A stretch of DNA of 64,000 nucleotides, taken from Bacteroidota bacterium. GTDB taxonomy: Bacteria; Bacteroidota; Bacteroidia; Chitinophagales; Saprospiraceae. Positions 1-64,000 of the stretch are shown piece by piece. Under the pieces are notes generated by a model, which had not been told where the DNA came from, did not search any database, and saw only the letters and a list, made by a program, of their open reading frames with translations. The stretch lies in NCBI GenBank assembly GCA_016124585.1, contig WGNL01000010.1:186001-250000 (forward strand), in the 5' to 3' direction. The position numbers and the translations under genes are program-made. Position 1 is the stretch's first letter. Every line of letters starts with the position of its first letter.

Positions 1-1635
1 CCTTGACGGGATTTTTATAGCTTCACCAACAATTATAGCTTCACCAGTTCTTAATGATGGTAATAAATCAATTAAACTATTCAAATTATCAGGAGCTGAA
101 TTCTTTACAATTGATTGGTCACCTGAATTTGTTAATCTTAGAGCTATGAATGTACCTACTTGAGCAAGAATTGTTTCTGAAATTTCAGATGGCCTTTGTG
201 AGATAACTAAAGCGCCTAAACCAAACTTTCTGCCTTCCTTGAAAACTTTTTCTACTGCATCTTTTGAATAGCTGTTGTTATCATTTTTATTCAGATAATT
301 ATGAGCTTCCTCATAGGCTAATAATAAAGGTCTATTCTTTCCTGTGTATGTTTCATATCTACCCCAAAACATACTATCATAAATAAAACGAGTTATTAAG
401 CCAACTGTAATATCTAGCACTTCAAAAGGCACTCCACTCAAATCTAGAATAGCTAATTTTTTATCACTTCCTATCCATTCGTTTAATAAATTATTTAAGT
501 CCTTTGGAGAACTAGCATCTTTGTACTCTCCTGGATTAAAAAGAAAGTCAAACCTTGAATCTCTTAACCTTGACAAAATTTTTCTTTCGTATGAATAAAA
601 TTCGTTGTGTTGAGATTTAAAAGGTGAACTCACTGATGCAGTTGATAAATGAGAGGTAAATCTTGCACCAACAAGATTTTCTGCATCTCCATCATCTTCT
701 TTAATTGCAGTTGCTTTTGTCTGTTCATCTTTTTTTGTTGTCGAGAAACTGGCATTTAGCCACCAATTCATACGATACCACAATTGCCTTGCACTAAATG
801 GAATTGGCGAGTCAGCAGTTACAAAATCAGGATTAACTACTCCTGCTTTTAATGTGCAATTTTCCTTTTTTAAGGAAGTTACTAGCTCTCTAAATAATCT
901 ATAATCTGGCTTTTGGTCATCAGTTGGTTTTGCTCCAACGAGAAAATATGACAACTCGTCAAAAGTCATTAACCAAAAAGGGATAAACAAAGGGTTTGCC
1001 ACTTCATTTATTTTAAAAACTTTCGCATCAGGAAATGCACTTGCATACTCACCATGTGGGTCAACTAAAATTGTTCTTGAACCTTGATAGTCACCTAAAA
1101 TAGCTTTGAGTATGCTAACAGTTGTATTTGATTTGCCACTACCTGTTGAACCTAAAATAGCACAATGTCTTAAAACTAGTTTATGTAAGTCAGCATAAAC
1201 ACTCAAATTTTCAGAAGATGAATGTTTGCCAATTTCAATTGAGCCTTCATCTTTTTTTCCATAAATGTTAAATAGGTCTTTCTCAACTACTATATGTACT
1301 TCGTCATTAATGGTTGGATAAGTTCCCACTCCCTTTTCAAAATCATCATCACCTATTTTTTCACCAACAAGTTGAACTGTTAGGAATCTTGATCCAAATG
1401 AGTACTTTAAATTGAATTCGTCAGATTTACTTGGTGTATTGCTAACTGATGATACTATACCATAAATTGTAATGTTGCCAATTGGGATTTTAATAAACGT
1501 TCCTATTTGTCCAATCTTGTATAAACGCCCATTAATAATAGGTGCAGCAGATGGAATTTCATTTGAAACTTCAACTTCAACTGTTCCAGAATCAACACGA
1601 ATAATATGTCCTAGATATGTAATTTCGGTTTTCAT
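1..1635 (-). CDS. herA: HerA-like ATPase of a SIR2-HerA pair, cut at its C-terminus by the window edge
   Basis: 545 codons are visible, open from ATG at 1635 to the edge. Residues 1-125 look like the HAS-barrel of HerA translocases. Walker A is LGSTGSGKSNTT (G162-S169) and Walker B is LLLAYEEAHNY near residue 435. The conserved HerA stretch QRPSEISETILAQ with GTFIALRLTN follows, then LRTGEAIIVGEA, so only the last part is missing. HerA forms a hexameric DNA-translocating ring. The start overlaps the stop of the upstream SIR2 gene as ATGA (1632-1635), so the two are translationally coupled. That pairing matches the SIR2-HerA (Nezha) anti-phage system, where HerA assembles with the NAD-degrading SIR2 subunit. 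Base composition is much more AT-rich than the T9SS gene to the right, which suggests transfer. Confidence 0.9.
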   Translation of the reverse strand, partial: MKTEITYLGHIIRVDSGTVEVEVSNEIPSAAPIINGRLYKIGQIGTFIKIPIGNITIYGIVSSVSNTPSKSDEFNLKYSFGSRFLTVQLVGEKIGDDDFEKGVGTYPTINDEVHIVVEKDLFNIYGKKDEGSIEIGKHSSSENLSVYADLHKLVLRHCAILGSTGSGKSNTTVSILKAILGDYQGSRTILVDPHGEYASAFPDAKVFKINEVANPLFIPFWLMTFDELSYFLVGAKPTDDQKPDYRLFRELVTSLKKENCTLKAGVVNPDFVTADSPIPFSARQLWYRMNWWLNASFSTTKKDEQTKATAIKEDDGDAENLVGARFTSHLSTASVSSPFKSQHNEFYSYERKILSRLRDSRFDFLFNPGEYKDASSPKDLNNLLNEWIGSDKKLAILDLSGVPFEVLDITVGLITRFIYDSMFWGRYETYTGKNRPLLLAYEEAHNYLNKNDNNSYSKDAVEKVFKEGRKFGLGALVISQRPSEISETILAQVGTFIALRLTNSGDQSIVKNSAPDNLNSLIDLLPSLRTGEAIIVGEAIKIPSR

Positions 1636-2885
1636 TTTGTGATTGATTCTATAGCGTCTTTTTTTCCTGAATTGGTAATTAAAAAATTAACTAGTTGGTT
1701 AAAATCACCAAGTGTAAACTTATTTTCAGCACTATTCCAATAAGAATCAGACTTTTCATTTGGTTTCAAATCTGTTGAAATATATTCCCATTCTCCTATG
1801 TTACCATTAATTATTGCTTTGGTAGGCCCAAAAACGTTAAGATTCAAATAGGCGGACGTTTGTTTATGTAAATTTTCAACTTCTGCATCTTGAAAGAAAA
1901 AGACCAAAGCAGTAAGCCTATTATTTTGCCTTAAACAATTGAATATTACTTCATTAATGTGTTGATCTGAAAACGAGTATCCTGTAAAAATAAATAATAA
2001 TTCACCGCTTAATAAGTAGTTTTTTAATCTATCAAAATAAGCTATGAAAGGTTGTTTTTTTGAAGAGTCATATTTTTCTTTTGAAGGGTAAATTACTAGT
2101 TCATTATCTTCATCTTTTATGTTATCTATTTTACCAACTCTAATAACTTTTTGAGATTTTGTTTTTGTGTCTTCTTTCCAGAACCAACTTAAAGAACCGT
2201 GAATTTTCCACAGTCTAATCCAGTTTTGTGTTAAATCATTTTTTGCAACAAATTGGTCAATACTTTCTTGCCAGAAAAAAGGTTCATAAGAACCTACAAA
2301 TCCATCAAAATATGGAATTTGACTACCTTCTAAAGATTTTTCAATAATTAAATCATAGTTGGTTGTAAACACTTCCTTTGAGAAATCTCTGTTAAGTAAA
2401 CTTAGCCAAGCAAAGAATTTTTTAGTATTTTCAATATTTGAAGATTTTTCTTTCTCAGCAATGATGTCGTAAATTGCGGTGCAAATTTCTTTGTCTAATA
2501 ACTTTGCATTTTCCCCGCTTACACCTTCATAAACTTTAGTTGTCTCAGCTGTTAGTTCTCTAATTCTTCGGATTTGATTCAATATGTCTTCAATGTTTAC
2601 TTTTTTAGTTGTGATAGTTGTTTCTAAATCTGTCTTAACAAGCTTAAAATTTTTCAAGAAGTCTTCATCTAGTTTAGCTTCAATCTCATTAGTTAGTATT
2701 TCTACATTGGGAACACCCAATGCACAGGAAGTTCCTGCGCCAAAAAAGAAACCAATGTTTTTAGAGTACGATAAATGTGTTTTTAATTCTCGTATTTCAC
2801 GAATTATATTTATTTTGTCCATATTTGCATATTGAATATTTTGTCTTATGTAATTTTGTTCAATGTCTGCAAGGTGATTGCTCAT
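1632..2885 (-). CDS. SIR2-family NADase-like effector of a SIR2-HerA defence pair
   Basis: Numbering is from ATG 2885 (417 aa). An in-frame TTG at 2912 would add nine residues, but ATG is preferred. The SIR2 nucleotide-binding signature GFFFGAGTSCALGVP has GAGTS at 49-53. FTTNYD follows with N176, and KIHGSLSW with H229. These match the Asn and His expected of SIR2 NAD hydrolases. A late GYSFSDQHIN motif is typical of the SIR2_2 defence subgroup. There is no signal peptide or membrane segment, so it is cytoplasmic. It lies directly upstream of and overlaps the HerA gene. By analogy with known SIR2-HerA systems it would degrade NAD during phage infection; this activity is inferred from family and context. 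Strongly AT-rich. Confidence 0.88.
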   Translation of the reverse strand: MSNHLADIEQNYIRQNIQYANMDKINIIREIRELKTHLSYSKNIGFFFGAGTSCALGVPNVEILTNEIEAKLDEDFLKNFKLVKTDLETTITTKKVNIEDILNQIRRIRELTAETTKVYEGVSGENAKLLDKEICTAIYDIIAEKEKSSNIENTKKFFAWLSLLNRDFSKEVFTTNYDLIIEKSLEGSQIPYFDGFVGSYEPFFWQESIDQFVAKNDLTQNWIRLWKIHGSLSWFWKEDTKTKSQKVIRVGKIDNIKDEDNELVIYPSKEKYDSSKKQPFIAYFDRLKNYLLSGELLFIFTGYSFSDQHINEVIFNCLRQNNRLTALVFFFQDAEVENLHKQTSAYLNLNVFGPTKAIINGNIGEWEYISTDLKPNEKSDSYWNSAENKFTLGDFNQLVNFLITNSGKKDAIESITK

Positions 2886-3311
2886 TTTGACATACAACTC
2901 GCTTGTTGCCAATACCCCCTATTACCCCTTTCCAAGGCAATACCCGCTATCAAGCAACCTTTCCCAAGGCATCCTAACTCGCTTACTACTTATTTAAATT
3001 GAAAAACGCACGGTGAGCAAAAAATTCATCGCCGTTCTTCAGGGTCATTCATCATACAGGTTTGTTTTCGGAGCCAAACTGCTTTGGTGCGATAAAGCTA
3101 CTATTGTCTGGTTAACAAAAAAATTCCATTTACGGAACGGCGGGTTCTGGTCGGGAACGGTAGCAGTCGTTTAGGGAACGGTTGGCAAGTTTATGCTATA
3201 CGAGTGAAGGGGCTGCTATTTCCCCTTTCTTGATAAAAGAAATAGCCGCTACCCCGCTGAGAAAAAATATCCATGCGCTCCCAAAAAGCCACTATCACCG
3301 ACTGCCAAATA
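2886..3311. other. intergenic region without a recognised gene
   Basis: About 425 bp between the SIR2 gene start and the end of the BNR protein. It must hold the promoter of the SIR2-HerA pair, but I see no TAnnTTTG box on the minus strand. A short hairpin (AAGGGG/CCCCTT, about 3217-3236) is weak as a terminator. The open frames here look like shadows. Confidence 0.5.
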
Positions 3312-6300
3312 TTACTCCACTACCACTTGCCCGAACTTCATCACCCCTTCATTTTCCAAGGAATAAAAATAGACACCTGCTGCCAGCCCATTCAGTGCCA
3401 ATTGGGTGCTTTTATCAAAGCCCACGAGGCGGATGGCACGGCCTTTTTCATCGAACAGCCGGAACTTCACCTTGCCTACCAGGTTTGTGTGGATGTTCAG
3501 CGTGCCGTTTGAGGCGACTGGGTTCGGAGAGATGGAAATCATCGGTTGCAGCGCATTGGGTTCGTTCGTCGCAGTGGACATGGGCAGTGAAATCACGAAT
3601 TGCGAAGCTTCCTCCACACCGTTTCCAGTGCCAAAAATTGCAGCACCATCCGCTCCAGTTATCACCTGTTCGGCAGGTGCATGTGGTTGCCAGGTATTGC
3701 CATCGGCACGGGGAGGGCGGGCGTATAGGTTGTAATCCGAAGCGGGCGAGCCAGCCGGTACGTTGCCAATCTCGTCGAAGCGGATACCGGATAGTTCATC
3801 GAAGCTGGGGTTGTCACCAAAATTGTGGAACACCCAATAGCTGCGGCTGAGGCTGTCGCTCACTGGGGACTGGTCAGGGTGCAGGTCGATGCGGGTTACC
3901 ACGCATTCACCATCAGGGTTTCCGTTGCTGCCACCAGGGAAGCTCATCGTCACCCCTGTTTCACCAAAGACAAGATTGCCACTGCCCGTCACGTTTTTGC
4001 GGCTGCTGACACCCGGGCCAACTGCCAAAGTTGAGACTTCCCGGTGCGCATCCCCACCGAAACTGGCGAAGCCCGTACCGATGCGGTCAAACGCTGGCCC
4101 GTCCGCTTCGTTGAACTGGACGTAGCTCCGCAAGCCGTCCGTATCCGTATGCGTGCGGGTCAGGTGCATTTCTTCCCGGATTTGTTCTTGGGTCAATGCC
4201 TTGTCGTAAAAGCAAATCTCGTCCATCTCGCCTGTGAAAAACCGCTCGCTGGAACCGCCGTCGCTGCCCAGCACCAGTGGCGAATCGAAAGCCTCGTCGG
4301 TGTGGGTCGTGTTCAGCACGGAGGCCACGCCGTTCAGGTAGAGCGTCGCTTTGTTTGGCTCGATGACCATGGCGATGTGGTTCCACTCTCCCGCTACGGG
4401 AAACAGCCCGGAATTCCACCACCAGTTCACATCGTTCCACATATAATGCAGGTCGTTGTTTTCCCCGTAATGCAGCCCTGCAATAGTGCTGCCGCCCCTC
4501 ACGATGGCAATGCCCGTGTAGGGCTTTTGGTTGCCAATGGGCTTTATCCAAGCCATGAGTGTGCAGTGGTTGCCGTTCAGGTTGAAAGGTTGGCTGTAAG
4601 AGGCGTAATCGCCGTTTCCGTCCATGACGATAGCATTGCCGGGTGTTGCCTCCGGCAATAGGCTCGTGCATTCGTCGCCCACATGCACCGTTAGGCTATC
4701 GGTGAAAACGCCCTGAGGCGTGGTCAGGGTCATCACCCCCAGCTTGTCGCCAGCCGAGTTGAAGACAACTTTGGGCGTCCTCGTGTTTTGCCCGAAAACA
4801 TACTGCACATCGTCGAATTGCCAAGACCAGGAGATATTATCGTGCATCACCACCGAGTGGTCGTCGAAGTAAAATGTGTCGGTAGGGCAGTAGCTGGTCA
4901 GCTTGTCGGCCATGGCCAATGACTGCACGGCGCTTGGCTCAAACAGCGGAGCCTCCCACACACTAGCATTCCAGCAACCTACCCGAATCAGGCCTTTTTT
5001 GTAAAAAGGTTTGAGGCGGTTCACCTCTGCGCTGAGCGGCAGCCCGTCGCTGTATGCCACCCAATCGGACATGGAATTGTTTCGGTAAAACACACCGCCC
5101 GCATTTGTGCCGAGGTAAATGCCGCCGTCCGTTCCATGCTGCGCCATCACGTTCGTGATTTGTATATTGTTCAGGGTAGGCGTGGTGATGTTCTGCCAGG
5201 TCACGCCAGCATTGGTAGTTTTGTAAACCTTCTTGCCATTTGAGCCATAAGTAACGGCTATCCAAACCACATCGGGGTCGGTGGCGCTCACGGCCATCTT
5301 GATGCGGTCGTTGTTATTGGGCAAAGGCAGTGCTGCGCAAATCTGCCACGTTTCACCAGCATCCTCGCTGCGGAACACCACGTCATCCGTGCCATTGTAC
5401 TGCGAGACGTAGATGCGGTTGGGGTCTTTCCGGCACACTTCTATCTCGTACACCTTGCGGGTCACGCCGCCGGGGAAATCGTGCAAGACCGTGAAGGTCG
5501 TGCCGCCGTCTGTGCTGCGCCAGAGTTTGTCGTCCTTGCCGAGGTACACGATGTTCCAGCATTTAGGATGCCATTCCATTTCCGAGTTTTCATAGTACGC
5601 GTAGCTCTCATTCGGCCAGGTGCCCACTGGGAAGCCTGTGACGCCGTTGCCAAAACCGGGATTGATAATCCTGCCGCCAATGTCCGAATGGTACACCTTG
5701 CGCTCTGGGCCGGGGTTCACGTAGCCGCTAGCCGCCTCTGCACCACCAATGGCGTAGTAGGTGCCTTCGGGAAAACTTTCGTGGTAGGCCATGTTGCCGT
5801 TGTGGTAGCGACCGCCCACGAGTATGTCCTCGTTCCAGCCGCTGTCAAAGCCCCAGAGGGCGCCGCCGCTGATGCCGTTGTTGCGGCCTTCGACATGTAG
5901 CCCAAAATCATTGGAGTACACCATGCCGCCGTCCGAGGAAATCCAGACATCATTGCCCACTGCTGCCGCCCATTGGATGTCAGGGTGGCGGTCGCCGGAG
6001 ATGCCTGGTGTGCCACCCACGTAGCCACCAAAGCCCGTCCAAGTGGCCCCACCATCCATGCTGCGGAACCAGGAGCAGCCGCCCGTGATGATTTGGTTGT
6101 CGTTCGAGGGGTTCACCACAATCGCTTGGTCGTAAAATCCTTGGTGAAACCAGTCCACGCCGTTGGCATCCATCAGGTTGGTGTGATTGGGGATGGAGTA
6201 GGGCGCTCCGATGGAATTGTTGGGGTTGGTGTTCGCCCAAGTAGCACCGCCGTCCGTGCTTTTGTACACCCCGATGAAGCCACCCAAATCGGCACCTTCG

Positions 6301-7325
6301 CCACTGAGGAAGGCGTATATTTTGATGGGATTGGAAGGGCATGGGGCGATGATGGCCCCAGTCACTTGGCGGTCGCCAGTGGGGGCGTACCAACCCGTAT
6401 TGGAGGCAGTGAAGCTGGCACCGCCGTCCGTAGAAATCATGAAATCGGAGCTGGCGCCGTTGTCACGGATGGCCCAAACGGTGTTCGGGTCGTTGGGCTT
6501 GGCTTTCACGCCCCAGGTATTAGCCGACCAAAGTTTTGTCCAATTGGCGCCAGCGTCAGTGCTGTACAGCATCCCTTTTTCACTGGCCACCAGCACGATG
6601 TCCGGCGTGGCTTCGTGGATGTAGATTTCATTGGCCCAAAAGCTGGTTTCAGTGTAAACATTGGCCCAAGTAGCCCCGCCGTCCGTGGTCTTGATGAGCT
6701 TGCCATTCGTACTGGCATATACCTCGTCAGGGTTTTGCGGATTGATTTTCACCGCACCAAATGCACCATGTAACACATCAGCAGTGAGCAGTGTCCAGTT
6801 CATGCCCTTGTCGAGCGTCTTCCAGATGCCGCCCGCCTCACCGCCTGCGTAGAGGATGTTGGGGTCGGCAGCGTAAATGTCGAAAGCATAGATATTCGTA
6901 TGGTCAACGGATTGTGCCGATGCATCGGGGAAGTAGTGGACTTTGGGGCCGTTGAAGGTCCAAGTGGCGGCCCGTGCCGGGTTGTTGGCAGTTGCCGACT
7001 GGTTGCGGAGCTCCAGCATTTCCCGTTCTTGGTTGGCCATTTCCTCGGCTGTGGGTATGTACAGCGTCCCATCGGCTTGCGAATAGGGCCTCGCCCATTG
7101 CATCCACCGCTTGTAGAACTGGGTGTATTGGTTTTTCACAAAAGGTTGCTCATCGTAATAAGCTTGATAAGCTTCCTGGATGGCCCGAACGTTGGGGTTT
7201 TCTTCGAGCAGCATCCGTGCCCAAGCCGGGGCATCAGCGTCGAAATAAGGTGGGTTGGGGCGCTGCTGCGCAAAGGTTGCGGCAGCGAAAAAACAAAACA
7301 GGAGGGTGACAATGTGTTTGTGCAT
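3312..7325 (-). CDS. very large secreted BNR-repeat/LamG protein with T9SS C-terminal domain
   Basis: 1337 aa. It has a signal peptide (hydrophobic FCFFAAATFAQQ, cleavage near residue 20). Residues ~130-770 are a series of BNR/sortilin-type blades with recurring STDGGATW, TTDGGATW and SEDAGETW motifs, which fold into beta-propellers. A PKD-like stretch containing SWSWQFDD follows near 840. A LamG/concanavalin-like domain (MAWIKPIG, then LYLNG) sits near 920-1060. The last ~75 residues (ISISPNP to the end, with GLAAGVYFYSL) are a type A T9SS sorting domain, so the protein should be exported and anchored at or released from the cell surface. The ligand is unknown; the propeller suggests glycan or protein binding. 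It is GC-richer than the flanking defence genes. A TACCTTCG box lies 18-25 bp upstream. Confidence 0.9.
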   Translation of the reverse strand: MHKHIVTLLFCFFAAATFAQQRPNPPYFDADAPAWARMLLEENPNVRAIQEAYQAYYDEQPFVKNQYTQFYKRWMQWARPYSQADGTLYIPTAEEMANQEREMLELRNQSATANNPARAATWTFNGPKVHYFPDASAQSVDHTNIYAFDIYAADPNILYAGGEAGGIWKTLDKGMNWTLLTADVLHGAFGAVKINPQNPDEVYASTNGKLIKTTDGGATWANVYTETSFWANEIYIHEATPDIVLVASEKGMLYSTDAGANWTKLWSANTWGVKAKPNDPNTVWAIRDNGASSDFMISTDGGASFTASNTGWYAPTGDRQVTGAIIAPCPSNPIKIYAFLSGEGADLGGFIGVYKSTDGGATWANTNPNNSIGAPYSIPNHTNLMDANGVDWFHQGFYDQAIVVNPSNDNQIITGGCSWFRSMDGGATWTGFGGYVGGTPGISGDRHPDIQWAAAVGNDVWISSDGGMVYSNDFGLHVEGRNNGISGGALWGFDSGWNEDILVGGRYHNGNMAYHESFPEGTYYAIGGAEAASGYVNPGPERKVYHSDIGGRIINPGFGNGVTGFPVGTWPNESYAYYENSEMEWHPKCWNIVYLGKDDKLWRSTDGGTTFTVLHDFPGGVTRKVYEIEVCRKDPNRIYVSQYNGTDDVVFRSEDAGETWQICAALPLPNNNDRIKMAVSATDPDVVWIAVTYGSNGKKVYKTTNAGVTWQNITTPTLNNIQITNVMAQHGTDGGIYLGTNAGGVFYRNNSMSDWVAYSDGLPLSAEVNRLKPFYKKGLIRVGCWNASVWEAPLFEPSAVQSLAMADKLTSYCPTDTFYFDDHSVVMHDNISWSWQFDDVQYVFGQNTRTPKVVFNSAGDKLGVMTLTTPQGVFTDSLTVHVGDECTSLLPEATPGNAIVMDGNGDYASYSQPFNLNGNHCTLMAWIKPIGNQKPYTGIAIVRGGSTIAGLHYGENNDLHYMWNDVNWWWNSGLFPVAGEWNHIAMVIEPNKATLYLNGVASVLNTTHTDEAFDSPLVLGSDGGSSERFFTGEMDEICFYDKALTQEQIREEMHLTRTHTDTDGLRSYVQFNEADGPAFDRIGTGFASFGGDAHREVSTLAVGPGVSSRKNVTGSGNLVFGETGVTMSFPGGSNGNPDGECVVTRIDLHPDQSPVSDSLSRSYWVFHNFGDNPSFDELSGIRFDEIGNVPAGSPASDYNLYARPPRADGNTWQPHAPAEQVITGADGAAIFGTGNGVEEASQFVISLPMSTATNEPNALQPMISISPNPVASNGTLNIHTNLVGKVKFRLFDEKGRAIRLVGFDKSTQLALNGLAAGVYFYSLENEGVMKFGQVVVE

Positions 7326-7342
7326 GTGGTGTAGTTTGGGGG

Positions 7343-7350
7343 CGAAGGTA
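7343..7350 (-). promoter_or_regulatory. -7 box-like TACCTTCG upstream of the BNR/LamG gene
   Basis: On the minus strand this reads TACCTTCG, one mismatch from the Bacteroidota -7 consensus TAnnTTTG. It lies 18 bp before the ATG at 7325. The same variant precedes the RNA methyltransferase gene at 24793. No clear -33 TTG. Confidence 0.35.
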
Positions 7351-7460
7351 AGGGGTTGGGGTATATTTTTGGCATTTATGCCAAAACGAGCACAGGCTCA
7401 TTCTTGGGTGAACCTATGCTCGTTTTGAAATGAGGGGTAGGCTCATCTTAGAATGAAGTA

Positions 7461-7691
7461 GGCATCGTGGAAGATTGGATGACCTTCGTGGAGGATGAAA
7501 CTGCCTTCGTGGAGGATGAAACAACCTTCGTGGAGGATGAAACAACCTTCATGGAGGATGAAACTGCTTTCATGGAGGATGAAACAGCCTTCGTAGCCGA
7601 TTGGATAGGCATCGTGGAAGATGGTGTGGCCATCGTAGTTGATGGTGCGGCCATCGTGGAAGATTGGCCTAAGTCTGTGGACGATTGGGTG
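7461..7691. repeat. imperfect 21-bp tandem repeat array, eleven units
   Basis: Eleven back-to-back 21-bp units, with boundaries at 7461, 7482, 7503, 7524, 7545, 7566, 7587, 7608, 7629, 7650 and 7671. The inner units (7482-7586) are nearly identical; the outer ones have drifted. The period is three times seven, so every frame repeats as a heptapeptide. On the + strand, ORF 7467-7748 reads units such as AFVEDET, TFVEDET and GIVEDGV. On the minus strand, ORF 7443-7733 reads units such as GCFILHE and GHPIFHD. Neither ORF resembles a known protein. A + strand terminator at 7790 hints that the array is transcribed rightward. I treat it as a minisatellite, with translation unproven. Confidence 0.85.
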
Positions 7692-7789
7692 GGTTTCGTT
7701 TCCTGCGATAATAACCCTATACGTCCGAATCACGGATTTTTGGGGTAAAATGATTGCACGGATGGCGGGTATAAGCTAGAATTTGCATG

Positions 7790-7828
7790 AAGACTTCTGA
7801 AATCTATCAGATTTCGGAAGTCTTTTAC
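7790..7828 (+). terminator. rho-independent terminator downstream of the 21-bp array
   Basis: A 16-bp stem (7790-7805 with 7809-7824, one G-T pair) with a three-base loop, followed by TTTT on the + strand. The minus strand has no T-run after the hairpin, so it does not serve the HNH gene to the right. The only + strand transcription unit that could use it is the repeat array. Confidence 0.55.
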
Positions 7829-7865
7829 TTCAAACGAATGAAATAACCATTTGGCCGCTACATTT

Positions 7866-8756
7866 TTATAGATCCAACTGCTCAACAATGTCCTTCGTCA
7901 ATTTGGCCAATGGCCGATTTTTTAAGTCCTTTTCATCCACAAAATTGGTGGTGACAAGCCTAAGAATGTCTTCTCGATTCCTGAAAATCGTGCCTTCGTA
8001 TTGTTTGTAAAGGGCGTTCAAATAATCGTCGCTGTAGAGGTATTTCTTTTGGATGAGTTCGATGACAAAATCCCGATGATGCTTGTATTGGTCTTCCAAT
8101 TCAAAAACACTAATAGTGTTTCGTACTCTGTCACGTGTCTCTTTATCTTCCGCAAGGTTTTCAAACTGCACTTCAACCGATTTCGCATTGAAGTAGAAAT
8201 CGGCTGCCGTTACCTTTAGTCTGAACTTTAGTAATGCATTCCAATCGTAACGAGTATCGTAGGGGTTGATTAGTTTTTTATCAGCAGCGTCATTCTTAAA
8301 ATGATTACAAACCTTACATGATGGCACAAGATTGTAAAAAGACATCGCCAGCAGCGGATATTTTGATTTTGCATGGAAATGGTCAATCTCTGATGGCCGC
8401 TTGTTATCGGTGTTGTAAATAAAATTACGGTTGCAGTAAGGGCAAACAGACAAGTCTAGGTCTTCAATTAGTTTCACGGCACTAATTCCCAATGAGTTTT
8501 TTCTTTTAGAAAAAGAAGTGTACAAGCTTCCAAGCTTTGGGAATCCAACCTTTTTTCTTTTTGTGAGTAAATCAACAATAATCTCAAGTTCTTCAGGTGA
8601 GGCTAGGATTACTTTCTTGAAATCAAAATCCGGTACTGTAACACTTATCTTTTCTTCAAGGTCGTGAAGGTAGTTATGCTTATCAAGATACCTCATAAGC
8701 GCTTGATAGTGCCGCTCCGCAATTTCCTGCAACCTTGGATGTCGGATATTAATCAT
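7866..8756 (-). CDS. ptuB: HNH endonuclease, PtuB-like, of a Septu-type pair
   Basis: 296 aa. The centre carries an HNH/zinc-binding nuclease of the type found in PtuB. CPYCNR (C105, C108) comes first, then EIDHFHAKSKYPLLA with the catalytic-type D125-H126. PSCKVCNHFKND (C147, C150, N151) completes the core, the cysteines probably binding one structural zinc. The N-terminal 100 residues and the C-terminal third have no motif I recognise. The start codon lies one base after the TAA of the upstream ATPase gene, so the two are one operon. In Septu, PtuA (ATPase) and PtuB (HNH) form a complex that cleaves nucleic acid on phage infection. The role here rests on domains and gene order. AT-rich. Confidence 0.8.
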   Translation of the reverse strand: MINIRHPRLQEIAERHYQALMRYLDKHNYLHDLEEKISVTVPDFDFKKVILASPEELEIIVDLLTKRKKVGFPKLGSLYTSFSKRKNSLGISAVKLIEDLDLSVCPYCNRNFIYNTDNKRPSEIDHFHAKSKYPLLAMSFYNLVPSCKVCNHFKNDAADKKLINPYDTRYDWNALLKFRLKVTAADFYFNAKSVEVQFENLAEDKETRDRVRNTISVFELEDQYKHHRDFVIELIQKKYLYSDDYLNALYKQYEGTIFRNREDILRLVTTNFVDEKDLKNRPLAKLTKDIVEQLDL

Positions 8757-8757
8757 T

Positions 8758-10599
8758 TTATGGTTTTATTGCTTGTTCCAAGCTTGCAATTCTTTGCTTC
8801 AATTCTTCAATCTCTTTGTTCTGCCGGTTGTACTGAAACTGTTGTTCCAAATGCCTTTTCAATATGGGCTCACCTATAATATTGATGATTTTCTCGGCTT
8901 CATCATCCGTCATTAGTTCACCTTCTTTTAATTCTTTGTTCAAGTAGCGGATTACTTTATCTATTTTCTCCTTTGCAAAATCGCCCATCAGCCCATCCAT
9001 GAAAAAGCTATCAGAAAGTAGCGTGTGGATGTTTGCACCAAAGGTCTGCTTCATATCGTTTAAACCGTCTATGACTTTACATTCACCGAACTCGTCCTTA
9101 TTAAGGAAGATGACATTTTCTTTGGGAAGATCCGAAAGTATAAATGGATTATGAGTAGTAACGATGATTTGTAAAGTTGAGGATTTAAACCGCTCTGCAA
9201 ATAATTTGGGTAGAACTTCAATAATAGCCTTGATATACCTTTTTAGCCATTTTGGATGAAAGGTCATATCCCCTTCATCAAGCATAAGTATAAAATGATT
9301 TGGGAAGCTCCCCTCGTAATTATCTTTTTCTTTTTCAATCAACTCAATACCGAAGTAAAACCTAGAAAACAAATCCATTAATGCTTTTTGGCCTGTACTT
9401 AGTTCGATGTTAGGTTCTGCATCAATAAATCCGACTGGTGCCAATTGAAATATTGACATTTCATTGAGAAAGGCTTTCTCTGCTTCTAATAACTTCCTAG
9501 CATCTTCAAAACTAACTTCAATTTTTTCGTCCCTTTTAAAACTTGTTGTAGGGGATTCGATTATTTCAAATGCAATATTGATGAGGTCTTTAATTTTTTG
9601 AGTAGGCAAGCTTGCATCCGTTAGTCTATTGTATTGTGATTCTATAAATGAATGGCTGTCCAAAAAAAATTCTAGTGCAGCTTTGAGGGTTAGCTCATTC
9701 AAGTCATCTGGTTCGATTGTTACCCTTCCTTCCTCAAAAAAATGATTGGTTGCCTCTAAAGGGGTGAAAATACTACTCATCAACTTCCTCAAAAACCAAA
9801 GTTTTATTGATTCAGGTTTTTTTTCATTTCGGAGAGGTGCAAGCTCACGTCTCCATATTTCGAGTAATTTTTCAATAATTGGTTGAAACTTAGTTGAAGT
9901 GTCATGAAAGCGGGTTATAGCATTGTCATTTTTACTATCATCTTTATGGGGAAAATAATCAGGCCCTCTAAAGCTGAGCCTTGCCTTATCGATAGTCGGC
10001 AGGTCGAACTGTTCATAAAGAATAGAGGCAAATGAGGTTCCAAGAAAATTAAACTGACGATAAATATTTTGATAAGAATGCTCTAAAATTGGGTCGCTTT
10101 TTTCTTTAGTCTTGTTCTGATTACTATCGTGATAAATTAGCCAATTAGTTGAAATATCAATGCCTGATGTACTATTGATATTACTGGCTTCAAAAAATGG
10201 AGCGTAATATATTGTCTCAATTTTATGGTTAAATTCAATTGGGGTAAATCCTTTACAGTATATTTTTAGCCTTGTTAAGTTTGTATAGTAATAGCAGGTT
10301 TCATCTTCTTTTTCAAAGAAAAATATAATGTTTGCTAAATAATCCTTATTCAGTGCGAATCCAATATCTTTCAAAATTGTGGTTTTACCAGAACCATTGC
10401 TCCCTGCAATTGCAGAAACAAGTGAAAGGTTGGGACTTTTCTCAGTGAAAAAATTGTCAATAAATTTTGTGTTAACTGTCCTACTTGCAGTTAATACGCC
10501 ATCATTCAAACTGAAATGATAAAAATGTTTTCCACCCAGATTTAATGTTGCATCGTTGAGTAAGAAGTGCTTAAAAAAATATACAGCTACGAGTTTCAT
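8758..10599 (-). CDS. ptuA: AAA/ABC-type ATPase, PtuA-like, partner of the HNH nuclease
   Basis: 613 aa, cytoplasmic. The N-terminus has Walker A GSNGSGKTT (residues 66-74). A long middle segment (about 100-370) of unclear fold follows. An ABC-type signature region contains ELSTGQKALMDLFSR. Walker B with the catalytic acid is FILMLDEGDMTFHPKW, then the switch IIVTTHNPFILSDLP. This is the SMC/OLD-like ATPase layout of PtuA and related defence ATPases. The C-terminus ends in a short coiled coil (EIEELKQRIASLEQAI). It is followed by the HNH gene after one base. A TAACTTTG box lies 45-52 bp upstream of the ATG. It could instead belong to another ATPase-HNH defence type (for example a retron-associated one), but no retron RNA or reverse transcriptase is present nearby. 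Confidence 0.8.
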   Translation of the reverse strand: MKLVAVYFFKHFLLNDATLNLGGKHFYHFSLNDGVLTASRTVNTKFIDNFFTEKSPNLSLVSAIAGSNGSGKTTILKDIGFALNKDYLANIIFFFEKEDETCYYYTNLTRLKIYCKGFTPIEFNHKIETIYYAPFFEASNINSTSGIDISTNWLIYHDSNQNKTKEKSDPILEHSYQNIYRQFNFLGTSFASILYEQFDLPTIDKARLSFRGPDYFPHKDDSKNDNAITRFHDTSTKFQPIIEKLLEIWRRELAPLRNEKKPESIKLWFLRKLMSSIFTPLEATNHFFEEGRVTIEPDDLNELTLKAALEFFLDSHSFIESQYNRLTDASLPTQKIKDLINIAFEIIESPTTSFKRDEKIEVSFEDARKLLEAEKAFLNEMSIFQLAPVGFIDAEPNIELSTGQKALMDLFSRFYFGIELIEKEKDNYEGSFPNHFILMLDEGDMTFHPKWLKRYIKAIIEVLPKLFAERFKSSTLQIIVTTHNPFILSDLPKENVIFLNKDEFGECKVIDGLNDMKQTFGANIHTLLSDSFFMDGLMGDFAKEKIDKVIRYLNKELKEGELMTDDEAEKIINIIGEPILKRHLEQQFQYNRQNKEIEELKQRIASLEQAIKP

Positions 10600-10643
10600 A
10601 TACTTTTAGTCATTTGAATCTGGTGAATTTAGTTTGTTTGTGT

Positions 10644-10651
10644 CAAAGTTA
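10644..10651 (-). promoter_or_regulatory. -7 box TAACTTTG for the ATPase-HNH operon
   Basis: Exact match to TAnnTTTG on the minus strand, 45 bp before the ATG at 10599. It sits between the inverted repeat at 10662-10737 and the gene. No TTG at the usual 18-21-bp spacing. Confidence 0.5.
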
Positions 10652-10661
10652 GTAGCAGTTG

Positions 10662-10737
10662 TTGTCATTGCCGAAGGCAACCTTAGAATCACACCTGTCA
10701 ACACACATGATTCAGAGGTTGCCTGCGGCAATGACAA
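10662..10737. repeat. long imperfect inverted repeat, 30-bp arms
   Basis: Arms 10662-10691 and 10708-10737 pair over about 30 bp with three mismatches around a 16-base loop. Each arm contains a smaller palindrome (TTGCCGAAGGCAA, GTTGCCTGCGGCAA). There is no T-run on either side, so it is not a simple terminator. It resembles a REP-type or MITE-like hairpin and sits just upstream of the defence operon promoter. Confidence 0.7.
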
Positions 10738-10765
10738 AAAGCGGCGTGAACAAAGCGGGGCATAT

Positions 10766-10803
10766 AAAAAACGTCGGGGAGATTCCATTACCTCCCCGAC
10801 GTT
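10766..10803 (-). terminator. rho-independent terminator of the three-paralogue cluster
   Basis: A perfect 12-bp stem (AACGTCGGGGAG, 10770-10781, with its complement at 10792-10803) and a 10-base loop, followed on the minus strand by TTTTT. It lies 11 bp after the end of the 370-aa gene and isolates the defence operon from it. Confidence 0.85.
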
Positions 10804-10813
10804 CCGCCCCCCA

Positions 10814-11926
10814 TCAATAATCAAAATCCTCTGGCTCGCCCAGCAGTTTGCGGGCTTCTAGGATGTTGTCGAAATAGAAGTGCCGAAGGTCGTCGCTGTC
10901 CAATTCTTTCAGAATGTCCTTACTGGTACTAGCAATTCGCCGATTGATATAAGCCTCACGGTCGTCGCCCACATCCCGGATATACTTTCGCCAGATGCGG
11001 GGTAGGGCATCAACCACCCGTTCATTCTTGTATTGAACGACCGTAAGGCGGAGTGCCTCCCGCCAGTCGTGGTGGGGCACCATCGGGAAGGTTTCGGGAA
11101 TCTTTTTCAGGTATTCGTAATGTTCGTCCAGGGTTTCATGGCTGTAATGGTGGTCCCAATACTTGATATGGGAAATGATGATTTCCGCCGTATCGGGGTC
11201 TTCGAATTGCTTCGCAAAATCAATCTCTATTTTAGCACCATGTGGGTACGGCTTATAGAACTCATCGTCAGGCAAGCGTGGCTTTGCCATTTGGGGATAT
11301 TTATGGTCCCTAAATACTTTCCGATAGTATTCCTCTTTGGGGCCTTTGTTGTCGGGGAGGTTCAGGAGGTAGCCCGTGCCACACCTGCCATCATAGAACT
11401 CGTACCAATCAGGCGTATCCCTGAATTGTCCAGTTTCCTGTTCTCTTTTGAAAGTCTCGTAATCTTGCCAGTCCGTCCATTCTGTCGCTTCCCATTCATA
11501 GCCGTCGGGGCTTTGCAAGAATTGCATGAAGAGCTCTACTTCGTCCAACTCTACAGGAGGCAAAAAGGGGCACTGCATGATATTCCTTCCGAAGATGTCA
11601 AAATCATAGGTTACCTGCACGAATGGCAGGTCGATGCTGCCCGCCCGCCATTGGCATTGAAGGTTAAAGAGTTTCTTTTGTTGGATTTGTTCCAGTGCCC
11701 GCAGGGCAAGGTCATTGAATGCCTTGTTCTTCGGCTTGAAATCATCAATGTGCAAATCGGGATGCTGGAGTGCCAGCGACTTCCTATGTGCGTAATGCTG
11801 GATGAAATTTTTCCAAGCATGTTTGTTGTAATGCTGGAACCAGGATTTCAGGTTGTCGTCCGTTTCCAAGCGCTGTTCGATGGTTTCCTGAATAGCTTCT
11901 TTCGTTGGTACAGATGGTTTTGACAT
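10814..11926 (-). CDS. conserved protein of unknown function, third of three tandem paralogues
   Basis: 370 aa, no signal peptide, no membrane segment, charged and rich in aromatic residues. I do not recognise the family. It shares collinear blocks with the two genes upstream. The blocks are an N-terminal helix pair (ETDDNLKSWFQHYNKHAW), LFNLQCQWRAG, YDFDIFGRNIMQCPFLPPV, GTGYLLNLP, EIIISHIK, EALRLTVVQ with ALPRIWRKYI, GDDREAYINRRIA, and a C-terminal KLLGEPEDFDY. Conserved Cys and His are too few for an obvious metal site. It is last in a minus-strand cluster ending at the terminator 10766-10803. The 5' flank of 72 bp to the next copy has no clear promoter box, so co-transcription is likely. 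Confidence 0.75.
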   Translation of the reverse strand: MSKPSVPTKEAIQETIEQRLETDDNLKSWFQHYNKHAWKNFIQHYAHRKSLALQHPDLHIDDFKPKNKAFNDLALRALEQIQQKKLFNLQCQWRAGSIDLPFVQVTYDFDIFGRNIMQCPFLPPVELDEVELFMQFLQSPDGYEWEATEWTDWQDYETFKREQETGQFRDTPDWYEFYDGRCGTGYLLNLPDNKGPKEEYYRKVFRDHKYPQMAKPRLPDDEFYKPYPHGAKIEIDFAKQFEDPDTAEIIISHIKYWDHHYSHETLDEHYEYLKKIPETFPMVPHHDWREALRLTVVQYKNERVVDALPRIWRKYIRDVGDDREAYINRRIASTSKDILKELDSDDLRHFYFDNILEARKLLGEPEDFDY

Positions 11927-11998
11927 AATAAAAGGTTTTGGTTAAATAGTTATAATAGCGAATAGCGTAAATGCTTTTTTAAGCTGTATAGAAACAAT

Positions 11999-13135
11999 TC
12001 ACAGTTCATCATTTCCCCAATCATCAAGGTTCAGTGGTTCGCCCAACACCCGCCGGCCTTCAAGTATCCATTTAATGTCTGGCCCTCGGCTACCGTATTC
12101 ATCCAGGGCTACCACGATGTCCTTGTCTGCCTCGGCCATGCGGCGTTGCAGGTAGGCTTCGGGGTCGTCGCCGATGCTTTTATGGTATTGGCGCCAAACA
12201 CGGGGCAGAGCTTCTATGATTTTACGTTTTTTGAAGCGCACCACCGTCAGCCGGAGCGCCTCTTTCCAGTCCTCGTGCTCCACAAAGGGAATTGTCTCCG
12301 TTACCAGTTTCAGGTATTCATACAAGCTGTCATATTGCTCATGGTCGCCGAAGTGTTTTTCCCACTTGATATGGTTGATGATGATTTCGGCCTGCTCGGG
12401 AGTTTCATAGCACCGGGCGAAGTCCATCGCATCCTCGTAATGATTGGGGCTGGGCTTATCGAACTCTGGGTTGTGGACATGCGGCGGCCGTTTGCTGCTT
12501 ACATCCTCATAGCCTATTTTTGTGTAATAATCTTCCTTTTCGCCTTTCACATTAGGCAGATTGAGCAGGTACTCCGTGCCGTGGTGCGCTTGGTAGAACC
12601 TAAACCAAGCCTTTATATAAGGATAAGTTGGCGGGGTTTCGCTTGCTGCCTCTTCTTTGATGGCATCATAATTTTGCCACTCAGCGTATTTATAGAATTC
12701 GATATCATCGCTTTCGGGCGATTCGAGAAAACGGCAGTAATGCTCGACTTCCTCCCAACTAACAGGCGGCACGAAGGGGCATTCCATGATGCGCCGACCA
12801 AATACCACAAAGTCACAGCAGAGCGTCACAAAAGGTAGTTTGAGCTTGCCCGTCCGCCATTCGCACTGGATGTTGAAGAGCTTCATCTGTTGGATGGTCT
12901 CTAGGGATTTCCGAGCCAGTTCATTGAACTCTTTGTTCATGGGCCTGAATTCATCTACGTACATATCGGGGAACATCAGCGCCCGGCGCTTTGCTTCTGC
13001 GTAATGTTGAATGAAATAGTCCTGATGAAACTTGTTGAATTTATTCAGCCAAGTTTTGAGTGCTGGGTCTGCCTCCAGTTGCCTTTTAATTTCCTCAACG
13101 ATGGCCTCGGAGGAAGGTGCTTCTTGTTCTGACAT
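11999..13135 (-). CDS. conserved protein of unknown function, second of three tandem paralogues
   Basis: 378 aa and the same architecture as its neighbours: KLFNIQCEWRTGK, DFVVFGRRIMECPFVPPV, GTEYLLNLPNVKG, EIIINHIK, ALRLTVVRF, ALPRVWRQY, GDDPEAYLQRRMA. The C-terminal motif RRVLGEPLNLDD is followed by six extra residues (WGNDEL). It looks closer to the 13238 copy than to the 10814 copy across the middle (inspection only). No domain recognised. The product is probably cytoplasmic. The 100-bp gap to the upstream copy contains short GTTCA-type repeats. Triplication with clear divergence suggests retained, possibly specialised functions; position beside two defence modules is the only functional hint. 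Confidence 0.75.
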   Translation of the reverse strand: MSEQEAPSSEAIVEEIKRQLEADPALKTWLNKFNKFHQDYFIQHYAEAKRRALMFPDMYVDEFRPMNKEFNELARKSLETIQQMKLFNIQCEWRTGKLKLPFVTLCCDFVVFGRRIMECPFVPPVSWEEVEHYCRFLESPESDDIEFYKYAEWQNYDAIKEEAASETPPTYPYIKAWFRFYQAHHGTEYLLNLPNVKGEKEDYYTKIGYEDVSSKRPPHVHNPEFDKPSPNHYEDAMDFARCYETPEQAEIIINHIKWEKHFGDHEQYDSLYEYLKLVTETIPFVEHEDWKEALRLTVVRFKKRKIIEALPRVWRQYHKSIGDDPEAYLQRRMAEADKDIVVALDEYGSRGPDIKWILEGRRVLGEPLNLDDWGNDEL

Positions 13136-13207
13136 AATTTATTTGGTTATAGTGTTCGAAATAAAATGGGCATATATAATAAACCCTTTTGCCAATGTAT
13201 AGAGGCC

Positions 13208-13246
13208 GTTCACCGTTCATCATTAATAGTTCACTGTTCAATAATC
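13208..13246. repeat. imperfect octamer repeats (GTTCAnC words) between paralogues
   Basis: The words GTTCACC, GTTCATC, GTTCACT and GTTCA recur within about 39 bp, and again in reduced form at 11996-12013 (TTCACAGTTCATC). One instance of a recurring theme of short-word arrays at gene junctions in this window. Confidence 0.5.
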
Positions 13247-14371
13247 AAAGTCCTCCGGTTCGCCCAAAAGCCTACGGCCTTCAAGTATCCATGCAGCATA
13301 GGCATCCCTTAAGCTAAATGGCTCAAAAGTCATGACCAGTTTTTTGTCGGTAGCAGCCATGCGGCGATGTAGATAGGCTTCAGGGTCATCGCCCACATCC
13401 TTATAATATTGGCGCCATACACGGGGCAGGGCTTCTATGATATGCCGCATTTGGTAGCGGATCACCGTCAGCCGCAGCGATTCTTTCCAGTCTTCGTGCG
13501 GCACGAGGTAAATAGGCTCCGGTATGAGTTTCAGGTATTTGAATAGCATGTCATGATATTCAAAATCATCGTGGTGGTTTTCCGCTTTGATTTGGGCTAT
13601 CACACTTTCGGCCATATCGGGTTCTTCATAACGCCTGGCGAAATCCATCAAATCCTGTTCATAGTTGGGAGTGGGCTTCTCGAATTCTGGATGTGGAACA
13701 TAGGGCGGACTTTCCTTACCTTCTGCTTTCTTTTTCTTTTTTTCTTCTTTAGAGTATATCTCGGCATAATACCTTTCTTTTTCACCTATGACATCTGGCA
13801 AGTTGAGCAGGAAACCTGTGCCGTGATGTGCATTATAGAACTCGTACCAAGCTGGCAGTTGGAATATTACCTCGCCACCCTCCTCAATTTTCATGGCCTC
13901 ATAATCTTGCCAGTTATGAATGTCTTCGTAATATTCGAACTCATCGCCCTCTGGCAGTTCCAAAAAACGGCAGTACAATTCCACCTCTTCCAAGCTGACA
14001 GGCGGAAGGAATGGGCATTCCATGATATGCCTTCCAAATACTTCAAAATCATAGGCGATTTCCACGAAAGGTATTTTATACTTACCCGCCCGCCATTCGC
14101 ACTGGATGTTGAAGAGTTTTACCTGTTGGATATATTCCAGCGCCTTTCGGGCAAGCTCGTTGAACTCTTTGTTCATCGGCTTAAAGTCATTCACGTGCAG
14201 GGTGGGGAACATCAGTGCCCGATGCTTGGTACTTGCATAGCGGCCAATAAAGCTTGTCCAAGTCAAATTATTGAATTTCTCAAACCAGCGCTTCAGGTCA
14301 GCGTCGGTTTCCAATTGCTGTGTGATTTGTTCAGCGATGGACTCAGAGGAAGGTACTGCTTGATCTGCCAT
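13238..14371 (-). CDS. conserved protein of unknown function, first of three tandem paralogues
   Basis: 377 aa, first gene of the cluster. It shows all shared blocks (LFNIQCEWRAGK, YDFEVFGRHIMECPFLPPV, GTGFLLNLPDV, ESLRLTVIRY, ALPRVWRQYY, GDDPEAYLHRRMA, GRRLLGEPEDFDY). It also has a lysine-rich insertion (EEKKKKKAEGKE, near residue 190) absent from the other two. No transport signal or known domain. ATG 14371 is the first in-frame start. The divergent gene begins at 14590, so a promoter must lie in 14372-14590; a TACTTTG-like string at 14519-14525 points the other way. Function unknown. Confidence 0.75.
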   Translation of the reverse strand: MADQAVPSSESIAEQITQQLETDADLKRWFEKFNNLTWTSFIGRYASTKHRALMFPTLHVNDFKPMNKEFNELARKALEYIQQVKLFNIQCEWRAGKYKIPFVEIAYDFEVFGRHIMECPFLPPVSLEEVELYCRFLELPEGDEFEYYEDIHNWQDYEAMKIEEGGEVIFQLPAWYEFYNAHHGTGFLLNLPDVIGEKERYYAEIYSKEEKKKKKAEGKESPPYVPHPEFEKPTPNYEQDLMDFARRYEEPDMAESVIAQIKAENHHDDFEYHDMLFKYLKLIPEPIYLVPHEDWKESLRLTVIRYQMRHIIEALPRVWRQYYKDVGDDPEAYLHRRMAATDKKLVMTFEPFSLRDAYAAWILEGRRLLGEPEDFDY

Positions 14372-14589
14372 AGTTTAGATTAGTAGGGTGTAATATGTTA
14401 TCGGCGCTTAAAAATAGATTCTTTTTTCACAATGTGTGAGGATTTTTTACGATATTCCATCCGTTCATACAGCTCCACCTACCATTCGTTGAAAAACCTT
14501 GACCCTCCAGCATTTCTTTCGTTACTTTGTTTAAACCTCCAGCAAACGGTTGCGTCCAATCCCCATCTTTCAAATCAAAATCAATCATC

Positions 14590-16164
14590 GTGTTTAAAAA
14601 ACTACTACTACCACTGCTCCTGCTTTTCAGTGCCAATCTATTTTCCCAGACATGGGCTGACGACATTGCCTGCATTGTTTACACGCATTGCTCCCGCTGC
14701 CACAGTCCCGGTAATATCGGGCCTTTCTCCCTGATGAATTACCAGGAGGCCTATGATGCCCGCGATGCCATGCAATACGATGTCAGCCACCGCATCATGC
14801 CGCCTTGGAAGGCTACCCCTAATTTCGGTGAACATGCAGGTAAGCGCCTTTTGACTGACAATGAAGTCAACCTCATCAACGCTTGGGTGAACAATGGCGC
14901 ACCGGAAGGCAATCCTGCCGCCGCACCGCCGCCGCCGACCTATAACAGCGTGGAAGAAATCCTGAACCCAGACCTCAGGGTTCAAATCCCGACTTACACT
15001 ATCCCCGCAGTTTTGACCAATGACCTCTATCGGGTCTTCGCTATCCCGGTAAACTTGCCGGGGGATCGTTTTATCACGGGAATGGAGGTCGTTCCCGGCA
15101 ACCGCAGCGTGGTACACCATGTTCTGGTTTACCAGGACGACTCGGGACAGGCGCTTTCGCAGGATGCTTCCGACCCGTTGCCGGGCTATACGGCTTTTGG
15201 TGGCATTGGGGTCTTCGGGGCGAAACTTGTGGGCGCTTGGGTGCCGGGCAGTGCCGGGCAGTATTTCCCAACTGATATGGGCGTGAAGATTTCACAGAAC
15301 ACTGCCCTAGTAGTTCAGATTCACTACCCCGTGACCAGCGCTGGCCAAGTGGACAGTACACACGTCAACCTGAAGCTTTCGGATGGCAGCCTCCGGGAAG
15401 TGTCGCTGGCACCTGTGCTGAACCATGCCATCAGCATGACCGATGGCCCGCTCGTCATCGAACCTTATGCAGTCAAAACTTTTCATGAACAATTTACGGT
15501 GACGGCGCCTGCCACCCTGCTTTCAATTGCCCCCCATGCCCATTTGATTTGCAAGAGCATGAAGGCGTTCGGCATCACGCCGCAAGGTGATACGATTCCT
15601 TTCGTGGATATTCCCGATTGGGACTTTCATTGGCAGGGCAGCTATAATTTCCAAAAACCTATCAAGATTCCCGCATTCACCAAGCTGCATGGCTATGCAA
15701 CTTACGACAATACCGAGTTGAATCCACATAACCCCAATTCACCGCCCCAAGAAATCAGCGTAGGCGAGGCCACTACGGACGAGATGATGCTGTTCTATTT
15801 TGCCTACACGAGTTATGAGGCTGGTGATGAAAACATGGTCATAGATACGGCGAGCCACCTTGCGCATTACTTGGATTGCGAAACGCATACTTTCGTTTCG
15901 AGCGTGGACGACCCCGTACAACTGGTTGATTTTCAAGTGTTTCCCAATCCGGTGAGTGATTTTTTAACCATTGAAAAATCGTTCGAAGGTGCTTCTCAAG
16001 TGCAATTGACCGACTTTTCTGGTCGGGTAGTTTTGGATACAAAACTGGCGAACTCTTCCTCGCAAATTGATATTGCTGCCCTGCCGCAAGGCATGTACGC
16101 CGTGAGTTTGTTTTTGGAAAATGGACAGTTGGTGGGCAGCCAGCGGGTGCTGGTTCTGCGGTAG
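14590..16164 (+). CDS. secreted cytochrome c/copper monooxygenase-like protein with T9SS sorting domain
   Basis: 524 aa from the GTG at 14590, which gives a clean signal peptide (VFKKLLLPLLLLFSANLFSQ); the open frame extends upstream to 14527. Mature residues ~20-100 form a cytochrome c-like segment with one haem site CSRCH and a later Met-rich MPPW. The next ~280 residues resemble the copper type II ascorbate-dependent monooxygenase fold: a VVHHVLVYQD histidine pair, APHAHLICKSMK with further histidines, and DFHWQGSYNF. The C-terminal 75 residues (FQVFPNPVSDFLTIE, ALPQGMYAVSLF) are a T9SS domain. Such proteins are proposed to act as surface oxidoreductases; the substrate cannot be read from sequence. 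A terminator lies 30 bp downstream. Confidence 0.82.
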   Translation: MFKKLLLPLLLLFSANLFSQTWADDIACIVYTHCSRCHSPGNIGPFSLMNYQEAYDARDAMQYDVSHRIMPPWKATPNFGEHAGKRLLTDNEVNLINAWVNNGAPEGNPAAAPPPPTYNSVEEILNPDLRVQIPTYTIPAVLTNDLYRVFAIPVNLPGDRFITGMEVVPGNRSVVHHVLVYQDDSGQALSQDASDPLPGYTAFGGIGVFGAKLVGAWVPGSAGQYFPTDMGVKISQNTALVVQIHYPVTSAGQVDSTHVNLKLSDGSLREVSLAPVLNHAISMTDGPLVIEPYAVKTFHEQFTVTAPATLLSIAPHAHLICKSMKAFGITPQGDTIPFVDIPDWDFHWQGSYNFQKPIKIPAFTKLHGYATYDNTELNPHNPNSPPQEISVGEATTDEMMLFYFAYTSYEAGDENMVIDTASHLAHYLDCETHTFVSSVDDPVQLVDFQVFPNPVSDFLTIEKSFEGASQVQLTDFSGRVVLDTKLANSSSQIDIAALPQGMYAVSLFLENGQLVGSQRVLVLR

Positions 16165-16193
16165 CATTTTTATCGAAAAAGTCGGCCTACCAT

Positions 16194-16235
16194 AAAAATC
16201 GCCAAGTTGGACTTTACCAACTTGGCGATTTTTTG
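16194..16235 (+). terminator. strong rho-independent terminator
   Basis: A perfect 17-bp stem (16194-16210 with 16217-16233), a six-base loop, and a T-run at the 3' side. It ends the cytochrome/monooxygenase gene. Confidence 0.9.
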
Positions 16236-16319
16236 TGTAACGACAATTGATAATTCACAGCAAAACTTCCTCCCAACCATTTTTGATGGATTGACTGTCT
16301 TTCCTGAAAATTGATTTTT

Positions 16320-17078
16320 ATGAAAACAGCCATTTACACAGCTATCTTTTTGCTGATTGGTTTTGTCCAATCAGCATTCGCATGCGACTGTATTCCAGTC
16401 CCTACATTTTGCGAGACCATTACTTATGATAACAACGGCCAAATTTGGGACTACCTCTCGGTGCATCGGGTTAAAGTAGCCTCCACTGCCAGCAATGGTG
16501 TGAACTTGTATTTCTTGGAAACCTATTTTGGGGAAAATTATGTCGGCCACACCGAGTTCTTTGAGAATGGGACTGGCGCCGATTGCAACCTTTTTTTCAA
16601 TAATTTTCAAGTAGGGGAAACCTATATCGTAGCCGCCCAACATGATGGGAATACTTGGCGAGTGTCAGAATGTGGCATTTCATATTTGAAAGTTGAAAAC
16701 GGCATGGTGATGGGCAATATAGCGCCTGGTGTTACACAGGTAGCGCTGTCCGACTTTTCCAGCACTGCCAATTGTGGCGACTTGACCCCAGTCGATGTTC
16801 TTGTCCCAGACCTGAATGATGCTCTGACTGTGAAACCTACACTTGCAACCGACATTATCACCGTGATGGCTAACCAAACTTTCAGGACGCAACCAACTGC
16901 CTTGCAACTAGTTGTGTACGATGTTGCCGGAAGGCTGGTCCTTGCTGAAAACTATGCAGATTTTAACTTTTATCGGCCAGCATACATTGATACTAAGTTT
17001 TGGGGTTCCGGTGTCTATTTTCTTCATCTAAAAACGGGCAGATTGGTGGATACTGTGAAGGTGGTTAAAATTGAATAG
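16320..17078 (+). CDS. small secreted protein with cysteine-rich N-terminus and T9SS sorting domain
   Basis: 252 aa from ATG 16320 (MKTAIYTAIFLL); the open frame includes a TTG nine bases earlier. The signal peptide ends near FACDC, so the mature N-terminus would begin with CDC, then PTFCETI and later ADCNLFF, VSECGISY and TANCGDL. Six cysteines in an exported protein suggest disulfides. The N-terminal CDC plus beta-rich body recalls netrin/TIMP-type folds, but I cannot assign it firmly. The last ~80 residues (ALTVKPTLATD, VVYDVAGRLVL, FWGSGVYFLHLKTG) form a T9SS domain. It is flanked by terminators on both sides, so it is its own transcription unit. Function unknown. Confidence 0.75.
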   Translation: MKTAIYTAIFLLIGFVQSAFACDCIPVPTFCETITYDNNGQIWDYLSVHRVKVASTASNGVNLYFLETYFGENYVGHTEFFENGTGADCNLFFNNFQVGETYIVAAQHDGNTWRVSECGISYLKVENGMVMGNIAPGVTQVALSDFSSTANCGDLTPVDVLVPDLNDALTVKPTLATDIITVMANQTFRTQPTALQLVVYDVAGRLVLAENYADFNFYRPAYIDTKFWGSGVYFLHLKTGRLVDTVKVVKIE

Positions 17079-17113
17079 ACATTTTATCTAACAACACTGA
17101 AAGCTTGAAAATG

Positions 17114-17149
17114 AAAACGGGAAATGGCAACTGCCACTTCCCGTTTTTT
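17114..17149. terminator. bidirectional terminator between convergent genes
   Basis: AAAACGGGAA pairs with TTCCCGTTTT, with an inner TGGCA/TGCCA stem. A-run and T-run flank both sides, so it works on either strand. It serves the gene ending at 17078 (+) and the one ending at 17178 (-). Confidence 0.85.
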
Positions 17150-17177
17150 AATATTCAAGCTTTGCTCAAGCAAATAT

Positions 17178-20126
17178 TTACATCTTCACCACCCGCTCCA
17201 TGATGTGGCGGTTGCCCTGTGCATCGGTTGCCATCAGCCAATAAACGCCAGGTACGGCATCTCTGAAATTGATGGTAGTGGTACCACTGCTGAAGTCCAA
17301 CTTTTGTGAAAACTGACGAGCTCCATCTGTGCGGAAAATCTGCACATTAAGTTGGCCAGAAAACTGGTATTCGATGTTCAGGTTGCCCGTAGTTGGGTTC
17401 GGGAACAGTTTCCAGTTTTGTTTTGCAACATCAGTGGTAGCGCTCACTTCGTCCACTTCACCGTCGCAATCGTTGTCAATACCGTCGTTGACAATCTCAA
17501 TAGCATCTGGGTTAACGGCAGCATTGGTATCGTCACAGTCGCCATCGATGGTCACATAATCAGTTGGGGCAGCAGTCTCGCAGCTCACCAATAATGCAGC
17601 AGCATCACCGAATCCGTCACCATCGCTATCGAGGTAGTAATCAAATACCTGAAGGCCATCATCCACCTGACCGTTGCAGTTGTTGTCAATGCCATCGCAA
17701 ATTTCTGCCGCATTTGGGTTAATGGCCGCATTGGTATCATCACAGTCCGTTGCATCGGTCACATAGCCAGTTGGCGGCACTGCGTCGCAAACATTGATGA
17801 GGTCGGCAGCATTCCCAAAGCCATCGCCGTCCATGTCCACGTAGTAATCCGTGAAGTTCAGGCCATCGTCAGCTACGCCAGAGCAATTGTTGTCAATGCC
17901 GTCGCAGATTTCCGTTGCACCTGGGTGGATGTCAGCGTTGGTGTCATCGCAGTCGGTGTTGTTGTCGGCAAAGTTGACTGGAGGGGTTGCTTCGCAAGAA
18001 GAAATCATCTCCACATCGGTGCCGTAGGCATCACCATCGTTGTCTTGGTAGTAAGTTGTGAATGTGAGTCCGTCATCTGCCATGCCAGAGCAATCGTTGT
18101 CGATGCCGTCGCAGATTTCGATTGCATCTGGATTGACGGAAGCATTGTTGTCGTCGCAATCCACATAATTGTAGAACCCGTCGTCGTCGTTGTCCTTGAA
18201 GAAGTAAGTTTCAGCAAAAGGAACTGCTTTGGCAGCGATTTGAATACCGATACGGCGGCCTGGAATATCGTCCATCGGTGGGTGGATGCCTCCCCAGATA
18301 CGGCTCAAACTGCACTGGTCGGATGCGTCACGGTAAGTAGCCCATTGGAGGGTGATGTCTTGGCTTGGCCCTTCCTCAAACACCAAGAATTGGTTTTGGG
18401 GGCAAGGGAAAATACCCATTCCGCCAGGAAAATAGGCATCACCAGTCAGTGCTGTGAGTACTTCTGCACCAGTACGGGAGTAAGTCGAGTGGCCAGAAAT
18501 ATAACCTGGGAATGGAGGTGTCACGAACGAAGGACGTTGGTACGACCACCATTTTTTTGCCAGAATCCAATCTACGCCAGCGTCTTGAGTGGCTGGGTCT
18601 TGAATATAGTCTGGCCCTTTCCATGCCAAAAACTTCACTTCTCCTACGTTTTCATCGTTGGGTCCTGCAAGCGGATCGCCCGTTTCTACCATTTCAATCA
18701 AACCGGGTATCAATTCAAGGCCCATTGGGTCGTAGTTTGGCAGGTTAGGGTCGCTGCTTTGTCCTTTCTCCGCCATGCCCCGAAGTGCTGAAACTGGTCG
18801 GATGCTATCGTAATACCCTTTGATACCCCAAGCGGAAATGGCAGCATCATGCAAGGCACCATTCAGCATGAAATAAGCTTTAACATCAAATTCAAGTTGG
18901 TCAAGTACTTCTCCCTGGCCACGGTACTTTGCCACGAAATCTGGGTGGCCTGTCACGTAGTTCAGGATTTCGTTCCAGTGGCCCGGAGGGGTGTCTGAAT
19001 TCGGGCCATCGGCCCAAAACTCCGCCAAGACCCTTGCATAATCGCCACGGGCGACCAACTGGGGCGTGTATGGCTGACCTGTCTTTGGGTTCACGGAATA
19101 ACCATTGGAGTTATTTACGCCGCCATCTTCTAAATTGTAAAAAGCCTTGTATTCATCAAATGTGGTTGGGAGGTTGTTGGGGTCTATATTGCCAATGGAA
19201 GCCGGGGAAATATCCCAGATTGCATTGTCGTCTGGCTCTAAGTGACTCGACCAAGCAGCCACCAACTCATAGTTCCATTTGTACTCAGCTGTTGCCAAAG
19301 AATCGTTCAGGTCCATTTTTGGTTGCGGGCCTGGGTCAAAATACACTTTCCAGTCGTGGCCATCCCGTTGGTGGATGGTGAGGTCATCTGAAGTCATGGA
19401 AAAAGGAACTACATCACCCCACTCTGGTGATAACGCTGGCGGGGTGTTGTAAGGCAGTGGCTGACCATTTTGGTCAATAAAAATATCCAAAGTAAGCGGC
19501 TGCCAACGGTTGAAATCCACTAGGTCAGGGTTGCCATCTAGGTGTGTGACCAAAGGCGGATTTACTGGTTGGTAGTATAGATTGGCATAGTTGAACTGCT
19601 CATTTGAGCCATCCTGAAGGCCAAATGCAATTACCTGTTGTCCGATATAATTGCCAAGTGCTGCGGGGTCGCCAGTGGCATAATCCACAGATACATTGTT
19701 GATGTCATAACCCAACTCCGCCATTTTGAAATCTAGCATCTGGGATGTGAAAAATGCTGGATTGTTGTTGCCGGGAGAGTTCAAGAAACGGTGCTTCAGA
19801 ATTCGGTATGCTGCGAAACTGATAGCCTCTTCCCGTGCTGCTTTGATATCGGCTGGAGCTGGTACACCGTCGAAAGGGCAGGTGAAGTTACCAACTGTTT
19901 TGCCTAACAAATAAGGTGTTGCAATGGAGTCATAGGCGGCCCAAGCATCGTACATGGCAATAGAAGTGTGCCACAGGTTGCGGGCATGGATGGTTGGTCT
20001 ACCAAAATCACCTTGGATAGCCAACAAAAGCTTTTCGTTCCATTGCTTGGCGACTGATTCTTGCGAATGTGCGACACCAAAACTTGCAACGATTAGAAAT
20101 ACGGATGTAATGATTCTGAATTTCAT
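17178..20126 (-). CDS. secreted vanadium haloperoxidase/PAP2-like protein with MopE-type repeats and T9SS domain
   Basis: 982 aa with a signal peptide (ITSVFLIVASFGVAHSQ). Residues ~20-680 form a vanadium-dependent haloperoxidase/PAP2-type phosphatase domain. Visible vanadate/phosphate-binding motifs are KGYYDSIRPVSALRG, GYISGHSTYSRTGAEVL, and SRIWGGIHPPMDDIPGRRIG with its histidine. Residues ~690-900 hold four complete putative metal-binding (MopE-like) repeats of the form DCDDTNA, NPDA-EICDGIDN-C, DDGL with DGDGFG, plus a degenerate last one ending EIVNDGIDNDCDGEVDE; these are acidic and likely calcium-binding. The final ~80 residues (WKLFPNPTTGNLNIE, VPGVYWLMA) are the T9SS domain. It would act on the outer surface. 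Haloperoxidase and acid phosphatase activity cannot be told apart from sequence. Confidence 0.88.
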   Translation of the reverse strand: MKFRIITSVFLIVASFGVAHSQESVAKQWNEKLLLAIQGDFGRPTIHARNLWHTSIAMYDAWAAYDSIATPYLLGKTVGNFTCPFDGVPAPADIKAAREEAISFAAYRILKHRFLNSPGNNNPAFFTSQMLDFKMAELGYDINNVSVDYATGDPAALGNYIGQQVIAFGLQDGSNEQFNYANLYYQPVNPPLVTHLDGNPDLVDFNRWQPLTLDIFIDQNGQPLPYNTPPALSPEWGDVVPFSMTSDDLTIHQRDGHDWKVYFDPGPQPKMDLNDSLATAEYKWNYELVAAWSSHLEPDDNAIWDISPASIGNIDPNNLPTTFDEYKAFYNLEDGGVNNSNGYSVNPKTGQPYTPQLVARGDYARVLAEFWADGPNSDTPPGHWNEILNYVTGHPDFVAKYRGQGEVLDQLEFDVKAYFMLNGALHDAAISAWGIKGYYDSIRPVSALRGMAEKGQSSDPNLPNYDPMGLELIPGLIEMVETGDPLAGPNDENVGEVKFLAWKGPDYIQDPATQDAGVDWILAKKWWSYQRPSFVTPPFPGYISGHSTYSRTGAEVLTALTGDAYFPGGMGIFPCPQNQFLVFEEGPSQDITLQWATYRDASDQCSLSRIWGGIHPPMDDIPGRRIGIQIAAKAVPFAETYFFKDNDDDGFYNYVDCDDNNASVNPDAIEICDGIDNDCSGMADDGLTFTTYYQDNDGDAYGTDVEMISSCEATPPVNFADNNTDCDDTNADIHPGATEICDGIDNNCSGVADDGLNFTDYYVDMDGDGFGNAADLINVCDAVPPTGYVTDATDCDDTNAAINPNAAEICDGIDNNCNGQVDDGLQVFDYYLDSDGDGFGDAAALLVSCETAAPTDYVTIDGDCDDTNAAVNPDAIEIVNDGIDNDCDGEVDEVSATTDVAKQNWKLFPNPTTGNLNIEYQFSGQLNVQIFRTDGARQFSQKLDFSSGTTTINFRDAVPGVYWLMATDAQGNRHIMERVVKM

Positions 20127-20250
20127 AAAAAGGATTTAAATGCCGCTTATGCGGTATGTTCATTGAAAAGAATATCGCTAGTGTTAATTTTTATAGTGAT
20201 TGTTTGAAGAAACAGGGCTGGCGAAAAAGAATGTTGGAAAGTACTACGGG

Positions 20251-20279
20251 CAAAGTTACCAAGCAGCATTGTTTATCAA
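20251..20279 (-). promoter_or_regulatory. Bacteroidota-type promoter of the haloperoxidase-like gene
   Basis: On the minus strand TTG (20279-20277), an 18-bp spacer, then TAACTTTG (20258-20251), an exact TAnnTTTG -7 box. The leader to the ATG at 20126 would be about 120 nt. Confidence 0.6.
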
Positions 20280-20382
20280 CTTAAAATCCCCTTAAATCTG
20301 AAAATTAGCCAGCCTAAAGTCGGATTTTGTAGATTGGCAGTCATTTTTGCTGTGCAATCATTCAACCAACCTGAAAGCTAAT

Positions 20383-20940
20383 ATGAAGCCATTTATTAAT
20401 GTCGATGAAAGCTTGAGCCTGCACCTTGCCCGGCATGAATTGGCAGGGGCCATCTTTCAAGCCGTTGATGAAAACAGGGCCTTCCTCAGACAGTGGCTAC
20501 CATGGGTGGATGGCACTAGGTCTTTGGAAGACACAAAAACGTTTATCACGGAAAGTATGCGGCACAACAGCGATGGTAGTCGGCTCACCTTATTTATTAT
20601 GTCAAATGGACAGCTGGCGGGTTCACTAGGTGTTGTACATTTCAACAAAGACCACCGTCGCTGCGAAATAGGCTACTGGCTGCGGGAAGATTTACAAGGG
20701 CAAGGCATTATGACCCGTAGTTTTGCAGCGTTTATTGAGTTTTTGTTTCAAAAAAAGCAAATGAATCGCTTAGAGGTGTTGATAATACCTGGAAACAACA
20801 AGAGCCGTGCCGTGGCACTTCGTCTTGGATTTATGTCAGATGGTGTGCTGCGCAAAGCACTTCAAATGTATGGCATTTTTCATGATGTAGAGGTTTTGGG
20901 GCTGCTCAAGTCCGATTGGATGGCAGGAAAAGGATTTTAA
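20383..20940 (+). CDS. GNAT acetyltransferase, RimJ/RimL type
   Basis: 185 aa from ATG 20383; the open frame extends to 20347 but adds no conserved sequence. It is a single GNAT domain. AVDENRAFLRQWLPWVD is typical of RimL-like N-terminal acetyltransferases of ribosomal proteins. SLGVVHFNKDHRRCEIGYWL gives beta strands 3-4, the acetyl-CoA loop is REDLQGQGIMT, and NRLEVLIIPGNNKSRAVALRLGF follows. Substrate unknown: ribosomal protein N-terminus or a small amine. Stands alone, divergent from the haloperoxidase gene. Confidence 0.82.
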   Translation: MKPFINVDESLSLHLARHELAGAIFQAVDENRAFLRQWLPWVDGTRSLEDTKTFITESMRHNSDGSRLTLFIMSNGQLAGSLGVVHFNKDHRRCEIGYWLREDLQGQGIMTRSFAAFIEFLFQKKQMNRLEVLIIPGNNKSRAVALRLGFMSDGVLRKALQMYGIFHDVEVLGLLKSDWMAGKGF

Positions 20941-20969
20941 AAAAGAATCAAAAAATTTAAACAAAAAAT

Positions 20970-20999
20970 TTTGAATTAAAATAATTTGTTTTAACTTTG
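20970..20999 (+). promoter_or_regulatory. promoter of the LexA-like repressor gene
   Basis: TTTG (20970-20973), an 18-bp spacer, then TAACTTTG (20992-20999), close to the Bacteroidota consensus. The ATG at 21045 follows after 45 nt in a very AT-rich leader. Confidence 0.65.
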
Positions 21000-21044
21000 C
21001 CTCATCATCATTGATTAATTGTTTAATCTTTAAAATCAAAAGAC

Positions 21045-21776
21045 ATGATAGGTGAAGACCGCCTCGAACTCAATGACCGCTTTATCAAAGTCTTCCAAAT
21101 GCTTGAAGATCGCGGTGTTATTGTAAAGAATGACCGCAGTGGCAAAGGCATTGGTGACGTTGCAGAAAAAATCCTCGGGAACAAAGGCTATGGCCACATC
21201 ATCCGGGCATTTTTGACAGGTGATGACAAACGGGTCGTTAGTTATTCACAGGCCCGCAAGTTCTGCCGAGAATACGGTGTCAATGAAGATTATATGCTCG
21301 ATGGTACTGGCACGCCTTTCGGGCTAGACCTTCCAAAACGCACTACCGAGTTGGGTTTGGTTACTCCAAAAGGAAATATTCTTTTCACGACAGTCCAAGC
21401 TTTTGCTGGTAGTTCTGTAGATACGGGCAGCTTCGCTACGGAGGAAAGCGCTTGGTTCTCTTTGCCCGGTTTGCAGGGTGGCGGTTTAGTGGCATTCCAA
21501 ATCAACGGTAATTCCATGGAGCCAGTTATCATGGATAACGATATCGTCGTTTGCCGGGAAGTAGAGCGCCTGGACCAACTAAAGGACAACGAAATCTACG
21601 CTGTGAAGAACAACGGCTCAATGTGGGTCAAGCATGTTCAGCGCATTAACCATGGGGGGCGTATCACCCACCTGAAGCTCATTTCTGCTAATCATCTGGA
21701 GCACGACCCATTTATCGAAGAGGTAAATGTGCATACCCGGCTTTACAAAGTCGTGCGCAAAATCAGTGATTTTTAG
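21045..21776 (+). CDS. LexA/CI-like repressor with S24 self-cleavage domain
   Basis: 243 aa. The N-terminal ~95 residues form a helical DNA-binding region. The C-terminal half is an S24 (LexA/UmuD) serine peptidase: nucleophile S157 in INGNSMEPVIMDNDIVV and catalytic lysine K196 in GSMWVKHV. An Ala-Gly pair at 121-122 (FAGSS) lies 36 residues before the serine, like the LexA self-cleavage site (35 residues before Ser119). It may therefore be a DNA-damage-sensitive repressor. It stands alone with its own promoter and terminator and has no phage genes nearby, so a prophage origin is not supported. Target genes unknown. Confidence 0.8.
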   Translation: MIGEDRLELNDRFIKVFQMLEDRGVIVKNDRSGKGIGDVAEKILGNKGYGHIIRAFLTGDDKRVVSYSQARKFCREYGVNEDYMLDGTGTPFGLDLPKRTTELGLVTPKGNILFTTVQAFAGSSVDTGSFATEESAWFSLPGLQGGGLVAFQINGNSMEPVIMDNDIVVCREVERLDQLKDNEIYAVKNNGSMWVKHVQRINHGGRITHLKLISANHLEHDPFIEEVNVHTRLYKVVRKISDF

Positions 21777-21808
21777 GGATGAAAATTTAGCAGTTCTGAC
21801 AGTTCGTT

Positions 21809-21828
21809 TTCAAACAAACTTGTTTGAA
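21809..21828. promoter_or_regulatory. palindrome downstream of the LexA-like gene
   Basis: TTCAAACAA-AC-TTGTTTGAA, a perfect 9-bp inverted repeat with 2-bp spacer, 33 bp after the stop codon. Its form would suit a dimeric repressor, but its 3' position makes an operator role for the adjacent gene unlikely. Uncertain. Confidence 0.3.
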
Positions 21829-21961
21829 CAAAGACTGGCAATAGCACACTGTTTCATACAGAATTTGCCAACTGTCAAATTCTGAGCTGCTAACTCAAAT
21901 GTCATTTCTCTTACCATGCGTCCTAGCATGGGAATTATCCTGCTGTTTTTATAAGTTCTGT

Positions 21962-22001
21962 GCTCCCGGCCTTGGAAGAAGGTACGGGAGTTCTTTTTTT
22001 T
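21962..22001 (+). terminator. rho-independent terminator of the LexA-like gene
   Basis: CTCCCG pairs with CGGGAG around an imperfect inner stem (21964-21990), followed by TTCTTTTTTTT on the + strand. The 185 bp between the stop codon and this hairpin are unusually long; an imperfect inverted repeat (about 21790-21806 with 21869-21890) lies there. Confidence 0.7.
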
Positions 22002-22027
22002 AGTTGAATTAAGCTCTTTGCTGTTCT

Positions 22028-23353
22028 TTACTCCGACTGAATATTTTTTGACCATTGTTCCTTGCCATCAGAATCAAAAATGGTGATTTTCATAACCCTT
22101 GCCTGCTTTGGGCCAGAGAACTCTAGTATGGCAAAATTTTTCTTTTGCACCAATGTCCCATCCACCCGCAGTAGATTTTGCTCATCCCCGGTGTGAACAC
22201 CAGAAGTTAAAGGCGAAACTGTCAAGTCGTACATCATGTTTCCAGCCTCATTTTTTATTTGACACAACTCCGTATGATGGCGGTCACCAGTCAAGAATAC
22301 GACGTTTTTGATTCCTTCTTCTTCAATCAATTTCAGCAAATGCAGTCTTTCTTCTGGGCAGAGATTTGTGTAGGTTTCATTGCCTACAAAAGTCGTGAGA
22401 ACTTGACCGCCAGTAGCAATGAGTTTGAATGGTGCCTTGCTGTTTGACAAGGCATTGATTAGCCAGTCAATTTGCTCCTTGCCAAGCAGAGTTTTCTCCC
22501 CAAACTTCCGCTCGTTGGGTGTGCGGAAATAACGGTCGTCCAACATGAACACATCGACATCTGCCCATTGAAAATAAGAGGTAATGCCCCCCATTCCGGG
22601 CAGTCCATATGTTGGATTTGCCCAGAAATCCTTGAATACTTCAGTGGAAAGTTCCTTGTGAATGAAGCTGCCGTCACTATCGTTTGGCCCATAATCATGG
22701 TCGTCCCAGATGGCGTAGTGATGAGTACTGGCGAGCAGTGCCTGTAACTCTGGCAAGGAGCGAGTATGGGTGTTTCGATGCAAGAACCCCGTTCGGGTAT
22801 TCCAATCCGGTTCCCGAAGGTAGGTATTGTCACCCAGCCAAATCATGAGGTCGGGGCGCTGCTTATGAATGGACGTAAATATCTGATAATCACCGCCATA
22901 GGGCTGACCTGGTCGGTCGTAAACTTCTTCGTTCACATAGGCACAGCTGCCGACTGCCATGCGGAAAGTTGGTGGATCTGTGCGCCACTGCCAAAGCGTT
23001 TGAGTTTGGAATTCAGTGGGATAGTCCAGCTTAACGGGCTGGTCATTAATGCGCAATTCGTATTCGTACCAATTTCCTGGCTGCACTTCATCGGCTAACA
23101 AGTGGGCAGTGAAGCCTTCTGTTTTCTGCGTTTTGACGGTATTGGTCAGGTGCCGTTCAGTTGGTTTTCCTTTTTGCCAATATGCAACTTGCACCTTTGC
23201 TTCTGATTTGGTTTGTGCCCAAAGCATAGTCTCAAACATGTCCGTGTAGCCAAGCATTGGGCCGGACTGTAGTAGGCTTTTTTGCGCTGAAAGATTAAAA
23301 GTAGAAAGTAAAAGAAGCAAAAACAGGAAGGTTTGTCGCATTTGTTTCATCAT
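22028..23353 (-). CDS. secreted PhoD-like alkaline phosphatase/metallophosphoesterase
   Basis: 441 aa. ATG 23353 is the first of three close starts; MRQTFLFLLLLLSTFNLSAQ at 23341 alone makes a full signal peptide. The N-terminal ~110 residues are the PhoD beta-domain (GPMLGYTDMFETMLWAQT). The metallophosphoesterase follows: VGSCAYVNE, DLMIWLGDNTYLREPDW, YAIWDDHDYGPNDSDGS, VVFLTGDRHHTEL. These are metal-binding motifs of PhoD enzymes, which use iron and calcium. There is no T9SS domain, so it is periplasmic. It would release phosphate from phosphodiesters/monoesters such as teichoic or phospholipid fragments. Divergent from the PorP gene. Confidence 0.88.
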   Translation of the reverse strand: MMKQMRQTFLFLLLLLSTFNLSAQKSLLQSGPMLGYTDMFETMLWAQTKSEAKVQVAYWQKGKPTERHLTNTVKTQKTEGFTAHLLADEVQPGNWYEYELRINDQPVKLDYPTEFQTQTLWQWRTDPPTFRMAVGSCAYVNEEVYDRPGQPYGGDYQIFTSIHKQRPDLMIWLGDNTYLREPDWNTRTGFLHRNTHTRSLPELQALLASTHHYAIWDDHDYGPNDSDGSFIHKELSTEVFKDFWANPTYGLPGMGGITSYFQWADVDVFMLDDRYFRTPNERKFGEKTLLGKEQIDWLINALSNSKAPFKLIATGGQVLTTFVGNETYTNLCPEERLHLLKLIEEEGIKNVVFLTGDRHHTELCQIKNEAGNMMYDLTVSPLTSGVHTGDEQNLLRVDGTLVQKKNFAILEFSGPKQARVMKITIFDSDGKEQWSKNIQSE

Positions 23354-23622
23354 TTTTTGTGGTAAAAATAGCCGTACAACTGGAAATCGGAACTCATGCT
23401 TCTGGTTGGTTCAAAAAATTAACATGCAGTTCATTTGTCCTGGGAAGATTTGCGATGTGGTGCAAGGCATAATATTTGCCAATGGCAGTGGTGAAGCCAG
23501 AATGACAAATGAACAAACACCAACACCTGACAATATTCAGTGCAAAAACGGCACAGATTTTCCCTCACAGAATTAGAAACAGACGAAGACTCGACCATTT
23601 TCTTCAAAATGCAGCCCGCTTG

Positions 23623-24723
23623 ATGAAGCCATTCCGACATTTTCTAAAGTTCAATGCCATGATAGCAAATGCTAGCTGGTTGCATGGTTGTGTGTCGACT
23701 GTGGCTTTGGTCTTCGTGCTTCAAGCCCCAATAATTGCCCAGCAAGAGCCCCAATTTACACATTACATGTTCAATACATTGGTGTACAATCCTGGTTACG
23801 CAGGTAGTAAGGAATACCTCTCGGCAGTGGCTGTTTACAGAGACCAATGGGCAGCATTGAGCAATAAAACTGGTTGGGCAGGCCGTCCACTAACGCAGAC
23901 TTTTTCCATTCACAGCACCATAAACAAGAAGGTCGGACTTGGCTTTAACCTCGTGAATGCCAGTGCTGGTGCTCGACAAACGACTTATGGAAACGGCATT
24001 TACGCATACCGAATCAACTTTGGAAAGGGGACGCTGTCCGTTGGCCTTCAGGCCGGAATCATGAACTGGCGGGCTGATTGGAACAAGCTTGACTTTCAGC
24101 AGCCCCAGGAATTGGACAATGCTTTTGGCAGTTTGACACCAAGCTTGTGGCTGCCTGATTTTGGCGCAGGTCTGTTTTTTTATACCCCCAATTTTTACGC
24201 CGGGGCTTCCATTCCACACCTCGCCAATTTTCCCTTGCGGGATGTATCGGCGGAAGAGCGCAACGAAATCCGAAAGTGGTCTCGGGTACAGCGCCATTTC
24301 TACTTGACCACAGGCGGGGCAATCCCGCTAAACGGTGACAACCTCGTCTTCCGACCGTCATTTTTGCTAAAAAGTGTGGGTCTCTTCAACAATTTTTTCC
24401 GGCAAGGAAATTTGGTGAGGGAAATCGGCGCACCTGCTAGTTTTGATATTGATGCTTCTTTGCTTTTTCAGAAAAAGCTCTGGCTTGGCCTTTCCTTCCG
24501 GTCAGCGTTCGCCGCCTTCAACACGCAGGGGACAAAGCAGAGCAGCCCAGATTCCTTCGATTTATGGATGAGCCTCCATTTCCGCAATGGGATGAATATT
24601 GGAATGGCTTACGACTACCCAATTGGCAAATTGAAATCGGCAGCGAGCGGCTCGTTTGAGTTGATGCTCGGTTATGATTTCAACCATGATGTGGACAAGG
24701 CCGTGCACATCAGATATTTCTAA
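23623..24723 (+). CDS. PorP/SprF family type IX secretion outer-membrane protein
   Basis: 366 aa from ATG 23623, chosen because MKPFRHFLK gives a basic n-region before the hydrophobic stretch ending LQAPIIAQQ; ATG 23659 is also possible. The mature N-terminus QEPQFTHYMFNTLVYNPGYAGSKEYLS is the family hallmark. Alternating beta-strand patterns continue to the C-terminal LGYDFNHDVDKAVHIRYF, as in a 14-stranded barrel. Family members help type B (CHU_C) cargo cross the outer membrane. The obvious candidate cargo here is the CHU_C protein ending at 41933, although it lies far away. Usually such genes sit beside their cargo; here the neighbours are phoD and an RNA methyltransferase. Confidence 0.85.
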   Translation: MKPFRHFLKFNAMIANASWLHGCVSTVALVFVLQAPIIAQQEPQFTHYMFNTLVYNPGYAGSKEYLSAVAVYRDQWAALSNKTGWAGRPLTQTFSIHSTINKKVGLGFNLVNASAGARQTTYGNGIYAYRINFGKGTLSVGLQAGIMNWRADWNKLDFQQPQELDNAFGSLTPSLWLPDFGAGLFFYTPNFYAGASIPHLANFPLRDVSAEERNEIRKWSRVQRHFYLTTGGAIPLNGDNLVFRPSFLLKSVGLFNNFFRQGNLVREIGAPASFDIDASLLFQKKLWLGLSFRSAFAAFNTQGTKQSSPDSFDLWMSLHFRNGMNIGMAYDYPIGKLKSAASGSFELMLGYDFNHDVDKAVHIRYF

Positions 24724-24780
24724 TAAATTGGTTTTGGGCCAAAAAAACGCTTGCTTGCAAAATCTCCTGCGGTAGCTGCT

Positions 24781-24788
24781 TACCTTCG
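24781..24788 (+). promoter_or_regulatory. TACCTTCG box just before the RNA methyltransferase gene
   Basis: One mismatch to TAnnTTTG. Only four bases separate it from ATG 24793, so a transcript starting 4-7 nt after the box would be leaderless or nearly so. Confidence 0.35.
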
Positions 24789-24792
24789 CCGC

Positions 24793-26034
24793 ATGAAAAT
24801 TCACCGCACCCTTGTCGAAGCCGTGGCGCATGCCCTTTCCGGCATTTTCCAAAGTGGCTGGTACGCTGACAAAGCCATCGAGCGAATGCTCAAATCCGAC
24901 CCCCGCTGGGGCAGTCGTGACCGGGCTTTCATTGCCGAGAATACTTATGAAATCGTGCGGTGGTGGCGGCTCGTGCGAGAGATCGCAGGACTGGGCAATT
25001 GGGAGATTGATAAACTGGCGGAAGCCAATTTCATTCGGATGGTTGGGGTGAACTTGCTGTTGAAAAACATGCATTCCCCCATTTTTGGATTTGAGCTGCC
25101 TGATTGGTCGGAGTTCAAGGGGCTTGACCCCAAGGAAGTAAAAGCACAAAGGGACGCATTTGCCAAGGACCGCAAAATCACGCAGTCGATACCTGATTGG
25201 TTGGATGAACTTGGGGTGAAAGAATTAGGGGAAAAATGGGATGCCGAAATCACAGCGCTAAACCTCCAAGCTCCAGTCGTTATTCGAGCGAATGCCCTGA
25301 AAATCAATAAATTGGCATTAAAAAAACGAATGCTTGAAGAAGGTTGGGATTCCACGGAGACACCTCTTGCTTCGGATGCGCTGGTACTGAGAAAACGAGG
25401 CAATATCTTCCAGAGCCAGGTTTTTTTGAAAGGTTTTTTTGAAGTACAAGATGCTGGGTCCCAATGCATTGCACCTTTTCTCCAAGTTGAACCAGGCATG
25501 CGGGTCGTGGATGCCTGCGCTGGGGCGGGTGGCAAATCGCTACACCTTGCCGCACTGATGGAAAACCGGGGCAGCATCATTGCCTTGGATACAGAAGAAT
25601 TCAAGTTGGAAGAACTTCGCAAACGGGCTCGCCGAAACGGTGTCCACATCATCCAAACCCGGCCAATCGAATCTACAAAGACCATCAAACGCCTGCACGG
25701 TACGGCAGACCGATTGCTCTTGGATGTACCATGCTCCGGACTAGGGACCTTGCGCCGGAACCCCGATGCTAAATGGAAACTGTCGCCAGAATTTTTGGAA
25801 AAAGTTAAAACAACGCAAGCCGACATTTTGCGGAGCTACTCAAAAATACTGCGCCCAGGTGGACAATTAGTCTATGCCACTTGCAGTGTTTTTCCATCGG
25901 AGAATGAGCGGCAAGTGGAACGATTCCTCGCTGAAAACGCTGGGTTTAAAATGTTGGAGGAGCAAAAAATCTCAGCTGCGGAACATGGGTTTGATGGGTT
26001 TTACATGGCGAGGCTGGAATTGATGAAAGCTTAA
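24793..26034 (+). CDS. RsmB-type rRNA (cytosine-C5) methyltransferase
   Basis: 413 aa from ATG 24793 (MKIHRTLVEAVAHALSGIF); the open frame reaches 24751. The N-terminal 140 residues are the NusB-like helical region of RsmB-family proteins. The Rossmann SAM-binding motif I is VVDACAGAGGKSLHLAALM. Motif IV is LLLDVPCSGLGTLRRNPDAKWKL and motif VI is LVYATCSVFPSENERQVERFL; these hold the two cysteines of m5C methyltransferases, the latter the nucleophile. It would methylate 16S rRNA using SAM in the cytoplasm. It lacks a PUA-like end, so RsmB/NOP subtype rather than RsmF. Its stop overlaps the convergent glycosylase stop by four bases. Confidence 0.87.
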   Translation: MKIHRTLVEAVAHALSGIFQSGWYADKAIERMLKSDPRWGSRDRAFIAENTYEIVRWWRLVREIAGLGNWEIDKLAEANFIRMVGVNLLLKNMHSPIFGFELPDWSEFKGLDPKEVKAQRDAFAKDRKITQSIPDWLDELGVKELGEKWDAEITALNLQAPVVIRANALKINKLALKKRMLEEGWDSTETPLASDALVLRKRGNIFQSQVFLKGFFEVQDAGSQCIAPFLQVEPGMRVVDACAGAGGKSLHLAALMENRGSIIALDTEEFKLEELRKRARRNGVHIIQTRPIESTKTIKRLHGTADRLLLDVPCSGLGTLRRNPDAKWKLSPEFLEKVKTTQADILRSYSKILRPGGQLVYATCSVFPSENERQVERFLAENAGFKMLEEQKISAAEHGFDGFYMARLELMKA

Positions 26035-26711
26035 CCATTTTTTAAAGCCGACAAATACATTTCCACAAACTCCTCCACTCGCTTCCGACGGTACTGCATG
26101 ATAAAACGGGGGTGGGGTAGCGGCACTATTTTTTCAAAAAAGCCCTCCGATTCGTTGAATTTTGAAAGAAACTGGAAGTTTTTACCCTCGCCGAGGCAAA
26201 TACAGGTTTTGGCATACATGCCCAGTGCCAAGAGGCTGCGCAAGTGATGCCGTATCAATGGCTTCATGGCTTCTTGCAAAGGTTTTTCATCGTAATAATT
26301 ATAGTTCACGCCATTTTTCACAAAGCCAAAGGGCACAACAGAATTAAGGAAAAAATGCTGGTAAAACGGCTGTACCCCGCCGTAGGCATACACCACTTTG
26401 TAGATGAATTGGGCAGAGAGTTCTTCCTTTTTTTCAAAATTGTTTCCGATGCCGCAATCCTGGACTAGCCGCACAGGGTCAGTAAATGCCACGTTGGTAA
26501 CGCCAGCACCAAAACGTCCTGGATTGATGCCAAGTATCAGGGTGCGGGGCTGCATATCGCTGTAGTATTTCTCCAAAAAAGCCGAAAAGACCCGTCCAGT
26601 CTCTGGCAAATTGGACAGAGGCAGCAGCCATTCTACGGCTGTTGGTACAGGTGGCAAATGGTTGTGTAGGTCTGAAAAATGGTGTTCTAGTCGCTTCGCA
26701 ATCGTGTCCAT
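26031..26711 (-). CDS. SMUG2-like uracil-DNA glycosylase family protein
   Basis: 226 aa, cytoplasmic. Motif 1, LILGINPGRFGAGVTNVAFTDP, corresponds to the SMUG1-type GMNPGPFGM loop, with Asn as the catalytic-site residue. The second motif is PLPHPRFIMQYRRKR, equivalent to the HPSPRN DNA-intercalation loop. This arrangement is that of family 3 SMUG2 (formerly DUF4918), found in Bacteroidota. It would remove uracil or oxidised/deaminated pyrimidines in base excision repair. Its stop overlaps the convergent methyltransferase gene by four bases, and there is no terminator between them, so antisense transcription is likely. Specificity is inferred. Confidence 0.82.
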   Translation of the reverse strand: MDTIAKRLEHHFSDLHNHLPPVPTAVEWLLPLSNLPETGRVFSAFLEKYYSDMQPRTLILGINPGRFGAGVTNVAFTDPVRLVQDCGIGNNFEKKEELSAQFIYKVVYAYGGVQPFYQHFFLNSVVPFGFVKNGVNYNYYDEKPLQEAMKPLIRHHLRSLLALGMYAKTCICLGEGKNFQFLSKFNESEGFFEKIVPLPHPRFIMQYRRKRVEEFVEMYLSALKNG

Positions 26712-26798
26712 CGTGTCGTTTTGGGGGCAAGTTAGGCACGTTCTTCCATTAAAAGCCTTGAATCGTCCAGTGCTGTACTACCACAAACCGGAAAATTT

Positions 26799-26806
26799 TA
26801 CCTTTG
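26799..26806 (+). promoter_or_regulatory. -7 box TACCTTTG for yidC
   Basis: Exact TAnnTTTG, 106 bp before ATG 26913. No TTG is seen at the usual -33 spacing. Confidence 0.45.
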
Positions 26807-26853
26807 CACGCATTTTGGCGCAGCGTCTTATTTTGGTTTGGCGTTGAGGGCAT

Positions 26854-26884
26854 TCTGAAACCTGAAACCCAAGACCTGAAACCT
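26854..26884. repeat. octamer tandem words (ACCTGAAA) in the yidC leader
   Basis: CTGAAACCTGAAACC followed by CAAGACCTGAAACC: imperfect 8-bp repeats within the presumed 5' untranslated region of yidC. Confidence 0.5.
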
Positions 26885-26912
26885 CCGCTTTGCGCCAGCA
26901 AAAACAAAATTG

Positions 26913-28814
26913 ATGGACAGAAATACGGTAATTGGGTTTGTTTTGATTTTCGGTCTGCTTATCACTATGCAATTGGTGATTGGGCCGGAACAAAAGAAAA
27001 TGAAAGAGATTGCGGAGCATAGGTTGGATTCGCTTCGTCAAATTGAGCAGCGGAATGCGGACAGCATTGCTTCCTTGCAGTCGTTGCCGATCAGCAATGA
27101 CACCGTGCAGCAGGACTCTCAAGCGATGGCTGAACAGCACGTGAAACTGGCAGGACAGTTCGGTACATTGGCATCGGCGGCAGTTGGTACTGAAAAATTG
27201 GAGGTGCTCGAAAACGATGTGATGCGCATCCAATTTTCAAACAAGGGCGGCCGCATCACGGAAGTGGAGCTGAAAAAACACTTCAAAGTCCACCTGGACT
27301 CCCTGCACAAAACCATCAAAGAGCCGCTGAAACTGCTCGAAGACAAGAACAATAAATTTGAGTACTTGATACCGATGGCAAATGTACCTGGGGGACAGGT
27401 TAGCACTGGCAATCTGTTTTTTCAAGCTCAAAAAAAGGGGGACAATGCTATTGTCTTCACTGCAACAGGTGCCAATGGCGCTGCTTTTGAGCAAACCTAC
27501 TCGCTTGACTCAAAGGATGGCTATGGAGTAAGTTATGACGTGCGCCACCAAGGGCTGAATGCCGTGACGCCGCTGAAGCTGAACTGGGTTGACTACCTCG
27601 ACCGCCTCGAACAGAACTACAAGTACGAGGTAAACTACTCCACTGTTTACTACAAACCCGCCGATGACGACTATGATTACTGCTCCTGCACCAAGGACGA
27701 TACCCAGGACGAATCAAAGAAAAAACTGAAATGGATAGCCCATTCCAACCAGTTTTTTGCCAGTGTGCTGATGGCAAAGAATGCACCTTTTGGCGGTGGT
27801 GTTTTGTCCACAGAGAAGGTGGTTGACCCACAAAGCTCCACCCTGAAAATCATCAGGAGCGAGCTGACTCTGCCAGTTGAGTCACAGTCATTTGCTATGC
27901 AGTTTTACCTCGGCCCAAAAGACTTTGAAGTGCTTCGTACCTATGGCTCCGACCTTGAAGACATCGTTCCATTTGGGCGCAGCATCATGGGCACCTTCAA
28001 CCGCTGGATAATCCGTCCGCTGTTCAATGGATTGATGAAACTGGTCGGTTCGCAAGGGATTGTGATTTTACTGCTAACACTCATCGTGAAACTCCTGCTC
28101 TACCCGCTGACTTACAAAATGCTGCATTCGCAAGCGAAAATGGCAGCCCTTAAGCCTCAGTTGACAGGTATTCGGGAAAAATACAAGGACGACCCGACAA
28201 CGCTGCAAATGGAGACCATGAAAATCTACCGGGAGTTTGGGGTGAACCCGCTCGGTGGCTGTTTCCCGATTGCACTGCAAATGCCGGTTTGGTTGGCGCT
28301 GTACCGCTTTTTCCCTGCCAGCATTGAGTTCCGTCAGGCTGGGTTCCTCTGGGCCACTGACCTTTCCAGCTACGATGTGGCTTTTTGGTTGCCGTTCGAT
28401 ATTCCAATGTATGGCTCCCACGTTAGCCTTTTCACACTGCTCTGGGTCATTACCACCATCATGTACACCTACTACAATATGCAGAACATGGACATGGGCA
28501 GCATGGGTGGTGGCGCCAATGCCAAGATGATGAAATACATGCAGTACGGGATGCCCGTTTTCTTTCTGTTTTTCTTCAATAATTTTGCTTCCGGTCTTAC
28601 CCTGTACTTGGTGTTCAGCAATATCCTGAACATCACCCAGACATTGGTGACGAAAAACGTGATTATCGACCACGATAAAATCAACGAACAGCTACATGCC
28701 AACCGGAACAAACCGAAAAAGAAAGGCGGCTTCCAGTCGAGGTTGGAAGAAGCCATGAAACAGCAACAGGCCATCGCTGCCCAACGGGAAGCCGCTTCGA
28801 AAAAGAAGAAATAA
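26913..28814 (+). CDS. yidC: membrane protein insertase YidC
   Basis: 633 aa from ATG 26913 (MDRNTVIGFVLIFGLLITMQ, the N-terminal membrane segment); a TTG codon immediately upstream extends the open frame by one. A large periplasmic beta domain (residues ~50-350) follows, then the Oxa1 core: FNGLMKLVGSQGIVILLLTLIVKLLLYPLTYKML, a cytoplasmic helical hairpin with KPQLTGIREKYKDDP, NPLGGCFPIALQMPVWLALY, and two further segments around MYTYYNMQNMD and MPVFFLFFFNNFASGLTLYLVFSNI. The basic tail ends in KKKK, typical for ribosome contact. It inserts and folds inner-membrane proteins with or without Sec. Length is normal for Bacteroidota. Confidence 0.97.
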   Translation: MDRNTVIGFVLIFGLLITMQLVIGPEQKKMKEIAEHRLDSLRQIEQRNADSIASLQSLPISNDTVQQDSQAMAEQHVKLAGQFGTLASAAVGTEKLEVLENDVMRIQFSNKGGRITEVELKKHFKVHLDSLHKTIKEPLKLLEDKNNKFEYLIPMANVPGGQVSTGNLFFQAQKKGDNAIVFTATGANGAAFEQTYSLDSKDGYGVSYDVRHQGLNAVTPLKLNWVDYLDRLEQNYKYEVNYSTVYYKPADDDYDYCSCTKDDTQDESKKKLKWIAHSNQFFASVLMAKNAPFGGGVLSTEKVVDPQSSTLKIIRSELTLPVESQSFAMQFYLGPKDFEVLRTYGSDLEDIVPFGRSIMGTFNRWIIRPLFNGLMKLVGSQGIVILLLTLIVKLLLYPLTYKMLHSQAKMAALKPQLTGIREKYKDDPTTLQMETMKIYREFGVNPLGGCFPIALQMPVWLALYRFFPASIEFRQAGFLWATDLSSYDVAFWLPFDIPMYGSHVSLFTLLWVITTIMYTYYNMQNMDMGSMGGGANAKMMKYMQYGMPVFFLFFFNNFASGLTLYLVFSNILNITQTLVTKNVIIDHDKINEQLHANRNKPKKKGGFQSRLEEAMKQQQAIAAQREAASKKKK

Positions 28815-28820
28815 TGTCTA

Positions 28821-28882
28821 TTGTTGGATTGCTGTATTGTTGAATTGTTTTTGCATCACTTGACAATATAGCAATCCAACAA
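28821..28882. repeat. inverted repeat between yidC and the lipoprotein gene
   Basis: 20-bp arms (28821-28840 and 28863-28882, one mismatch) around a 22-base loop. It is built of imperfect 8-9-bp words (TTGTTGGAT, TTGCTGTAT, TTGTTGAAT). No T-run follows, so it is not a standard terminator; it could block or stabilise the yidC 3' end. Confidence 0.65.
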
Positions 28883-28900
28883 TTCAGCAATTCAATCAAC

Positions 28901-29449
28901 ATGAAACTTCAGATAATCCTACCACTCTGCTTATTGGCTACGTTGCTTTTGTTTGCATGCAACCGCAAAACGACTCCACCAACGACGCCGACCCCACTCA
29001 CTACGGATGTCACGACTTCAAAACCCGATGATACACGTCCAGAAATTGAGCCTAAGACAGAAGCCTACCAAGTCGCAGGTTTTCAGAAAACGGCATGCTT
29101 TGGCAAATGCCCGGTTTATCAAGTGAAGTTTTATTCTGATGGCAAAGTGACTTGGTATGGCCAGATGAACGTCGAGCGGAAAGGTTGGCACGAGGCCAAA
29201 GTAGATGATAAAATACTTGCAGAAATCAGGGCCAAAGCCCATGCTGCCAACTATTGGGATTTAGCCAGCAAATATCCTGAAGGGCAAAAAGTCGCAGACC
29301 TGCCCAGCACGGTCACTTTTATCCGTACAGGTGACATGGAAAAAACAGTTATCGACACCTACCAAGGCCCAGCGGAACTGGTAACTTTTGAAGATTATCT
29401 GGAGTCGCTCATCAATGGGCTCAGGTGGCAGCCCACCCAAGGTAATTGA
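28901..29449 (+). CDS. DUF6438-type lipoprotein
   Basis: 182 aa. Signal peptide with lipobox LLLFACN, so lipidated at C20 and likely outer-membrane attached. A Pro/Thr-rich linker (residues ~25-50) follows. The globular domain starts FQKTACFGKCPVYQVKFYSDGKVTWYG, the hallmark of DUF6438, with two cysteines that could form a disulfide. The rest, up to EDYLESLINGLRW, fits the family in length. Function of the family is not known. It is downstream of yidC but separated by the inverted repeat, and ends at the terminator 29517-29546. Confidence 0.8.
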   Translation: MKLQIILPLCLLATLLLFACNRKTTPPTTPTPLTTDVTTSKPDDTRPEIEPKTEAYQVAGFQKTACFGKCPVYQVKFYSDGKVTWYGQMNVERKGWHEAKVDDKILAEIRAKAHAANYWDLASKYPEGQKVADLPSTVTFIRTGDMEKTVIDTYQGPAELVTFEDYLESLINGLRWQPTQGN

Positions 29450-29516
29450 GGAGGAAGGTTACGCAGTGGTTCAAGAGCCTGAGTAGTTCCCCTCATTTAT
29501 ATTTTTAAGATTTATC

Positions 29517-29546
29517 AACCAACATTTTCTTGATGTTGGTTTTTTA
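29517..29546 (+). terminator. terminator of the lipoprotein gene
   Basis: AACCAACAT (29517-29525) pairs with ATGTTGGTT (29533-29541), then TTTTT. Confidence 0.75.
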
Positions 29547-29708
29547 CTTCAAATTGACCATCTTTGAACTTTGGTAAAATTGGCAGGTCTCATTTTTCTC
29601 CATTCTGATTTTCTTTGGCTAACACTATTTGGATACTTAATACAAACAGCTGAACTATCAGCTTTGACAAGCGTTTAACTTTTGTTCTTCATCCTTGAAT
29701 CTAGTGTA

Positions 29709-29858
29709 ATGCGTATCAAGTACCGACTCAAAAGGCTATACCTCAAACATGGAAAAAAAGCCTTGATTATATTTCTGGTTTATTTCGTGACGAAATGGAC
29801 CTTGACTATTGTTTTTGGTGCCAAGATTGTGGCTGCCATCAATAATTGGGTTGGGTAA
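29709..29858 (+). CDS. small single-pass membrane protein, 49 aa
   Basis: ATG 29709 to TAA 29858. The product starts with a very basic n-region (RIKYRLKRLYLKHGKK) followed by a hydrophobic helix (ALIIFLVYFVTKWTLTIVFG) and ends INNWVG. The pattern of positively charged cytoplasmic side plus one helix, the ~700-bp gap it occupies and the terminator 50 bp after its stop all support a real gene. I cannot name it. Small membrane proteins of this kind often modulate larger membrane complexes, but nothing here identifies a partner. A TAACTTTTG string at about 29670 could be its promoter, one base too long for the consensus. Confidence 0.6.
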   Translation: MRIKYRLKRLYLKHGKKALIIFLVYFVTKWTLTIVFGAKIVAAINNWVG

Positions 29859-29907
29859 TTTCACCCAATTCTCCCATTTTTATTGCTCAATGACTACCTT
29901 CACATTC

Positions 29908-29926
29908 GCCTCTTCCGAGGCTTTTT
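29908..29926 (+). terminator. short hairpin terminator after the 49-aa gene
   Basis: GCCTC-TTCC-GAGGC followed by TTTTT. A second possible hairpin (TTGGGT/ACCCAA, 29851-29868) overlaps the stop codon. The 230 bp from here to the sulfatase gene hold nothing else recognisable. Confidence 0.6.
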
Positions 29927-30159
29927 GCTAGAAATACCTTCTTAAAGCGTTTGTTAAACCAAAACCAAAGCATGGCTGCCAATTATTCAATGGTTGGAAT
30001 GCCGCTAGATGCTCAATTATTTTGAAGACACCCATTTCAAATGGTCGTTAGCAAAGTGGTTTTGATTATTTTTGCTACCGATTTTCATTAGTTCGAAAGA
30101 TTTGGGACATAAGCGACGACCAATTTTTTTTAGTTTAAGCGATAAGTATTTTGGATAAA

Positions 30160-32145
30160 ATGAACGACGCAACATTGGACTTGACCAAAGTACGTGGTCT
30201 AGTTAGCATACTTCCAAAGCAGTTGGTTTATCTGCTGCGAGTTTACCTTCTAGGTGTGTTGGGCTTCACCATCTTCCGGGTGATTTTGTTGATTCAGGAG
30301 TTCCACCAACTCCATTTCCTTCCTACTGACCAGGGTATTTGGCTCGTTTTCAAAGCCTTTTTGATGGGGCTCCGCTTTGATACCGTGGTAATGGGCTATT
30401 TGCTCACACTGCCTTTCCTGCTGTTGGCGGTTGATGGCTTGGCAGGTTGGAACAGTAAACTGGTTTACCGAATTGTCAATATATTGGTATTAATTGGGGT
30501 TATTGCCGCCTTTTTTATCCATGCGACTGACCTGCCGTTTTTCCACCATTTCTACACTCGGCTCACTACTTCTGTCATGATTTCGACCTTTACGGGCAAG
30601 GCAGGCAGCATGCTCAGTGGCATGATACTGCAAGAATGGCGCTTTGTATGGCCGCTATTCCCCATGGCTATTTTAAGTTTTCTGTTTTTTAAAAGAAACA
30701 GGGCCTTATATCGAAATATACTTTGCAAAAATGATGGCAGTTCATCCAGCTCTATAAAATGGTTTGCAGCGTTTGCGGCATTGCTTTTCTTTGGAATTTG
30801 GGGTCGGTTCTCGTTTGATTCCCACTTAGCAGCCAGCACGGCTTATGATTCCGACTATGGCTTTATCAATATGTTAGGGCTAAATCCTGCCTACACCTTC
30901 ACGCAGAGCTACGTCAACTCCAAGACCGATGCCAAGAACGTCCGCCTGATGGGCGACGGGGAGGCGGTGCGCAACGTGCAGCAGTTCCTCCACATCCCTG
31001 CGGCGCAGGAGTTTGATTCACCGATAGCCAGGGCCGTTACCTTCGCCGATACGTTGGCCACAAAGCCGAACGTAGTGGTGGTCATCATGGAGAGCATGAG
31101 CGCCAACAAAATGGGGCGCTACGGCAACACTAACCACCTCACACCATACATGGACAGCCTTGCTACGCAAAGCATCGCTTTTGACAGTATTTTCACAGCA
31201 GGCATCCATACGTTTGCGGGGGTGTACGCCACACTGTTTTCGCACCAAGTGGTGAAGCGCAAACACCCACTGGATAAAGTGGTGCCAATGTCCGGCATTG
31301 CCTCTACGCTAAAACACAACGGCTATTCGACCATCTATTTCACAACCCACGAAAAGGGGTTTGACAATGTAAATGCCTTCCTCACGGCCAACGATTTTGA
31401 CCAAATCGTATCAAAAGATGACTATCCATCGGAGAAAATCCTGAGCGCCCTCGGTGTGCCGGACGATTACCTCTACCAACATGCCCTCGGCGACATGGAC
31501 CGCCTGAGCAAAAAAGGCAATCCTTTCTTTGCCGCCATCATGACGGGCAGCGACCACGGGCCATTTGTGATTCCCAAATATTTCCACCCAAAACACGAGG
31601 ACGCCATGCTAGGCGTGGTGGAATATGTGGACTGGTCGGTGCGGCAGTTCCTGACGGCGGCTTCCAAGAAACCTTGGTTCGACAATACGCTGTTCGTGTT
31701 CGTGGCTGACCACGGCACCTCGCTCGATAAGCGTTACGATATGCCGCTGAGCTATCTGCATTCGCCGCTAATTTTCTACGCCCCAAAACTGCTCGGAGCG
31801 CCCCGCAGCATCGAGCAATTGGGCAGTCAAGTGGATGTTTTTCCTACCATCATGGGCTTAATCAAACAGCCATACATCAACAATACCCTCGGCATTGACC
31901 TCTTCCGGGAGCAGCGCCCCTTCGCATGTTCCTATGCCGACGACAAATGGGTGGTGCTCAACACCGAATACATGTACGTGGCCCGTGACAATGGCGTCAA
32001 CAGCCTCTACCACTACCGCACTGGTGACGTGAAGGATTATTCCAAAGCCCTGCCCGAACTCACTGAGCAGATGCAGACCTACGGCAAGAGTGTTTTTCAG
32101 ACGACGCAGTGGCTGCGGCATAACGGGAAGCAGGTGATGCAGTGA
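30160..32145 (+). CDS. LTA synthase-like membrane sulfatase (phosphoglycerol transferase family)
   Basis: 661 aa from ATG 30160. About five N-terminal membrane segments (LLRVYLLGVLGFTIFRVILL, VVMGYLLTLPFLLLAV, IVNILVLIGVIAAFFI and others, to residue ~215) precede an extracytoplasmic sulfatase-fold domain. Metal and active-site motifs are NVVVVIMESMSANKMG (acidic ligand), GIHTFAGVYATLF (Thr as probable nucleophile), GSDHGPFVIP and VADHGTSLDKRYDMP. This is the LtaS/OpgB/phosphoethanolamine-transferase superfamily. In Gram-negative Bacteroidota these enzymes likely transfer a phosphoglycerol or phosphoethanolamine group to an envelope glycan or lipid; lipoteichoic acid itself is not expected. 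Substrate uncertain. Confidence 0.85.
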   Translation: MNDATLDLTKVRGLVSILPKQLVYLLRVYLLGVLGFTIFRVILLIQEFHQLHFLPTDQGIWLVFKAFLMGLRFDTVVMGYLLTLPFLLLAVDGLAGWNSKLVYRIVNILVLIGVIAAFFIHATDLPFFHHFYTRLTTSVMISTFTGKAGSMLSGMILQEWRFVWPLFPMAILSFLFFKRNRALYRNILCKNDGSSSSSIKWFAAFAALLFFGIWGRFSFDSHLAASTAYDSDYGFINMLGLNPAYTFTQSYVNSKTDAKNVRLMGDGEAVRNVQQFLHIPAAQEFDSPIARAVTFADTLATKPNVVVVIMESMSANKMGRYGNTNHLTPYMDSLATQSIAFDSIFTAGIHTFAGVYATLFSHQVVKRKHPLDKVVPMSGIASTLKHNGYSTIYFTTHEKGFDNVNAFLTANDFDQIVSKDDYPSEKILSALGVPDDYLYQHALGDMDRLSKKGNPFFAAIMTGSDHGPFVIPKYFHPKHEDAMLGVVEYVDWSVRQFLTAASKKPWFDNTLFVFVADHGTSLDKRYDMPLSYLHSPLIFYAPKLLGAPRSIEQLGSQVDVFPTIMGLIKQPYINNTLGIDLFREQRPFACSYADDKWVVLNTEYMYVARDNGVNSLYHYRTGDVKDYSKALPELTEQMQTYGKSVFQTTQWLRHNGKQVMQ

Positions 32146-32150
32146 GGGGA

Positions 32151-32181
32151 TTGGCAGTTAGACAGTTGGCAGTTGGCAGCC
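32151..32181. repeat. octamer tandem words (GGCAGTT) after the sulfatase gene
   Basis: TTGGCAGTTAGACAGTTGGC followed by AGTTGGCAGC, with a partial reverse complement near 32255-32275 (GAACTGCCA). The same word in opposite orientation occurs at 44621-44659. Confidence 0.5.
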
Positions 32182-32275
32182 AGCGTGTAGTCTTGCAGTC
32201 ACTTGCCGTTCACTACAGCACTGAGTAAAAAACTGTCGAACTGACTGCAAACTGCCCCTTGCCGAACTGCCACCT

Positions 32276-32521
32276 TCAAAGCACCCGCTTAAACACCCAC
32301 CCGCTGCCGTCCGGCATCCTTCCCTGCTCGAACTGCCAGCCGTGGCGCTTGGCGATGTTGTTTGCCACCCGATAAGGGCTGCTTTTGGTCTTCCAGTCTT
32401 TGGGCGTGACGACTAGCGCCTGCCCGACCTTCAACTGTTTCAGTTTTGCAGAAAGCATTGTCTCCCGCCCCTTGGTCAGTGGGATGAGGTTCTTGGCTTC
32501 CTCTTCTTCCAGGATTTTCAT
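32276..32521 (-). CDS. small basic hypothetical protein, 81 aa
   Basis: 81 aa from ATG 32521 (MKILEEEEAKNLIPLTKG); the open frame continues upstream to 32623 without conserved-looking sequence. The body LKQLKVGQALVVTPKDWKTKSSPYRVANNIAKRHGW, split by a proline, is basic and predicted alpha/beta. The C-terminus GRMPDGSGWVFKRVL has an alternating strand pattern. I do not recognise a named family. The basic surface and 'SSPYRVANNIAKR' helix would be compatible with nucleic-acid binding, which is a guess. Convergent with the sulfatase gene; the 21/42-bp repeat array lies upstream. Confidence 0.6.
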   Translation of the reverse strand: MKILEEEEAKNLIPLTKGRETMLSAKLKQLKVGQALVVTPKDWKTKSSPYRVANNIAKRHGWQFEQGRMPDGSGWVFKRVL

Positions 32522-32588
32522 TTGAACTGTTTTTTTTGATGTTGAATGCCCTATGCTGATAGGCCAAAACGCTAAAAATGGGTACCCA

Positions 32589-32810
32589 AAGCATACCTCA
32601 CCGTACTGTCCGGCTTGAAACAAGTGCCTAATAGGTACAGTTTCATAAGATTGAGCATGAGTAAGATAGCTTTAAAGTACACCATAGTATCAATACGTAC
32701 GATAAAAGTAGATAAAAAGTACATTATTGTACTAAAAAGCTTGAAATAGGTATATAAAAAGTATATCATCGTAGGAATGAGCATGAAACGAATACCTGAA
32801 AAGTACTTAA
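32589..32810. repeat. imperfect 42-bp (2 x 21) tandem repeat array
   Basis: Unit boundaries fall at 32589, 32631, 32673, 32715, 32757 and 32799, with anchors such as AAAGTAC at each start and GCTTGAAA or GAGCATGA about 23 bases in. Within each unit the two 21-bp halves are themselves similar. Units have drifted strongly, yet no indel has broken the period. On the minus strand the array stays open (ORF 32572-32784) and translates as 14-residue repeats starting TMIYFLY, TIMYFLS and TMVYFKA, very hydrophobic. No homology to the array at 7461 is evident apart from the 21-bp period. Whether it is translated is unknown. Confidence 0.75.
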
Positions 32811-32932
32811 TTATCCATTTTTATATTGCTTTTTTATGCTAAAAAATTGACTATCAATTATTTGTGAAGAAAAAACAAGAAATCCCTGCCAAGCGAACTT
32901 GACAGGGATTTTTCGTGATGAGGCAGGCGGGG

Positions 32933-33423
32933 TTAGGCCGTGACGGGGACACCAGGCGCTATGCCGTTCACTTGGTCGAACAGCGGCGACAGCTCGTCCA
33001 CCACCGAGTCGGCACCAGGCACGTTGCGCTCGGCGGCCCGCTGGGCCATGTGGTAAAAATCACGCATGAACTCGAACGCCCGGTGGCCAGCAGCCAGCTC
33101 ATGGTCGCTGAGAATCTCCACGCACTTCATCAGCTTCGTTTTCAGTTTCAGCAACTGCTGGAGGTAAGCATAGTCGGCATTGGCCTCGGTCAAGTTGCCA
33201 AAGGGTGGCACGAGACCAGGGTTGTCGGGATGAGGCTATCGAACGCCTTTTCGAGGTAGGGCAGCCGCTTCTCCGCCACGGACTGGATGCTGGAGCGCTC
33301 CTCCTTGGTCAGGTTGATGGCCATGAGGCCGTTTGCGGTGTCGATGACGGTGCCGGTGGCATCGCTCACATCGGTGTACTGGGTGGTGGTGAGGCTTACG
33401 CCCATGCTGTTAGGTACTGGCAT
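32933..33423 (-). pseudogene. conserved hypothetical gene broken by a one-base frameshift
   Basis: Two overlapping frames together make one ~163-aa protein. The 5' part runs from ATG 33423 (MPVPNSMGVSL) to FDSLIP in one frame; that frame stops at 33190. The 3' part continues in the next frame as DNPGLVPPFGNLTEANADYA to the end at 32933. The joint lies around 33222-33236, where a single base gained or lost restores the reading frame. The joined protein resembles, from memory, a small Bacteroidota family with an LPYL segment, a P..L/VPP.. linker, and a conserved NVPGA...D.L end; its function is unknown. A sequencing error or a real inactivating mutation are both possible. An open stretch of both halves suggests the event is recent. 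Confidence 0.65.
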
Positions 33424-33821
33424 GTCAATCAAAATTGAAATTGTTGAAAAATTTGGTGGATGCGCCGATTGGCCAAAGGTGAGTTGGCTTTTTCGGTTAA
33501 ATGCAAATACGAGATGCATAAAACCAAGTTGCATACATGATAAAAAAAATTCAAATTTTAACAGTGCTGATTTTTACACGTAGGTGTGTAACTTTATTGA
33601 CTATTGGGCAGGATTGAAACAACAGGGAAACGGCAAGCTTCTTGTCGTGGCTAGTGCACTGAAAAGTTTCGGAACGACGATATATGTACTGCGAACACGG
33701 ACATAGTTCTACAGCGGCCACTAGTCCCTTTGGGAGAAGCCGCAGCCAAAGCCCGTCAACGAGCATAGCTCGTGACGAGCGACGCCGTTCTTTGGTGGGA
33801 GGGCAGGGGGTGCGCCAGCGG
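33424..33821. other. intergenic region with no recognised intact gene
   Basis: About 400 bp between the frameshifted gene and the T9SS domain stub. The 33600-33810 part is GC-richer and carries short ORFs on both strands, with a small palindromic patch (CGAGCATAGCTCG, near 33752), but nothing matching a known family. It may be debris of a lost surface-protein gene. Confidence 0.4.
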
Positions 33822-33914
33822 GATGTTTCCAAACTGGGTGCAGGAGTTTATACCTGTGAATTATTACTTGATGGCAAAACTGTTTTTGCTGGCAAGTATA
33901 TTTTGATTAAATAA
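33822..33914 (+). pseudogene. stub of a T9SS C-terminal sorting domain
   Basis: The last 30 codons of an open frame read DVSKLGAGVYTCELLLDGK followed by TVFAGKYILIK and a stop. This is the closing third of a type A T9SS sorting domain (compare GLAAGVYFYSL in the BNR protein). The sequence before it (SRSQSPSTSIARDERRRS) is low-complexity and unlike any secreted protein. So the body of the gene is gone. A strong terminator follows after two bases, as expected for a real gene end. Confidence 0.6.
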
Positions 33915-33916
33915 AA

Positions 33917-33957
33917 AAAGGGGCTTGGACAATGTCCAAGCCCCTTTCAAATTTTTC
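33917..33957 (+). terminator. terminator after the T9SS stub
   Basis: A 14-bp stem (33917-33930 with 33934-33947), almost a perfect palindrome with a three-base loop, then CAAATTTTT. An ATG inside the right half (33932) starts the longest open frame of the next gene, but that start is very unlikely. Confidence 0.7.
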
Positions 33958-33958
33958 T

Positions 33959-35707
33959 ATGAAACATCTATTAAGTAGTTTGATAATAATATTTTGTATT
34001 ACCCATGCTAAAGGCCAGAAGCGTGATTATATCTGGCTATTTGGTGATAGCAGTAACCCAATTAATACAGATTGGGGAGGGACTGTAATTGATTTCAACA
34101 ATGAGCCCCCAAAACTATCATATTTGTATAACGAAATGAATTTTTTAGAAGTCAATGCAAGTATATGCAATTTTGAAGGAGAACTTCAGTGTTATACAAA
34201 TGGGCAATATATAGCAAACTACAACCACCAACCAATACAAAATGGAATAGGGTTGAATCCAGGAGTATTTGGAAGTGATTTGGGCGATAATGGTTATATC
34301 CTTGACCAAGGAGCCATTATCATTCCACATCCAGATGGCTCAAATAAATACTATATTTTCCATGAAAACAGGGAATATTCAACGATAGAGTTGGGAGGAC
34401 ATAGTTCTAAGCTCTATTATTCACTTGTTGATATGGATTTCAACAATGGGCTAGGTAAGGTGATAAAGAAAAATCAGGTCATTCTTTCCGATACACTTGG
34501 CTTGGGAAAGTTAACTGCGGTTAGGCATGGAAATGGTCGTGATTGGTGGATGGTAGTACATGAGATGGCGTCCAGGAACTATTATAGGTTATTAATAGCT
34601 CAGGAAGGCATCCAGAACATTGGTAAGTTCAGCACTTCTTTTGCCATACCAGATGAAGGAGTTGGTCAATCCGTTTTCTCGCCCGATGGAAGTGTTTTTG
34701 CCAGAATGAATACAGTTAGCCTTGAAGAGGGGCAGTTTGTTGACGTATACCAGTTTGACAGGTGCACTGGCGAATTGAGTGGGCAGATTCAAATCAATTA
34801 TGATGAAGATGCCTACTCAGCTGGGATTGCTATTTCCCCTAACTCAAGGTTCCTGTACGTTACATCTTTTACCAAAGTCTATCAATTCGACCTTTGGTCA
34901 AACAATATTCCTGCTTCCAAAGTGACGGTTGCCACCTACGATGGGTTCTATGATAGCGGAAGCTCCACAACATTTTATATGGCTCAATTGGCACCAGATG
35001 GGAAGATTTATATTAATGTACCTGGTGGAGTCCGCTTCCTTCATGTTATCCATAATCCCAATCTGCCATTTCCATATTGCAACATGGAGCAGCATGGCAT
35101 TCAACTGCCAACTTTCAATAACTTCTCCCTGCCTAACTTCCCCAACTACCGTCTCGGCCCATTGGATGGAAGTGCCTGCGATACCTTGGGATTGAATAAC
35201 CACCCTGTGGCCAAGTTTCGCTACGACCAGGACACGCTGAACTACCGCAACATCAGCTTCACCGACCTGAGCTACTATGAGCCTACCCAGTGGAGTTGGG
35301 ACTTTGGCGATGGAACCATCAGCAGTGAGGTGAATCCGGTGCATGAGTTTACCACCGATGGAGCATACGAGGTTTGCCTCACGGTAAGCAACCAATACAG
35401 TTCAAATACCTACTGCCGCACCCTTCAACTAGGCACATCTGCCAGCGGCGAGGTGCTGCCATCAGTGAACCTCACCGTCTTCCCCAACCCAGCACGGGAG
35501 GCCACCAACGTCATCCTGTCGGACTACCTACCGCAGCACGCCATGCTGTACCTGCACACAGCCACTGGGCAGCTTGCCCACCAGCAGCGTATCGGCTATG
35601 GCTGGAATGTGGTGGAGTTGGAGAATGTCGCCCCCGGCCTGTATTTCTATGAAGTGCGGGATGCAGGTAAGGTGCTGAAGACGGGGAAGCTGGTGAAGGT
35701 GGAGTAG
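33959..35707 (+). CDS. secreted protein with propeller-like N-terminus, PKD domain and T9SS sorting domain
   Basis: 582 aa from ATG 33959 (MKHLLSSLIIIFCITHAKGQ signal peptide). Residues ~20-400 contain repeated short motifs (IIPHPDGSNKYYIFH, FSPDGSVFARM, ISPNSRFLYVTS, LAPDGKIYINVPGG) of a seven-bladed propeller as found in many Bacteroidota gliding/T9SS cargo proteins. A PKD domain (FRYDQDTLNY to LQLG, with WSWDFGDGTIS) precedes the C-terminal sorting domain (LTVFPNPAREATNVIL, VAPGLYFYEVRDAGK). It would be surface-exposed. The first 1150 bp are AT-rich, and from ~35120 the sequence turns GC-rich. The same mosaic appears in the next gene. Confidence 0.82.
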   Translation: MKHLLSSLIIIFCITHAKGQKRDYIWLFGDSSNPINTDWGGTVIDFNNEPPKLSYLYNEMNFLEVNASICNFEGELQCYTNGQYIANYNHQPIQNGIGLNPGVFGSDLGDNGYILDQGAIIIPHPDGSNKYYIFHENREYSTIELGGHSSKLYYSLVDMDFNNGLGKVIKKNQVILSDTLGLGKLTAVRHGNGRDWWMVVHEMASRNYYRLLIAQEGIQNIGKFSTSFAIPDEGVGQSVFSPDGSVFARMNTVSLEEGQFVDVYQFDRCTGELSGQIQINYDEDAYSAGIAISPNSRFLYVTSFTKVYQFDLWSNNIPASKVTVATYDGFYDSGSSTTFYMAQLAPDGKIYINVPGGVRFLHVIHNPNLPFPYCNMEQHGIQLPTFNNFSLPNFPNYRLGPLDGSACDTLGLNNHPVAKFRYDQDTLNYRNISFTDLSYYEPTQWSWDFGDGTISSEVNPVHEFTTDGAYEVCLTVSNQYSSNTYCRTLQLGTSASGEVLPSVNLTVFPNPAREATNVILSDYLPQHAMLYLHTATGQLAHQQRIGYGWNVVELENVAPGLYFYEVRDAGKVLKTGKLVKVE

Positions 35708-35768
35708 GAACCACCGTGGCCTTATTTTTGCGCTAGAGGGATTTCTGCACCATGCAGTAGGCCCAAAT

Positions 35769-38642
35769 ATGAGACACCTCGCTATCACAATTTTCTTCGC
35801 AATACTGCTGGCGAATCTCTATGGCCAGCAGGGGCTTCTACCTCTCGGCTGTGGGTATGATATTATTAACGAAACATTGATAAAAGAATACCCGAAACTG
35901 GCGCAGGCAATCCCTAGTCTGGAAAAACAATACCAGTCCTCCGCCCAGTTCAAATCAAAAAACACCGCCCCGCTTTACACCTTGCCCGTCGTCGTCCACA
36001 TCATCCACAACAACGGCCCCGAAAACATCCCCGATGCACAAGTGCTGCAGGGCATTGACCAGCTCAACGATGCCTTTCGCAAACTCAATGACTACCAAAA
36101 TGGAGAAGGTGCGGATGTGGAATTGGAATTTTGCCTGGCAGAGCGGGATACCTTGGGCAATCCGACTACAGGCATTGTCCATCATGCCTCCCAACTTACC
36201 GACATGAACCAGTATCCCAGTATCAGCACTTTGTTCAATACTTTTGGCTGGAAAACAAAGGATTATATCAATATCATACTGGTCAAGGATGCATGTATTG
36301 GGGGAAATTGTGACATAGGTGGGTTTGCGGTGTACCCTTATGGCCACGGACATCCTGTGGATGGCATTGTGATTCAGGCCGATTATTTTGGGCTTGACCC
36401 TGCCACTTCCACCATAGCGGCGCACGAAATGGGGCATTATTTGGGGCTGTTGCATACGTTTCAAGGTGGCTGTGGAAACGGGGACTGCCTTACTGAAGGT
36501 GATAAGGTCTGCGATACTCCGCCAGACAACATGACGGGGAATTATCCCTGCAACGGCAATTATAATAGCTGCCAGACCGACGCAGACGACCCATCCACCA
36601 ACAATCCCTACCGCAGCCCTGCCTTGGGCGGTTTGGGTGACCAGCCAGACATGTACCGTAATTTCATGGACTATAGCTTTCATGCTTGCCAGAACCAGTT
36701 TACTCAAGGTCAAAAGGCAAGGATGCGCTTCTTCCTCGAAACGGCCAGGGCCAGCCTGCTCAGTTCCAAGGCCTGCCTGCCACCCTGCCCTGGCGAGCCT
36801 ACAGCCCTGTTCAGTTTTGGAACCGATTCCATTGCGCAAGGAGGCAGTCTAAATGTGGCCAATCTTTCCACCAACGCCGCTGGCTATGCCTGGTACGACA
36901 ACGGACAGTTGGTCTCAAGTGCCGACAATCCGATCTTGACATTTAATACGGAGGGGCTGCATACGATTAGGCTGGAAGCGGCAAGCCCTTTTGTCGAATG
37001 TGACGGGGACGAATACGAAGTGAAACTGGAAGTCTATTGCCCGGTCGTCGCAGCATTTGAATATCATCTGGTGGGCGATTGGCTTCATTTCAATAGCCAA
37101 TCCAGCAACGCCAACAGCTTGAACTGGACAGTTAAGGACGGGGGCGGCACACCGTTATATTCCAGCACAACAAATTTCGATTCCATAAACCTAGCTGGGT
37201 TTCAATATGTCCAACTTTGCCTTCAATCATCCAACGGATTTTGCGCAGATGGGAATTGTGAATATATCCAGTTATCTCCTTTTGGCGTTGAAATCTGCAA
37301 CAACTCCTTGGACGACGACGGGGACGGTTATGTGGACCTGTTCGACCCGGACTGCCCCTGCGATAGCGGGGCTTATCAGGCATACTGTCCTATAGATTGT
37401 GAGTATGTGCCTGATAGCTTTCCAGCGTTTCAGATGAAGTTGAAGTGGAAATCGGATGCTATTTCTAATTATTATTATGCTGCACCAAACATCGTATGTG
37501 GGGATATAAACAAGGACGGCTTAATTGAGGTATTGTCTACTACTTATGATTATGACAACAGCCATTTGTTTTATGATAACAAGGTTAAGGTTATTAACGG
37601 TTCAAATGGTAGTACGTTGATGGATTTTGATCCTTATAAATATAGTTTCCCTTTTTCAATTGCCGATGTCAACAGTGATGGTGATGCAGAATTGTTTACA
37701 ATATCCTATGATACGATTAAAGCCTATACCAATAATGGTGTTTTGCTATGGAAATCAGAAAAATTGGAAGATTCAAAATGGACATTTGTTGAAATTGCAG
37801 ACTTCAATGGTGATGGTATTCCTGAATTATATGCAGGAAATGAAGTATTCAGTGCTCTAAATGGAGCAAAATTATTGAATGGTAATTACGGGTCAGGTTG
37901 TAATTATTATGTATCAATTTTTAGTCCATGCACATTGAAACATACTATTGCTGCAGATTTACTGCCTTCCCCAGGGTTAGAACTAGCGGCAGGAAACACA
38001 GTATATCAACTTACAATAACAAACACCAATGGCGCATCAGGCAATGTCATGACACCTGTCATTGCCCCACTTCCTGTTCTTGACGGATTTACATCAGTAG
38101 CCGATATTAATGGGGATGAGTTGCTTGATGTAATAGTAGTTCGGGACAACTCATATCCGGATGGAGGCGGTATTTGGGTATGGGACCCAAGGACACTCAC
38201 TATTATTGCATCTGCACAATCAGGGCAGTACGGAGGAGTAGCATTTGTTGGAGATGTAACTGGTGACTGTACCCCAGAGATCGGTATGACTTTCAAGAAT
38301 GAACTAAGAATGTATCAATATGACGGTACTACGCAACTTAAATTACTCTACAGTCTGCCAACAACTGACAACTCAGGATATACAGGCATCACTATGTTCG
38401 ACTTCAATCAAGATGGTAAACAAGAACTAGTATATAGGGACGAGACAGATTTACGGATATTGCAGGGAAGTACAGGTATCACCATAGCCTCATACCCTTT
38501 GAAAAGCGCTACTGGTTATGAATACCCAGTCATTGCTGACGTAGACAACGACGGTCAGGCCGAGATACTCATTAATAGCTATGAATCTGCCAGCAATGAT
38601 AGTGTATATATCTACTGCTTCGAGACCGCCGGGGCACCCTGA
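35769..38642 (+). CDS. secreted M43 (pappalysin-like) metalloprotease with FG-GAP repeats; 5' part of a gene split by in-frame TGA
   Basis: 957 codons. Signal peptide MRHLAITIFFAILLANLYGQ. The protease is the M43 type: zinc site AAHEMGHYLGLLH (H219, H223, H229) and Met-turn NFMDYSFHACQNQFT, with disulfide-type cysteines (GGCGNGDCLTEG). PKD-like segments follow (residues ~340-500), a calcium-type DDDGDGYVDLFDPDC motif, then seven FG-GAP repeats (ADVNSDGDAEL, ADFNGDGIPEL, GDVTGDCTPEI, FDFNQDGKQEL and others). The frame ends ETAGAP-TGA, but the same frame continues as APARSVWNQYGY, and FG-GAP proteins normally have a tryptophan there (PWAP-R-VWNQ). So this is one gene interrupted at 38640, or read through. 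The product would be a surface protease/adhesin. Confidence 0.8.
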   Translation: MRHLAITIFFAILLANLYGQQGLLPLGCGYDIINETLIKEYPKLAQAIPSLEKQYQSSAQFKSKNTAPLYTLPVVVHIIHNNGPENIPDAQVLQGIDQLNDAFRKLNDYQNGEGADVELEFCLAERDTLGNPTTGIVHHASQLTDMNQYPSISTLFNTFGWKTKDYINIILVKDACIGGNCDIGGFAVYPYGHGHPVDGIVIQADYFGLDPATSTIAAHEMGHYLGLLHTFQGGCGNGDCLTEGDKVCDTPPDNMTGNYPCNGNYNSCQTDADDPSTNNPYRSPALGGLGDQPDMYRNFMDYSFHACQNQFTQGQKARMRFFLETARASLLSSKACLPPCPGEPTALFSFGTDSIAQGGSLNVANLSTNAAGYAWYDNGQLVSSADNPILTFNTEGLHTIRLEAASPFVECDGDEYEVKLEVYCPVVAAFEYHLVGDWLHFNSQSSNANSLNWTVKDGGGTPLYSSTTNFDSINLAGFQYVQLCLQSSNGFCADGNCEYIQLSPFGVEICNNSLDDDGDGYVDLFDPDCPCDSGAYQAYCPIDCEYVPDSFPAFQMKLKWKSDAISNYYYAAPNIVCGDINKDGLIEVLSTTYDYDNSHLFYDNKVKVINGSNGSTLMDFDPYKYSFPFSIADVNSDGDAELFTISYDTIKAYTNNGVLLWKSEKLEDSKWTFVEIADFNGDGIPELYAGNEVFSALNGAKLLNGNYGSGCNYYVSIFSPCTLKHTIAADLLPSPGLELAAGNTVYQLTITNTNGASGNVMTPVIAPLPVLDGFTSVADINGDELLDVIVVRDNSYPDGGGIWVWDPRTLTIIASAQSGQYGGVAFVGDVTGDCTPEIGMTFKNELRMYQYDGTTQLKLLYSLPTTDNSGYTGITMFDFNQDGKQELVYRDETDLRILQGSTGITIASYPLKSATGYEYPVIADVDNDGQAEILINSYESASNDSVYIYCFETAGAP
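38640..38642 (+). other. in-frame TGA in place of a conserved Trp codon
   Basis: Between 35769 and 41933 the frame is continuous (distance 2922 = 974 codons to ATG 38691) except for this TGA. Flanks read ETAGAP before and APARSVWNQYGYHV after, the usual FG-GAP tail P-W-A-P-x-R-x-V-W-N-Q. TGG to TGA is a single transition. Confidence 0.8.
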
Positions 38643-41600
38643 GCACCCGCCCGCTCGGTCTGGAACCAGTACGGCTACCACGTCACCAACGTGAACGACG
38701 ACCTGACCATCCCCCGGCAGGAGCAGAACATGGCCATGCCGCTGGAGGGCTACGAGGACTGCCTACAGCCCACCTGTCCTGCACCCTACAACGCCTTCAT
38801 GGCACAGGCCACCTACCGCACCCAGCAGGGCTGCGTGCAGTTCCCGGCAGTGGACCTTCGATTGGAGGCCCTGGGCTACTTCTGCTCACCGGACAGCCTG
38901 TACTTCCAGCTTGCCATCGCCAACCTCAGCGAAACTCCTTTGGCCGCTGGCTGCGCCAGCATCTCCTACTATGCCGCTGCCCCAAGCGTTGGTGCACCGC
39001 CAATCGGGACTTTTTGCCAACCATTCGATGGCGCTCCGGGCGAACTGGACACCGTCAGCCTCGCACTGGTGCTGCCTGCTGGCCTTTCGCAGGTCTATTT
39101 TGTGGTGAACGACCCCGGCACCGGGGCCAGTGCCGACAACTACGCCGCCACGGGCATCATCGAATGTGATTACACCAACAACACCGCCGCTGTCCCGCTC
39201 CAACTCGACATGCTTTCCCTCGACCTCGGGCCCGACCTCGTGAAGTGCCAGAGCGAGGTGGTCACCTTCCATGCCGGGAGCGGCTTCGAGACCTATCTCT
39301 GGGACGACGGCACCGTGGACTCCGTTTACTCCACCAGCTTTGCCGGGCTGCATTTCGTGGAGGCCACCGACCATTGCCACCGGATCTATCGGGACAGTGT
39401 CACCATCACATTAGACAACTCAACTGATGTTGACCTCGGCCCCGACCTGACCGCCTGCCCCGGCGATACGGTGAGCCTGTCGCTGCCCGGCGGCTACGAC
39501 CAGGTGCAATGGCAGGCAACTGGCGGGAACCTCGGTTGTGATACCTGCCTCTCGGTGGCCGTTGCTTCCGATAGTGCCTTTACCCTGACGGTGGTGGTCG
39601 GCAAGGCGAGCTGCTTCAGTACGGATACGGTGCAGGTACAGGTACTACCGCAGGTCATCCTCAACGAGAGCCGGACGATTTGCGAGGGCGAAACCCTCGA
39701 TTTCATGGGGGGCCAGTTCAGTGTGGGTGGCCACTATGAATTCAGCATAAACGGCTGCGACAGCACCGCCGTACTTGACCTACTGGTGAACCCAAGGGAC
39801 AGCCTAGTACTGCAGGGGAACATCTGCATGGGCGACTCCGTGCTGTTCGATGGCAGCTACCTCAAGGACGCAGGGCTTTACACGGCCCAACTGACCAATG
39901 CACTGGGCTGTGATAGCCTGGTGTTCCTCGACCTCAGTGTCACCAGCTCCTTTGCCACGGTGGTAACCGTTTCGGTCTGCCCCGGCGATTCCGTCAACAT
40001 CATGGGCCAATGGCTGGTGGCAGGGGCTTCTGCCAACAGCACGTATTCCACGGCGGCTGGCTGCGACAGCACCGTTACGGTAAACGTGGTCGCAATGCCC
40101 ACTTCTGCCAGCAGCCTCAGCTTGGAGTCCTGTCCCGGTAGCTTTGCCGTGTACAACGGGCAACAGTTGCCGACTGGCAGCACGACGGAAGTCGTCTTTC
40201 CGAACTACCTCGGCTGCGACAGCACGGTGACGGTGACGGTAAACCCGCTGCCCACATCTGCCAGCAGCCTCAGCCTCGACGCCTGCCCCGGCAGCTTTGC
40301 CGAGTACAACGGGCAGCAGTTGCCGACGGGCAGCACGACGAACGTCGTCTTCCAGAACTACCTCGGCTGTGACAGCACGGTGACGGTGACGGTGAACCCT
40401 TTGCCAGCGCCGACATCCTCGTTAGTCCTGTCGGCTTGCGCCAACGGATTTGCAGAGTACGAGGGCCAGCAGCTGATGCCCGGCAGCAGCACCGACTTCC
40501 TGTACACCAGCGCCCAGAACTGCGATTCGGTCGTAACGGTCATGGTAACGGCGCTACCCATTAGCTCAGACACGGTCAGCCTAAACGCCTGCGAGGGAAG
40601 TACCATCCAATACAACGGCGTGGACATCCCAGCAGGTGGTCAGGAGGTTTTCAGCTTCACCAACTACCTAGACTGCGACTCAACGGTGACCGTTTTTGTG
40701 GAGGCGCTCCCTGTGAATGTGCAACAGGTGGATGCGGTGGCCTGTGCCAATGGTTTTTTCGGGTACAACGGCCAGCAATTGCTGCCTGGCACCCAGACGG
40801 TTTTTACGGAAGTGAACCAATGGGGCTGCACCGACACGGCCATTGTGACGGTGACGGCACTCCCGGTGGATACCTCCAGCCTGAGCCTGAACGCCTGTCC
40901 CGGCCAGTCGGTGGCCTACGACGGGACGCTGCTCTATCCCGGCGATGTGCAGGATTTCACCCTGACCAACCAGTACAACTGCGATTCGGTGGTGACGGTC
41001 ACGGTGCTATCCTTGCAATCCGATACGACAAAACTGGACTTGCAGACATGTGCAGGTGAAACGGTGGACTATCTTGGGCAGCAGCTATCCGATGGCGACC
41101 AGTACGCCTGGGTCGGGACGAACCAACAGGACTGCGACTCGGTGGTGCTGGTCACGGTGACGGCCTGGCCTGCCGTGGAATTTGATTTGTCTGCTTCGCA
41201 AATCTGCTGGAACGGCTCTGACGGCAGCATTTCCGTCGAAAACATCATCGGCAGCACGCCGCCCTATGAATTCTCACTGGACGACAACAGCTACCAGCCC
41301 GACACTGCCTTCGCTGCCCTCCAGCCTGGCGATTACACGGTTTACCTACGGGACCAGCACGGCTGTGTTTTCGAGGAAAATGCAAATGTCCAGACCATCC
41401 CGCCGATGCAGGCAGAAGCGCAGGATGAAACACTGGTCTGCGGTGAAACTGTCTTGCTGCGGCCATTGGTATCCAGCAGCCTGCCGCTTGAATGGGCATG
41501 GTCGGACAGCACTGGGCTGCTTTCCACCTCACCTGAACTGTTGGTGGCCCGGCCCGGCATCTACCGTTTTGATGTTTCAAATGAATGTGAAACCCTTTCC

Positions 41601-41933
41601 AAGGAAATCAGTGTGGTGCAGGCCGGACTGCCAGTTGGGGAGGCCATCTACCTCCCCAACTCCTTTTCGCCCAACGGTGACGGCATCAACGACTGCTACC
41701 GTGGCTACCTTGCCCCAGACCTTGAGGTACTGGACTACGAGCTGAGCATCTTCGACCGTTGGGGCGAACAGTTGTTTGTGACGAAAGAAATCGAAGGCTG
41801 TTGGGACGGCAGCTTCCGGGGCAGACCAATGGATGCCGCCGTAATGGTTTACGTCCTCCGGCTGGAGGTTCGTGATTGCGAGGGTAGGACAATTGGTTTG
41901 TCTAAGAAAGGGGAGGTGCATTTGGTGCGATGA
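38643..41933 (+). CDS. 3' part of the split gene: ten ~51-residue repeats and CHU_C (type B T9SS) domain
   Basis: Translates in the same frame as the protease part, right after the TGA; the first ATG is at 38691 (MNDDLTIPRQEQNM) and has no signal peptide, so it cannot be a secreted protein on its own. Residues ~1-170 (from 38691) form a CARDB-like adhesion domain. Two Ig-like segments ending ...DLGPDL follow. Then ten repeats of ~51 residues from 39642, each with CPG, YNGQQL and CDSTVTVTV motifs, and one SprB-type repeat (ICWNGSDGSISVENIIG). The end is a gliding-motility CHU_C domain (YLPNSFSPNGDGINDCYRG, LSIFDRWGEQLF, CWDGSFRG), a type B T9SS signal that needs PorP/SprF helpers. GC-rich. Confidence 0.78.
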   Translation, partial: APARSVWNQYGYHVTNVNDDLTIPRQEQNMAMPLEGYEDCLQPTCPAPYNAFMAQATYRTQQGCVQFPAVDLRLEALGYFCSPDSLYFQLAIANLSETPLAAGCASISYYAAAPSVGAPPIGTFCQPFDGAPGELDTVSLALVLPAGLSQVYFVVNDPGTGASADNYAATGIIECDYTNNTAAVPLQLDMLSLDLGPDLVKCQSEVVTFHAGSGFETYLWDDGTVDSVYSTSFAGLHFVEATDHCHRIYRDSVTITLDNSTDVDLGPDLTACPGDTVSLSLPGGYDQVQWQATGGNLGCDTCLSVAVASDSAFTLTVVVGKASCFSTDTVQVQVLPQVILNESRTICEGETLDFMGGQFSVGGHYEFSINGCDSTAVLDLLVNPRDSLVLQGNICMGDSVLFDGSYLKDAGLYTAQLTNALGCDSLVFLDLSVTSSFATVVTVSVCPGDSVNIMGQWLVAGASANSTYSTAAGCDSTVTVNVVAMPTSASSLSLESCPGSFAVYNGQQLPTGSTTEVVFPNYLGCDSTVTVTVNPLPTSASSLSLDACPGSFAEYNGQQLPTGSTTNVVFQNYLGCDSTVTVTVNPLPAPTSSLVLSACANGFAEYEGQQLMPGSSTDFLYTSAQNCDSVVTVMVTALPISSDTVSLNACEGSTIQYNGVDIPAGGQEVFSFTNYLDCDSTVTVFVEALPVNVQQVDAVACANGFFGYNGQQLLPGTQTVFTEVNQWGCTDTAIVTVTALPVDTSSLSLNACPGQSVAYDGTLLYPGDVQDFTLTNQYNCDSVVTVTVLSLQSDTTKLDLQTCAGETVDYLGQQLSDGDQYAWVGTNQQDCDSVVLVTVTAWPAVEFDLSASQICWNGSDGSISVENIIGSTPPYEFSLDDNSYQPDTAFAALQPGDYTVYLRDQHGCVFEENANVQTIPPMQAEAQDETLVCGETVLLRPLVSSSLPLEWAWSDSTGLLSTSPELLVARPGIYRFDVSNECETLSKEISVVQAGLPVGEAIYLPNSFSPNGDGINDCYRGYLAPDLEVLDYELSIFDRWGEQLFVTKEIEGCWDGSFRGRPMDAAVMVYVLRLEVRDCEGRTIGLSKKGEVHLVR
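39642..41171 (+). repeat. ten in-frame ~153-bp repeats within the adhesin
   Basis: Repeat units of 51 codons; units beginning at 40101 and 40254 are nearly identical in DNA and protein (both TSASSLSL...CPGSFA.YNGQQLPTGSTT), while the others share only the C-G-YNG-GCDS framework. This indicates a recent duplication of one unit and a mechanism for length variation. Confidence 0.85.
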
Positions 41934-41988
41934 CGTATTTTTACCCCAACACCTTTCAGCCGTGCAGGTATTAATCTCTACCCTTATC

Positions 41989-43653
41989 ATGCGAACACAT
42001 CGTTTAATACATCTACTGTTTCTCCTGCTTGCTTTCCTCCAGGTAAAATCGCAGACCATTGATTCAACTTTTGGGGAACTTTTTTCTTTTTCACAATTGC
42101 CAAACGCACCTATCCCAAGTGTGACAGCGTGCGATTTTGAGCTAAGAGATGACAGAGCTTACAGTGCAATCTTTTTGGAAGATGGAAAGATTATTTTGGC
42201 AGGGCATTCGAGTGGGGATGATGGGTGCGACTTTGCTTTTGCAAGGTTATTGCCGGATGGCCAATTTGACCAATCGGCAGGGCCGGACGGTCAAGTACGG
42301 TTAAATTTGGGCTTTAGCAATGATAGCTGCCTAATAGGTGCAAGTTATAGTAACAGTATATTATTAGCTGGTTGTGCCACACCTACGGGCCAATCTGGGT
42401 ATTCAAATCTTATTGTAAAAACAGACATTGATGGCAATATGGACACGAATTTCGGCACACTCGGAATGGTACTGATTGATTTGCCTTCCGATAATGAAAT
42501 GGTAACAAAAATGGTTGTCCAACCAGATGGCAAAATATTGATTGCAGGCAATATGTATTTTGGGCAAACCATGAAATTTGCTGATTCAACCTTTATTTTT
42601 TTGAGCAGATTAATGCCCGATGGCAGTATTGATGATTCATTTGGTACGGATGGATTTCTGTACCAACATTCAGGAATCTGTGCTTCAACTTTAATCGGTG
42701 ATATGAAATTGGCTGCCAATGGCGACATTATTATTACTGGGGGAGGTTTTTTTCCCTATCCTGATGTTTATTTTGGAGAAGGAATTTATTGTTCCCACAA
42801 AATATTTGTCTATAAATATTTGAGTAATGGTATGCTAGACTCAACGTTTGGCCAAAACGGCAGGGTGAATTTTCAATATACAATCGGTAAAGGTGAAGCA
42901 CTTTATGTGTACGATGATGGGAGAATTGTAGTGGCAGGGGTGACTGGTGATGACCTGGTTGACCAGATTTATACCTATGTGGCTAGGTTAATGCCAAACG
43001 GAACTTTGGATTCAACGTTCAACGATGATGGCTATTTCTTTGAATATTTATTAGGAGAATTCGGATTTGGAAGTGAAGTGTTTGGCATACAAGAAGTGGA
43101 GGGTGAACTTATCTTAGGGTACAATGATGGTACTAAGAATAATCATTTAACTTTTGGAGTGATATGTATGGATGATACTGGTCATTTAAATCCAAACTTC
43201 GGACAGGATGGGATTTTTACATTTGCTGGTAAGCTTCCCATAGTTACATATCTCATCAGTGATTGTTGGTTATCTACTTCTAACGATGCAATCTATTTTG
43301 TAGGAACCTACTCCAATATCACACATAAAAACATGATGATTTGCAAGTTGAATATTAATCCTAAAGGCCCGTCAATTGAAAACGAAGAGCAGCGAAAAAA
43401 TGATTTGCTTGTATTTCCAAATCCTTGTAAAGATGGAATTGTTCATATTCGATACGCTGGAAATGAATTTCACAGCAAAGCCCGCTTTATTTTGCGTGAC
43501 TTTAATGGTCGGATAGTCACAAATCAAAATATTAATCTACAAAATTTTGATTCTGAGATGAATTTATTAAACCTAAATAGCGGCATGTATTTTTGGGAAA
43601 TAAACGAAATGGGAAGAACCCTGCAAACTGGAAAATTGGTTTTAATTGAATGA
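41989..43653 (+). CDS. secreted delta-60 repeat protein with T9SS sorting domain
   Basis: 554 aa from ATG 41989 (MRTHRLIHLLFLLLAFLQVKSQ). The body contains repeated delta-60 (DUF5122) beta-propeller units: ARLLPDGQFDQSAG, SRLMPDGSIDDSFGTDGF, YKYLSNGMLDSTFGQNGR, ARLMPNGTLDSTFNDDGY, CMDDTGHLNPNFGQDG. Six to seven units would close a propeller. The C-terminal ~85 residues (LLVFPNPCKDGIVHIRY, LNSGMYFWEINEMGRTLQTG) are a T9SS domain. Surface-exposed; ligand unknown. It follows the CHU_C gene after 55 bp and could be co-transcribed. AT-rich, unlike the preceding gene. Confidence 0.82.
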   Translation: MRTHRLIHLLFLLLAFLQVKSQTIDSTFGELFSFSQLPNAPIPSVTACDFELRDDRAYSAIFLEDGKIILAGHSSGDDGCDFAFARLLPDGQFDQSAGPDGQVRLNLGFSNDSCLIGASYSNSILLAGCATPTGQSGYSNLIVKTDIDGNMDTNFGTLGMVLIDLPSDNEMVTKMVVQPDGKILIAGNMYFGQTMKFADSTFIFLSRLMPDGSIDDSFGTDGFLYQHSGICASTLIGDMKLAANGDIIITGGGFFPYPDVYFGEGIYCSHKIFVYKYLSNGMLDSTFGQNGRVNFQYTIGKGEALYVYDDGRIVVAGVTGDDLVDQIYTYVARLMPNGTLDSTFNDDGYFFEYLLGEFGFGSEVFGIQEVEGELILGYNDGTKNNHLTFGVICMDDTGHLNPNFGQDGIFTFAGKLPIVTYLISDCWLSTSNDAIYFVGTYSNITHKNMMICKLNINPKGPSIENEEQRKNDLLVFPNPCKDGIVHIRYAGNEFHSKARFILRDFNGRIVTNQNINLQNFDSEMNLLNLNSGMYFWEINEMGRTLQTGKLVLIE

Positions 43654-43703
43654 AATAGCGTAATAAGAGTCAGCACTGACTGTCCATTGTCAAAAGGCCA
43701 ACT

Positions 43704-44561
43704 TCACTCCAATCCCGTTACCACCTTCTCTGCCAGTCCCAAGGTCGTGCTCTGCGAGAGCCGAACCCGTCGCACAGGCTGGTTCCAATCATCTGCCAAG
43801 GCTGCCCAGATATGGTAATTGCCGCTGCTGTCCCGTTCACAAAAGACGCCAAGAGACATGTTGGTATTCCCACCCAGTATTTTCAGCACTTTGCGCTCTA
43901 CGTTGGTGACGGCGGAAATGTTTGGTTCATGAAGCTGTCGTTGCACGAGACGGCGAGTTTCGATGTCGTCGGCGCAGCAGAGGTAGGCGAGTACGCCCTG
44001 CGCTGGAGCAGTGGTGAATTCCCTTATGTTGAGCTTTATTTTTTCGATGCCATCTAGTTCAAGGCGGAGGCGGGCAAGATCGGCATTGGCCATCACGAGG
44101 GCATCGAAATCGCCGGAGCGGAGCTGGTCGAGCAGGGTGGGCACATTGCTGTAGCTTTTCTTGAATTGTACATCGGGCCGATAACCCAGCAGTTGCGACT
44201 TTCGGCGGGTCGTTGAGGCATAGACTACCGCCCCATTTTTCAACCCAAACAATTGGCTGGTAGCCTCCCCCTGTCGGATGAGCAGGCAGTCGGCGGGGTC
44301 TTCCCGAAAGCTGATACCTGCAATTATAAGCCCTTCGGGCTGAGTAGTAGGCAGCTCACAGAGGTTGTGTACGGCAAGGTCGAGGTCGCCACGGAGCATG
44401 GCCATTTCAATTTCCTTACTAAAATGGGTATCTTCTTTGTCTGCGCTTTCAAAAATGATCAATTCGGCCTCCACGTTTTTTTCCGCTAAACAAAACTTGG
44501 TGTAGTTGGCCTGCCATAAGGCAAGTGGGTTGTTCTTTGCCCCAATTTTTATTTTCTTCAA
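43704..44561 (-). CDS. hemC: hydroxymethylbilane synthase-like protein (HemC) lacking the cofactor cysteine
   Basis: 285 aa if started at TTG 44561 (KKIKIGAKNNPLALWQAN, the normal HemC N-terminus). The only upstream ATG (44657) would add 32 residues encoded by repeat DNA and lies upstream of a -7 box, so I reject it. HemC motifs are present but drifted: VHNLCELPTTQPEGL for HSLKDVPT, YASTTRRKSQLL for GTSSLRR, DALVMANADLARL, and TAPAQGVLAYLC for PAPGQGALA. The dipyrromethane attachment site, normally LxGGCxxP, reads ILGGNTNMSLGVFCERD, so the Cys is Asn. HemC joins four porphobilinogen units in haem synthesis. Either this copy is inactive or uses another residue. Divergent from lpxD. Confidence 0.72.
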   Translation of the reverse strand: MKKIKIGAKNNPLALWQANYTKFCLAEKNVEAELIIFESADKEDTHFSKEIEMAMLRGDLDLAVHNLCELPTTQPEGLIIAGISFREDPADCLLIRQGEATSQLFGLKNGAVVYASTTRRKSQLLGYRPDVQFKKSYSNVPTLLDQLRSGDFDALVMANADLARLRLELDGIEKIKLNIREFTTAPAQGVLAYLCCADDIETRRLVQRQLHEPNISAVTNVERKVLKILGGNTNMSLGVFCERDSSGNYHIWAALADDWNQPVRRVRLSQSTTLGLAEKVVTGLE

Positions 44562-44576
44562 AATGCTTTTTTGAGG

Positions 44577-44584
44577 CAAAATTA
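44577..44584 (-). promoter_or_regulatory. -7 box TAATTTTG for hemC
   Basis: Exact TAnnTTTG on the minus strand, 15 bp before the proposed TTG start at 44561. It supports a short leader and the downstream start choice. Confidence 0.5.
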
Positions 44585-44620
44585 CTCGCCAAAACCAGAA
44601 AGGTTTGCCAATTACCAAAA

Positions 44621-44659
44621 AACTGTCAACTGCTAACTGCCAACTGCCAACTCCCAACT
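44621..44659. repeat. octamer tandem words (AACTGCC) between hemC and lpxD
   Basis: Words AACTGTC, AACTGCT, AACTGCC, AACTGCC and AACTCCC in succession with 7-8-bp spacing. It fills the interval between the divergent promoters. Confidence 0.55.
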
Positions 44660-44666
44660 ATCTTTG
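44659..44666 (+). promoter_or_regulatory. -7 box TATCTTTG directly before lpxD
   Basis: Exact TAnnTTTG; only five bases separate it from ATG 44672. A transcript starting at the usual distance would be leaderless. Confidence 0.5.
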
Positions 44667-44671
44667 CGCCC

Positions 44672-45694
44672 ATGCAAATCGCAGCCAAAGAAATAGCCCG
44701 AATGCTCGGTGGCACCCTGGAGGGAGATGGTGAGGTATTGGTGGACAAGCCAGGCAAAATTGAGCAGGGAGGCCCCGGCACCCTCACGTTTTTGGCCAAT
44801 CCCCGTTACGAACAGTACGCCTACACGACTCCTTCCGCAGCCGTGCTGGTGCCCCGTGATTTTTCACCAACGCAAACAATAGCCGCCGCCGCTCTCATCC
44901 GGGTGGACGATGTCTATAATTGCCTCCGAATTTTGATGGAAAAATTCGGGGGGCAAATCCAGAATGGAGTGGGCATTTCCGATCGGGCTTTCATCCACCC
45001 GTCGGCTGCATTGGGTGAAGGTGTTTCCATCGGCATGTTCAGCGTGGTGGAAGAAGGGGCGAGCATTTCCGAAGGTACTGACATCCATGCGCAGGTTTTT
45101 TTGGGTAAAAATGTTACGGTAGGCAAAAACTGCCAGATTTACCCCGGTGTGAAGATTTACCACGACTGCGTCATTGGCGACAACTGTATTTTGCACAGCA
45201 ACGTGGTCATTGGAAGCGATGGTTTTGGTTTCGTTCCGCAAACAGACGGTAGTTTTCTCAAGCTTCCGCAGCTTGGCAACGTGGTGCTGGAAGCCGACGT
45301 GGAAATCGGGGCGAACACCACCATTGACCGAGCGACGATGGGAAGTACTTACATCCGGCGGGGCGCCAAACTCGACAACCTCGTAATGGTAGCGCACAAT
45401 GTTGACCTCGGTGAGCACACGGTGGTAGCGGCACAGGCAGGTTTTGCAGGCAGCACCAAAATCGGGAAACATTGCCGCATCGGAGGCCAAGCTGGTTTCG
45501 TCGGCCACATCGAAGTGGCGGATGGCACGCAGGTACAGGCGCAGAGTGGGGTAGCAGCTTCGGTGAAGACACCTGGCACGGCGCTCTATGGTTCGCCAGC
45601 TTTGCCCTACAATGATTACCTTCGCTCCTACGCCGTTTTCAAAAAACTACCTGAACTGTTTAGAAAAATAAATGAAATGATAAAAAAGGGATGA
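44672..45694 (+). CDS. lpxD: UDP-3-O-acylglucosamine N-acyltransferase LpxD
   Basis: 340 aa from ATG 44672 (MQIAAKEIARMLGGTLEGDG, the usual LpxD start); the longer frame from 44525 reads through promoter and repeats. An N-terminal uridine-binding domain (to ~100, with GTLTFLANPRYEQYAYTTPSA split) precedes a left-handed beta-helix of hexapeptide repeats (GVSIGMFSVVEEG, GVKIYHDCVIGDNCILHSN, GSDGFGFV, the catalytic-type His in VMVAHNVDLGEH). A C-terminal helix ends the protein. It adds the second 3-hydroxyacyl chain to the lipid A precursor in the cytoplasm. First gene of an lpxD-lpxC/fabZ-lpxA cluster. Confidence 0.95.
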   Translation: MQIAAKEIARMLGGTLEGDGEVLVDKPGKIEQGGPGTLTFLANPRYEQYAYTTPSAAVLVPRDFSPTQTIAAAALIRVDDVYNCLRILMEKFGGQIQNGVGISDRAFIHPSAALGEGVSIGMFSVVEEGASISEGTDIHAQVFLGKNVTVGKNCQIYPGVKIYHDCVIGDNCILHSNVVIGSDGFGFVPQTDGSFLKLPQLGNVVLEADVEIGANTTIDRATMGSTYIRRGAKLDNLVMVAHNVDLGEHTVVAAQAGFAGSTKIGKHCRIGGQAGFVGHIEVADGTQVQAQSGVAASVKTPGTALYGSPALPYNDYLRSYAVFKKLPELFRKINEMIKKG

Positions 45695-45728
45695 GGTGTG
45701 AGGGATAAGGAATGAAAGTCGTAGCTGC

Positions 45729-45759
45729 TTCATCCCTCATCCCTCATCCCTCATCCCTG
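45729..45759. repeat. octamer tandem repeat (TCATCCC) between lpxD and lpxC/fabZ
   Basis: Four copies of CTCATCCC-type words in a row, preceded at 45690-45708 by the partly complementary GGGATGAGG...GAGGGATAAGG, so the 75-bp junction can fold into a hairpin. The same words recur at 53790-53838. Confidence 0.65.
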
Positions 45760-45769
45760 ATTCGAGACT

Positions 45770-47191
45770 ATGAATCAGCATACCATAAAACAGCCAGTGA
45801 CCATCAAAGGTATAGGCTTGCACACTGGTCACGATGTGACGATGACCTTCCGCCCAGCAGATACTGGGCATGGTGTCAAATTCCAGCGCATTGATTTGAG
45901 TGAAAAACCCACCATTAAGGCGGATGTGAGCCAAGTGGTGTCCACGCTGCGGGGCACGACCATCCAGCAGGGGAACGCTCACGTCAGCACGGTGGAACAT
46001 GCGTTGGCGGCACTTTTTGGCATGTGCATCGACAATGTGCTCATTGAAATTGATGGGCCAGAAGTGCCAATACTGGACGGAAGTTCAGCCCCATTTGTGC
46101 GTGCCTTGGAAGAAGCTGGACTTGCTGAGCAGGCCGATGAACGGGAATACCTCGAAATCACGGAACCTATCCGATTTTATGATGAAACAACTGGAACCGA
46201 ACTGATGGCCATGCCCGCCGAAAGTTTTCAGGTGACGACCATGATTGACTTCAATTCAAAAATACTTGGACAGCAGTATGCTTCCTTGTTGAATGAGGAG
46301 GAGTTTGCATCGGAAATAGCGCCTTGCCGTACTTTTGTGTTCTTGCATGAACTGGAGTATCTGGTTGACCATAACCTAATAAAAGGGGGTGATCTGAGCA
46401 ACGCTATTGTCATCGTAGATCGCTTGATGACGCAGGAGGATTTGGATGCTTTGGCTAAAAAGCTGAACAAGCCGAGCGTGAAAATTGACAAGGAAGGTAT
46501 TCTGAATACCATCGAATTGTACTACAACAACGAACCAGCCCGTCACAAACTACTGGATGTCTTGGGGGATTTAGCACTGGTGGGCAAGCCGATCAAAGGA
46601 AAAATAGTAGCAACAAAACCGGGCCATACGGCCAATATCGAATTTGCGAAGCAGCTCAAAAAGGCATGGATAGAACAGCGTAGGCTAAAGGGTGTGCCGA
46701 AATACGACCCAAATGCTGAGCCTGTTTACACCACGATGGATGTAGCAAAATACCTACCGCACCGTTACCCGTTTTTGTTGGTGGACAAAATCATCGAAAT
46801 TTCAGACAACCATGTGGTCGGCGTGAAAAACGTGACCTTCAACGAAGCATTTTTTCAGGGGCATTTCCCAGGGAATCCAGTGTTTCCGGGGGTTTTGCAA
46901 ATTGAAGCGCTGGCACAAGCTGGCGGTATTCTTGCACTTTCAAAAGTGGGCGACCCAGGCAATTGGGATACTTATTTTGTGAAAATAGATGGCGTAAAAT
47001 TTAAAAATAAAGTTTCGCCTGGTGATACCTTGATTTTGAAAATGGAACTCACGGCACCTATTCGGCGTGGATTGGTGCAGATGCACGGCACAGCCTATGT
47101 CGGCAATAAATTGGTTTCGGAAGGAGAGCTGACGGCTCAAATCGTAAGGCGGACTGAAAAGCAGGAAGCAGTGTTGGAAAAGGAGGTATAA
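45770..47191 (+). CDS. lpxC-fabZ: bifunctional LpxC deacetylase / FabZ dehydratase
   Basis: 473 aa, the fusion typical of Bacteroidota. Residues 1-~305 are LpxC: TIKGIGLHTGHDVTM, zinc ligands in VSTVEHALAALFG and HKLLDVLGDLAL, plus DGPEVPILDGSSAPFV. LpxC removes the acetyl group of UDP-3-O-acyl-GlcNAc, the committed step of lipid A synthesis. Residues ~320-465 are FabZ: YLPHRYPFLLVDKIIE with the active His, FQGHFPGNPVFPGVLQIEALAQAGG with the active Glu; it dehydrates 3-hydroxyacyl-ACP for fatty-acid elongation. The fusion ties the two uses of 3-hydroxyacyl-ACP. It follows lpxD after 75 bp of octamer repeats. Confidence 0.97.
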   Translation: MNQHTIKQPVTIKGIGLHTGHDVTMTFRPADTGHGVKFQRIDLSEKPTIKADVSQVVSTLRGTTIQQGNAHVSTVEHALAALFGMCIDNVLIEIDGPEVPILDGSSAPFVRALEEAGLAEQADEREYLEITEPIRFYDETTGTELMAMPAESFQVTTMIDFNSKILGQQYASLLNEEEFASEIAPCRTFVFLHELEYLVDHNLIKGGDLSNAIVIVDRLMTQEDLDALAKKLNKPSVKIDKEGILNTIELYYNNEPARHKLLDVLGDLALVGKPIKGKIVATKPGHTANIEFAKQLKKAWIEQRRLKGVPKYDPNAEPVYTTMDVAKYLPHRYPFLLVDKIIEISDNHVVGVKNVTFNEAFFQGHFPGNPVFPGVLQIEALAQAGGILALSKVGDPGNWDTYFVKIDGVKFKNKVSPGDTLILKMELTAPIRRGLVQMHGTAYVGNKLVSEGELTAQIVRRTEKQEAVLEKEV

Positions 47192-47664
47192 TTTAAATTT
47201 TTGCAGACCATTTCGAAAAACTTAATTTTAATGGACAATAAAAAGAAGCGGATTTAGTTAAAAAGACGTTAAGGAAAAACAAGGAACCGAAGCCGGGAAA
47301 TAATTGACCAATTTGAAAGGACGAGTTAAAAAAGCATTACAAATCCAGTTACCCGTCAATTTTAAAGGCATAAGGCACACAATCTAGAGCAACCCGCTGA
47401 AAATCAATAGTTTACAGAGCCTTGACCAACTTTACTTTGACAAATTGTGCAAATAATTAACTAGCTTTTTTAAAAATAATTCGCAATAGACGACTTTACA
47501 TCCTTCATTCTGCCACATTATTTTCTCTCCGTGCCAACCCACGGCAATTGAACAAAGCAATACCAGTTCATGTTGGTGTGGATTCTGAAAGTTCCGTTTT
47601 TAAATTTGGTTCGCTAAGGAACAATTTCGAGAACACCTAAGTAATTAACATTTTAATTTTTCTG
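47192..47664. other. intergenic region before lpxA
   Basis: 473 bp, AT-rich, without an ORF I can support. A TAAATTTG box at 47601-47608 probably drives lpxA, which therefore may not depend on the lpxD promoter. Nothing else recognised. Confidence 0.5.
47601..47608 (+). promoter_or_regulatory. -7 box TAAATTTG for lpxA
   Basis: Exact TAnnTTTG, 56 bp before ATG 47665. Confidence 0.45.
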
Positions 47665-48510
47665 ATGAAAGTAACTACTGAACAGCCAGCTGTTTTACCA
47701 CACCTCAACGGCAGTAGCCATATCATGCGATACATCCATCCGGAAGCCCAAATAGGCCAAAACGTAACCGTCGAACCATTTACGACAATCGGCAGAGATG
47801 TTGTAATCGGCGATGATACTTGGATAGGCCCGAATGTTACCATCATGGATGGCTCCCGCATCGGTAACGGCTGTAAAATCTTTCCTGGCGCAGTAGTTGG
47901 TGCCGTACCCCAAGACCTCAAATTCAAAGGTGAATATAGTTTGGTTGAACTGGGAAACAATGTCATCGTGCGGGAGTACGTGACACTAAACCGGGGTACA
48001 AAAGCTAGTCAAACGACCACCATTGGGGCTGGTACCTTGCTCATGGCCTATGTTCATGTGGCGCACGATTGCCATATTGGTAAAAATTGCGTGGTTGCCA
48101 ACGGCGTCACCATGGCAGGGCATATCGAAGTTGAAGATTTCGTGACCTTGGGCGGCTTGAGTGCCGTTCATCAGTTTGTCAAAATTGGCGCACATGCCTT
48201 TGTGGGCGGAGGTTCTTTGGTGCGGAAAGACATTCCGCCATACGTAAAAGCCGCTCGTGAGCCGCTTTCCTATGCTGGCATCAATTCCGTTGGCCTACGT
48301 CGCCGGGGTTTTACAGCAGAGCAAATTCACGTTATTCAGGATGTTTATCGTATCCTATTTGTAAAGAGCTACAATACTACCCAAGCTATTGAAATCATTG
48401 AAACGGAAATCGAGGCTACCGTTGAACGGGACTATATCCTAGAGTTCCTTCGCAAAGCCGACCGTGGTATCATGCGGGGATTTCACGGGCTCAATGGGAA
48501 AAAGGGATAA
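47665..48510 (+). CDS. lpxA: UDP-N-acetylglucosamine acyltransferase LpxA
   Basis: 281 aa from ATG 47665; ATG 47725 (MRYIHPEAQIGQNVTVEPF) would give 261 aa, the usual family length, and is a real alternative. The longer start has an AT-rich leader and a nearer promoter. Hexapeptide beta-helix repeats (HPEAQIGQNVTVEPFTTIG, DTWIGPNVTIMDGSRIG) run to residue ~200. The catalytic His lies in MAYVHVAHDCHIGKN, and the C-terminal helical domain contains INSVGLRRRGFTAEQI. It transfers the first 3-hydroxyacyl chain from ACP to UDP-GlcNAc, opening lipid A synthesis. Cytoplasmic trimer. Confidence 0.95.
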   Translation: MKVTTEQPAVLPHLNGSSHIMRYIHPEAQIGQNVTVEPFTTIGRDVVIGDDTWIGPNVTIMDGSRIGNGCKIFPGAVVGAVPQDLKFKGEYSLVELGNNVIVREYVTLNRGTKASQTTTIGAGTLLMAYVHVAHDCHIGKNCVVANGVTMAGHIEVEDFVTLGGLSAVHQFVKIGAHAFVGGGSLVRKDIPPYVKAAREPLSYAGINSVGLRRRGFTAEQIHVIQDVYRILFVKSYNTTQAIEIIETEIEATVERDYILEFLRKADRGIMRGFHGLNGKKG

Positions 48511-48589
48511 GGCTCCTCCAAATGAATTGAGGGATGCCTTGAGCCGTTCCTCAATTCTCAATATCTTTGAGAAGCCCTCCTCCATCTGA

Positions 48590-49501
48590 ATGTCAACAAA
48601 AAATCTAGAAAAAAGGCTGGAGAAAATTGAACGTCTGGCACGTGGCAATGTGCTGAGTCGGTTGTTGAACAACCCCATGCGTTATGCTGATGCCATCAGT
48701 TACTGGCGGCTGTTTTACCCGTTCACAAAGCGTGGCAGGTATGCAAACGCCCGAACTTTTTTCGATGCGGACATGCAGGTGGTGCTGCCCTCGGCTACCG
48801 AGATTTACCTTTTTGGCGCAAAAACGCATGATTCGGAAATCCGACTTGCCCGTTTTTTGATGAAAAACCTAAATCCCGGCAATACTTTCTGTGACATCGG
48901 TGCGCATTTTGGCTACTTTAGTTTGCTTGCTTCGAAATTAGTGGGTGAAGCTGGGTATGTTTTGTCTTTTGAGGCCTCCCTTTCCACTTTTGGCATTTTG
49001 AAAAAAAACACTGCGCCATATCAAAATGTCCTACCGCTGCATCGAGCTGCTTCTAATGAAGCTAAGAATTTGGTCTTCAATGAGTTCCCCCCGCTTTTTT
49101 CAGAATACAACTCGCTGATTTTACCTAAAATCGAAAATGCAGCTTGGCTCAAAAACAACCCTCCGCAACGGGTTGAAGTGGCGGGTATCCGGCTTGATGA
49201 TTATTTTGATGAAAAAAAGACAAAGCCAGAAATCGTGAAGATAGATGTGGAAGGTGCTGAACCGCAGGTTTTGCAGGGCATGTCAAAATTTCTCTTAGAA
49301 AATTCTCCGATAGTTGTGATGGAATACCTGATTTCGAGCAGCCAAAACGAGGCACACAGAAAATCAATAGATATTGCAAAGGGGCTGGGGTTCAAGGTTT
49401 TTAGGATAGAAAATGACGGGAGCTTGATGTCTTGTAGTGATGTTGAGGCTAACATGAACGAGCTTGGTTTGGACTCTGATAATATTGTGTTGAAGAAATG
49501 A
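48590..49501 (+). CDS. FkbM-family SAM-dependent methyltransferase
   Basis: 303 aa, cytoplasmic. The class I methyltransferase motif I is FCDIGAHFGYFSLLASKLVG, then VLSFEASLSTFGILKKN with the acidic SAM-ribose ligand. The FkbM-specific end is VEVAGIRLDDYFDE with PEIVKIDVEGAEPQVLQGM. FkbM proteins methylate hydroxyls of sugars or secondary metabolites; next to lpxA an envelope glycan substrate is plausible but not shown. The N-terminal ~75 residues (EKRLEKIERLARGN) are a helical extension. ATG 48590 is 80 bp after lpxA, so co-transcription is possible. Confidence 0.83.
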   Translation: MSTKNLEKRLEKIERLARGNVLSRLLNNPMRYADAISYWRLFYPFTKRGRYANARTFFDADMQVVLPSATEIYLFGAKTHDSEIRLARFLMKNLNPGNTFCDIGAHFGYFSLLASKLVGEAGYVLSFEASLSTFGILKKNTAPYQNVLPLHRAASNEAKNLVFNEFPPLFSEYNSLILPKIENAAWLKNNPPQRVEVAGIRLDDYFDEKKTKPEIVKIDVEGAEPQVLQGMSKFLLENSPIVVMEYLISSSQNEAHRKSIDIAKGLGFKVFRIENDGSLMSCSDVEANMNELGLDSDNIVLKK

Positions 49502-49660
49502 CCAAGTTGTTTTGGTCATAAAATTGATAGACTGGTTAGGAGCTTGCTGGAAACTGCCTGTTTGCCGTCATTTCAAAAAAAAATGCTCCTACTTGCCCCC
49601 GATATGCGATATTTGCAAAGCATTTTCAAGCTAATATTCGCTGCACCGAAGTTCGTACGG

Positions 49661-50053
49661 ATGAAATATTTCAGCACCATCATTTTTCTATTGTTTTTTT
49701 CTGCTGTGTCAGTCCATGCTCAGGGCGTTCGGCGTTTATTGCTTTTTGCAGGTGATTCAACGAATTCAGATCTAAAAATACAGCGGGAATGGCTCCAAGC
49801 TGACTCGGCAGGCGTGGTGCAACGTGATATTTGGATTGCTATTTTTGCTGATGCCCGCACTTTCCGGCGGATGTACGACCACCATGATGTGGACCGGGAC
49901 GAATTTACCTTGGTTTTGATGCGTAAAGATGGCACGCAGCAGTTTCGTTCAGAGAAACCAGTGCCGTTGAAGGATTTGTTTGAAATTATTGACAGCCCGC
50001 CGGCGCAGGCAGTCGAAATTGGGAATAACAAGCCGAGAAACAACCAGAATTGA
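49661..50053 (+). CDS. secreted DUF4174-type protein
   Basis: 130 aa from ATG 49661 (MKYFSTIIFLLFFSAVSVHAQ signal peptide); the open frame extends to 49544 but would bury the signal. The mature part, RRLLLFAGDSTNSDLKIQREWL, IFADARTFRRMYDHHDV and FTLVLMRKDGTQQFRSEKPVPLKDLFEIID, matches the thioredoxin-like DUF4174 layout without the CxxC. Periplasmic; function unknown. It ends 15 bp before the convergent dnaG stop with no visible terminator. Confidence 0.72.
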   Translation: MKYFSTIIFLLFFSAVSVHAQGVRRLLLFAGDSTNSDLKIQREWLQADSAGVVQRDIWIAIFADARTFRRMYDHHDVDRDEFTLVLMRKDGTQQFRSEKPVPLKDLFEIIDSPPAQAVEIGNNKPRNNQN

Positions 50054-50068
50054 GCACCAGTTTAGTTT

Positions 50069-52045
50069 TTATTTCAGTACGACCATACCCAACTGCTTCA
50101 TCAGTTCATTCCTCATTTCATTCAATTTCATCTGCACTTTCAGTAAGCGAATTAGTTGTGCAGCATCGTCCTTAGCTACTTCCTTCATCTGATGCTGGTT
50201 TTTTTCACAAAGGCGGATCACTTTTCGAAGTTTGAACTGTAGTAAGGCACTCACACTGTCCTTGTTGAAATTGTCTTCTGGCTTTTTTTGCGACCTGAGA
50301 TACATTTCATGCATTTCCCAACCGGGGCTGTATTCCCAAGGGGAATGCAATAAATCAACAGCCAATTCACTGATTGTCTGATCATGGTGGCCGATGAAAT
50401 ATTGTGTAGTTACGGGTGTTTTTCCCAAAACCAACTGCATGGCCTCACGAGCGATGCGCAGATAATCAGGGTTGTCAAAATCCTCCAAAACTTCCTCAAT
50501 ATTCCCCAACACGAACTCCGCCACCGTCATGTTTTCGTTTTCGTCATATAGTTTTCCGCCTGCCTCCACTAAAATCCGGGCAATGTCCCGTTCCTGAAAT
50601 TCATGGCCAGCCGTCCGAGGCTTTGGACTGATGATGTTTGGAAAATCATCCGATTCTGGTGGTGCCTCGGATGGGAACTCACCGTCATTTTCCGGTACAA
50701 TATTGACTTTGACTTCCTGTTTTTTGCGCTTATCGAAGTCCCGTTTTTGGAGAATTTGTTTTACCGCTTTGTTCGTCTCCGATACTAGCACTTCCTCCTC
50801 CAATTCCATCACCCTGGCACATTCCTTTACGTAAAAGGAACGCTTGAACGGGTCAGGCACCCGACTGATGCTATCCACAATGTCACGAACAAGGCCTGCT
50901 TTTTTGACGGGGTCGCCTTTTGTCTCCGTCAGCAATAGGTTGGTTTTGAACAGGATAAAATCCTTAGACTCCTTGTCAATAAATTCCTGAAAAGCTGCTG
51001 CACCCACTTTTTGCAGATAACTATCGGGGTCGTCACCATCCGGAATGAGTACTACCCGTACGTTCATGTCCTGCTCCAATACCATGTCAAGGCCACGTAG
51101 GGCAGCTTTCACACCCGCCGCATCACCGTCGTACAGTATTTTTATATTTGGCGTAAAACGCTTGATAAGGGCAATTTGGCCTTCAGTGAGCGAGGTGCCA
51201 GAGCTTGCCACCACGTTTTCGATGCCGGCCTGATGGAGTGAAATCACATCCGTGTAACCTTCCACGAGTATGCATTCATCGGCTTTTCGAATGGCCGTTT
51301 TTGCATGGAATGCGCCGTAGAGGTTTTTGTTTTTGATATAAATCTCCGTTTCTGGAGAGTTGATGTACTTGGGCGCTTTGGCGTCCTTTTCCATGATGCG
51401 CCCAGCGAAGGCGATAGGTTTTCCACTCAGGTTGTGGATGGTGAACATGACCCTGTTGCGGAAAAAATCCTTGTCGTATTGCGAAGCGAGCCCCAGTTTC
51501 TTCAAAAAATCGAGCTTGTATCCCGTTTGGGTCACTTTTTTCACAAAAGCATCTTGCTCATTGGGGGCGTAGCCCAATCCAAATTTTCGTATAGTATCTT
51601 CCCGAAATCCTCGTCCTTTAAAATAGCTCAGGCCCACACTTTTACCCATATCCGTCTCGAAAAGTTGGTCTTGATAAAATTGACGTGCAAACTCATTAAG
51701 GATATAAAGGCTTTCTTCTGCTTGTTGCTGTGCTACTGCTTCAGGTGTTAGTTGGACTTCTTCGATTTCAATGCGGTATTTGCGGGCGAGGTACCGAAGC
51801 GCATCAGGGTAGGAGAGGTGCTCATGCTCCATGATAAACTTGGCGGGGTCGCCAGCTTTCCCACAACCGAAGCATTTGAAGATGTTCTTGGCTGGCGAAA
51901 CTGTAAAAGAGGGGGTCTTTTCGTTGTGGAATGGACAAAGGCCGATCATGTTCACACCCCGCCTTCGCAAGTTGACGTAGTCCTGTATCACTTCCTCGAT
52001 TTTAGCAGTTTCGAGGATTTCTTGTACTGTTTTCTGCGGAATCAA
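50069..52045 (-). CDS. dnaG: DNA primase
   Basis: 658 aa. N-terminal CHC2 zinc finger (GLCPFHNEKTPSFTV, FKCFGCGKAGD, ligands C-H-C-C) for template recognition. The RNA-polymerase domain with TOPRIM fold follows: ILVEGYTDVISLHQAG, ASSGTSLTEGQ, KILYDGDAAGVKAALRG, the acidic metal cluster. The C-terminal ~200 residues form the helical DnaB-binding region. It makes RNA primers for replication. dnaB lies 3.3 kb away on the other strand. A TACTTTTG box is at 52168-52161 on the minus strand. ATG 52045 fits the family start (IPQKTVQEILETAKIEEVI). Confidence 0.96.
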   Translation of the reverse strand: MIPQKTVQEILETAKIEEVIQDYVNLRRRGVNMIGLCPFHNEKTPSFTVSPAKNIFKCFGCGKAGDPAKFIMEHEHLSYPDALRYLARKYRIEIEEVQLTPEAVAQQQAEESLYILNEFARQFYQDQLFETDMGKSVGLSYFKGRGFREDTIRKFGLGYAPNEQDAFVKKVTQTGYKLDFLKKLGLASQYDKDFFRNRVMFTIHNLSGKPIAFAGRIMEKDAKAPKYINSPETEIYIKNKNLYGAFHAKTAIRKADECILVEGYTDVISLHQAGIENVVASSGTSLTEGQIALIKRFTPNIKILYDGDAAGVKAALRGLDMVLEQDMNVRVVLIPDGDDPDSYLQKVGAAAFQEFIDKESKDFILFKTNLLLTETKGDPVKKAGLVRDIVDSISRVPDPFKRSFYVKECARVMELEEEVLVSETNKAVKQILQKRDFDKRKKQEVKVNIVPENDGEFPSEAPPESDDFPNIISPKPRTAGHEFQERDIARILVEAGGKLYDENENMTVAEFVLGNIEEVLEDFDNPDYLRIAREAMQLVLGKTPVTTQYFIGHHDQTISELAVDLLHSPWEYSPGWEMHEMYLRSQKKPEDNFNKDSVSALLQFKLRKVIRLCEKNQHQMKEVAKDDAAQLIRLLKVQMKLNEMRNELMKQLGMVVLK

Positions 52046-52160
52046 TGGGAGAATCGTTTGTTTTTGAAAGAATTTTCAGCTCAAAATAGCAGTTAGACAA
52101 CTTCGTCGTACTGCAATGCGTTATTTTGGTAACAATTTTTGCACAATACTACGGCTTCAA

Positions 52161-52168
52161 CAAAAGTA
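52161..52168 (-). promoter_or_regulatory. -7 box TACTTTTG for dnaG
   Basis: Exact TAnnTTTG on the minus strand, 116 bp before the dnaG ATG. Transcription goes away from the structured repeats at 52.5-52.9 kb. Confidence 0.45.
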
Positions 52169-52349
52169 GTTTATTTTTAAAAATCGGAATAACTCGCATG
52201 TTTGTTGCCACTTCGTTCACGGCCTGTTTTTTCTCGATACTTTGGCCGACCACACTAACGGGAACTTACCAACTGAGAATCAGCTATTTATAATTGAATT
52301 AGAATTTTTTTTTTCGAAAGTTGTGCTTTCGGTGTGTGAAGTTTTTGGG

Positions 52350-52388
52350 GTTTGTTCATCTATAGGTTGTCTTTAACGATGAACAAAC
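52350..52388. other. isolated perfect stem-loop
   Basis: GTTTGTTCATC (52350-52360) pairs perfectly with GATGAACAAAC (52378-52388) around a 17-base loop. No T-run follows. It precedes the three tandem hairpin repeats and may belong to the first transcript. Confidence 0.6.
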
Positions 52389-52514
52389 TGAAAAGCGAAA
52401 AGACATCGCAAAGCGAAAAAACAAGGACTAATGGGAAGGCTTAAAAACGAATTTTTTCCTACCGAAGAAGGACGAATTCCTTTACTACACAACATCATTT
52501 TACCAAAAGAAATA

Positions 52515-52575
52515 ATTGGGTGTTCTCATAGTGTGTGGGCTGCCCCGCTACCTGGTGTGGTTGGGGCAGTTTTTT
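52515..52575 (+). ncRNA. putative structured RNA, copy 1 of 3
   Basis: A conserved ~25-nt stretch (52515-52539, core GGGTGTTCT then ATAGTGTGTGGG) is followed immediately by the stem CTGCCCC (52540-52546) / GGGGCAG (52563-52569) and TTTTTT on the + strand. Transcript start unknown. No protein can be supported across the copies, since frame and stops differ. Confidence 0.45.
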
Positions 52576-52642
52576 CACCATGCTTTCAGCATTGAACCTT
52601 TAAAACTTTCGAGTTGAAAGCAGCTTGAACGTGAAAGGTATT

Positions 52643-52650
52643 TAGGTTTG
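52643..52650 (+). promoter_or_regulatory. possible -7 box TAGGTTTG for the second structured RNA
   Basis: Exact TAnnTTTG on the + strand between copies 1 and 2. A transcript from about 52656 to the T-run near 52799 would be ~145 nt. No good -33 element. Confidence 0.35.
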
Positions 52651-52736
52651 GTTTGAAATAAGATAGTTCTGAACCCGAACGTTTAGTTGAGACTTTCTAA
52701 CTCAATGTTTAAATTCAGTGTTCAAAACAAAAACAT

Positions 52737-52799
52737 ATTGGGTGTTCTCATAGTGTGTGGGACCAGCCTGAAGCCCTCTGGGGTGTAGGGCTGGTTTTT
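52737..52799 (+). ncRNA. putative structured RNA, copy 2 of 3
   Basis: The conserved ~25-nt stretch (52737-52761) is identical to copy 1. The stem is ACCAGCC (52762-52768) / GGCTGGT (52789-52795), entirely different bases from copy 1 but equally paired, then TTTTC. An alternative inner stem AGCCCT/AGGGCT (52772-52777, 52787-52792) could compete. Confidence 0.45.
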
Positions 52800-52811
52800 C
52801 TTTGTCTAAAT

Positions 52812-52874
52812 AGTGGGTGTTCTAATAGTGTGTGGGACTACCCTGAAACCTTCGGGCGGTAGGGGTAGTTTTCT
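52812..52874 (+). ncRNA. putative structured RNA, copy 3 of 3
   Basis: The conserved stretch (52812-52836) differs from the other two at two positions, TTCTAATAG for TTCTCATAG and AGTGGG for ATTGGG. The stem is ACTACCC (52837-52843) / GGGTAGT (52863-52869), a third stem sequence, with an inner CC-TTCG-GG hairpin, then TTTCTTT. Only 16 nt separate it from copy 2's T-run, so it has no room for its own promoter. Confidence 0.45.
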
Positions 52875-52905
52875 TTAACTTGAACATCTTGTAGGATATA
52901 AAATC

Positions 52906-52942
52906 AAAAGCCCTGGCGATTCAAATCGTCAGGGCTTTTTTT
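52906..52942. terminator. bidirectional terminator at the dapD 3' end
   Basis: A 15-bp stem (52906-52920 with 52925-52939, one G-T pair), loop TCAA, T-run on the + strand and on the minus strand TTTTGATTTT. It closes dapD (-) and any rightward transcript from the structured repeats (+). Confidence 0.85.
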
Positions 52943-52961
52943 AAGCTTTTTACTTAATTTT

Positions 52962-53777
52962 TTAAACAGCTACGCCATATTCCCGAAGCGCACTGTTCAA
53001 TGATACTTTCTTATCGGTACTTTCCGTCCGTTTCCCAATAATTAAAGCACAGGCTACCTGATATTCACCAGCAGGGAATTTTTTGGCATAAGTGCCAGGG
53101 ATAACTACAGAACGTGCAGGCACACGACCTTTGTGGATGATAGGTTCAGGCCCAGTCACATCAATAATATGAGTCGATTGAGTAAGTACCACATTAGCGC
53201 CAAGCACACATTCACGCTCTACCCTAACACCCTCCACCACAATGCAGCGTGAGCCAATAAAACATTCATCTTCGATAATGGTCGGGGCGGCTTGTGGTGG
53301 CTCCAAAACGCCGCCAATGCCCACGCCGCCGCTCAGGTGCACGTTTTTGCCGATTTGGGCGCAGGAGCCGACTGTGGCCCATGTGTCCACCATGGTACCT
53401 GCACCAACATATGCACCGATGTTTACGTAGCTGGGCATCATAATTACCCCAGGTTCGAGAAAGCATCCGTGTCTAGCAATGGCATGTGGCACTACTCGTA
53501 CACCTTGCGCAGCATAGCCTTTTTTCAGTGGGATTTTATCGTGAAATTCAAATGGTGGCACTTCGATCGTCTCCATTTTTTGAATGGGAAAATAAAGAAT
53601 GACAGCTTTTTTTACCCAATTGTTCACCTTCCATTCACCGTTGTCTGTGGGTTCGGCGACTCGCAATTTCCCTGTGTCAAGCAAATTGACGACCTGCCGA
53701 ATAGCCTCCTGTACGGGTTTGTCATTGAGCATAGAACGGTCTTCCCATGCCGAGTTGATGATGTTTTCCAAATTCAT
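52962..53777 (-). CDS. dapD: tetrahydrodipicolinate N-succinyltransferase
   Basis: 271 aa from ATG 53777 (MNLENIINSAWEDRSM); the longer frame to 53834 reads through an inverted repeat. The N-terminal helical domain is followed by hexapeptide beta-helix turns with the DapD signature VPHAIARHGCFLEPGVIMMP, YVGAGTMVDTWATVGSCAQIG, and HLSGGVGIGGVLEP with QAAPTIIEDECFIGSRC. It succinylates tetrahydrodipicolinate in the lysine/diaminopimelate pathway, needed for peptidoglycan. Normal length. It follows the SPOR gene after the inverted repeat 53790-53838. Confidence 0.96.
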   Translation of the reverse strand: MNLENIINSAWEDRSMLNDKPVQEAIRQVVNLLDTGKLRVAEPTDNGEWKVNNWVKKAVILYFPIQKMETIEVPPFEFHDKIPLKKGYAAQGVRVVPHAIARHGCFLEPGVIMMPSYVNIGAYVGAGTMVDTWATVGSCAQIGKNVHLSGGVGIGGVLEPPQAAPTIIEDECFIGSRCIVVEGVRVERECVLGANVVLTQSTHIIDVTGPEPIIHKGRVPARSVVIPGTYAKKFPAGEYQVACALIIGKRTESTDKKVSLNSALREYGVAV

Positions 53778-53789
53778 GTTTAGGAAATG

Positions 53790-53838
53790 AGGGATGAAGC
53801 ATGAGGGAGAGAAAATTAATCCCTCATACTTCATCCCT
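53790..53838. repeat. inverted repeat of GAGGGATGA words between the SPOR gene and dapD
   Basis: 19-bp arms (53790-53808, 53820-53838, one mismatch), loop of 11. Built from the same ATGAGGGA / TCATCCCT words as the array at 45729. It overlaps the stop codon of the SPOR gene by two bases. It lacks a T-run on the minus strand. Confidence 0.75.
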
Positions 53839-54235
53839 ATTTAATGAGTTCTTCTGGTTTGATTTCGTTATCAGTAACCGGGTATGCGGTAGGATAGTCA
53901 TTTTTGAGCAGGTATTGCGCTGCTATGGCATCCCGTTTGGAAACATAAGCGCCTGCACGCAATTTGTAGTACGGTTTGGACTGTATCCAGTCCGCCGAAA
54001 TATTGGGGTAAAGTGACTCGAATTTATTCAAAGCTTCCTCTACCCGTTGCCGATCTGTAGTGGCTAATATCTGGATTCTCCAGCCAGAAACAGTCTGCGT
54101 ACTTTTATTGATGTCTACAAAACGCTTCATCAAGGAAGCAACTGAAGGGTCTACTTTTTCAGTGATATTGCCTTGTGCTTGGATGGAAGTGTAGCAAATG
54201 GCCAGTAAGGCAAATGGTAGAATGTATTTTTTCAT
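53837..54235 (-). CDS. exported SPOR-domain protein
   Basis: 132 aa from ATG 54235 (MKKYILPFALLAICYTSIQAQ signal peptide); a TTG at 54259 would overlap deoC but spoil the signal. After a short helical region (EKVDPSVASLMKRFVDINK) comes a SPOR domain: GWRIQILATTDRQRVEEALNKF, YPNISADWIQSKPYYKLRAGAY, VSKRDAIAAQYLLKNDYPTAY. SPOR domains bind glycan strands stripped of stem peptides at division sites. Periplasmic, probable cell-division or peptidoglycan role. 20 bp behind deoC on the same strand. Confidence 0.82.
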   Translation of the reverse strand: MKKYILPFALLAICYTSIQAQGNITEKVDPSVASLMKRFVDINKSTQTVSGWRIQILATTDRQRVEEALNKFESLYPNISADWIQSKPYYKLRAGAYVSKRDAIAAQYLLKNDYPTAYPVTDNEIKPEELIK

Positions 54236-54255
54236 GGCCTTCTCATTTTTGTTGA

Positions 54256-54903
54256 TCAACTATTTACAATATCAGCACCCGAAGAGGTGCCTATGCGGTC
54301 TGCTCCAGCGGCTACCAGTTCTTCGGCAAGTTTGCGGTCACGTATGCCACCTGAGGCTTTTATCTTGATGGACGTTGGGAGCTTTTTGCGGAGTGACTCA
54401 ATAATTTTTACGGAAGCACCTTTGCCGTTTATCCCTGTGGAAGTTTTCACGAAGTTTACCTTGACTTCCGCAGCCATCTCACAAAGTTTAGTTATTTCCG
54501 CATCTGTCAGCAAACCCGTTTCCAGAATGAGCTTGATGGTTTTTCCACGCATCTGACAGGCCATTGCCATTGAGTCAATTTCATTCCGAACATAGTTCCA
54601 TTGCTTGCTTTTTACGGCGCAGATGTTGATAACACAGTCCAGTTCAGTAGCGCCTTCATCAATGGCTTTTTTAATTTCCTCTACCTTGGCTGGGGTAGCC
54701 GAATAACCCATTGGGAAACCCACCACCGTGCATATCGTCACTCGAGTTCCTTCCAGTGCTTTTACGGCGTCCTTAACAAAGAAAGGAGGCACGCACACTG
54801 CAGAAAAATCGTAAGTTTTTGCATCCTCGCACAGTTTCTTGATATCGGCGAGCGTCGTATCGGGTTTCAGTATTGTGGCATCAATAAACCGAGCTAAGTC
54901 CAT
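54256..54903 (-). CDS. deoC: deoxyribose-phosphate aldolase
   Basis: 215 aa, TIM barrel. Motifs: ARFIDATILKPDTT, AVCVPPFFV, TVVGFPMGYS with EGATELDCVINI (catalytic Asp), NFVKTSTGI with the Schiff-base lysine, and KIKASGGIRDRK with the second catalytic lysine. It cleaves deoxyribose 5-phosphate to glyceraldehyde 3-phosphate and acetaldehyde in deoxynucleoside catabolism. Cytoplasmic. First of a deoC-SPOR-dapD run on the minus strand; other deo genes are not seen here. Confidence 0.95.
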   Translation of the reverse strand: MDLARFIDATILKPDTTLADIKKLCEDAKTYDFSAVCVPPFFVKDAVKALEGTRVTICTVVGFPMGYSATPAKVEEIKKAIDEGATELDCVINICAVKSKQWNYVRNEIDSMAMACQMRGKTIKLILETGLLTDAEITKLCEMAAEVKVNFVKTSTGINGKGASVKIIESLRKKLPTSIKIKASGGIRDRKLAEELVAAGADRIGTSSGADIVNS

Positions 54904-55316
54904 ATATTTTTGTAAAAACTTTGCGGAAAGGCATGTTGCGAATGTTTCTTCGCTTCACCAAACGTTTCCACGTAAGCGGGGCCAAGGTAAGGCAAAAAAA
55001 ATTTAATCAAGCCCATAGAATTGCATTGCCCTTCATTTTATCCACAGTATTTTTTTTAAAAAAAAGCTCAAAACATGATGCGCTTAATTGAGGGTATGCG
55101 CAATTAAGAAATTGGTAATCAGTGATATAAATGTCAGAATTCGATGAATGCGACATAGTCTAAAAAAAGGTTTTTTTGTCAAAAACGAAATTTCAACATA
55201 CGCACTGGGTTTTTCCACATTGGAACGGGAAAACCACCAACTCCCTTTGGGATAATTCTTAGTAACTTTGTGAATTGCTACATGCTGAGAAAATTGCCGA
55301 CAACAACATAATAGAC
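54904..55316. other. intergenic region between divergent deoC and dnaB
   Basis: 413 bp, AT-rich. The dnaB -7 box TAACTTTG is at 55263-55270. On the deoC side a TACCTTGG string (minus strand, about 54979-54986) is two mismatches from the -7 consensus. A lysine-tract region (AAAAAAAATTT) near 54995 could be an UP-like element. No ORF supported. Confidence 0.5.
55263..55270 (+). promoter_or_regulatory. -7 box TAACTTTG for dnaB
   Basis: Exact TAnnTTTG, 46 bp before ATG 55317. This box shows that the longer open frame starting at 55275 is not the true start. Confidence 0.55.
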
Positions 55317-56849
55317 ATGGCTGATAACAACCCTGCTAAGAAAAATACAGAAATAAAATCCAAGCTTCGCCGACAGGAAGGCGAACTCTCTGACTATGTG
55401 TTTGGCAAGGTCCAGCCCCAGGCAATTCCACTCGAAGAAGCCGTGCTCGGTGCTTTGATGCTCGATAAAGATGCACTTCCAATCGTACTGGACATCCTGA
55501 GGCCTGAAAGTTTTTATACCGAAGCCCACCAGCTTATCTATAGGGCTATTTTGCGGCTTTTCGAAAAATCGCACCCAGTGGACCTCCTCACAGTTACTGA
55601 GGAGTTGAAAAAATCCGGAGACTTGGACAGTATTGGTGGGGGCTACTACATCGTGGAAATGACCAACCGGGTCGGATCCAGCGCCAATATTGAATACCAC
55701 GCCCGAATCGTTGCTCAAAAGCATATTCAGCGGGAACTCATCAAAGTTTCCACCCAAATCATAAGGGATGCCTACGAAGACACCACGGACGTTTTCACCT
55801 TGCTCGATGATGCCGAAAAAGGGCTTTTCAATGTGACCCAAAACAACCTCAGCCGCCAATACGAAAGCATGGGCGAGCTGGCTAGCAAGACACTCAAAAT
55901 CCTGGAAGAACTCAAAAACAAAGAAGATGGCCTCACTGGAGTGCCCACTGGTTTTACCAACCTCGATCGGCTCACCAGTGGTTGGCAACCCAGTGACCTT
56001 ATCATTGTGGCGGCCAGGCCGGGTATGGGTAAAACCTCCTATACATTGGCATTGGCCCGAAATGCTGCGATGGATTTCAGCAAAGGTGTGGCACTTTTTT
56101 CCTTGGAGATGTCAAGCACACAGCTGGTGCAACGTCTAATTTCGATGGAAGCCGAAATTTCTGGTTCAAAATTGCGGAGCGGAAAACTGGAAGACTACGA
56201 ATGGCAGCAACTGCACAGTACTATTGAGCGCCTCAGCGAAGCCCCCATTTTCATCGATGATACACCGGCCATCAACATCTTCGAGCTACGTGCTAAGTGT
56301 CGCCGCCTCAAAATGCAACATGATATCCAATTGGTCATTATTGACTACCTACAACTCATGAGCGGTGGCATGGAAAGTAGCAAAGGCGGGAACCGTGAGC
56401 AGGAAATCAGTACGATTTCGAGGGCGCTGAAGGCAATGGCCAAAGAACTCAATGTTCCAGTAATTGCACTTTCGCAGCTCAGCCGGGCAGTGGAAACGAG
56501 GGGCGGGACGAAGCGACCACAGCTTTCCGACCTTCGTGAATCGGGTGCCATTGAGCAGGATGCTGACATTGTGACCTTTATCTACCGCCCAGAATACTAC
56601 CAGATACTTGAAGATGAGACAGGGCAATCGCTCAAAGGCATTGCAGAAATCATCATTGCGAAGCACAGGAACGGTGCATTGGACACGGTAAAACTCCGAT
56701 TTACGGATCAGTTTGCCAAGTTCGGCGACTTGGAAGAAACCAGCTTCGACAGCTTCCCGAGCAGCGATCCATTTGCATCGCCGTTCCAGCCCTCCAAAGT
56801 GATGACCGTGCCTTCGAAAATGAACGATGACGAGGATATTCCGTTTTAG
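55317..56849 (+). CDS. dnaB: replicative DNA helicase
   Basis: 510 aa from ATG 55317. N-terminal primase-binding domain (PQAIPLEEAVLGALMLD, residues ~35-140), linker, then the RecA-like motor: GFTNLDRLTSGWQPSDLIIVAARPGMGKTSYTLALA split around Walker A GMGKTS, SLEMSSTQLVQRLIS, Walker B LVIIDYLQLMSG, ALSQLSRAVE, and the arginine-finger region LSDLRESGAIEQDADIV. It is a hexameric 5'-3' helicase at the fork, partner of DnaG. No intein. The acidic C-terminus MNDDEDIPF may contact other replication proteins. Confidence 0.97.
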   Translation: MADNNPAKKNTEIKSKLRRQEGELSDYVFGKVQPQAIPLEEAVLGALMLDKDALPIVLDILRPESFYTEAHQLIYRAILRLFEKSHPVDLLTVTEELKKSGDLDSIGGGYYIVEMTNRVGSSANIEYHARIVAQKHIQRELIKVSTQIIRDAYEDTTDVFTLLDDAEKGLFNVTQNNLSRQYESMGELASKTLKILEELKNKEDGLTGVPTGFTNLDRLTSGWQPSDLIIVAARPGMGKTSYTLALARNAAMDFSKGVALFSLEMSSTQLVQRLISMEAEISGSKLRSGKLEDYEWQQLHSTIERLSEAPIFIDDTPAINIFELRAKCRRLKMQHDIQLVIIDYLQLMSGGMESSKGGNREQEISTISRALKAMAKELNVPVIALSQLSRAVETRGGTKRPQLSDLRESGAIEQDADIVTFIYRPEYYQILEDETGQSLKGIAEIIIAKHRNGALDTVKLRFTDQFAKFGDLEETSFDSFPSSDPFASPFQPSKVMTVPSKMNDDEDIPF

Positions 56850-57084
56850 TAAATCATATTTGCCCAAATAGCCTTCAGTGAGTAAGTTTCTTTGAAAAGT
56901 TTGGGCAAAAAATCGAATCTTGCACCGCTTTTGAAAAAATAGTGCTTTCAGAATTACAACCAGCCGTCAAAACCCACCGTGCCATTTGGGGTATTTATAA
57001 AAAAACACCTCACAAAACGCATGCTTTACCCAACGGCAATAGGAAGTTTTTTGACAAGATTTTTATCAATTAAATAGTAAAACT

Positions 57085-58509
57085 TTGAGGTTTGCTGACT
57101 TAGGACTGGCGCCGTCGCTATTGGAAGGATTGGACGCCATGGGCTTCGAAAATGCCACACCCATTCAAGAACAAGCGATTCCAGCCTTGCTAAACGGGCA
57201 GGACGTTCTCGCTTGCGCACAAACTGGCACCGGAAAAACCGCCGCCTTCTTGCTCCCTATCCTGAACCGCCTGATTTCTGACCCAATTGAGGGGATAGAT
57301 ACCATTATTTTGGAACCAACACGTGAGCTTGCCATCCAAGTTGACCAACAATTGGAGGGATTCTCATATTTCACACCTGTCAGTTCAGTTGCAATTTATG
57401 GTGGGCGTGATGGACATTCCATGGAAATGGAAATGCGGGCATTGAAAAAAGGGGTGGATGTAGTTGTGGCAACACCAGGTCGATTTTTGGCCCACTTACA
57501 AATGGGGTATGTGAAACTTGATACAGTGCGCCACCTCGTGCTCGACGAGGCAGACCGGATGCTCGACATGGGTTTTGTTCAAGACATCATGACCATCGTC
57601 AATAAGATACCGAGGGCACGTCAAACTTTTTTGTTCTCAGCGACGATGCCCAACGAGATTCGTAAGTTTTCGCAGTCGTTGCTCCGCAATCCACTCGAGA
57701 TCAGTATTGCCATCTCCAAGCCAGCGGCGGGTATTACCCAAGGCGTATATTTTGTGGATGATGATAAAAAGAACCGCCTCATTGAGATGTTGCTCCGCAA
57801 TGAAGACCCTGCCAAGCGGGTGCTTATTTTCGCAGGTACAAAAAAAGCGGTTAAAGAACTCAACAGCCATTTGAAAAACAAGGGGTTCAAATCCAATGAC
57901 ATCCACTCCGACCTAGAGCAGCAACAGCGGGAAGAGACCTTGATGACTTTTAAAAATGCCACTGTCCCCATCCTCGTTGCTACTGACGTTTTGTCCCGTG
58001 GTATCGACATTAAGGGCATTGAGGTCGTCATTAATTTCGATGTGCCGGGCGACCCAGAAGATTATGTTCACCGCATTGGGCGCACCGCCCGTGCTGATGC
58101 TACGGGTGCTGCTTACACGCTTGTGAGCCGTATTGGACGCAAAAAATTTGAACGCATCGAACAGCTGATGGGGCTTAGGGTTAACGTACTTCCTTTGCCT
58201 GAAGGATTGGAAAGTAGTGGCAATAGCGGCGGCGGTTCCTCCCGTAAAGGAGGCCGCAATGGAGGCCAACGCCGTGGAGGTGGACAAACATCGGGTGGTC
58301 ATCGGCATACAAGGGGCGAGAATAAAACAGCTAGCGCCGAGGAGCGTACACCCCGTGGCCCACAAGCCCCACGGGTGGCAGGTGAAGCAGGTGGTGAAGT
58401 TCGCAAAAAGCGCCGCAACCGTGGTGGTCGGAATCGTCGCAGGGGTGGAGGCAACCGAAGTGAAGGTTCCAGTGGTCAAGCTGCAGCACCGCCACCACCA
58501 ACTGAGTAG
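57085..58509 (+). CDS. DEAD-box ATP-dependent RNA helicase with basic Gly/Arg tail
   Basis: 474 aa. The start is TTG 57085: the upstream in-frame stop is at 57052 and no ATG lies between, while the Q-motif region FADLGLAPSLLEGLDAMGFENATPIQEQ begins three codons later. Motifs: AQTGTGKT (I), PTRELA (Ia), TPGR (Ib), DEAD (II), SAT (III), TDVLSRGIDI (V), HRIGRTAR (VI). The last ~85 residues are rich in Gly, Arg and Lys (RKGGRNGGQRRGG), an RNA-binding tail like RhlE-type enzymes. It would remodel rRNA or mRNA, for instance in ribosome assembly or cold. Cytoplasmic. Confidence 0.92.
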   Translation: MRFADLGLAPSLLEGLDAMGFENATPIQEQAIPALLNGQDVLACAQTGTGKTAAFLLPILNRLISDPIEGIDTIILEPTRELAIQVDQQLEGFSYFTPVSSVAIYGGRDGHSMEMEMRALKKGVDVVVATPGRFLAHLQMGYVKLDTVRHLVLDEADRMLDMGFVQDIMTIVNKIPRARQTFLFSATMPNEIRKFSQSLLRNPLEISIAISKPAAGITQGVYFVDDDKKNRLIEMLLRNEDPAKRVLIFAGTKKAVKELNSHLKNKGFKSNDIHSDLEQQQREETLMTFKNATVPILVATDVLSRGIDIKGIEVVINFDVPGDPEDYVHRIGRTARADATGAAYTLVSRIGRKKFERIEQLMGLRVNVLPLPEGLESSGNSGGGSSRKGGRNGGQRRGGGQTSGGHRHTRGENKTASAEERTPRGPQAPRVAGEAGGEVRKKRRNRGGRNRRRGGGNRSEGSSGQAAAPPPPTE

Positions 58510-58621
58510 TGACTTTAATCGCCCAATTGAATGGGCAGTCCGAAATACAGGAATGTAATTTTGCTTCGCAAAAAACAGTTAGCGGCCTGTCAATAAAAAC
58601 TGGCAGCCAAAACTCTAAATC

Positions 58622-59785
58622 ATGGAAGACGACAAACGGTCAAAACCGGCGAAAGCAGCCACACCCAAAAAAAAGGCCCCAAAGGCAGGGCAGGGCGTAG
58701 CGCCCAAAAAAGAAAGTGCCGATGCGGCAAGTAGTCGAAAATCAAAAGTTTCGGCTACGCCACGTATCGCTAAAAAAACGCCGAAGAAGACGCCGTTTTG
58801 GGCGCCGTTTGCCAAGAAGGAAGCCCCCAAGCCCGTGCAAGAGGAAGAAAGGCCGAGTCGTGGACGTGGGCCAAAGCCTAAGTTTCAAGATGAACGACCA
58901 AAAGAAGGCCGTACCTCCAAGCCTCGTCACAATGACCCCCGCCCTTTGTCTGAACGTCCTACTCAGCGACTATCAACGGAAAACCTGAACGAAAGGAAAC
59001 GCTTTTCCCAGCCCAAGAAGCCAATGGGTAAAAATGCGCCATTGCCAAAACTCACTTCTCCTGAGGAAATGGAAGAGCCGATGCGCCTCAATAAATTCCT
59101 CGCCCATTGCGGAATCGCAGCGAGAAGACAGGCGGCGGATTTTGTAAAACAAGGGCTCGTAACTGTGAACGGTGAGGTAGAACCAAACCCTGGCTACCCC
59201 GTGCAACCCACGGATGAGGTACGTTTCAAAGGTGAAGTCGTGAAACTAGAGGAGCGGAAGATTTATATTTTGATGAACAAACCGAGGGACATCATCACTA
59301 CCTCCAACGATGAAAAAGGCCGAAAAACTGTGCTTGACATCGTCGGCAAAAAAGTGGAAGAGCGCATTTTCCCCGTCGGACGCCTCGACCGCATGACCTC
59401 TGGCCTGCTACTACTCACCAATGACGGCGACCTCGCCAAAAAACTTTCCCACCCAAGCCACAAAGTGCAGAAAGTTTATATCGCCACCTTGGACAAGCCG
59501 TTTCACAAAGCTGATTTTGAAAAAGTGAAAAAAGGCTTGGTGCTTGAAGACGGGCCTGCTCCTGTGGACAGTCTCCACTATGCTGGGGAGAGCAAAAATG
59601 AACTGGAGATAAGCATTCATATGGGGAAAAACCGTATCGTTCGGCGCATATTTGAACACCTTGGTTATGAAGTGGTAAAATTAGATAGGACTTATTATGC
59701 AGGTTTAACAAAGAAGGATATTGGGCGTGGGCATTTCCGGCATTTAACAGATAAAGAAATTATTATGCTTAAGCATTTTAAATAA
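58622..59785 (+). CDS. RsuA/RluB-type rRNA pseudouridine synthase with long basic N-terminus
   Basis: 387 aa. The first ~150 residues are a Lys/Pro/Arg-rich low-complexity arm (AKAATPKKKAPKAG, KKTPKKTPFW), unusual compared with ~250-aa RluB proteins. Then an S4 RNA-binding domain (MRLNKFLAHCGIAARRQAADF) and the catalytic domain with NKPRDIITT, VGRLDRMTSGLLLLTNDGDLA (catalytic Asp) and GKNRIVRRIFEHLGYEVVKLDR. It converts a uridine to pseudouridine in rRNA. The family splits (RluB/RluE/RluF/RsuA) cannot be resolved here. It lies 112 bp after the DEAD-box gene; both carry basic RNA-binding extensions. Confidence 0.9.
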   Translation: MEDDKRSKPAKAATPKKKAPKAGQGVAPKKESADAASSRKSKVSATPRIAKKTPKKTPFWAPFAKKEAPKPVQEEERPSRGRGPKPKFQDERPKEGRTSKPRHNDPRPLSERPTQRLSTENLNERKRFSQPKKPMGKNAPLPKLTSPEEMEEPMRLNKFLAHCGIAARRQAADFVKQGLVTVNGEVEPNPGYPVQPTDEVRFKGEVVKLEERKIYILMNKPRDIITTSNDEKGRKTVLDIVGKKVEERIFPVGRLDRMTSGLLLLTNDGDLAKKLSHPSHKVQKVYIATLDKPFHKADFEKVKKGLVLEDGPAPVDSLHYAGESKNELEISIHMGKNRIVRRIFEHLGYEVVKLDRTYYAGLTKKDIGRGHFRHLTDKEIIMLKHFK

Positions 59786-59850
59786 ATATTGAGGGAAGCA
59801 GCGGTTGGCAATAAATCATCATTATGATGTTGAACCAACCGCAATTATTT

Positions 59851-60309
59851 ATGAAACATTCGATTATCTTTATCCTTATATCGTTTTTAATAAACACAAT
59901 GCCAATATGCATCAATGCAGCTTCTAATGTAGATATGTCAATTTATCCTGAGACTCAATCAGCTTTTATTATCAGCAATAAACAGAAATCAAACAATCGC
60001 CATCATAATATTTTAAAAAAATGGATTAGGAAGAATATTGCACTTAATAAGTTAAAACCAACTAAGGACCCCAATGGGAAACTAGCTATACTATTGACTT
60101 TGGCGAGTTCAGCAATGCTGATATTTCCTCCTGCTTTGCCAGTTTTGTTTTTGGTTGCTTATTTGGCAGCTATATTATTTGCGATTTTGGGCTTAATGAA
60201 GGATGAGCACAAGGCGTACTCCATTTTTGCACTTGTATTTTTGATTATTCCAATTATTTTATTGTTGGCATTTTTGATTAGCTGTAAAAAACATGGTTGT
60301 TTTGAATGA
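59851..60309 (+). CDS. small exported/membrane protein of unknown function
   Basis: 152 aa from ATG 59851 (MKHSIIFILISFLINTMPICINA, signal peptide or first membrane helix); two ATGs upstream (59824, 59827) are possible. A basic loop (KWIRKNIALNKLK) precedes two hydrophobic helices (AILLTLASSAMLIFPPALPV, FLVAYLAAILFAILGLM) and a third near the end (SIFALVFLIIPIILLLAFLI). The C-terminus CKKHGCFE carries two cysteines. AT-rich, unlike both neighbours, and its last 32 bp overlap the 3' end of the convergent FGGY kinase. Not recognised. Confidence 0.65.
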   Translation: MKHSIIFILISFLINTMPICINAASNVDMSIYPETQSAFIISNKQKSNNRHHNILKKWIRKNIALNKLKPTKDPNGKLAILLTLASSAMLIFPPALPVLFLVAYLAAILFAILGLMKDEHKAYSIFALVFLIIPIILLLAFLISCKKHGCFE

Positions 60310-61654
60310 TTAGCATCAACTTAACTGCTCCAAGCGCTGGCCCACCTTCGTTTTCTGAAACGATTATTTTCTTCCCAAAAATCTCTCCAGCCATCTCCAC
60401 CCAAAACGGCATTTTAGTGAAGCCACCATTGGCGAAAATGACGTGGAAAGGTTCGGCCACTTCCTCCAGCACATCGCCGATTAATTTCATGTTCAGCAAA
60501 ATTCCCTCCAGCACCGCCCGATGAAAATGGGCAAGCGTGTGGAAGGGGCGGATACCGCTGAAGCTACCCGTAGCAGTGGCGTCCCAGAGCGGCGCCCGCT
60601 CGCCGAGGATATGTGGCAAAAACCGCAATCCGTCACAACCCATCGGCACCCGCTGCATGGTCGTACGGTGCTTTTCCATGATTTTTGCCGAAGGTGAACA
60701 GCCAAAAAATTGGCGACAAAACCATTCGTACACCACGGCTCCGTTGTTGCTGGCGCCCCCTGTCACATAGGTGGCAGCTTGATTTGCCGTTGGCGGAAAA
60801 AGCAGATAGTTGAAAATGCGTTCGCTAAGGTCGTACACGGGCTGGTGCGTAGTGATGCGCAGTGCCCCGCTCGTCCCGATAGACAGCACGGCCTCGCCCG
60901 GCGATACAGCACCAGCACCTAAATTGGCGAGACAACCATCCGAAGCACCTATGAGCCAAGGCGTTTCAACAGAGATACCCATGCTGCGGGCTGCGGCTGG
61001 CTTTATTTTTTTTAAGGTAAAAAATGGCGAAACATGCTTTGGCAATTGCGCAGGACTGATACCTGCATAATCAAGTGCAGGGCTATGCCAATTTAGTCGA
61101 GCGGCATCGAAAAGTCCAGTAGCTGAGGCCATGGATTGGTCAGTGTAAAACTCCCCGAACAGCCGGAAAACCAGATATTCCTTGATTCCTAAAAACATGG
61201 CTGTTTTTTGAAAAATGGCAGGTTCATTTTGGCGCAGCCATGCGATTTTTGTCAGCGGCGACATGGGGTGAATAGGTGTTCCAGTGTGGCGATAGATGTC
61301 CTTCCCGATTGGTGTTCCTTTCAATTGCGAAGCGATGGCAGCTGCCCGATTATCTGACCAAAGAATGCTTCGAGTGAGTGGCTGTCCTTTGTCGTTCATG
61401 GCAATTAGGCTGTGCATGGCTGCACTAAGTCCGATTCCCGCTGGCTGTTTGCCAAGTTTCTCCACCAGTTTTTTTACTGCAGACATGGCCGCCCGTAAAA
61501 CTTGCTCAGGGTCTTGTTCCTGGCATCCCGGCTGGGGACTTAGGGTAGGGTAGGGCTTCGTCACTTCGCCCAATACACGCTCCGACTCGTCGAATGCGAC
61601 GGCTTTGGTGCTGGATGTGCCGATGTCAAGCCCGATGAAATACGACATTTTCAA
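60278..61654 (-). CDS. FGGY-family carbohydrate kinase (gluconokinase/xylulokinase type), short C-terminus
   Basis: 458 aa. The N-terminal FGGY domain starts FIGLDIGTSSTKAVAFDE with ATP-binding DIGTSSTK; GLSAAMHSLIAMN, ILWSDNRAAA and MSPLTKIAWLRQ follow. The C-terminal domain shows IGASDGCLANLGAGAV with the catalytic Asp, SIGTSGALRIT, TGGASNNGAVVYEW and FANGGFTKMPFWVEM. The motif spacing suits gluconokinase of the FGGY type; xylulokinase is possible. Family members usually continue ~30-50 residues past ALGA; here ALGAVKLMLIIQNNHVFYS ends abruptly where it overlaps the AT-rich convergent gene. That suggests the 3' end was replaced by a rearrangement. The activity may survive, since all catalytic motifs remain. 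Confidence 0.85.
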   Translation of the reverse strand: MKMSYFIGLDIGTSSTKAVAFDESERVLGEVTKPYPTLSPQPGCQEQDPEQVLRAAMSAVKKLVEKLGKQPAGIGLSAAMHSLIAMNDKGQPLTRSILWSDNRAAAIASQLKGTPIGKDIYRHTGTPIHPMSPLTKIAWLRQNEPAIFQKTAMFLGIKEYLVFRLFGEFYTDQSMASATGLFDAARLNWHSPALDYAGISPAQLPKHVSPFFTLKKIKPAAARSMGISVETPWLIGASDGCLANLGAGAVSPGEAVLSIGTSGALRITTHQPVYDLSERIFNYLLFPPTANQAATYVTGGASNNGAVVYEWFCRQFFGCSPSAKIMEKHRTTMQRVPMGCDGLRFLPHILGERAPLWDATATGSFSGIRPFHTLAHFHRAVLEGILLNMKLIGDVLEEVAEPFHVIFANGGFTKMPFWVEMAGEIFGKKIIVSENEGGPALGAVKLMLIIQNNHVFYS

Positions 61655-61696
61655 TTAAGTAATGCTTTCAGAATATCAAACTTGGAAAGTCAAATT

Positions 61697-62122
61697 TCAT
61701 GAACTGCTTCGTTTTTTTGAGCTTGATTTTTTATAATCGAAAGCTGCACGGAATAAAGCCAGCCAGCCAGCCATGAATAACAGCCCACCGACCGGCGTCA
61801 TTGGCCCAAGTATGGAGGTAGATGCTTTGATTCCAAAAGCTTCTGCCGCCGCCATGAGATACAAGGAGCCGCTAAAAAATAGAATGCCAAATACAAAGAG
61901 CCATCCAGCAATGTTTGTCCACCGCTCACTGAGGTAGCGGGCACCGATGGCAACGATGAGCAGCGCAAACGTATGGTAAAACTGATAGCGTACACCCGTC
62001 TCGAAAATTTGAACCTCATCGGGTGTGAGGATTCTCTTCAAAATATGCGCCCCAAAAGCGCCAAGAACAACGGCAAATAAGCCAGATAGCGTGCCAATTA
62101 GGAGAAATCTTCTGGTAATCAT
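61697..62122 (-). CDS. DUF423 inner-membrane protein
   Basis: 141 aa with four membrane segments: FLLIGTLSGLFAVVLGAFGAHIL, YQFYHTFALLIVAIGARYL, IAGWLFVFGILFFSGSLYLM and MTPVGGLLFMAGWLALF split by a short loop. GAFGAHxL plus YHTFALL and GPMTPVGG are the DUF423 (YgdD-like) hallmarks. The C-terminus is a short basic, serine-rich tail (YKKSSSKKRSSS). Function of the family is unknown. It is 42 bp upstream of the FGGY kinase on the same strand, so possibly co-transcribed. Confidence 0.88.
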   Translation of the reverse strand: MITRRFLLIGTLSGLFAVVLGAFGAHILKRILTPDEVQIFETGVRYQFYHTFALLIVAIGARYLSERWTNIAGWLFVFGILFFSGSLYLMAAAEAFGIKASTSILGPMTPVGGLLFMAGWLALFRAAFDYKKSSSKKRSSS

Positions 62123-62276
62123 TGGGTGGGTATTTTGTATTTAAGTTTTTTGATGAAAATTGGGCAAATGTAATGTTTTTGACAAATGGCGAATGCCGTT
62201 CGCCCGACGAAAATTCGATCATCATCAGTTTGTCTGGTTATCCTCTAATTTCAGGTGAAAATCCCCTGTCTTCTGC

Positions 62277-62284
62277 TACATTTG
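62277..62284 (+). promoter_or_regulatory. -7 box TACATTTG for the trypsin-like protease gene
   Basis: Exact TAnnTTTG, 23 bp before ATG 62308. It also argues against the longer open frame from 62122. Confidence 0.5.
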
Positions 62285-62307
62285 CCCACCTAATCCGCAA
62301 TTTTTAC

Positions 62308-63393
62308 ATGCGAGACGTCATCGAGCAATTCCGCAACAATGTTATCCAAATAGCCACGCCGTACAGCACTGGCACGGGTTTTCTGTTGCAGGATTTTGGT
62401 GTTATCGTCACCAACGACCATGTGGTGCAGGGCAATCAAGAGGTGGTGGTGGATGGAGCTAAACTGCCCCGACAGATAGCCAAGGTGACCTTCAGCGACC
62501 CTCGATATGACCTTGCTTTCATTGTGGCGCCGCCATGTCCTGAAGCTCCCAAAGCTACTTTAGCCACCAACAAAAACGTAGCGGTCGGAGATGTGATAGT
62601 GGCGATCGGGCACCCTTTTGGACTTAAATTTTCGGCGACACAGGGCATTGTTTCCAGCACGGAATATTTGCAGGACGACCTCCTGTACATCCAGCATGAT
62701 GCGGCTCTGAACCCAGGCAACAGCGGTGGCCCGCTTGTCAACGAGCAAGGTGAAATTGTGGGAGTGAACACTTTCATCGTGAACGGTGGCGAAAGCATGG
62801 GGTTCTCACTCCCAGTGCGTTACCTTGCGGAGTCGTTGTCTTTGTTCAAGCAAGGTGGTGGGCAAGTAGGGGCTAGATGCCAGAACTGTAAACAAGTGGT
62901 TTTCCAAAAAGACAAATCGGATGGGTATTGTCCAAATTGCGGAGCACCGATAGCACTGCCAAGCGAGGCCGAAGTGTACGAACCAGCTGGCATTGCCCGC
63001 ACTATTGAAGAGATTTTGGAAAAATGTGGGCACAACCGGGTGCTAGCTCGCCGTGGAGCAAATGTCTGGGAAGTTCGGAACGGGAGTGCCAGCATTGTGA
63101 TAAGTTACTACGAACCAAACGGCCTCATCGCTGGTGATGCCATCCTCTGCGATTTGCCTTCGACCAATATCCAGCCTGTGTATGAGTATTTGCTTCGTCA
63201 AAACCATGAACTGGAGGCGTTGAGTCTCAGTGTGCGGGGACAAGAGATTGTGCTTTCACTTGTGATTTATGACCGCTACCTGACCCTTGAAACTGGCATG
63301 AAGCGCTTTCGGAACCTCTTCGAAAAAGCTGATTATTACGACAATGTGCTGGTCGATCAATTCGGGGCAGGTTGGAAGGAAAATGGAGATTGA
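62308..63393 (+). CDS. cytoplasmic trypsin-like serine protease with zinc ribbon and YbjN-like domain
   Basis: 361 aa from ATG 62308 (MRDVIEQFRNNVIQIATP). No signal peptide or membrane helix. Residues ~10-190 are an S1C/HtrA-like protease with a complete triad: VIVTNDHVVQG (His), DPRYDLAFI (Asp), ALNPGNSGGPLVNEQG (Ser). There is no PDZ domain. Instead a zinc ribbon follows (CQNCKQVVFQKDKSDGYCPNC, split; four Cys), then ~130 residues (RTIEEILEKCGHNRVLARRG to the end) resembling a YbjN/CesT-type chaperone fold. The zinc ribbon and chaperone-like module may recruit substrate. Function unproven; the domain order is uncommon. Confidence 0.82.
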   Translation: MRDVIEQFRNNVIQIATPYSTGTGFLLQDFGVIVTNDHVVQGNQEVVVDGAKLPRQIAKVTFSDPRYDLAFIVAPPCPEAPKATLATNKNVAVGDVIVAIGHPFGLKFSATQGIVSSTEYLQDDLLYIQHDAALNPGNSGGPLVNEQGEIVGVNTFIVNGGESMGFSLPVRYLAESLSLFKQGGGQVGARCQNCKQVVFQKDKSDGYCPNCGAPIALPSEAEVYEPAGIARTIEEILEKCGHNRVLARRGANVWEVRNGSASIVISYYEPNGLIAGDAILCDLPSTNIQPVYEYLLRQNHELEALSLSVRGQEIVLSLVIYDRYLTLETGMKRFRNLFEKADYYDNVLVDQFGAGWKENGD

Positions 63394-63434
63394 GAAATTG
63401 TCAACTGTGCTCCCACTAACAAAAACTTGCAACT

Positions 63435-63932
63435 ATGGAAAATCAAACAACTGCCACCCTCCGCCCTGCAACCATCGAAGATGTACCGCTCATACTCCAG
63501 TTCATTCGGGAATTGGCAGAATATGAACGGATGCTGGATGATGTGGTGGCGACGGAAGACATGCTCCGTGAAACGCTGTTTGGCCAGCGACCAGCAGCTG
63601 AGGTGGTAATATGTCAGGAAGGTGAAATCCCGGCTGGGTTTGCGCTGTTTTTTCATAACTACTCCACTTTTAAGGGCAGGCCAGGCATTTACCTCGAAGA
63701 CCTTTACGTTCGCCCAAGGTTTCGTGGTCGAGGCTATGGTAAAATGTTGCTGGCCAACCTTGCCAAATTAGCCGTTGAACGCAACTGCGCCCGTCTTGAA
63801 TGGGCTGTGCTCAATTGGAACACCCCTTCCATCAATTTTTACAAAAGCCTCGGTGCCCTGCCGATGGACGAATGGACAGTGTACCGACTGACAGGTGATG
63901 CCCTTGAAAAATTGGGTCAGTTTGGTCGGTGA
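63435..63932 (+). CDS. GNAT acetyltransferase of the diamine/thialysine (SSAT-like) type
   Basis: 165 aa, one GNAT domain: ATIEDVPLILQFIRELAEYE, FALFFHNYSTFKGRPGIYLEDLYV, acetyl-CoA loop RPRFRGRGYGKMLL, CARLEWAVLNWN, and SINFYKSLGALPMDEWTVYRL. These match the eukaryote-like SSAT2/diamine acetyltransferase branch, with the C-terminal INFYKSLGA-MDEW signature. It would transfer an acetyl group from acetyl-CoA to polyamine or thialysine-like amines. 41 bp after the protease gene, likely co-transcribed. Confidence 0.87.
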   Translation: MENQTTATLRPATIEDVPLILQFIRELAEYERMLDDVVATEDMLRETLFGQRPAAEVVICQEGEIPAGFALFFHNYSTFKGRPGIYLEDLYVRPRFRGRGYGKMLLANLAKLAVERNCARLEWAVLNWNTPSINFYKSLGALPMDEWTVYRLTGDALEKLGQFGR

Positions 63933-63939
63933 CCAATGG

Positions 63940-64000
63940 TCAATAGTCAAATTTGATGGTGTACAAGGATTCCTTCATGCCCTTCTTAGCGAGGTCAATT
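63940..64000 (-). CDS. C-terminal end of a protein running off the window
   Basis: The minus strand reads, open from the edge, IDLAKKGMKESLYTIKFDY and TGA (63942-63940). The mix of residues looks coding, and a convergent gene would fit the 7-bp spacing from the acetyltransferase stop. Only 19 residues are visible, so no identification is possible. Confidence 0.4.
   Translation of the reverse strand, partial: IDLAKKGMKESLYTIKFDY

Follow-up and report, generated by a model that had tools for sequence, protein, structure and literature searches.

A tandem array of conserved block-plus-hairpin elements beside dnaG and a probable family of regulatory small RNAs in Saprospiraceae

Three tandem copies between dnaG and dapD

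The intergenic region separating dnaG from dapD was examined within a 64-kb stretch of Saprospiraceae DNA, referred to below as the window. Both genes are carried by the minus strand. Between them, three copies of a 22-nt block, GGGTGTTCT-N-ATAGTGTGTGGG, are found on the plus strand, where they point away from dnaG and toward the 3' end of dapD (Table 1). The mean number of such blocks in 100 shuffles of the window is 0.00, and no further block is present in the window, even when up to 3 mismatches are allowed. An original prediction, made from the letters of this stretch, had reported three tandem copies, each followed by a hairpin, between two minus-strand genes. This description is borne out in its coordinates, stems and T-runs; its starts at 52515, 52737 and 52812 designate the same three copies, numbered from 3 nt upstream. 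Its comparison of the copies is equally correct. Copies 1 and 2 are identical over all 25 nt and copy 3 departs from them by two changes, a G for T just before GGG and an A for C at the variable base.

Every copy runs straight into a terminator-like hairpin with a T-run. The hairpins themselves occupy positions 52540-52569 (then TTTTTT), 52762-52795 (with TTTTT) and 52837-52869 (with TTTT), and the spacer between the copy-2 T-run and copy 3 measures 15 nt. Compared with shuffled sequences, the folding energy is better for copy 1 (z -3.38) and copy 2 (z -3.45) and not better for copy 3 (z 0.09). The perfect stem-loop also reported at 52350-52388 is indeed present. It was rejected as a member of the family, being near-perfect in only 2 of 13 aligned genus sequences, the window and L024, and it overlaps a conserved block considered below as a putative promoter.

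Table 1. Features of the dnaG-dapD region, in window coordinates.
Feature	Position	Strand	Basis
dnaG (DNA primase), divergent neighbour with conserved linkage	50069..52045	-	Pfam Zn_ribbon_DnaG, DNAG_N, Toprim
Putative array promoter, TGTGAAGTTTT ... CATCTATA	52335..52364	+	Conserved block in 13 aligned genus sequences
Perfect stem-loop, overlapping the putative promoter/start	52350..52388	.	Not conserved in genus alignment
Conserved block, copy 1	52518..52539	+	Pattern match, alignment
Terminator-like hairpin and T-run (6), copy 1	52540..52575	+	Sequence, folding energy
Conserved block, copy 2	52740..52761	+	Pattern match, alignment
Terminator-like hairpin and T-run (5), copy 2	52762..52799	+	Sequence, folding energy
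Conserved block, copy 3, A at variable base	52815..52836	+	Pattern match, genus search
Terminator-like hairpin and T-run (4), copy 3	52837..52872	+	Sequence
Two-way terminator-like hairpin separating the array from the dapD 3' end	52906..52942	.	Read from sequence
dapD (tetrahydrodipicolinate succinyltransferase), convergent neighbour	52962..53834	-	Pfam THDPS_N_2, Hexapep

Conservation and synteny in Saprospiraceae

The block followed by its hairpin recurs across Saprospiraceae, a large family of aquatic bacteria, usually divergent from dnaG. It was detected in all 14 genomes of the genus that were searched, 12 of which possess a copy with A at the variable base. A different contig of the genome analysed here carries a fourth copy, which is convergent with a phosphoribosyltransferase gene. 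With up to 3 mismatches, 89 of 199 genomes of a family sample gave a match, compared with 21 of 199 for the reversed pattern (control counted by hand). An exact 19-mer scan of a species collection returned at least 115 stretches. Among the 80 listed, 79 bear Bacteroidota titles (Saprospiraceae, Lewinella, Neolewinella, Flavilitoribacter, Phaeodactylibacter and others) and one is titled Robiginitomaculum. Under stricter search filters, model R1 matched 2 of 296 genomes of a class sample, both Saprospiraceae, and 21 of 198 genomes of an order sample, 19 of them in the family and two, weak, outside it.

A divergent dnaG lies within 2.5 kb of the first copy in 54 of the 80 listed scan loci. The other 26 consist of 7 loci too short to tell and 19 devoid of a divergent dnaG; the latter include second loci such as L276, which is located on the same contig as L018, an orthologue of the fourth copy described above. 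The stretch titled Robiginitomaculum, a MAG contig (L266), carries the block and shows no dnaG match; no plasmid match was obtained for part of it, and it is perhaps mis-binned.

Anatomy and covariation

Alignment A1 comprises 69 of the 76 distinct copies; of the seven left out, two differ inside the block. It contains 14 invariant columns, every one in the block, an invariance that is partly due to selection, since the block itself served as the pattern by which the copies were collected. Members identified subsequently at greater distance are less conserved, with GGTGTTCTCATAGTGTT in genus g45 and AGTTTTCTCATAGTATG in L177. The consensus stem of the 69 copies is paired in 88.4% of its cells and accumulates 42 double changes, compared with 10.4 in shuffles and 9-17 when the stem is slid. 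Stem pairs showing at least one double change number 5, which does not exceed the shuffles, 96 of 500 of which reach this count. The stem sequences differ between copies and between genera, and are near-constant among the genus orthologues of copy 2 and among those of copy 3. The original prediction of a paired part conserved in structure only is to be corrected: within the genus the orthologous copies 2 and 3 nearly keep their stem sequence. Further copies with a conserved part and a covarying stem, named as support at the outset, do recur across Saprospiraceae.

A search of Rfam 15, proposed together with a covariance model when the copies were first described, yielded no match at the gathering cut-off in the window and in 16 related loci. 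The best sub-threshold match, RF04177 BTnc201 to copy 1 (28.7 bits, E 0.0036-0.006, for a gathering score of 105), leans on copy-1 loop letters that the orthologues do not keep; it is probably due to chance and was rejected as an identity. Other matches at permissive thresholds were chance-like only. That the elements constitute a real RNA family can be held with high confidence, and very probably this is an uncatalogued family of regulatory small RNAs.

A second sub-family with the same core

The core TTCTCATAGTNTG is likewise found in other sRNA-like arrays, which form a second set without linkage to the first and occur in this genome too. The copies of this sub-family 2, reached through weak model matches, read AGTT-TTCTCATAGT-ATGTTT. 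The pattern TTCTCATAGTNTG-N(15-45)-TTTTT occurs in 129 of 199 family genomes and in 78 of 112 genera, with a control match in 13 genomes (control counted by hand). In the class sample, the same pattern occurs in 15 of 395 genomes. Twelve of these belong to the 389 genomes outside Saprospiraceae, among which 17 have a control match, and the 12 show no hairpin by eye. As judged from the sequence, several predicted RNAs per genome share one conserved unpaired segment and a terminator, the arrangement by which sibling sRNAs are recognized.

In this genome, sub-family 2 is found at G000:C35 (three copies) and G000:C23. The first of these arrays (L205, G000:C35:417000-427500, minus strand, copies at 4884, about 5335 and 5634) is located downstream of a LytS-type kinase and a LytTR regulator. 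Such a neighbourhood is recurrent: in 7 of the 20 sub-family-2 loci fetched there is a gene cluster of which the member tested proved to be a TPR/LytS-type kinase, and a second cluster, with a LytTR regulator as the member tested, accompanies it in 6 of the 7. Both are present in L177 too.

The sequences upstream of the copies are informative as well. An exact TAnnTTTG is located within 28 nt upstream of 13 of 32 sub-family-2 copies (3% in shuffles), 4 of 21 TTAGGG-type copies and 1 of 63 main dnaG-type copies, and in genus g45 a -7 box directly precedes the block, as in sub-family 2. Further upstream of sub-family-2 copies, C[CG]TAA occurs in 15 of 27 cases for 2.47 expected. TAnnTTTG, a -7-type box, is taken here to be the sigma-ABfr promoter motif, and C[CG]TAA presumably represents a LytTR site. 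Since the -7-type box is often just upstream, the core should be the 5' end of the sub-family-2 RNA.

Probable transcription of the dnaG-side array

In 13 aligned genus sequences, a conserved block precedes copy 1 at a distance of about 150-190 nt. At its second element most relatives in the genus have CGTCTTA-like letters, and the window has CATCTATA, one letter off. Of 95 distinct first copies with a divergent dnaG, 24 are preceded by CGTCT[AT][AT]A and 34 by the shorter CGTCT[AT]; the respective counts are 0 and 6 on the reverse strand, and 2.1 and 10.5 in shuffles. The CGTCT-type motif is presumed to be an ECF-type promoter. No conserved promoter was detected in the 110 nt aligned, with gaps, upstream of copy 2 (13 sequences) or copy 3 (11 sequences), and the ungapped identity upstream of these copies is at chance (0.25-0.27) beyond 10-20 nt.

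Read-through by a single transcript predicts that an array ends with its strongest terminator. Across 29 dnaG-type arrays, the final T-run is indeed longer than those of the 49 internal copies (6.86 vs 5.57), a difference reached by 1 of 5000 permutations within arrays, and in 10 sub-family-2 arrays it is not (7.90 vs 7.53; 1900 of 5000 permutations); in both cases, arrays of one genus are not independent and the last copy may be misassigned at contig ends or where changed copies were missed. The T-runs of the window (6, 5 and 4) run against this trend, and the dapD-side hairpin lies just beyond them. From the promoter and T-run data, we infer that the dnaG-side array is one leaky transcript carrying several identical modules, which would be cut before each block. 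Of the original prediction, the family of small RNAs is well supported by its recurrence, its stem covariation, the core at unlinked loci and the lack of an Rfam match, and it is doubtful that copies 2 and 3 stand alone. A sigma-54-like sequence (TGGCAC...TTGC) was also noticed by eye upstream of the block in two genera (L063:4043 and L074:4015), and sigma-54-like boxes, again by eye, in L034 and L053.

A model for sibling regulatory RNAs

The explanation retained here, to which a probability of about one half is assigned, is that the array encodes Saprospiraceae sibling regulatory RNAs, produced from a leaky transcript, complemented by a second set on the side of LytTR genes, and pairing in trans with mRNAs. 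Each module would consist of a near-invariant single-stranded segment (core UUCUNAUAGUNUG) and an intrinsic-terminator hairpin. One promoter upstream of the first dnaG-side copy would produce a transcript that reads through the weaker internal terminators and is subsequently cleaved within the AU-rich segment preceding GGG, releasing several RNAs of about 60 nt that start with the same seed. In the unlinked set, often beside a LytS/LytTR pair, each copy would have its own promoter and the core would form the RNA 5' end. Different signals could feed the same output through these two wirings. The RNAs would most likely act in trans, the exposed core pairing with mRNAs in the vicinity of the start codon.

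The most ambitious form of this proposal, a single RNA output throughout the family with an ECF-driven leaky dnaG-side transcript processed into identical seed RNAs and a second array in which LytTR controls a separate promoter for every copy, is rather unlikely to hold in full. If it did, the dose of a single seed would depend on the number of copies and on the strength of their terminators, in bacteria without detectable Hfq. With its core in 78 of the 112 sampled genera and its common dnaG address, the family offers a way to approach RNA regulation in bacteria in which Hfq was searched for and not detected. Its arrays would also show naturally whether a single promoter, by read-through of terminators, can give rise to several copies of an sRNA. 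To our knowledge, the small RNAs of Bacteroidota outside Bacteroides are little described, and a search of part of the literature returned no paper on those of Saprospiraceae.

Searches for targets and the main rival

The complement of the core, ACUAUGAGAA, could span a start codon. With at most 1 mismatch, its matches in 4 genomes, counted by hand minus the family copies, are above the reversed control in one only, G019 (6 vs 0); the others gave 15 vs 14 (G000), 14 vs 15 (G074) and about 16 vs 26 (G103). No core-complement site was found conserved at orthologous genes in these searches. With at most 3 mismatches, the 22-mer retrieves only the four copies in this genome, and no full-length complement target was found. 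A first test of pairing with start regions was biased by the inclusion of loci fetched for a pattern match, and was repeated on 713 genes without those loci. Pairing of at least 10 nt was then found in 3 genes, two of them orthologues, a result reached by 3 of 200 control seeds; the remaining thresholds were reached by 21-127 of 200, and a control within gene interiors gave a similarly low figure for the second seed, 5 of 200. The complementarity to mRNA start regions suggested at the outset thus shows no convincing enrichment in these 713 genes, and the common target anticipated for the exposed sequence was looked for in the start-region and complement searches and not found. Many of the start-codon matches fall in exported proteins; this was discounted as evidence, because MRK/MKK starts are usual for signal peptides. 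Pairing with dnaG itself was rejected, the longest match being 8 nt among 70 of 81 dnaG start regions listed; in one further dnaG (L289), 11 nt match the sub-family-2 seed (start codons guessed in all cases). Regarding RNA-binding proteins, no Hfq was detected among 20 genomes; RRM proteins were detected in 9 of 11, and this genome encodes three.

Pairing with mRNAs is the favoured, though presumptive, mechanism, and its main rival is protein titration. CsrB and CsrC titrate CsrA in this manner. Here, the block would bind a sequence-specific RNA-binding protein, for example an RRM protein, and the arrays would act as multi-site decoys. A near-invariant block next to variable stems, several copies per genome, also in tandem, the presence of RRM proteins and target searches that gave no mRNA are all compatible with such a decoy. 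It nevertheless appears less probable than pairing, while deserving serious attention: no binding protein was found, and in sub-family 2 each short RNA is predicted to begin with the core and to have a single site, a layout that fits seed-type sRNAs rather than known decoys.

The elements might also belong to the 3' ends of longer transcripts, the block tuning termination or protecting the end, with no free small RNA. Indeed, the block precedes a hairpin in every copy gathered, and copy 1 would end a transcript of about 200 nt if the putative promoter is used. This is unlikely, as the -7 box directly before the block in sub-family 2 and g45 would leave nothing else in the transcript, and as these genomes have thousands of ordinary terminators without the block, the pattern giving few matches per genome. 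A function at the DNA level, as protein-binding repeats or mobile-element ends, would agree with repeated, strand-consistent copies, but is very improbable given the fixed dnaG-side address across many genera, the compensated stems, the strand constant relative to hairpin and T-run, and the absence of any mobile gene among 10 neighbour proteins tested with Pfam. Finally, a small protein-coding gene is scarcely credible: the ATG-started frame across copy 1 that ends in the block as ...NWVFS* in some genus members (by eye) reads ...GCSHSVW in others (window ORF 52431-52595), so that orthologues have two different frames, by eye no such frame is apparent ahead of copies 2 and 3 or in most other genera, and the nucleotides are conserved at all codon positions.

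Comparison with known small RNA systems

Several systems resemble the sibling RNAs proposed here. In enterobacteria, RybB and MicA are sigma-E-dependent seed sRNAs, present in single copy and dependent on Hfq; the likeness would lie in an ECF-type promoter and a conserved 5' seed. The Qrr RNAs of Vibrio are several near-identical seed sRNAs under a two-component regulator. The LhrC1-5 RNAs of Listeria are in the same situation (PMC5880928). Sub-family 2, beside LytS/LytTR, seems comparable to both, the link to the regulator being drawn from gene neighbourhood and an upstream motif only.

A close parallel is provided by FopS/GibS of Bacteroides thetaiotaomicron (PMC11697453). The 5' seed of FopS blocks the start regions of outer-membrane transporter mRNAs, and the RRM protein RbpB binds FopS and relieves the block (PMC11697453). 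Like the RNAs predicted here, these belong to Bacteroidota, are multicopy and about 65-70 nt long, and combine a common 5' seed with a variable 3' part (PMC11697453). Their sigma-ABfr promoters are to be compared with the TAnnTTTG box of sub-family 2, and their binding by an RRM protein, with no use of an Hfq-type chaperone (PMC11697453), with the present genomes, where RRM proteins were detected and Hfq was not. However, FopS is described from dispersed loci with their own promoters (PMC11697453), whereas the dnaG-type copies are in tandem, apparently without internal promoters. FopS pairs with susC-type mRNA starts (PMC11697453); over the 713 genes here, start-region pairing showed no convincing enrichment. 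In the class sample, the matches of model R1 are confined to two Saprospiraceae genomes, which would bear on the FopS seed indirectly at most. By analogy, sibling regulatory RNAs acting like FopS or LhrC would be the best reading of the family.

Variant copies

Some loci depart from the two main types. At L206:3839 (G000:C23), a single core copy with a terminator lies beside a HemD-like gene (uroporphyrinogen-III synthase), and L224 looks like its counterpart in another genus. A variant block enclosed in a larger, differently paired hairpin occurs at L077:4001, L121:4056 and L122:2597, in a gene context common to two genera, and is probably a different element. A third variant, TTCTCATAGTCTG, was observed at L214:3960, L216:4023 and L217:3066, beside a glucosaminidase gene and, in L214, also an HTH protein.
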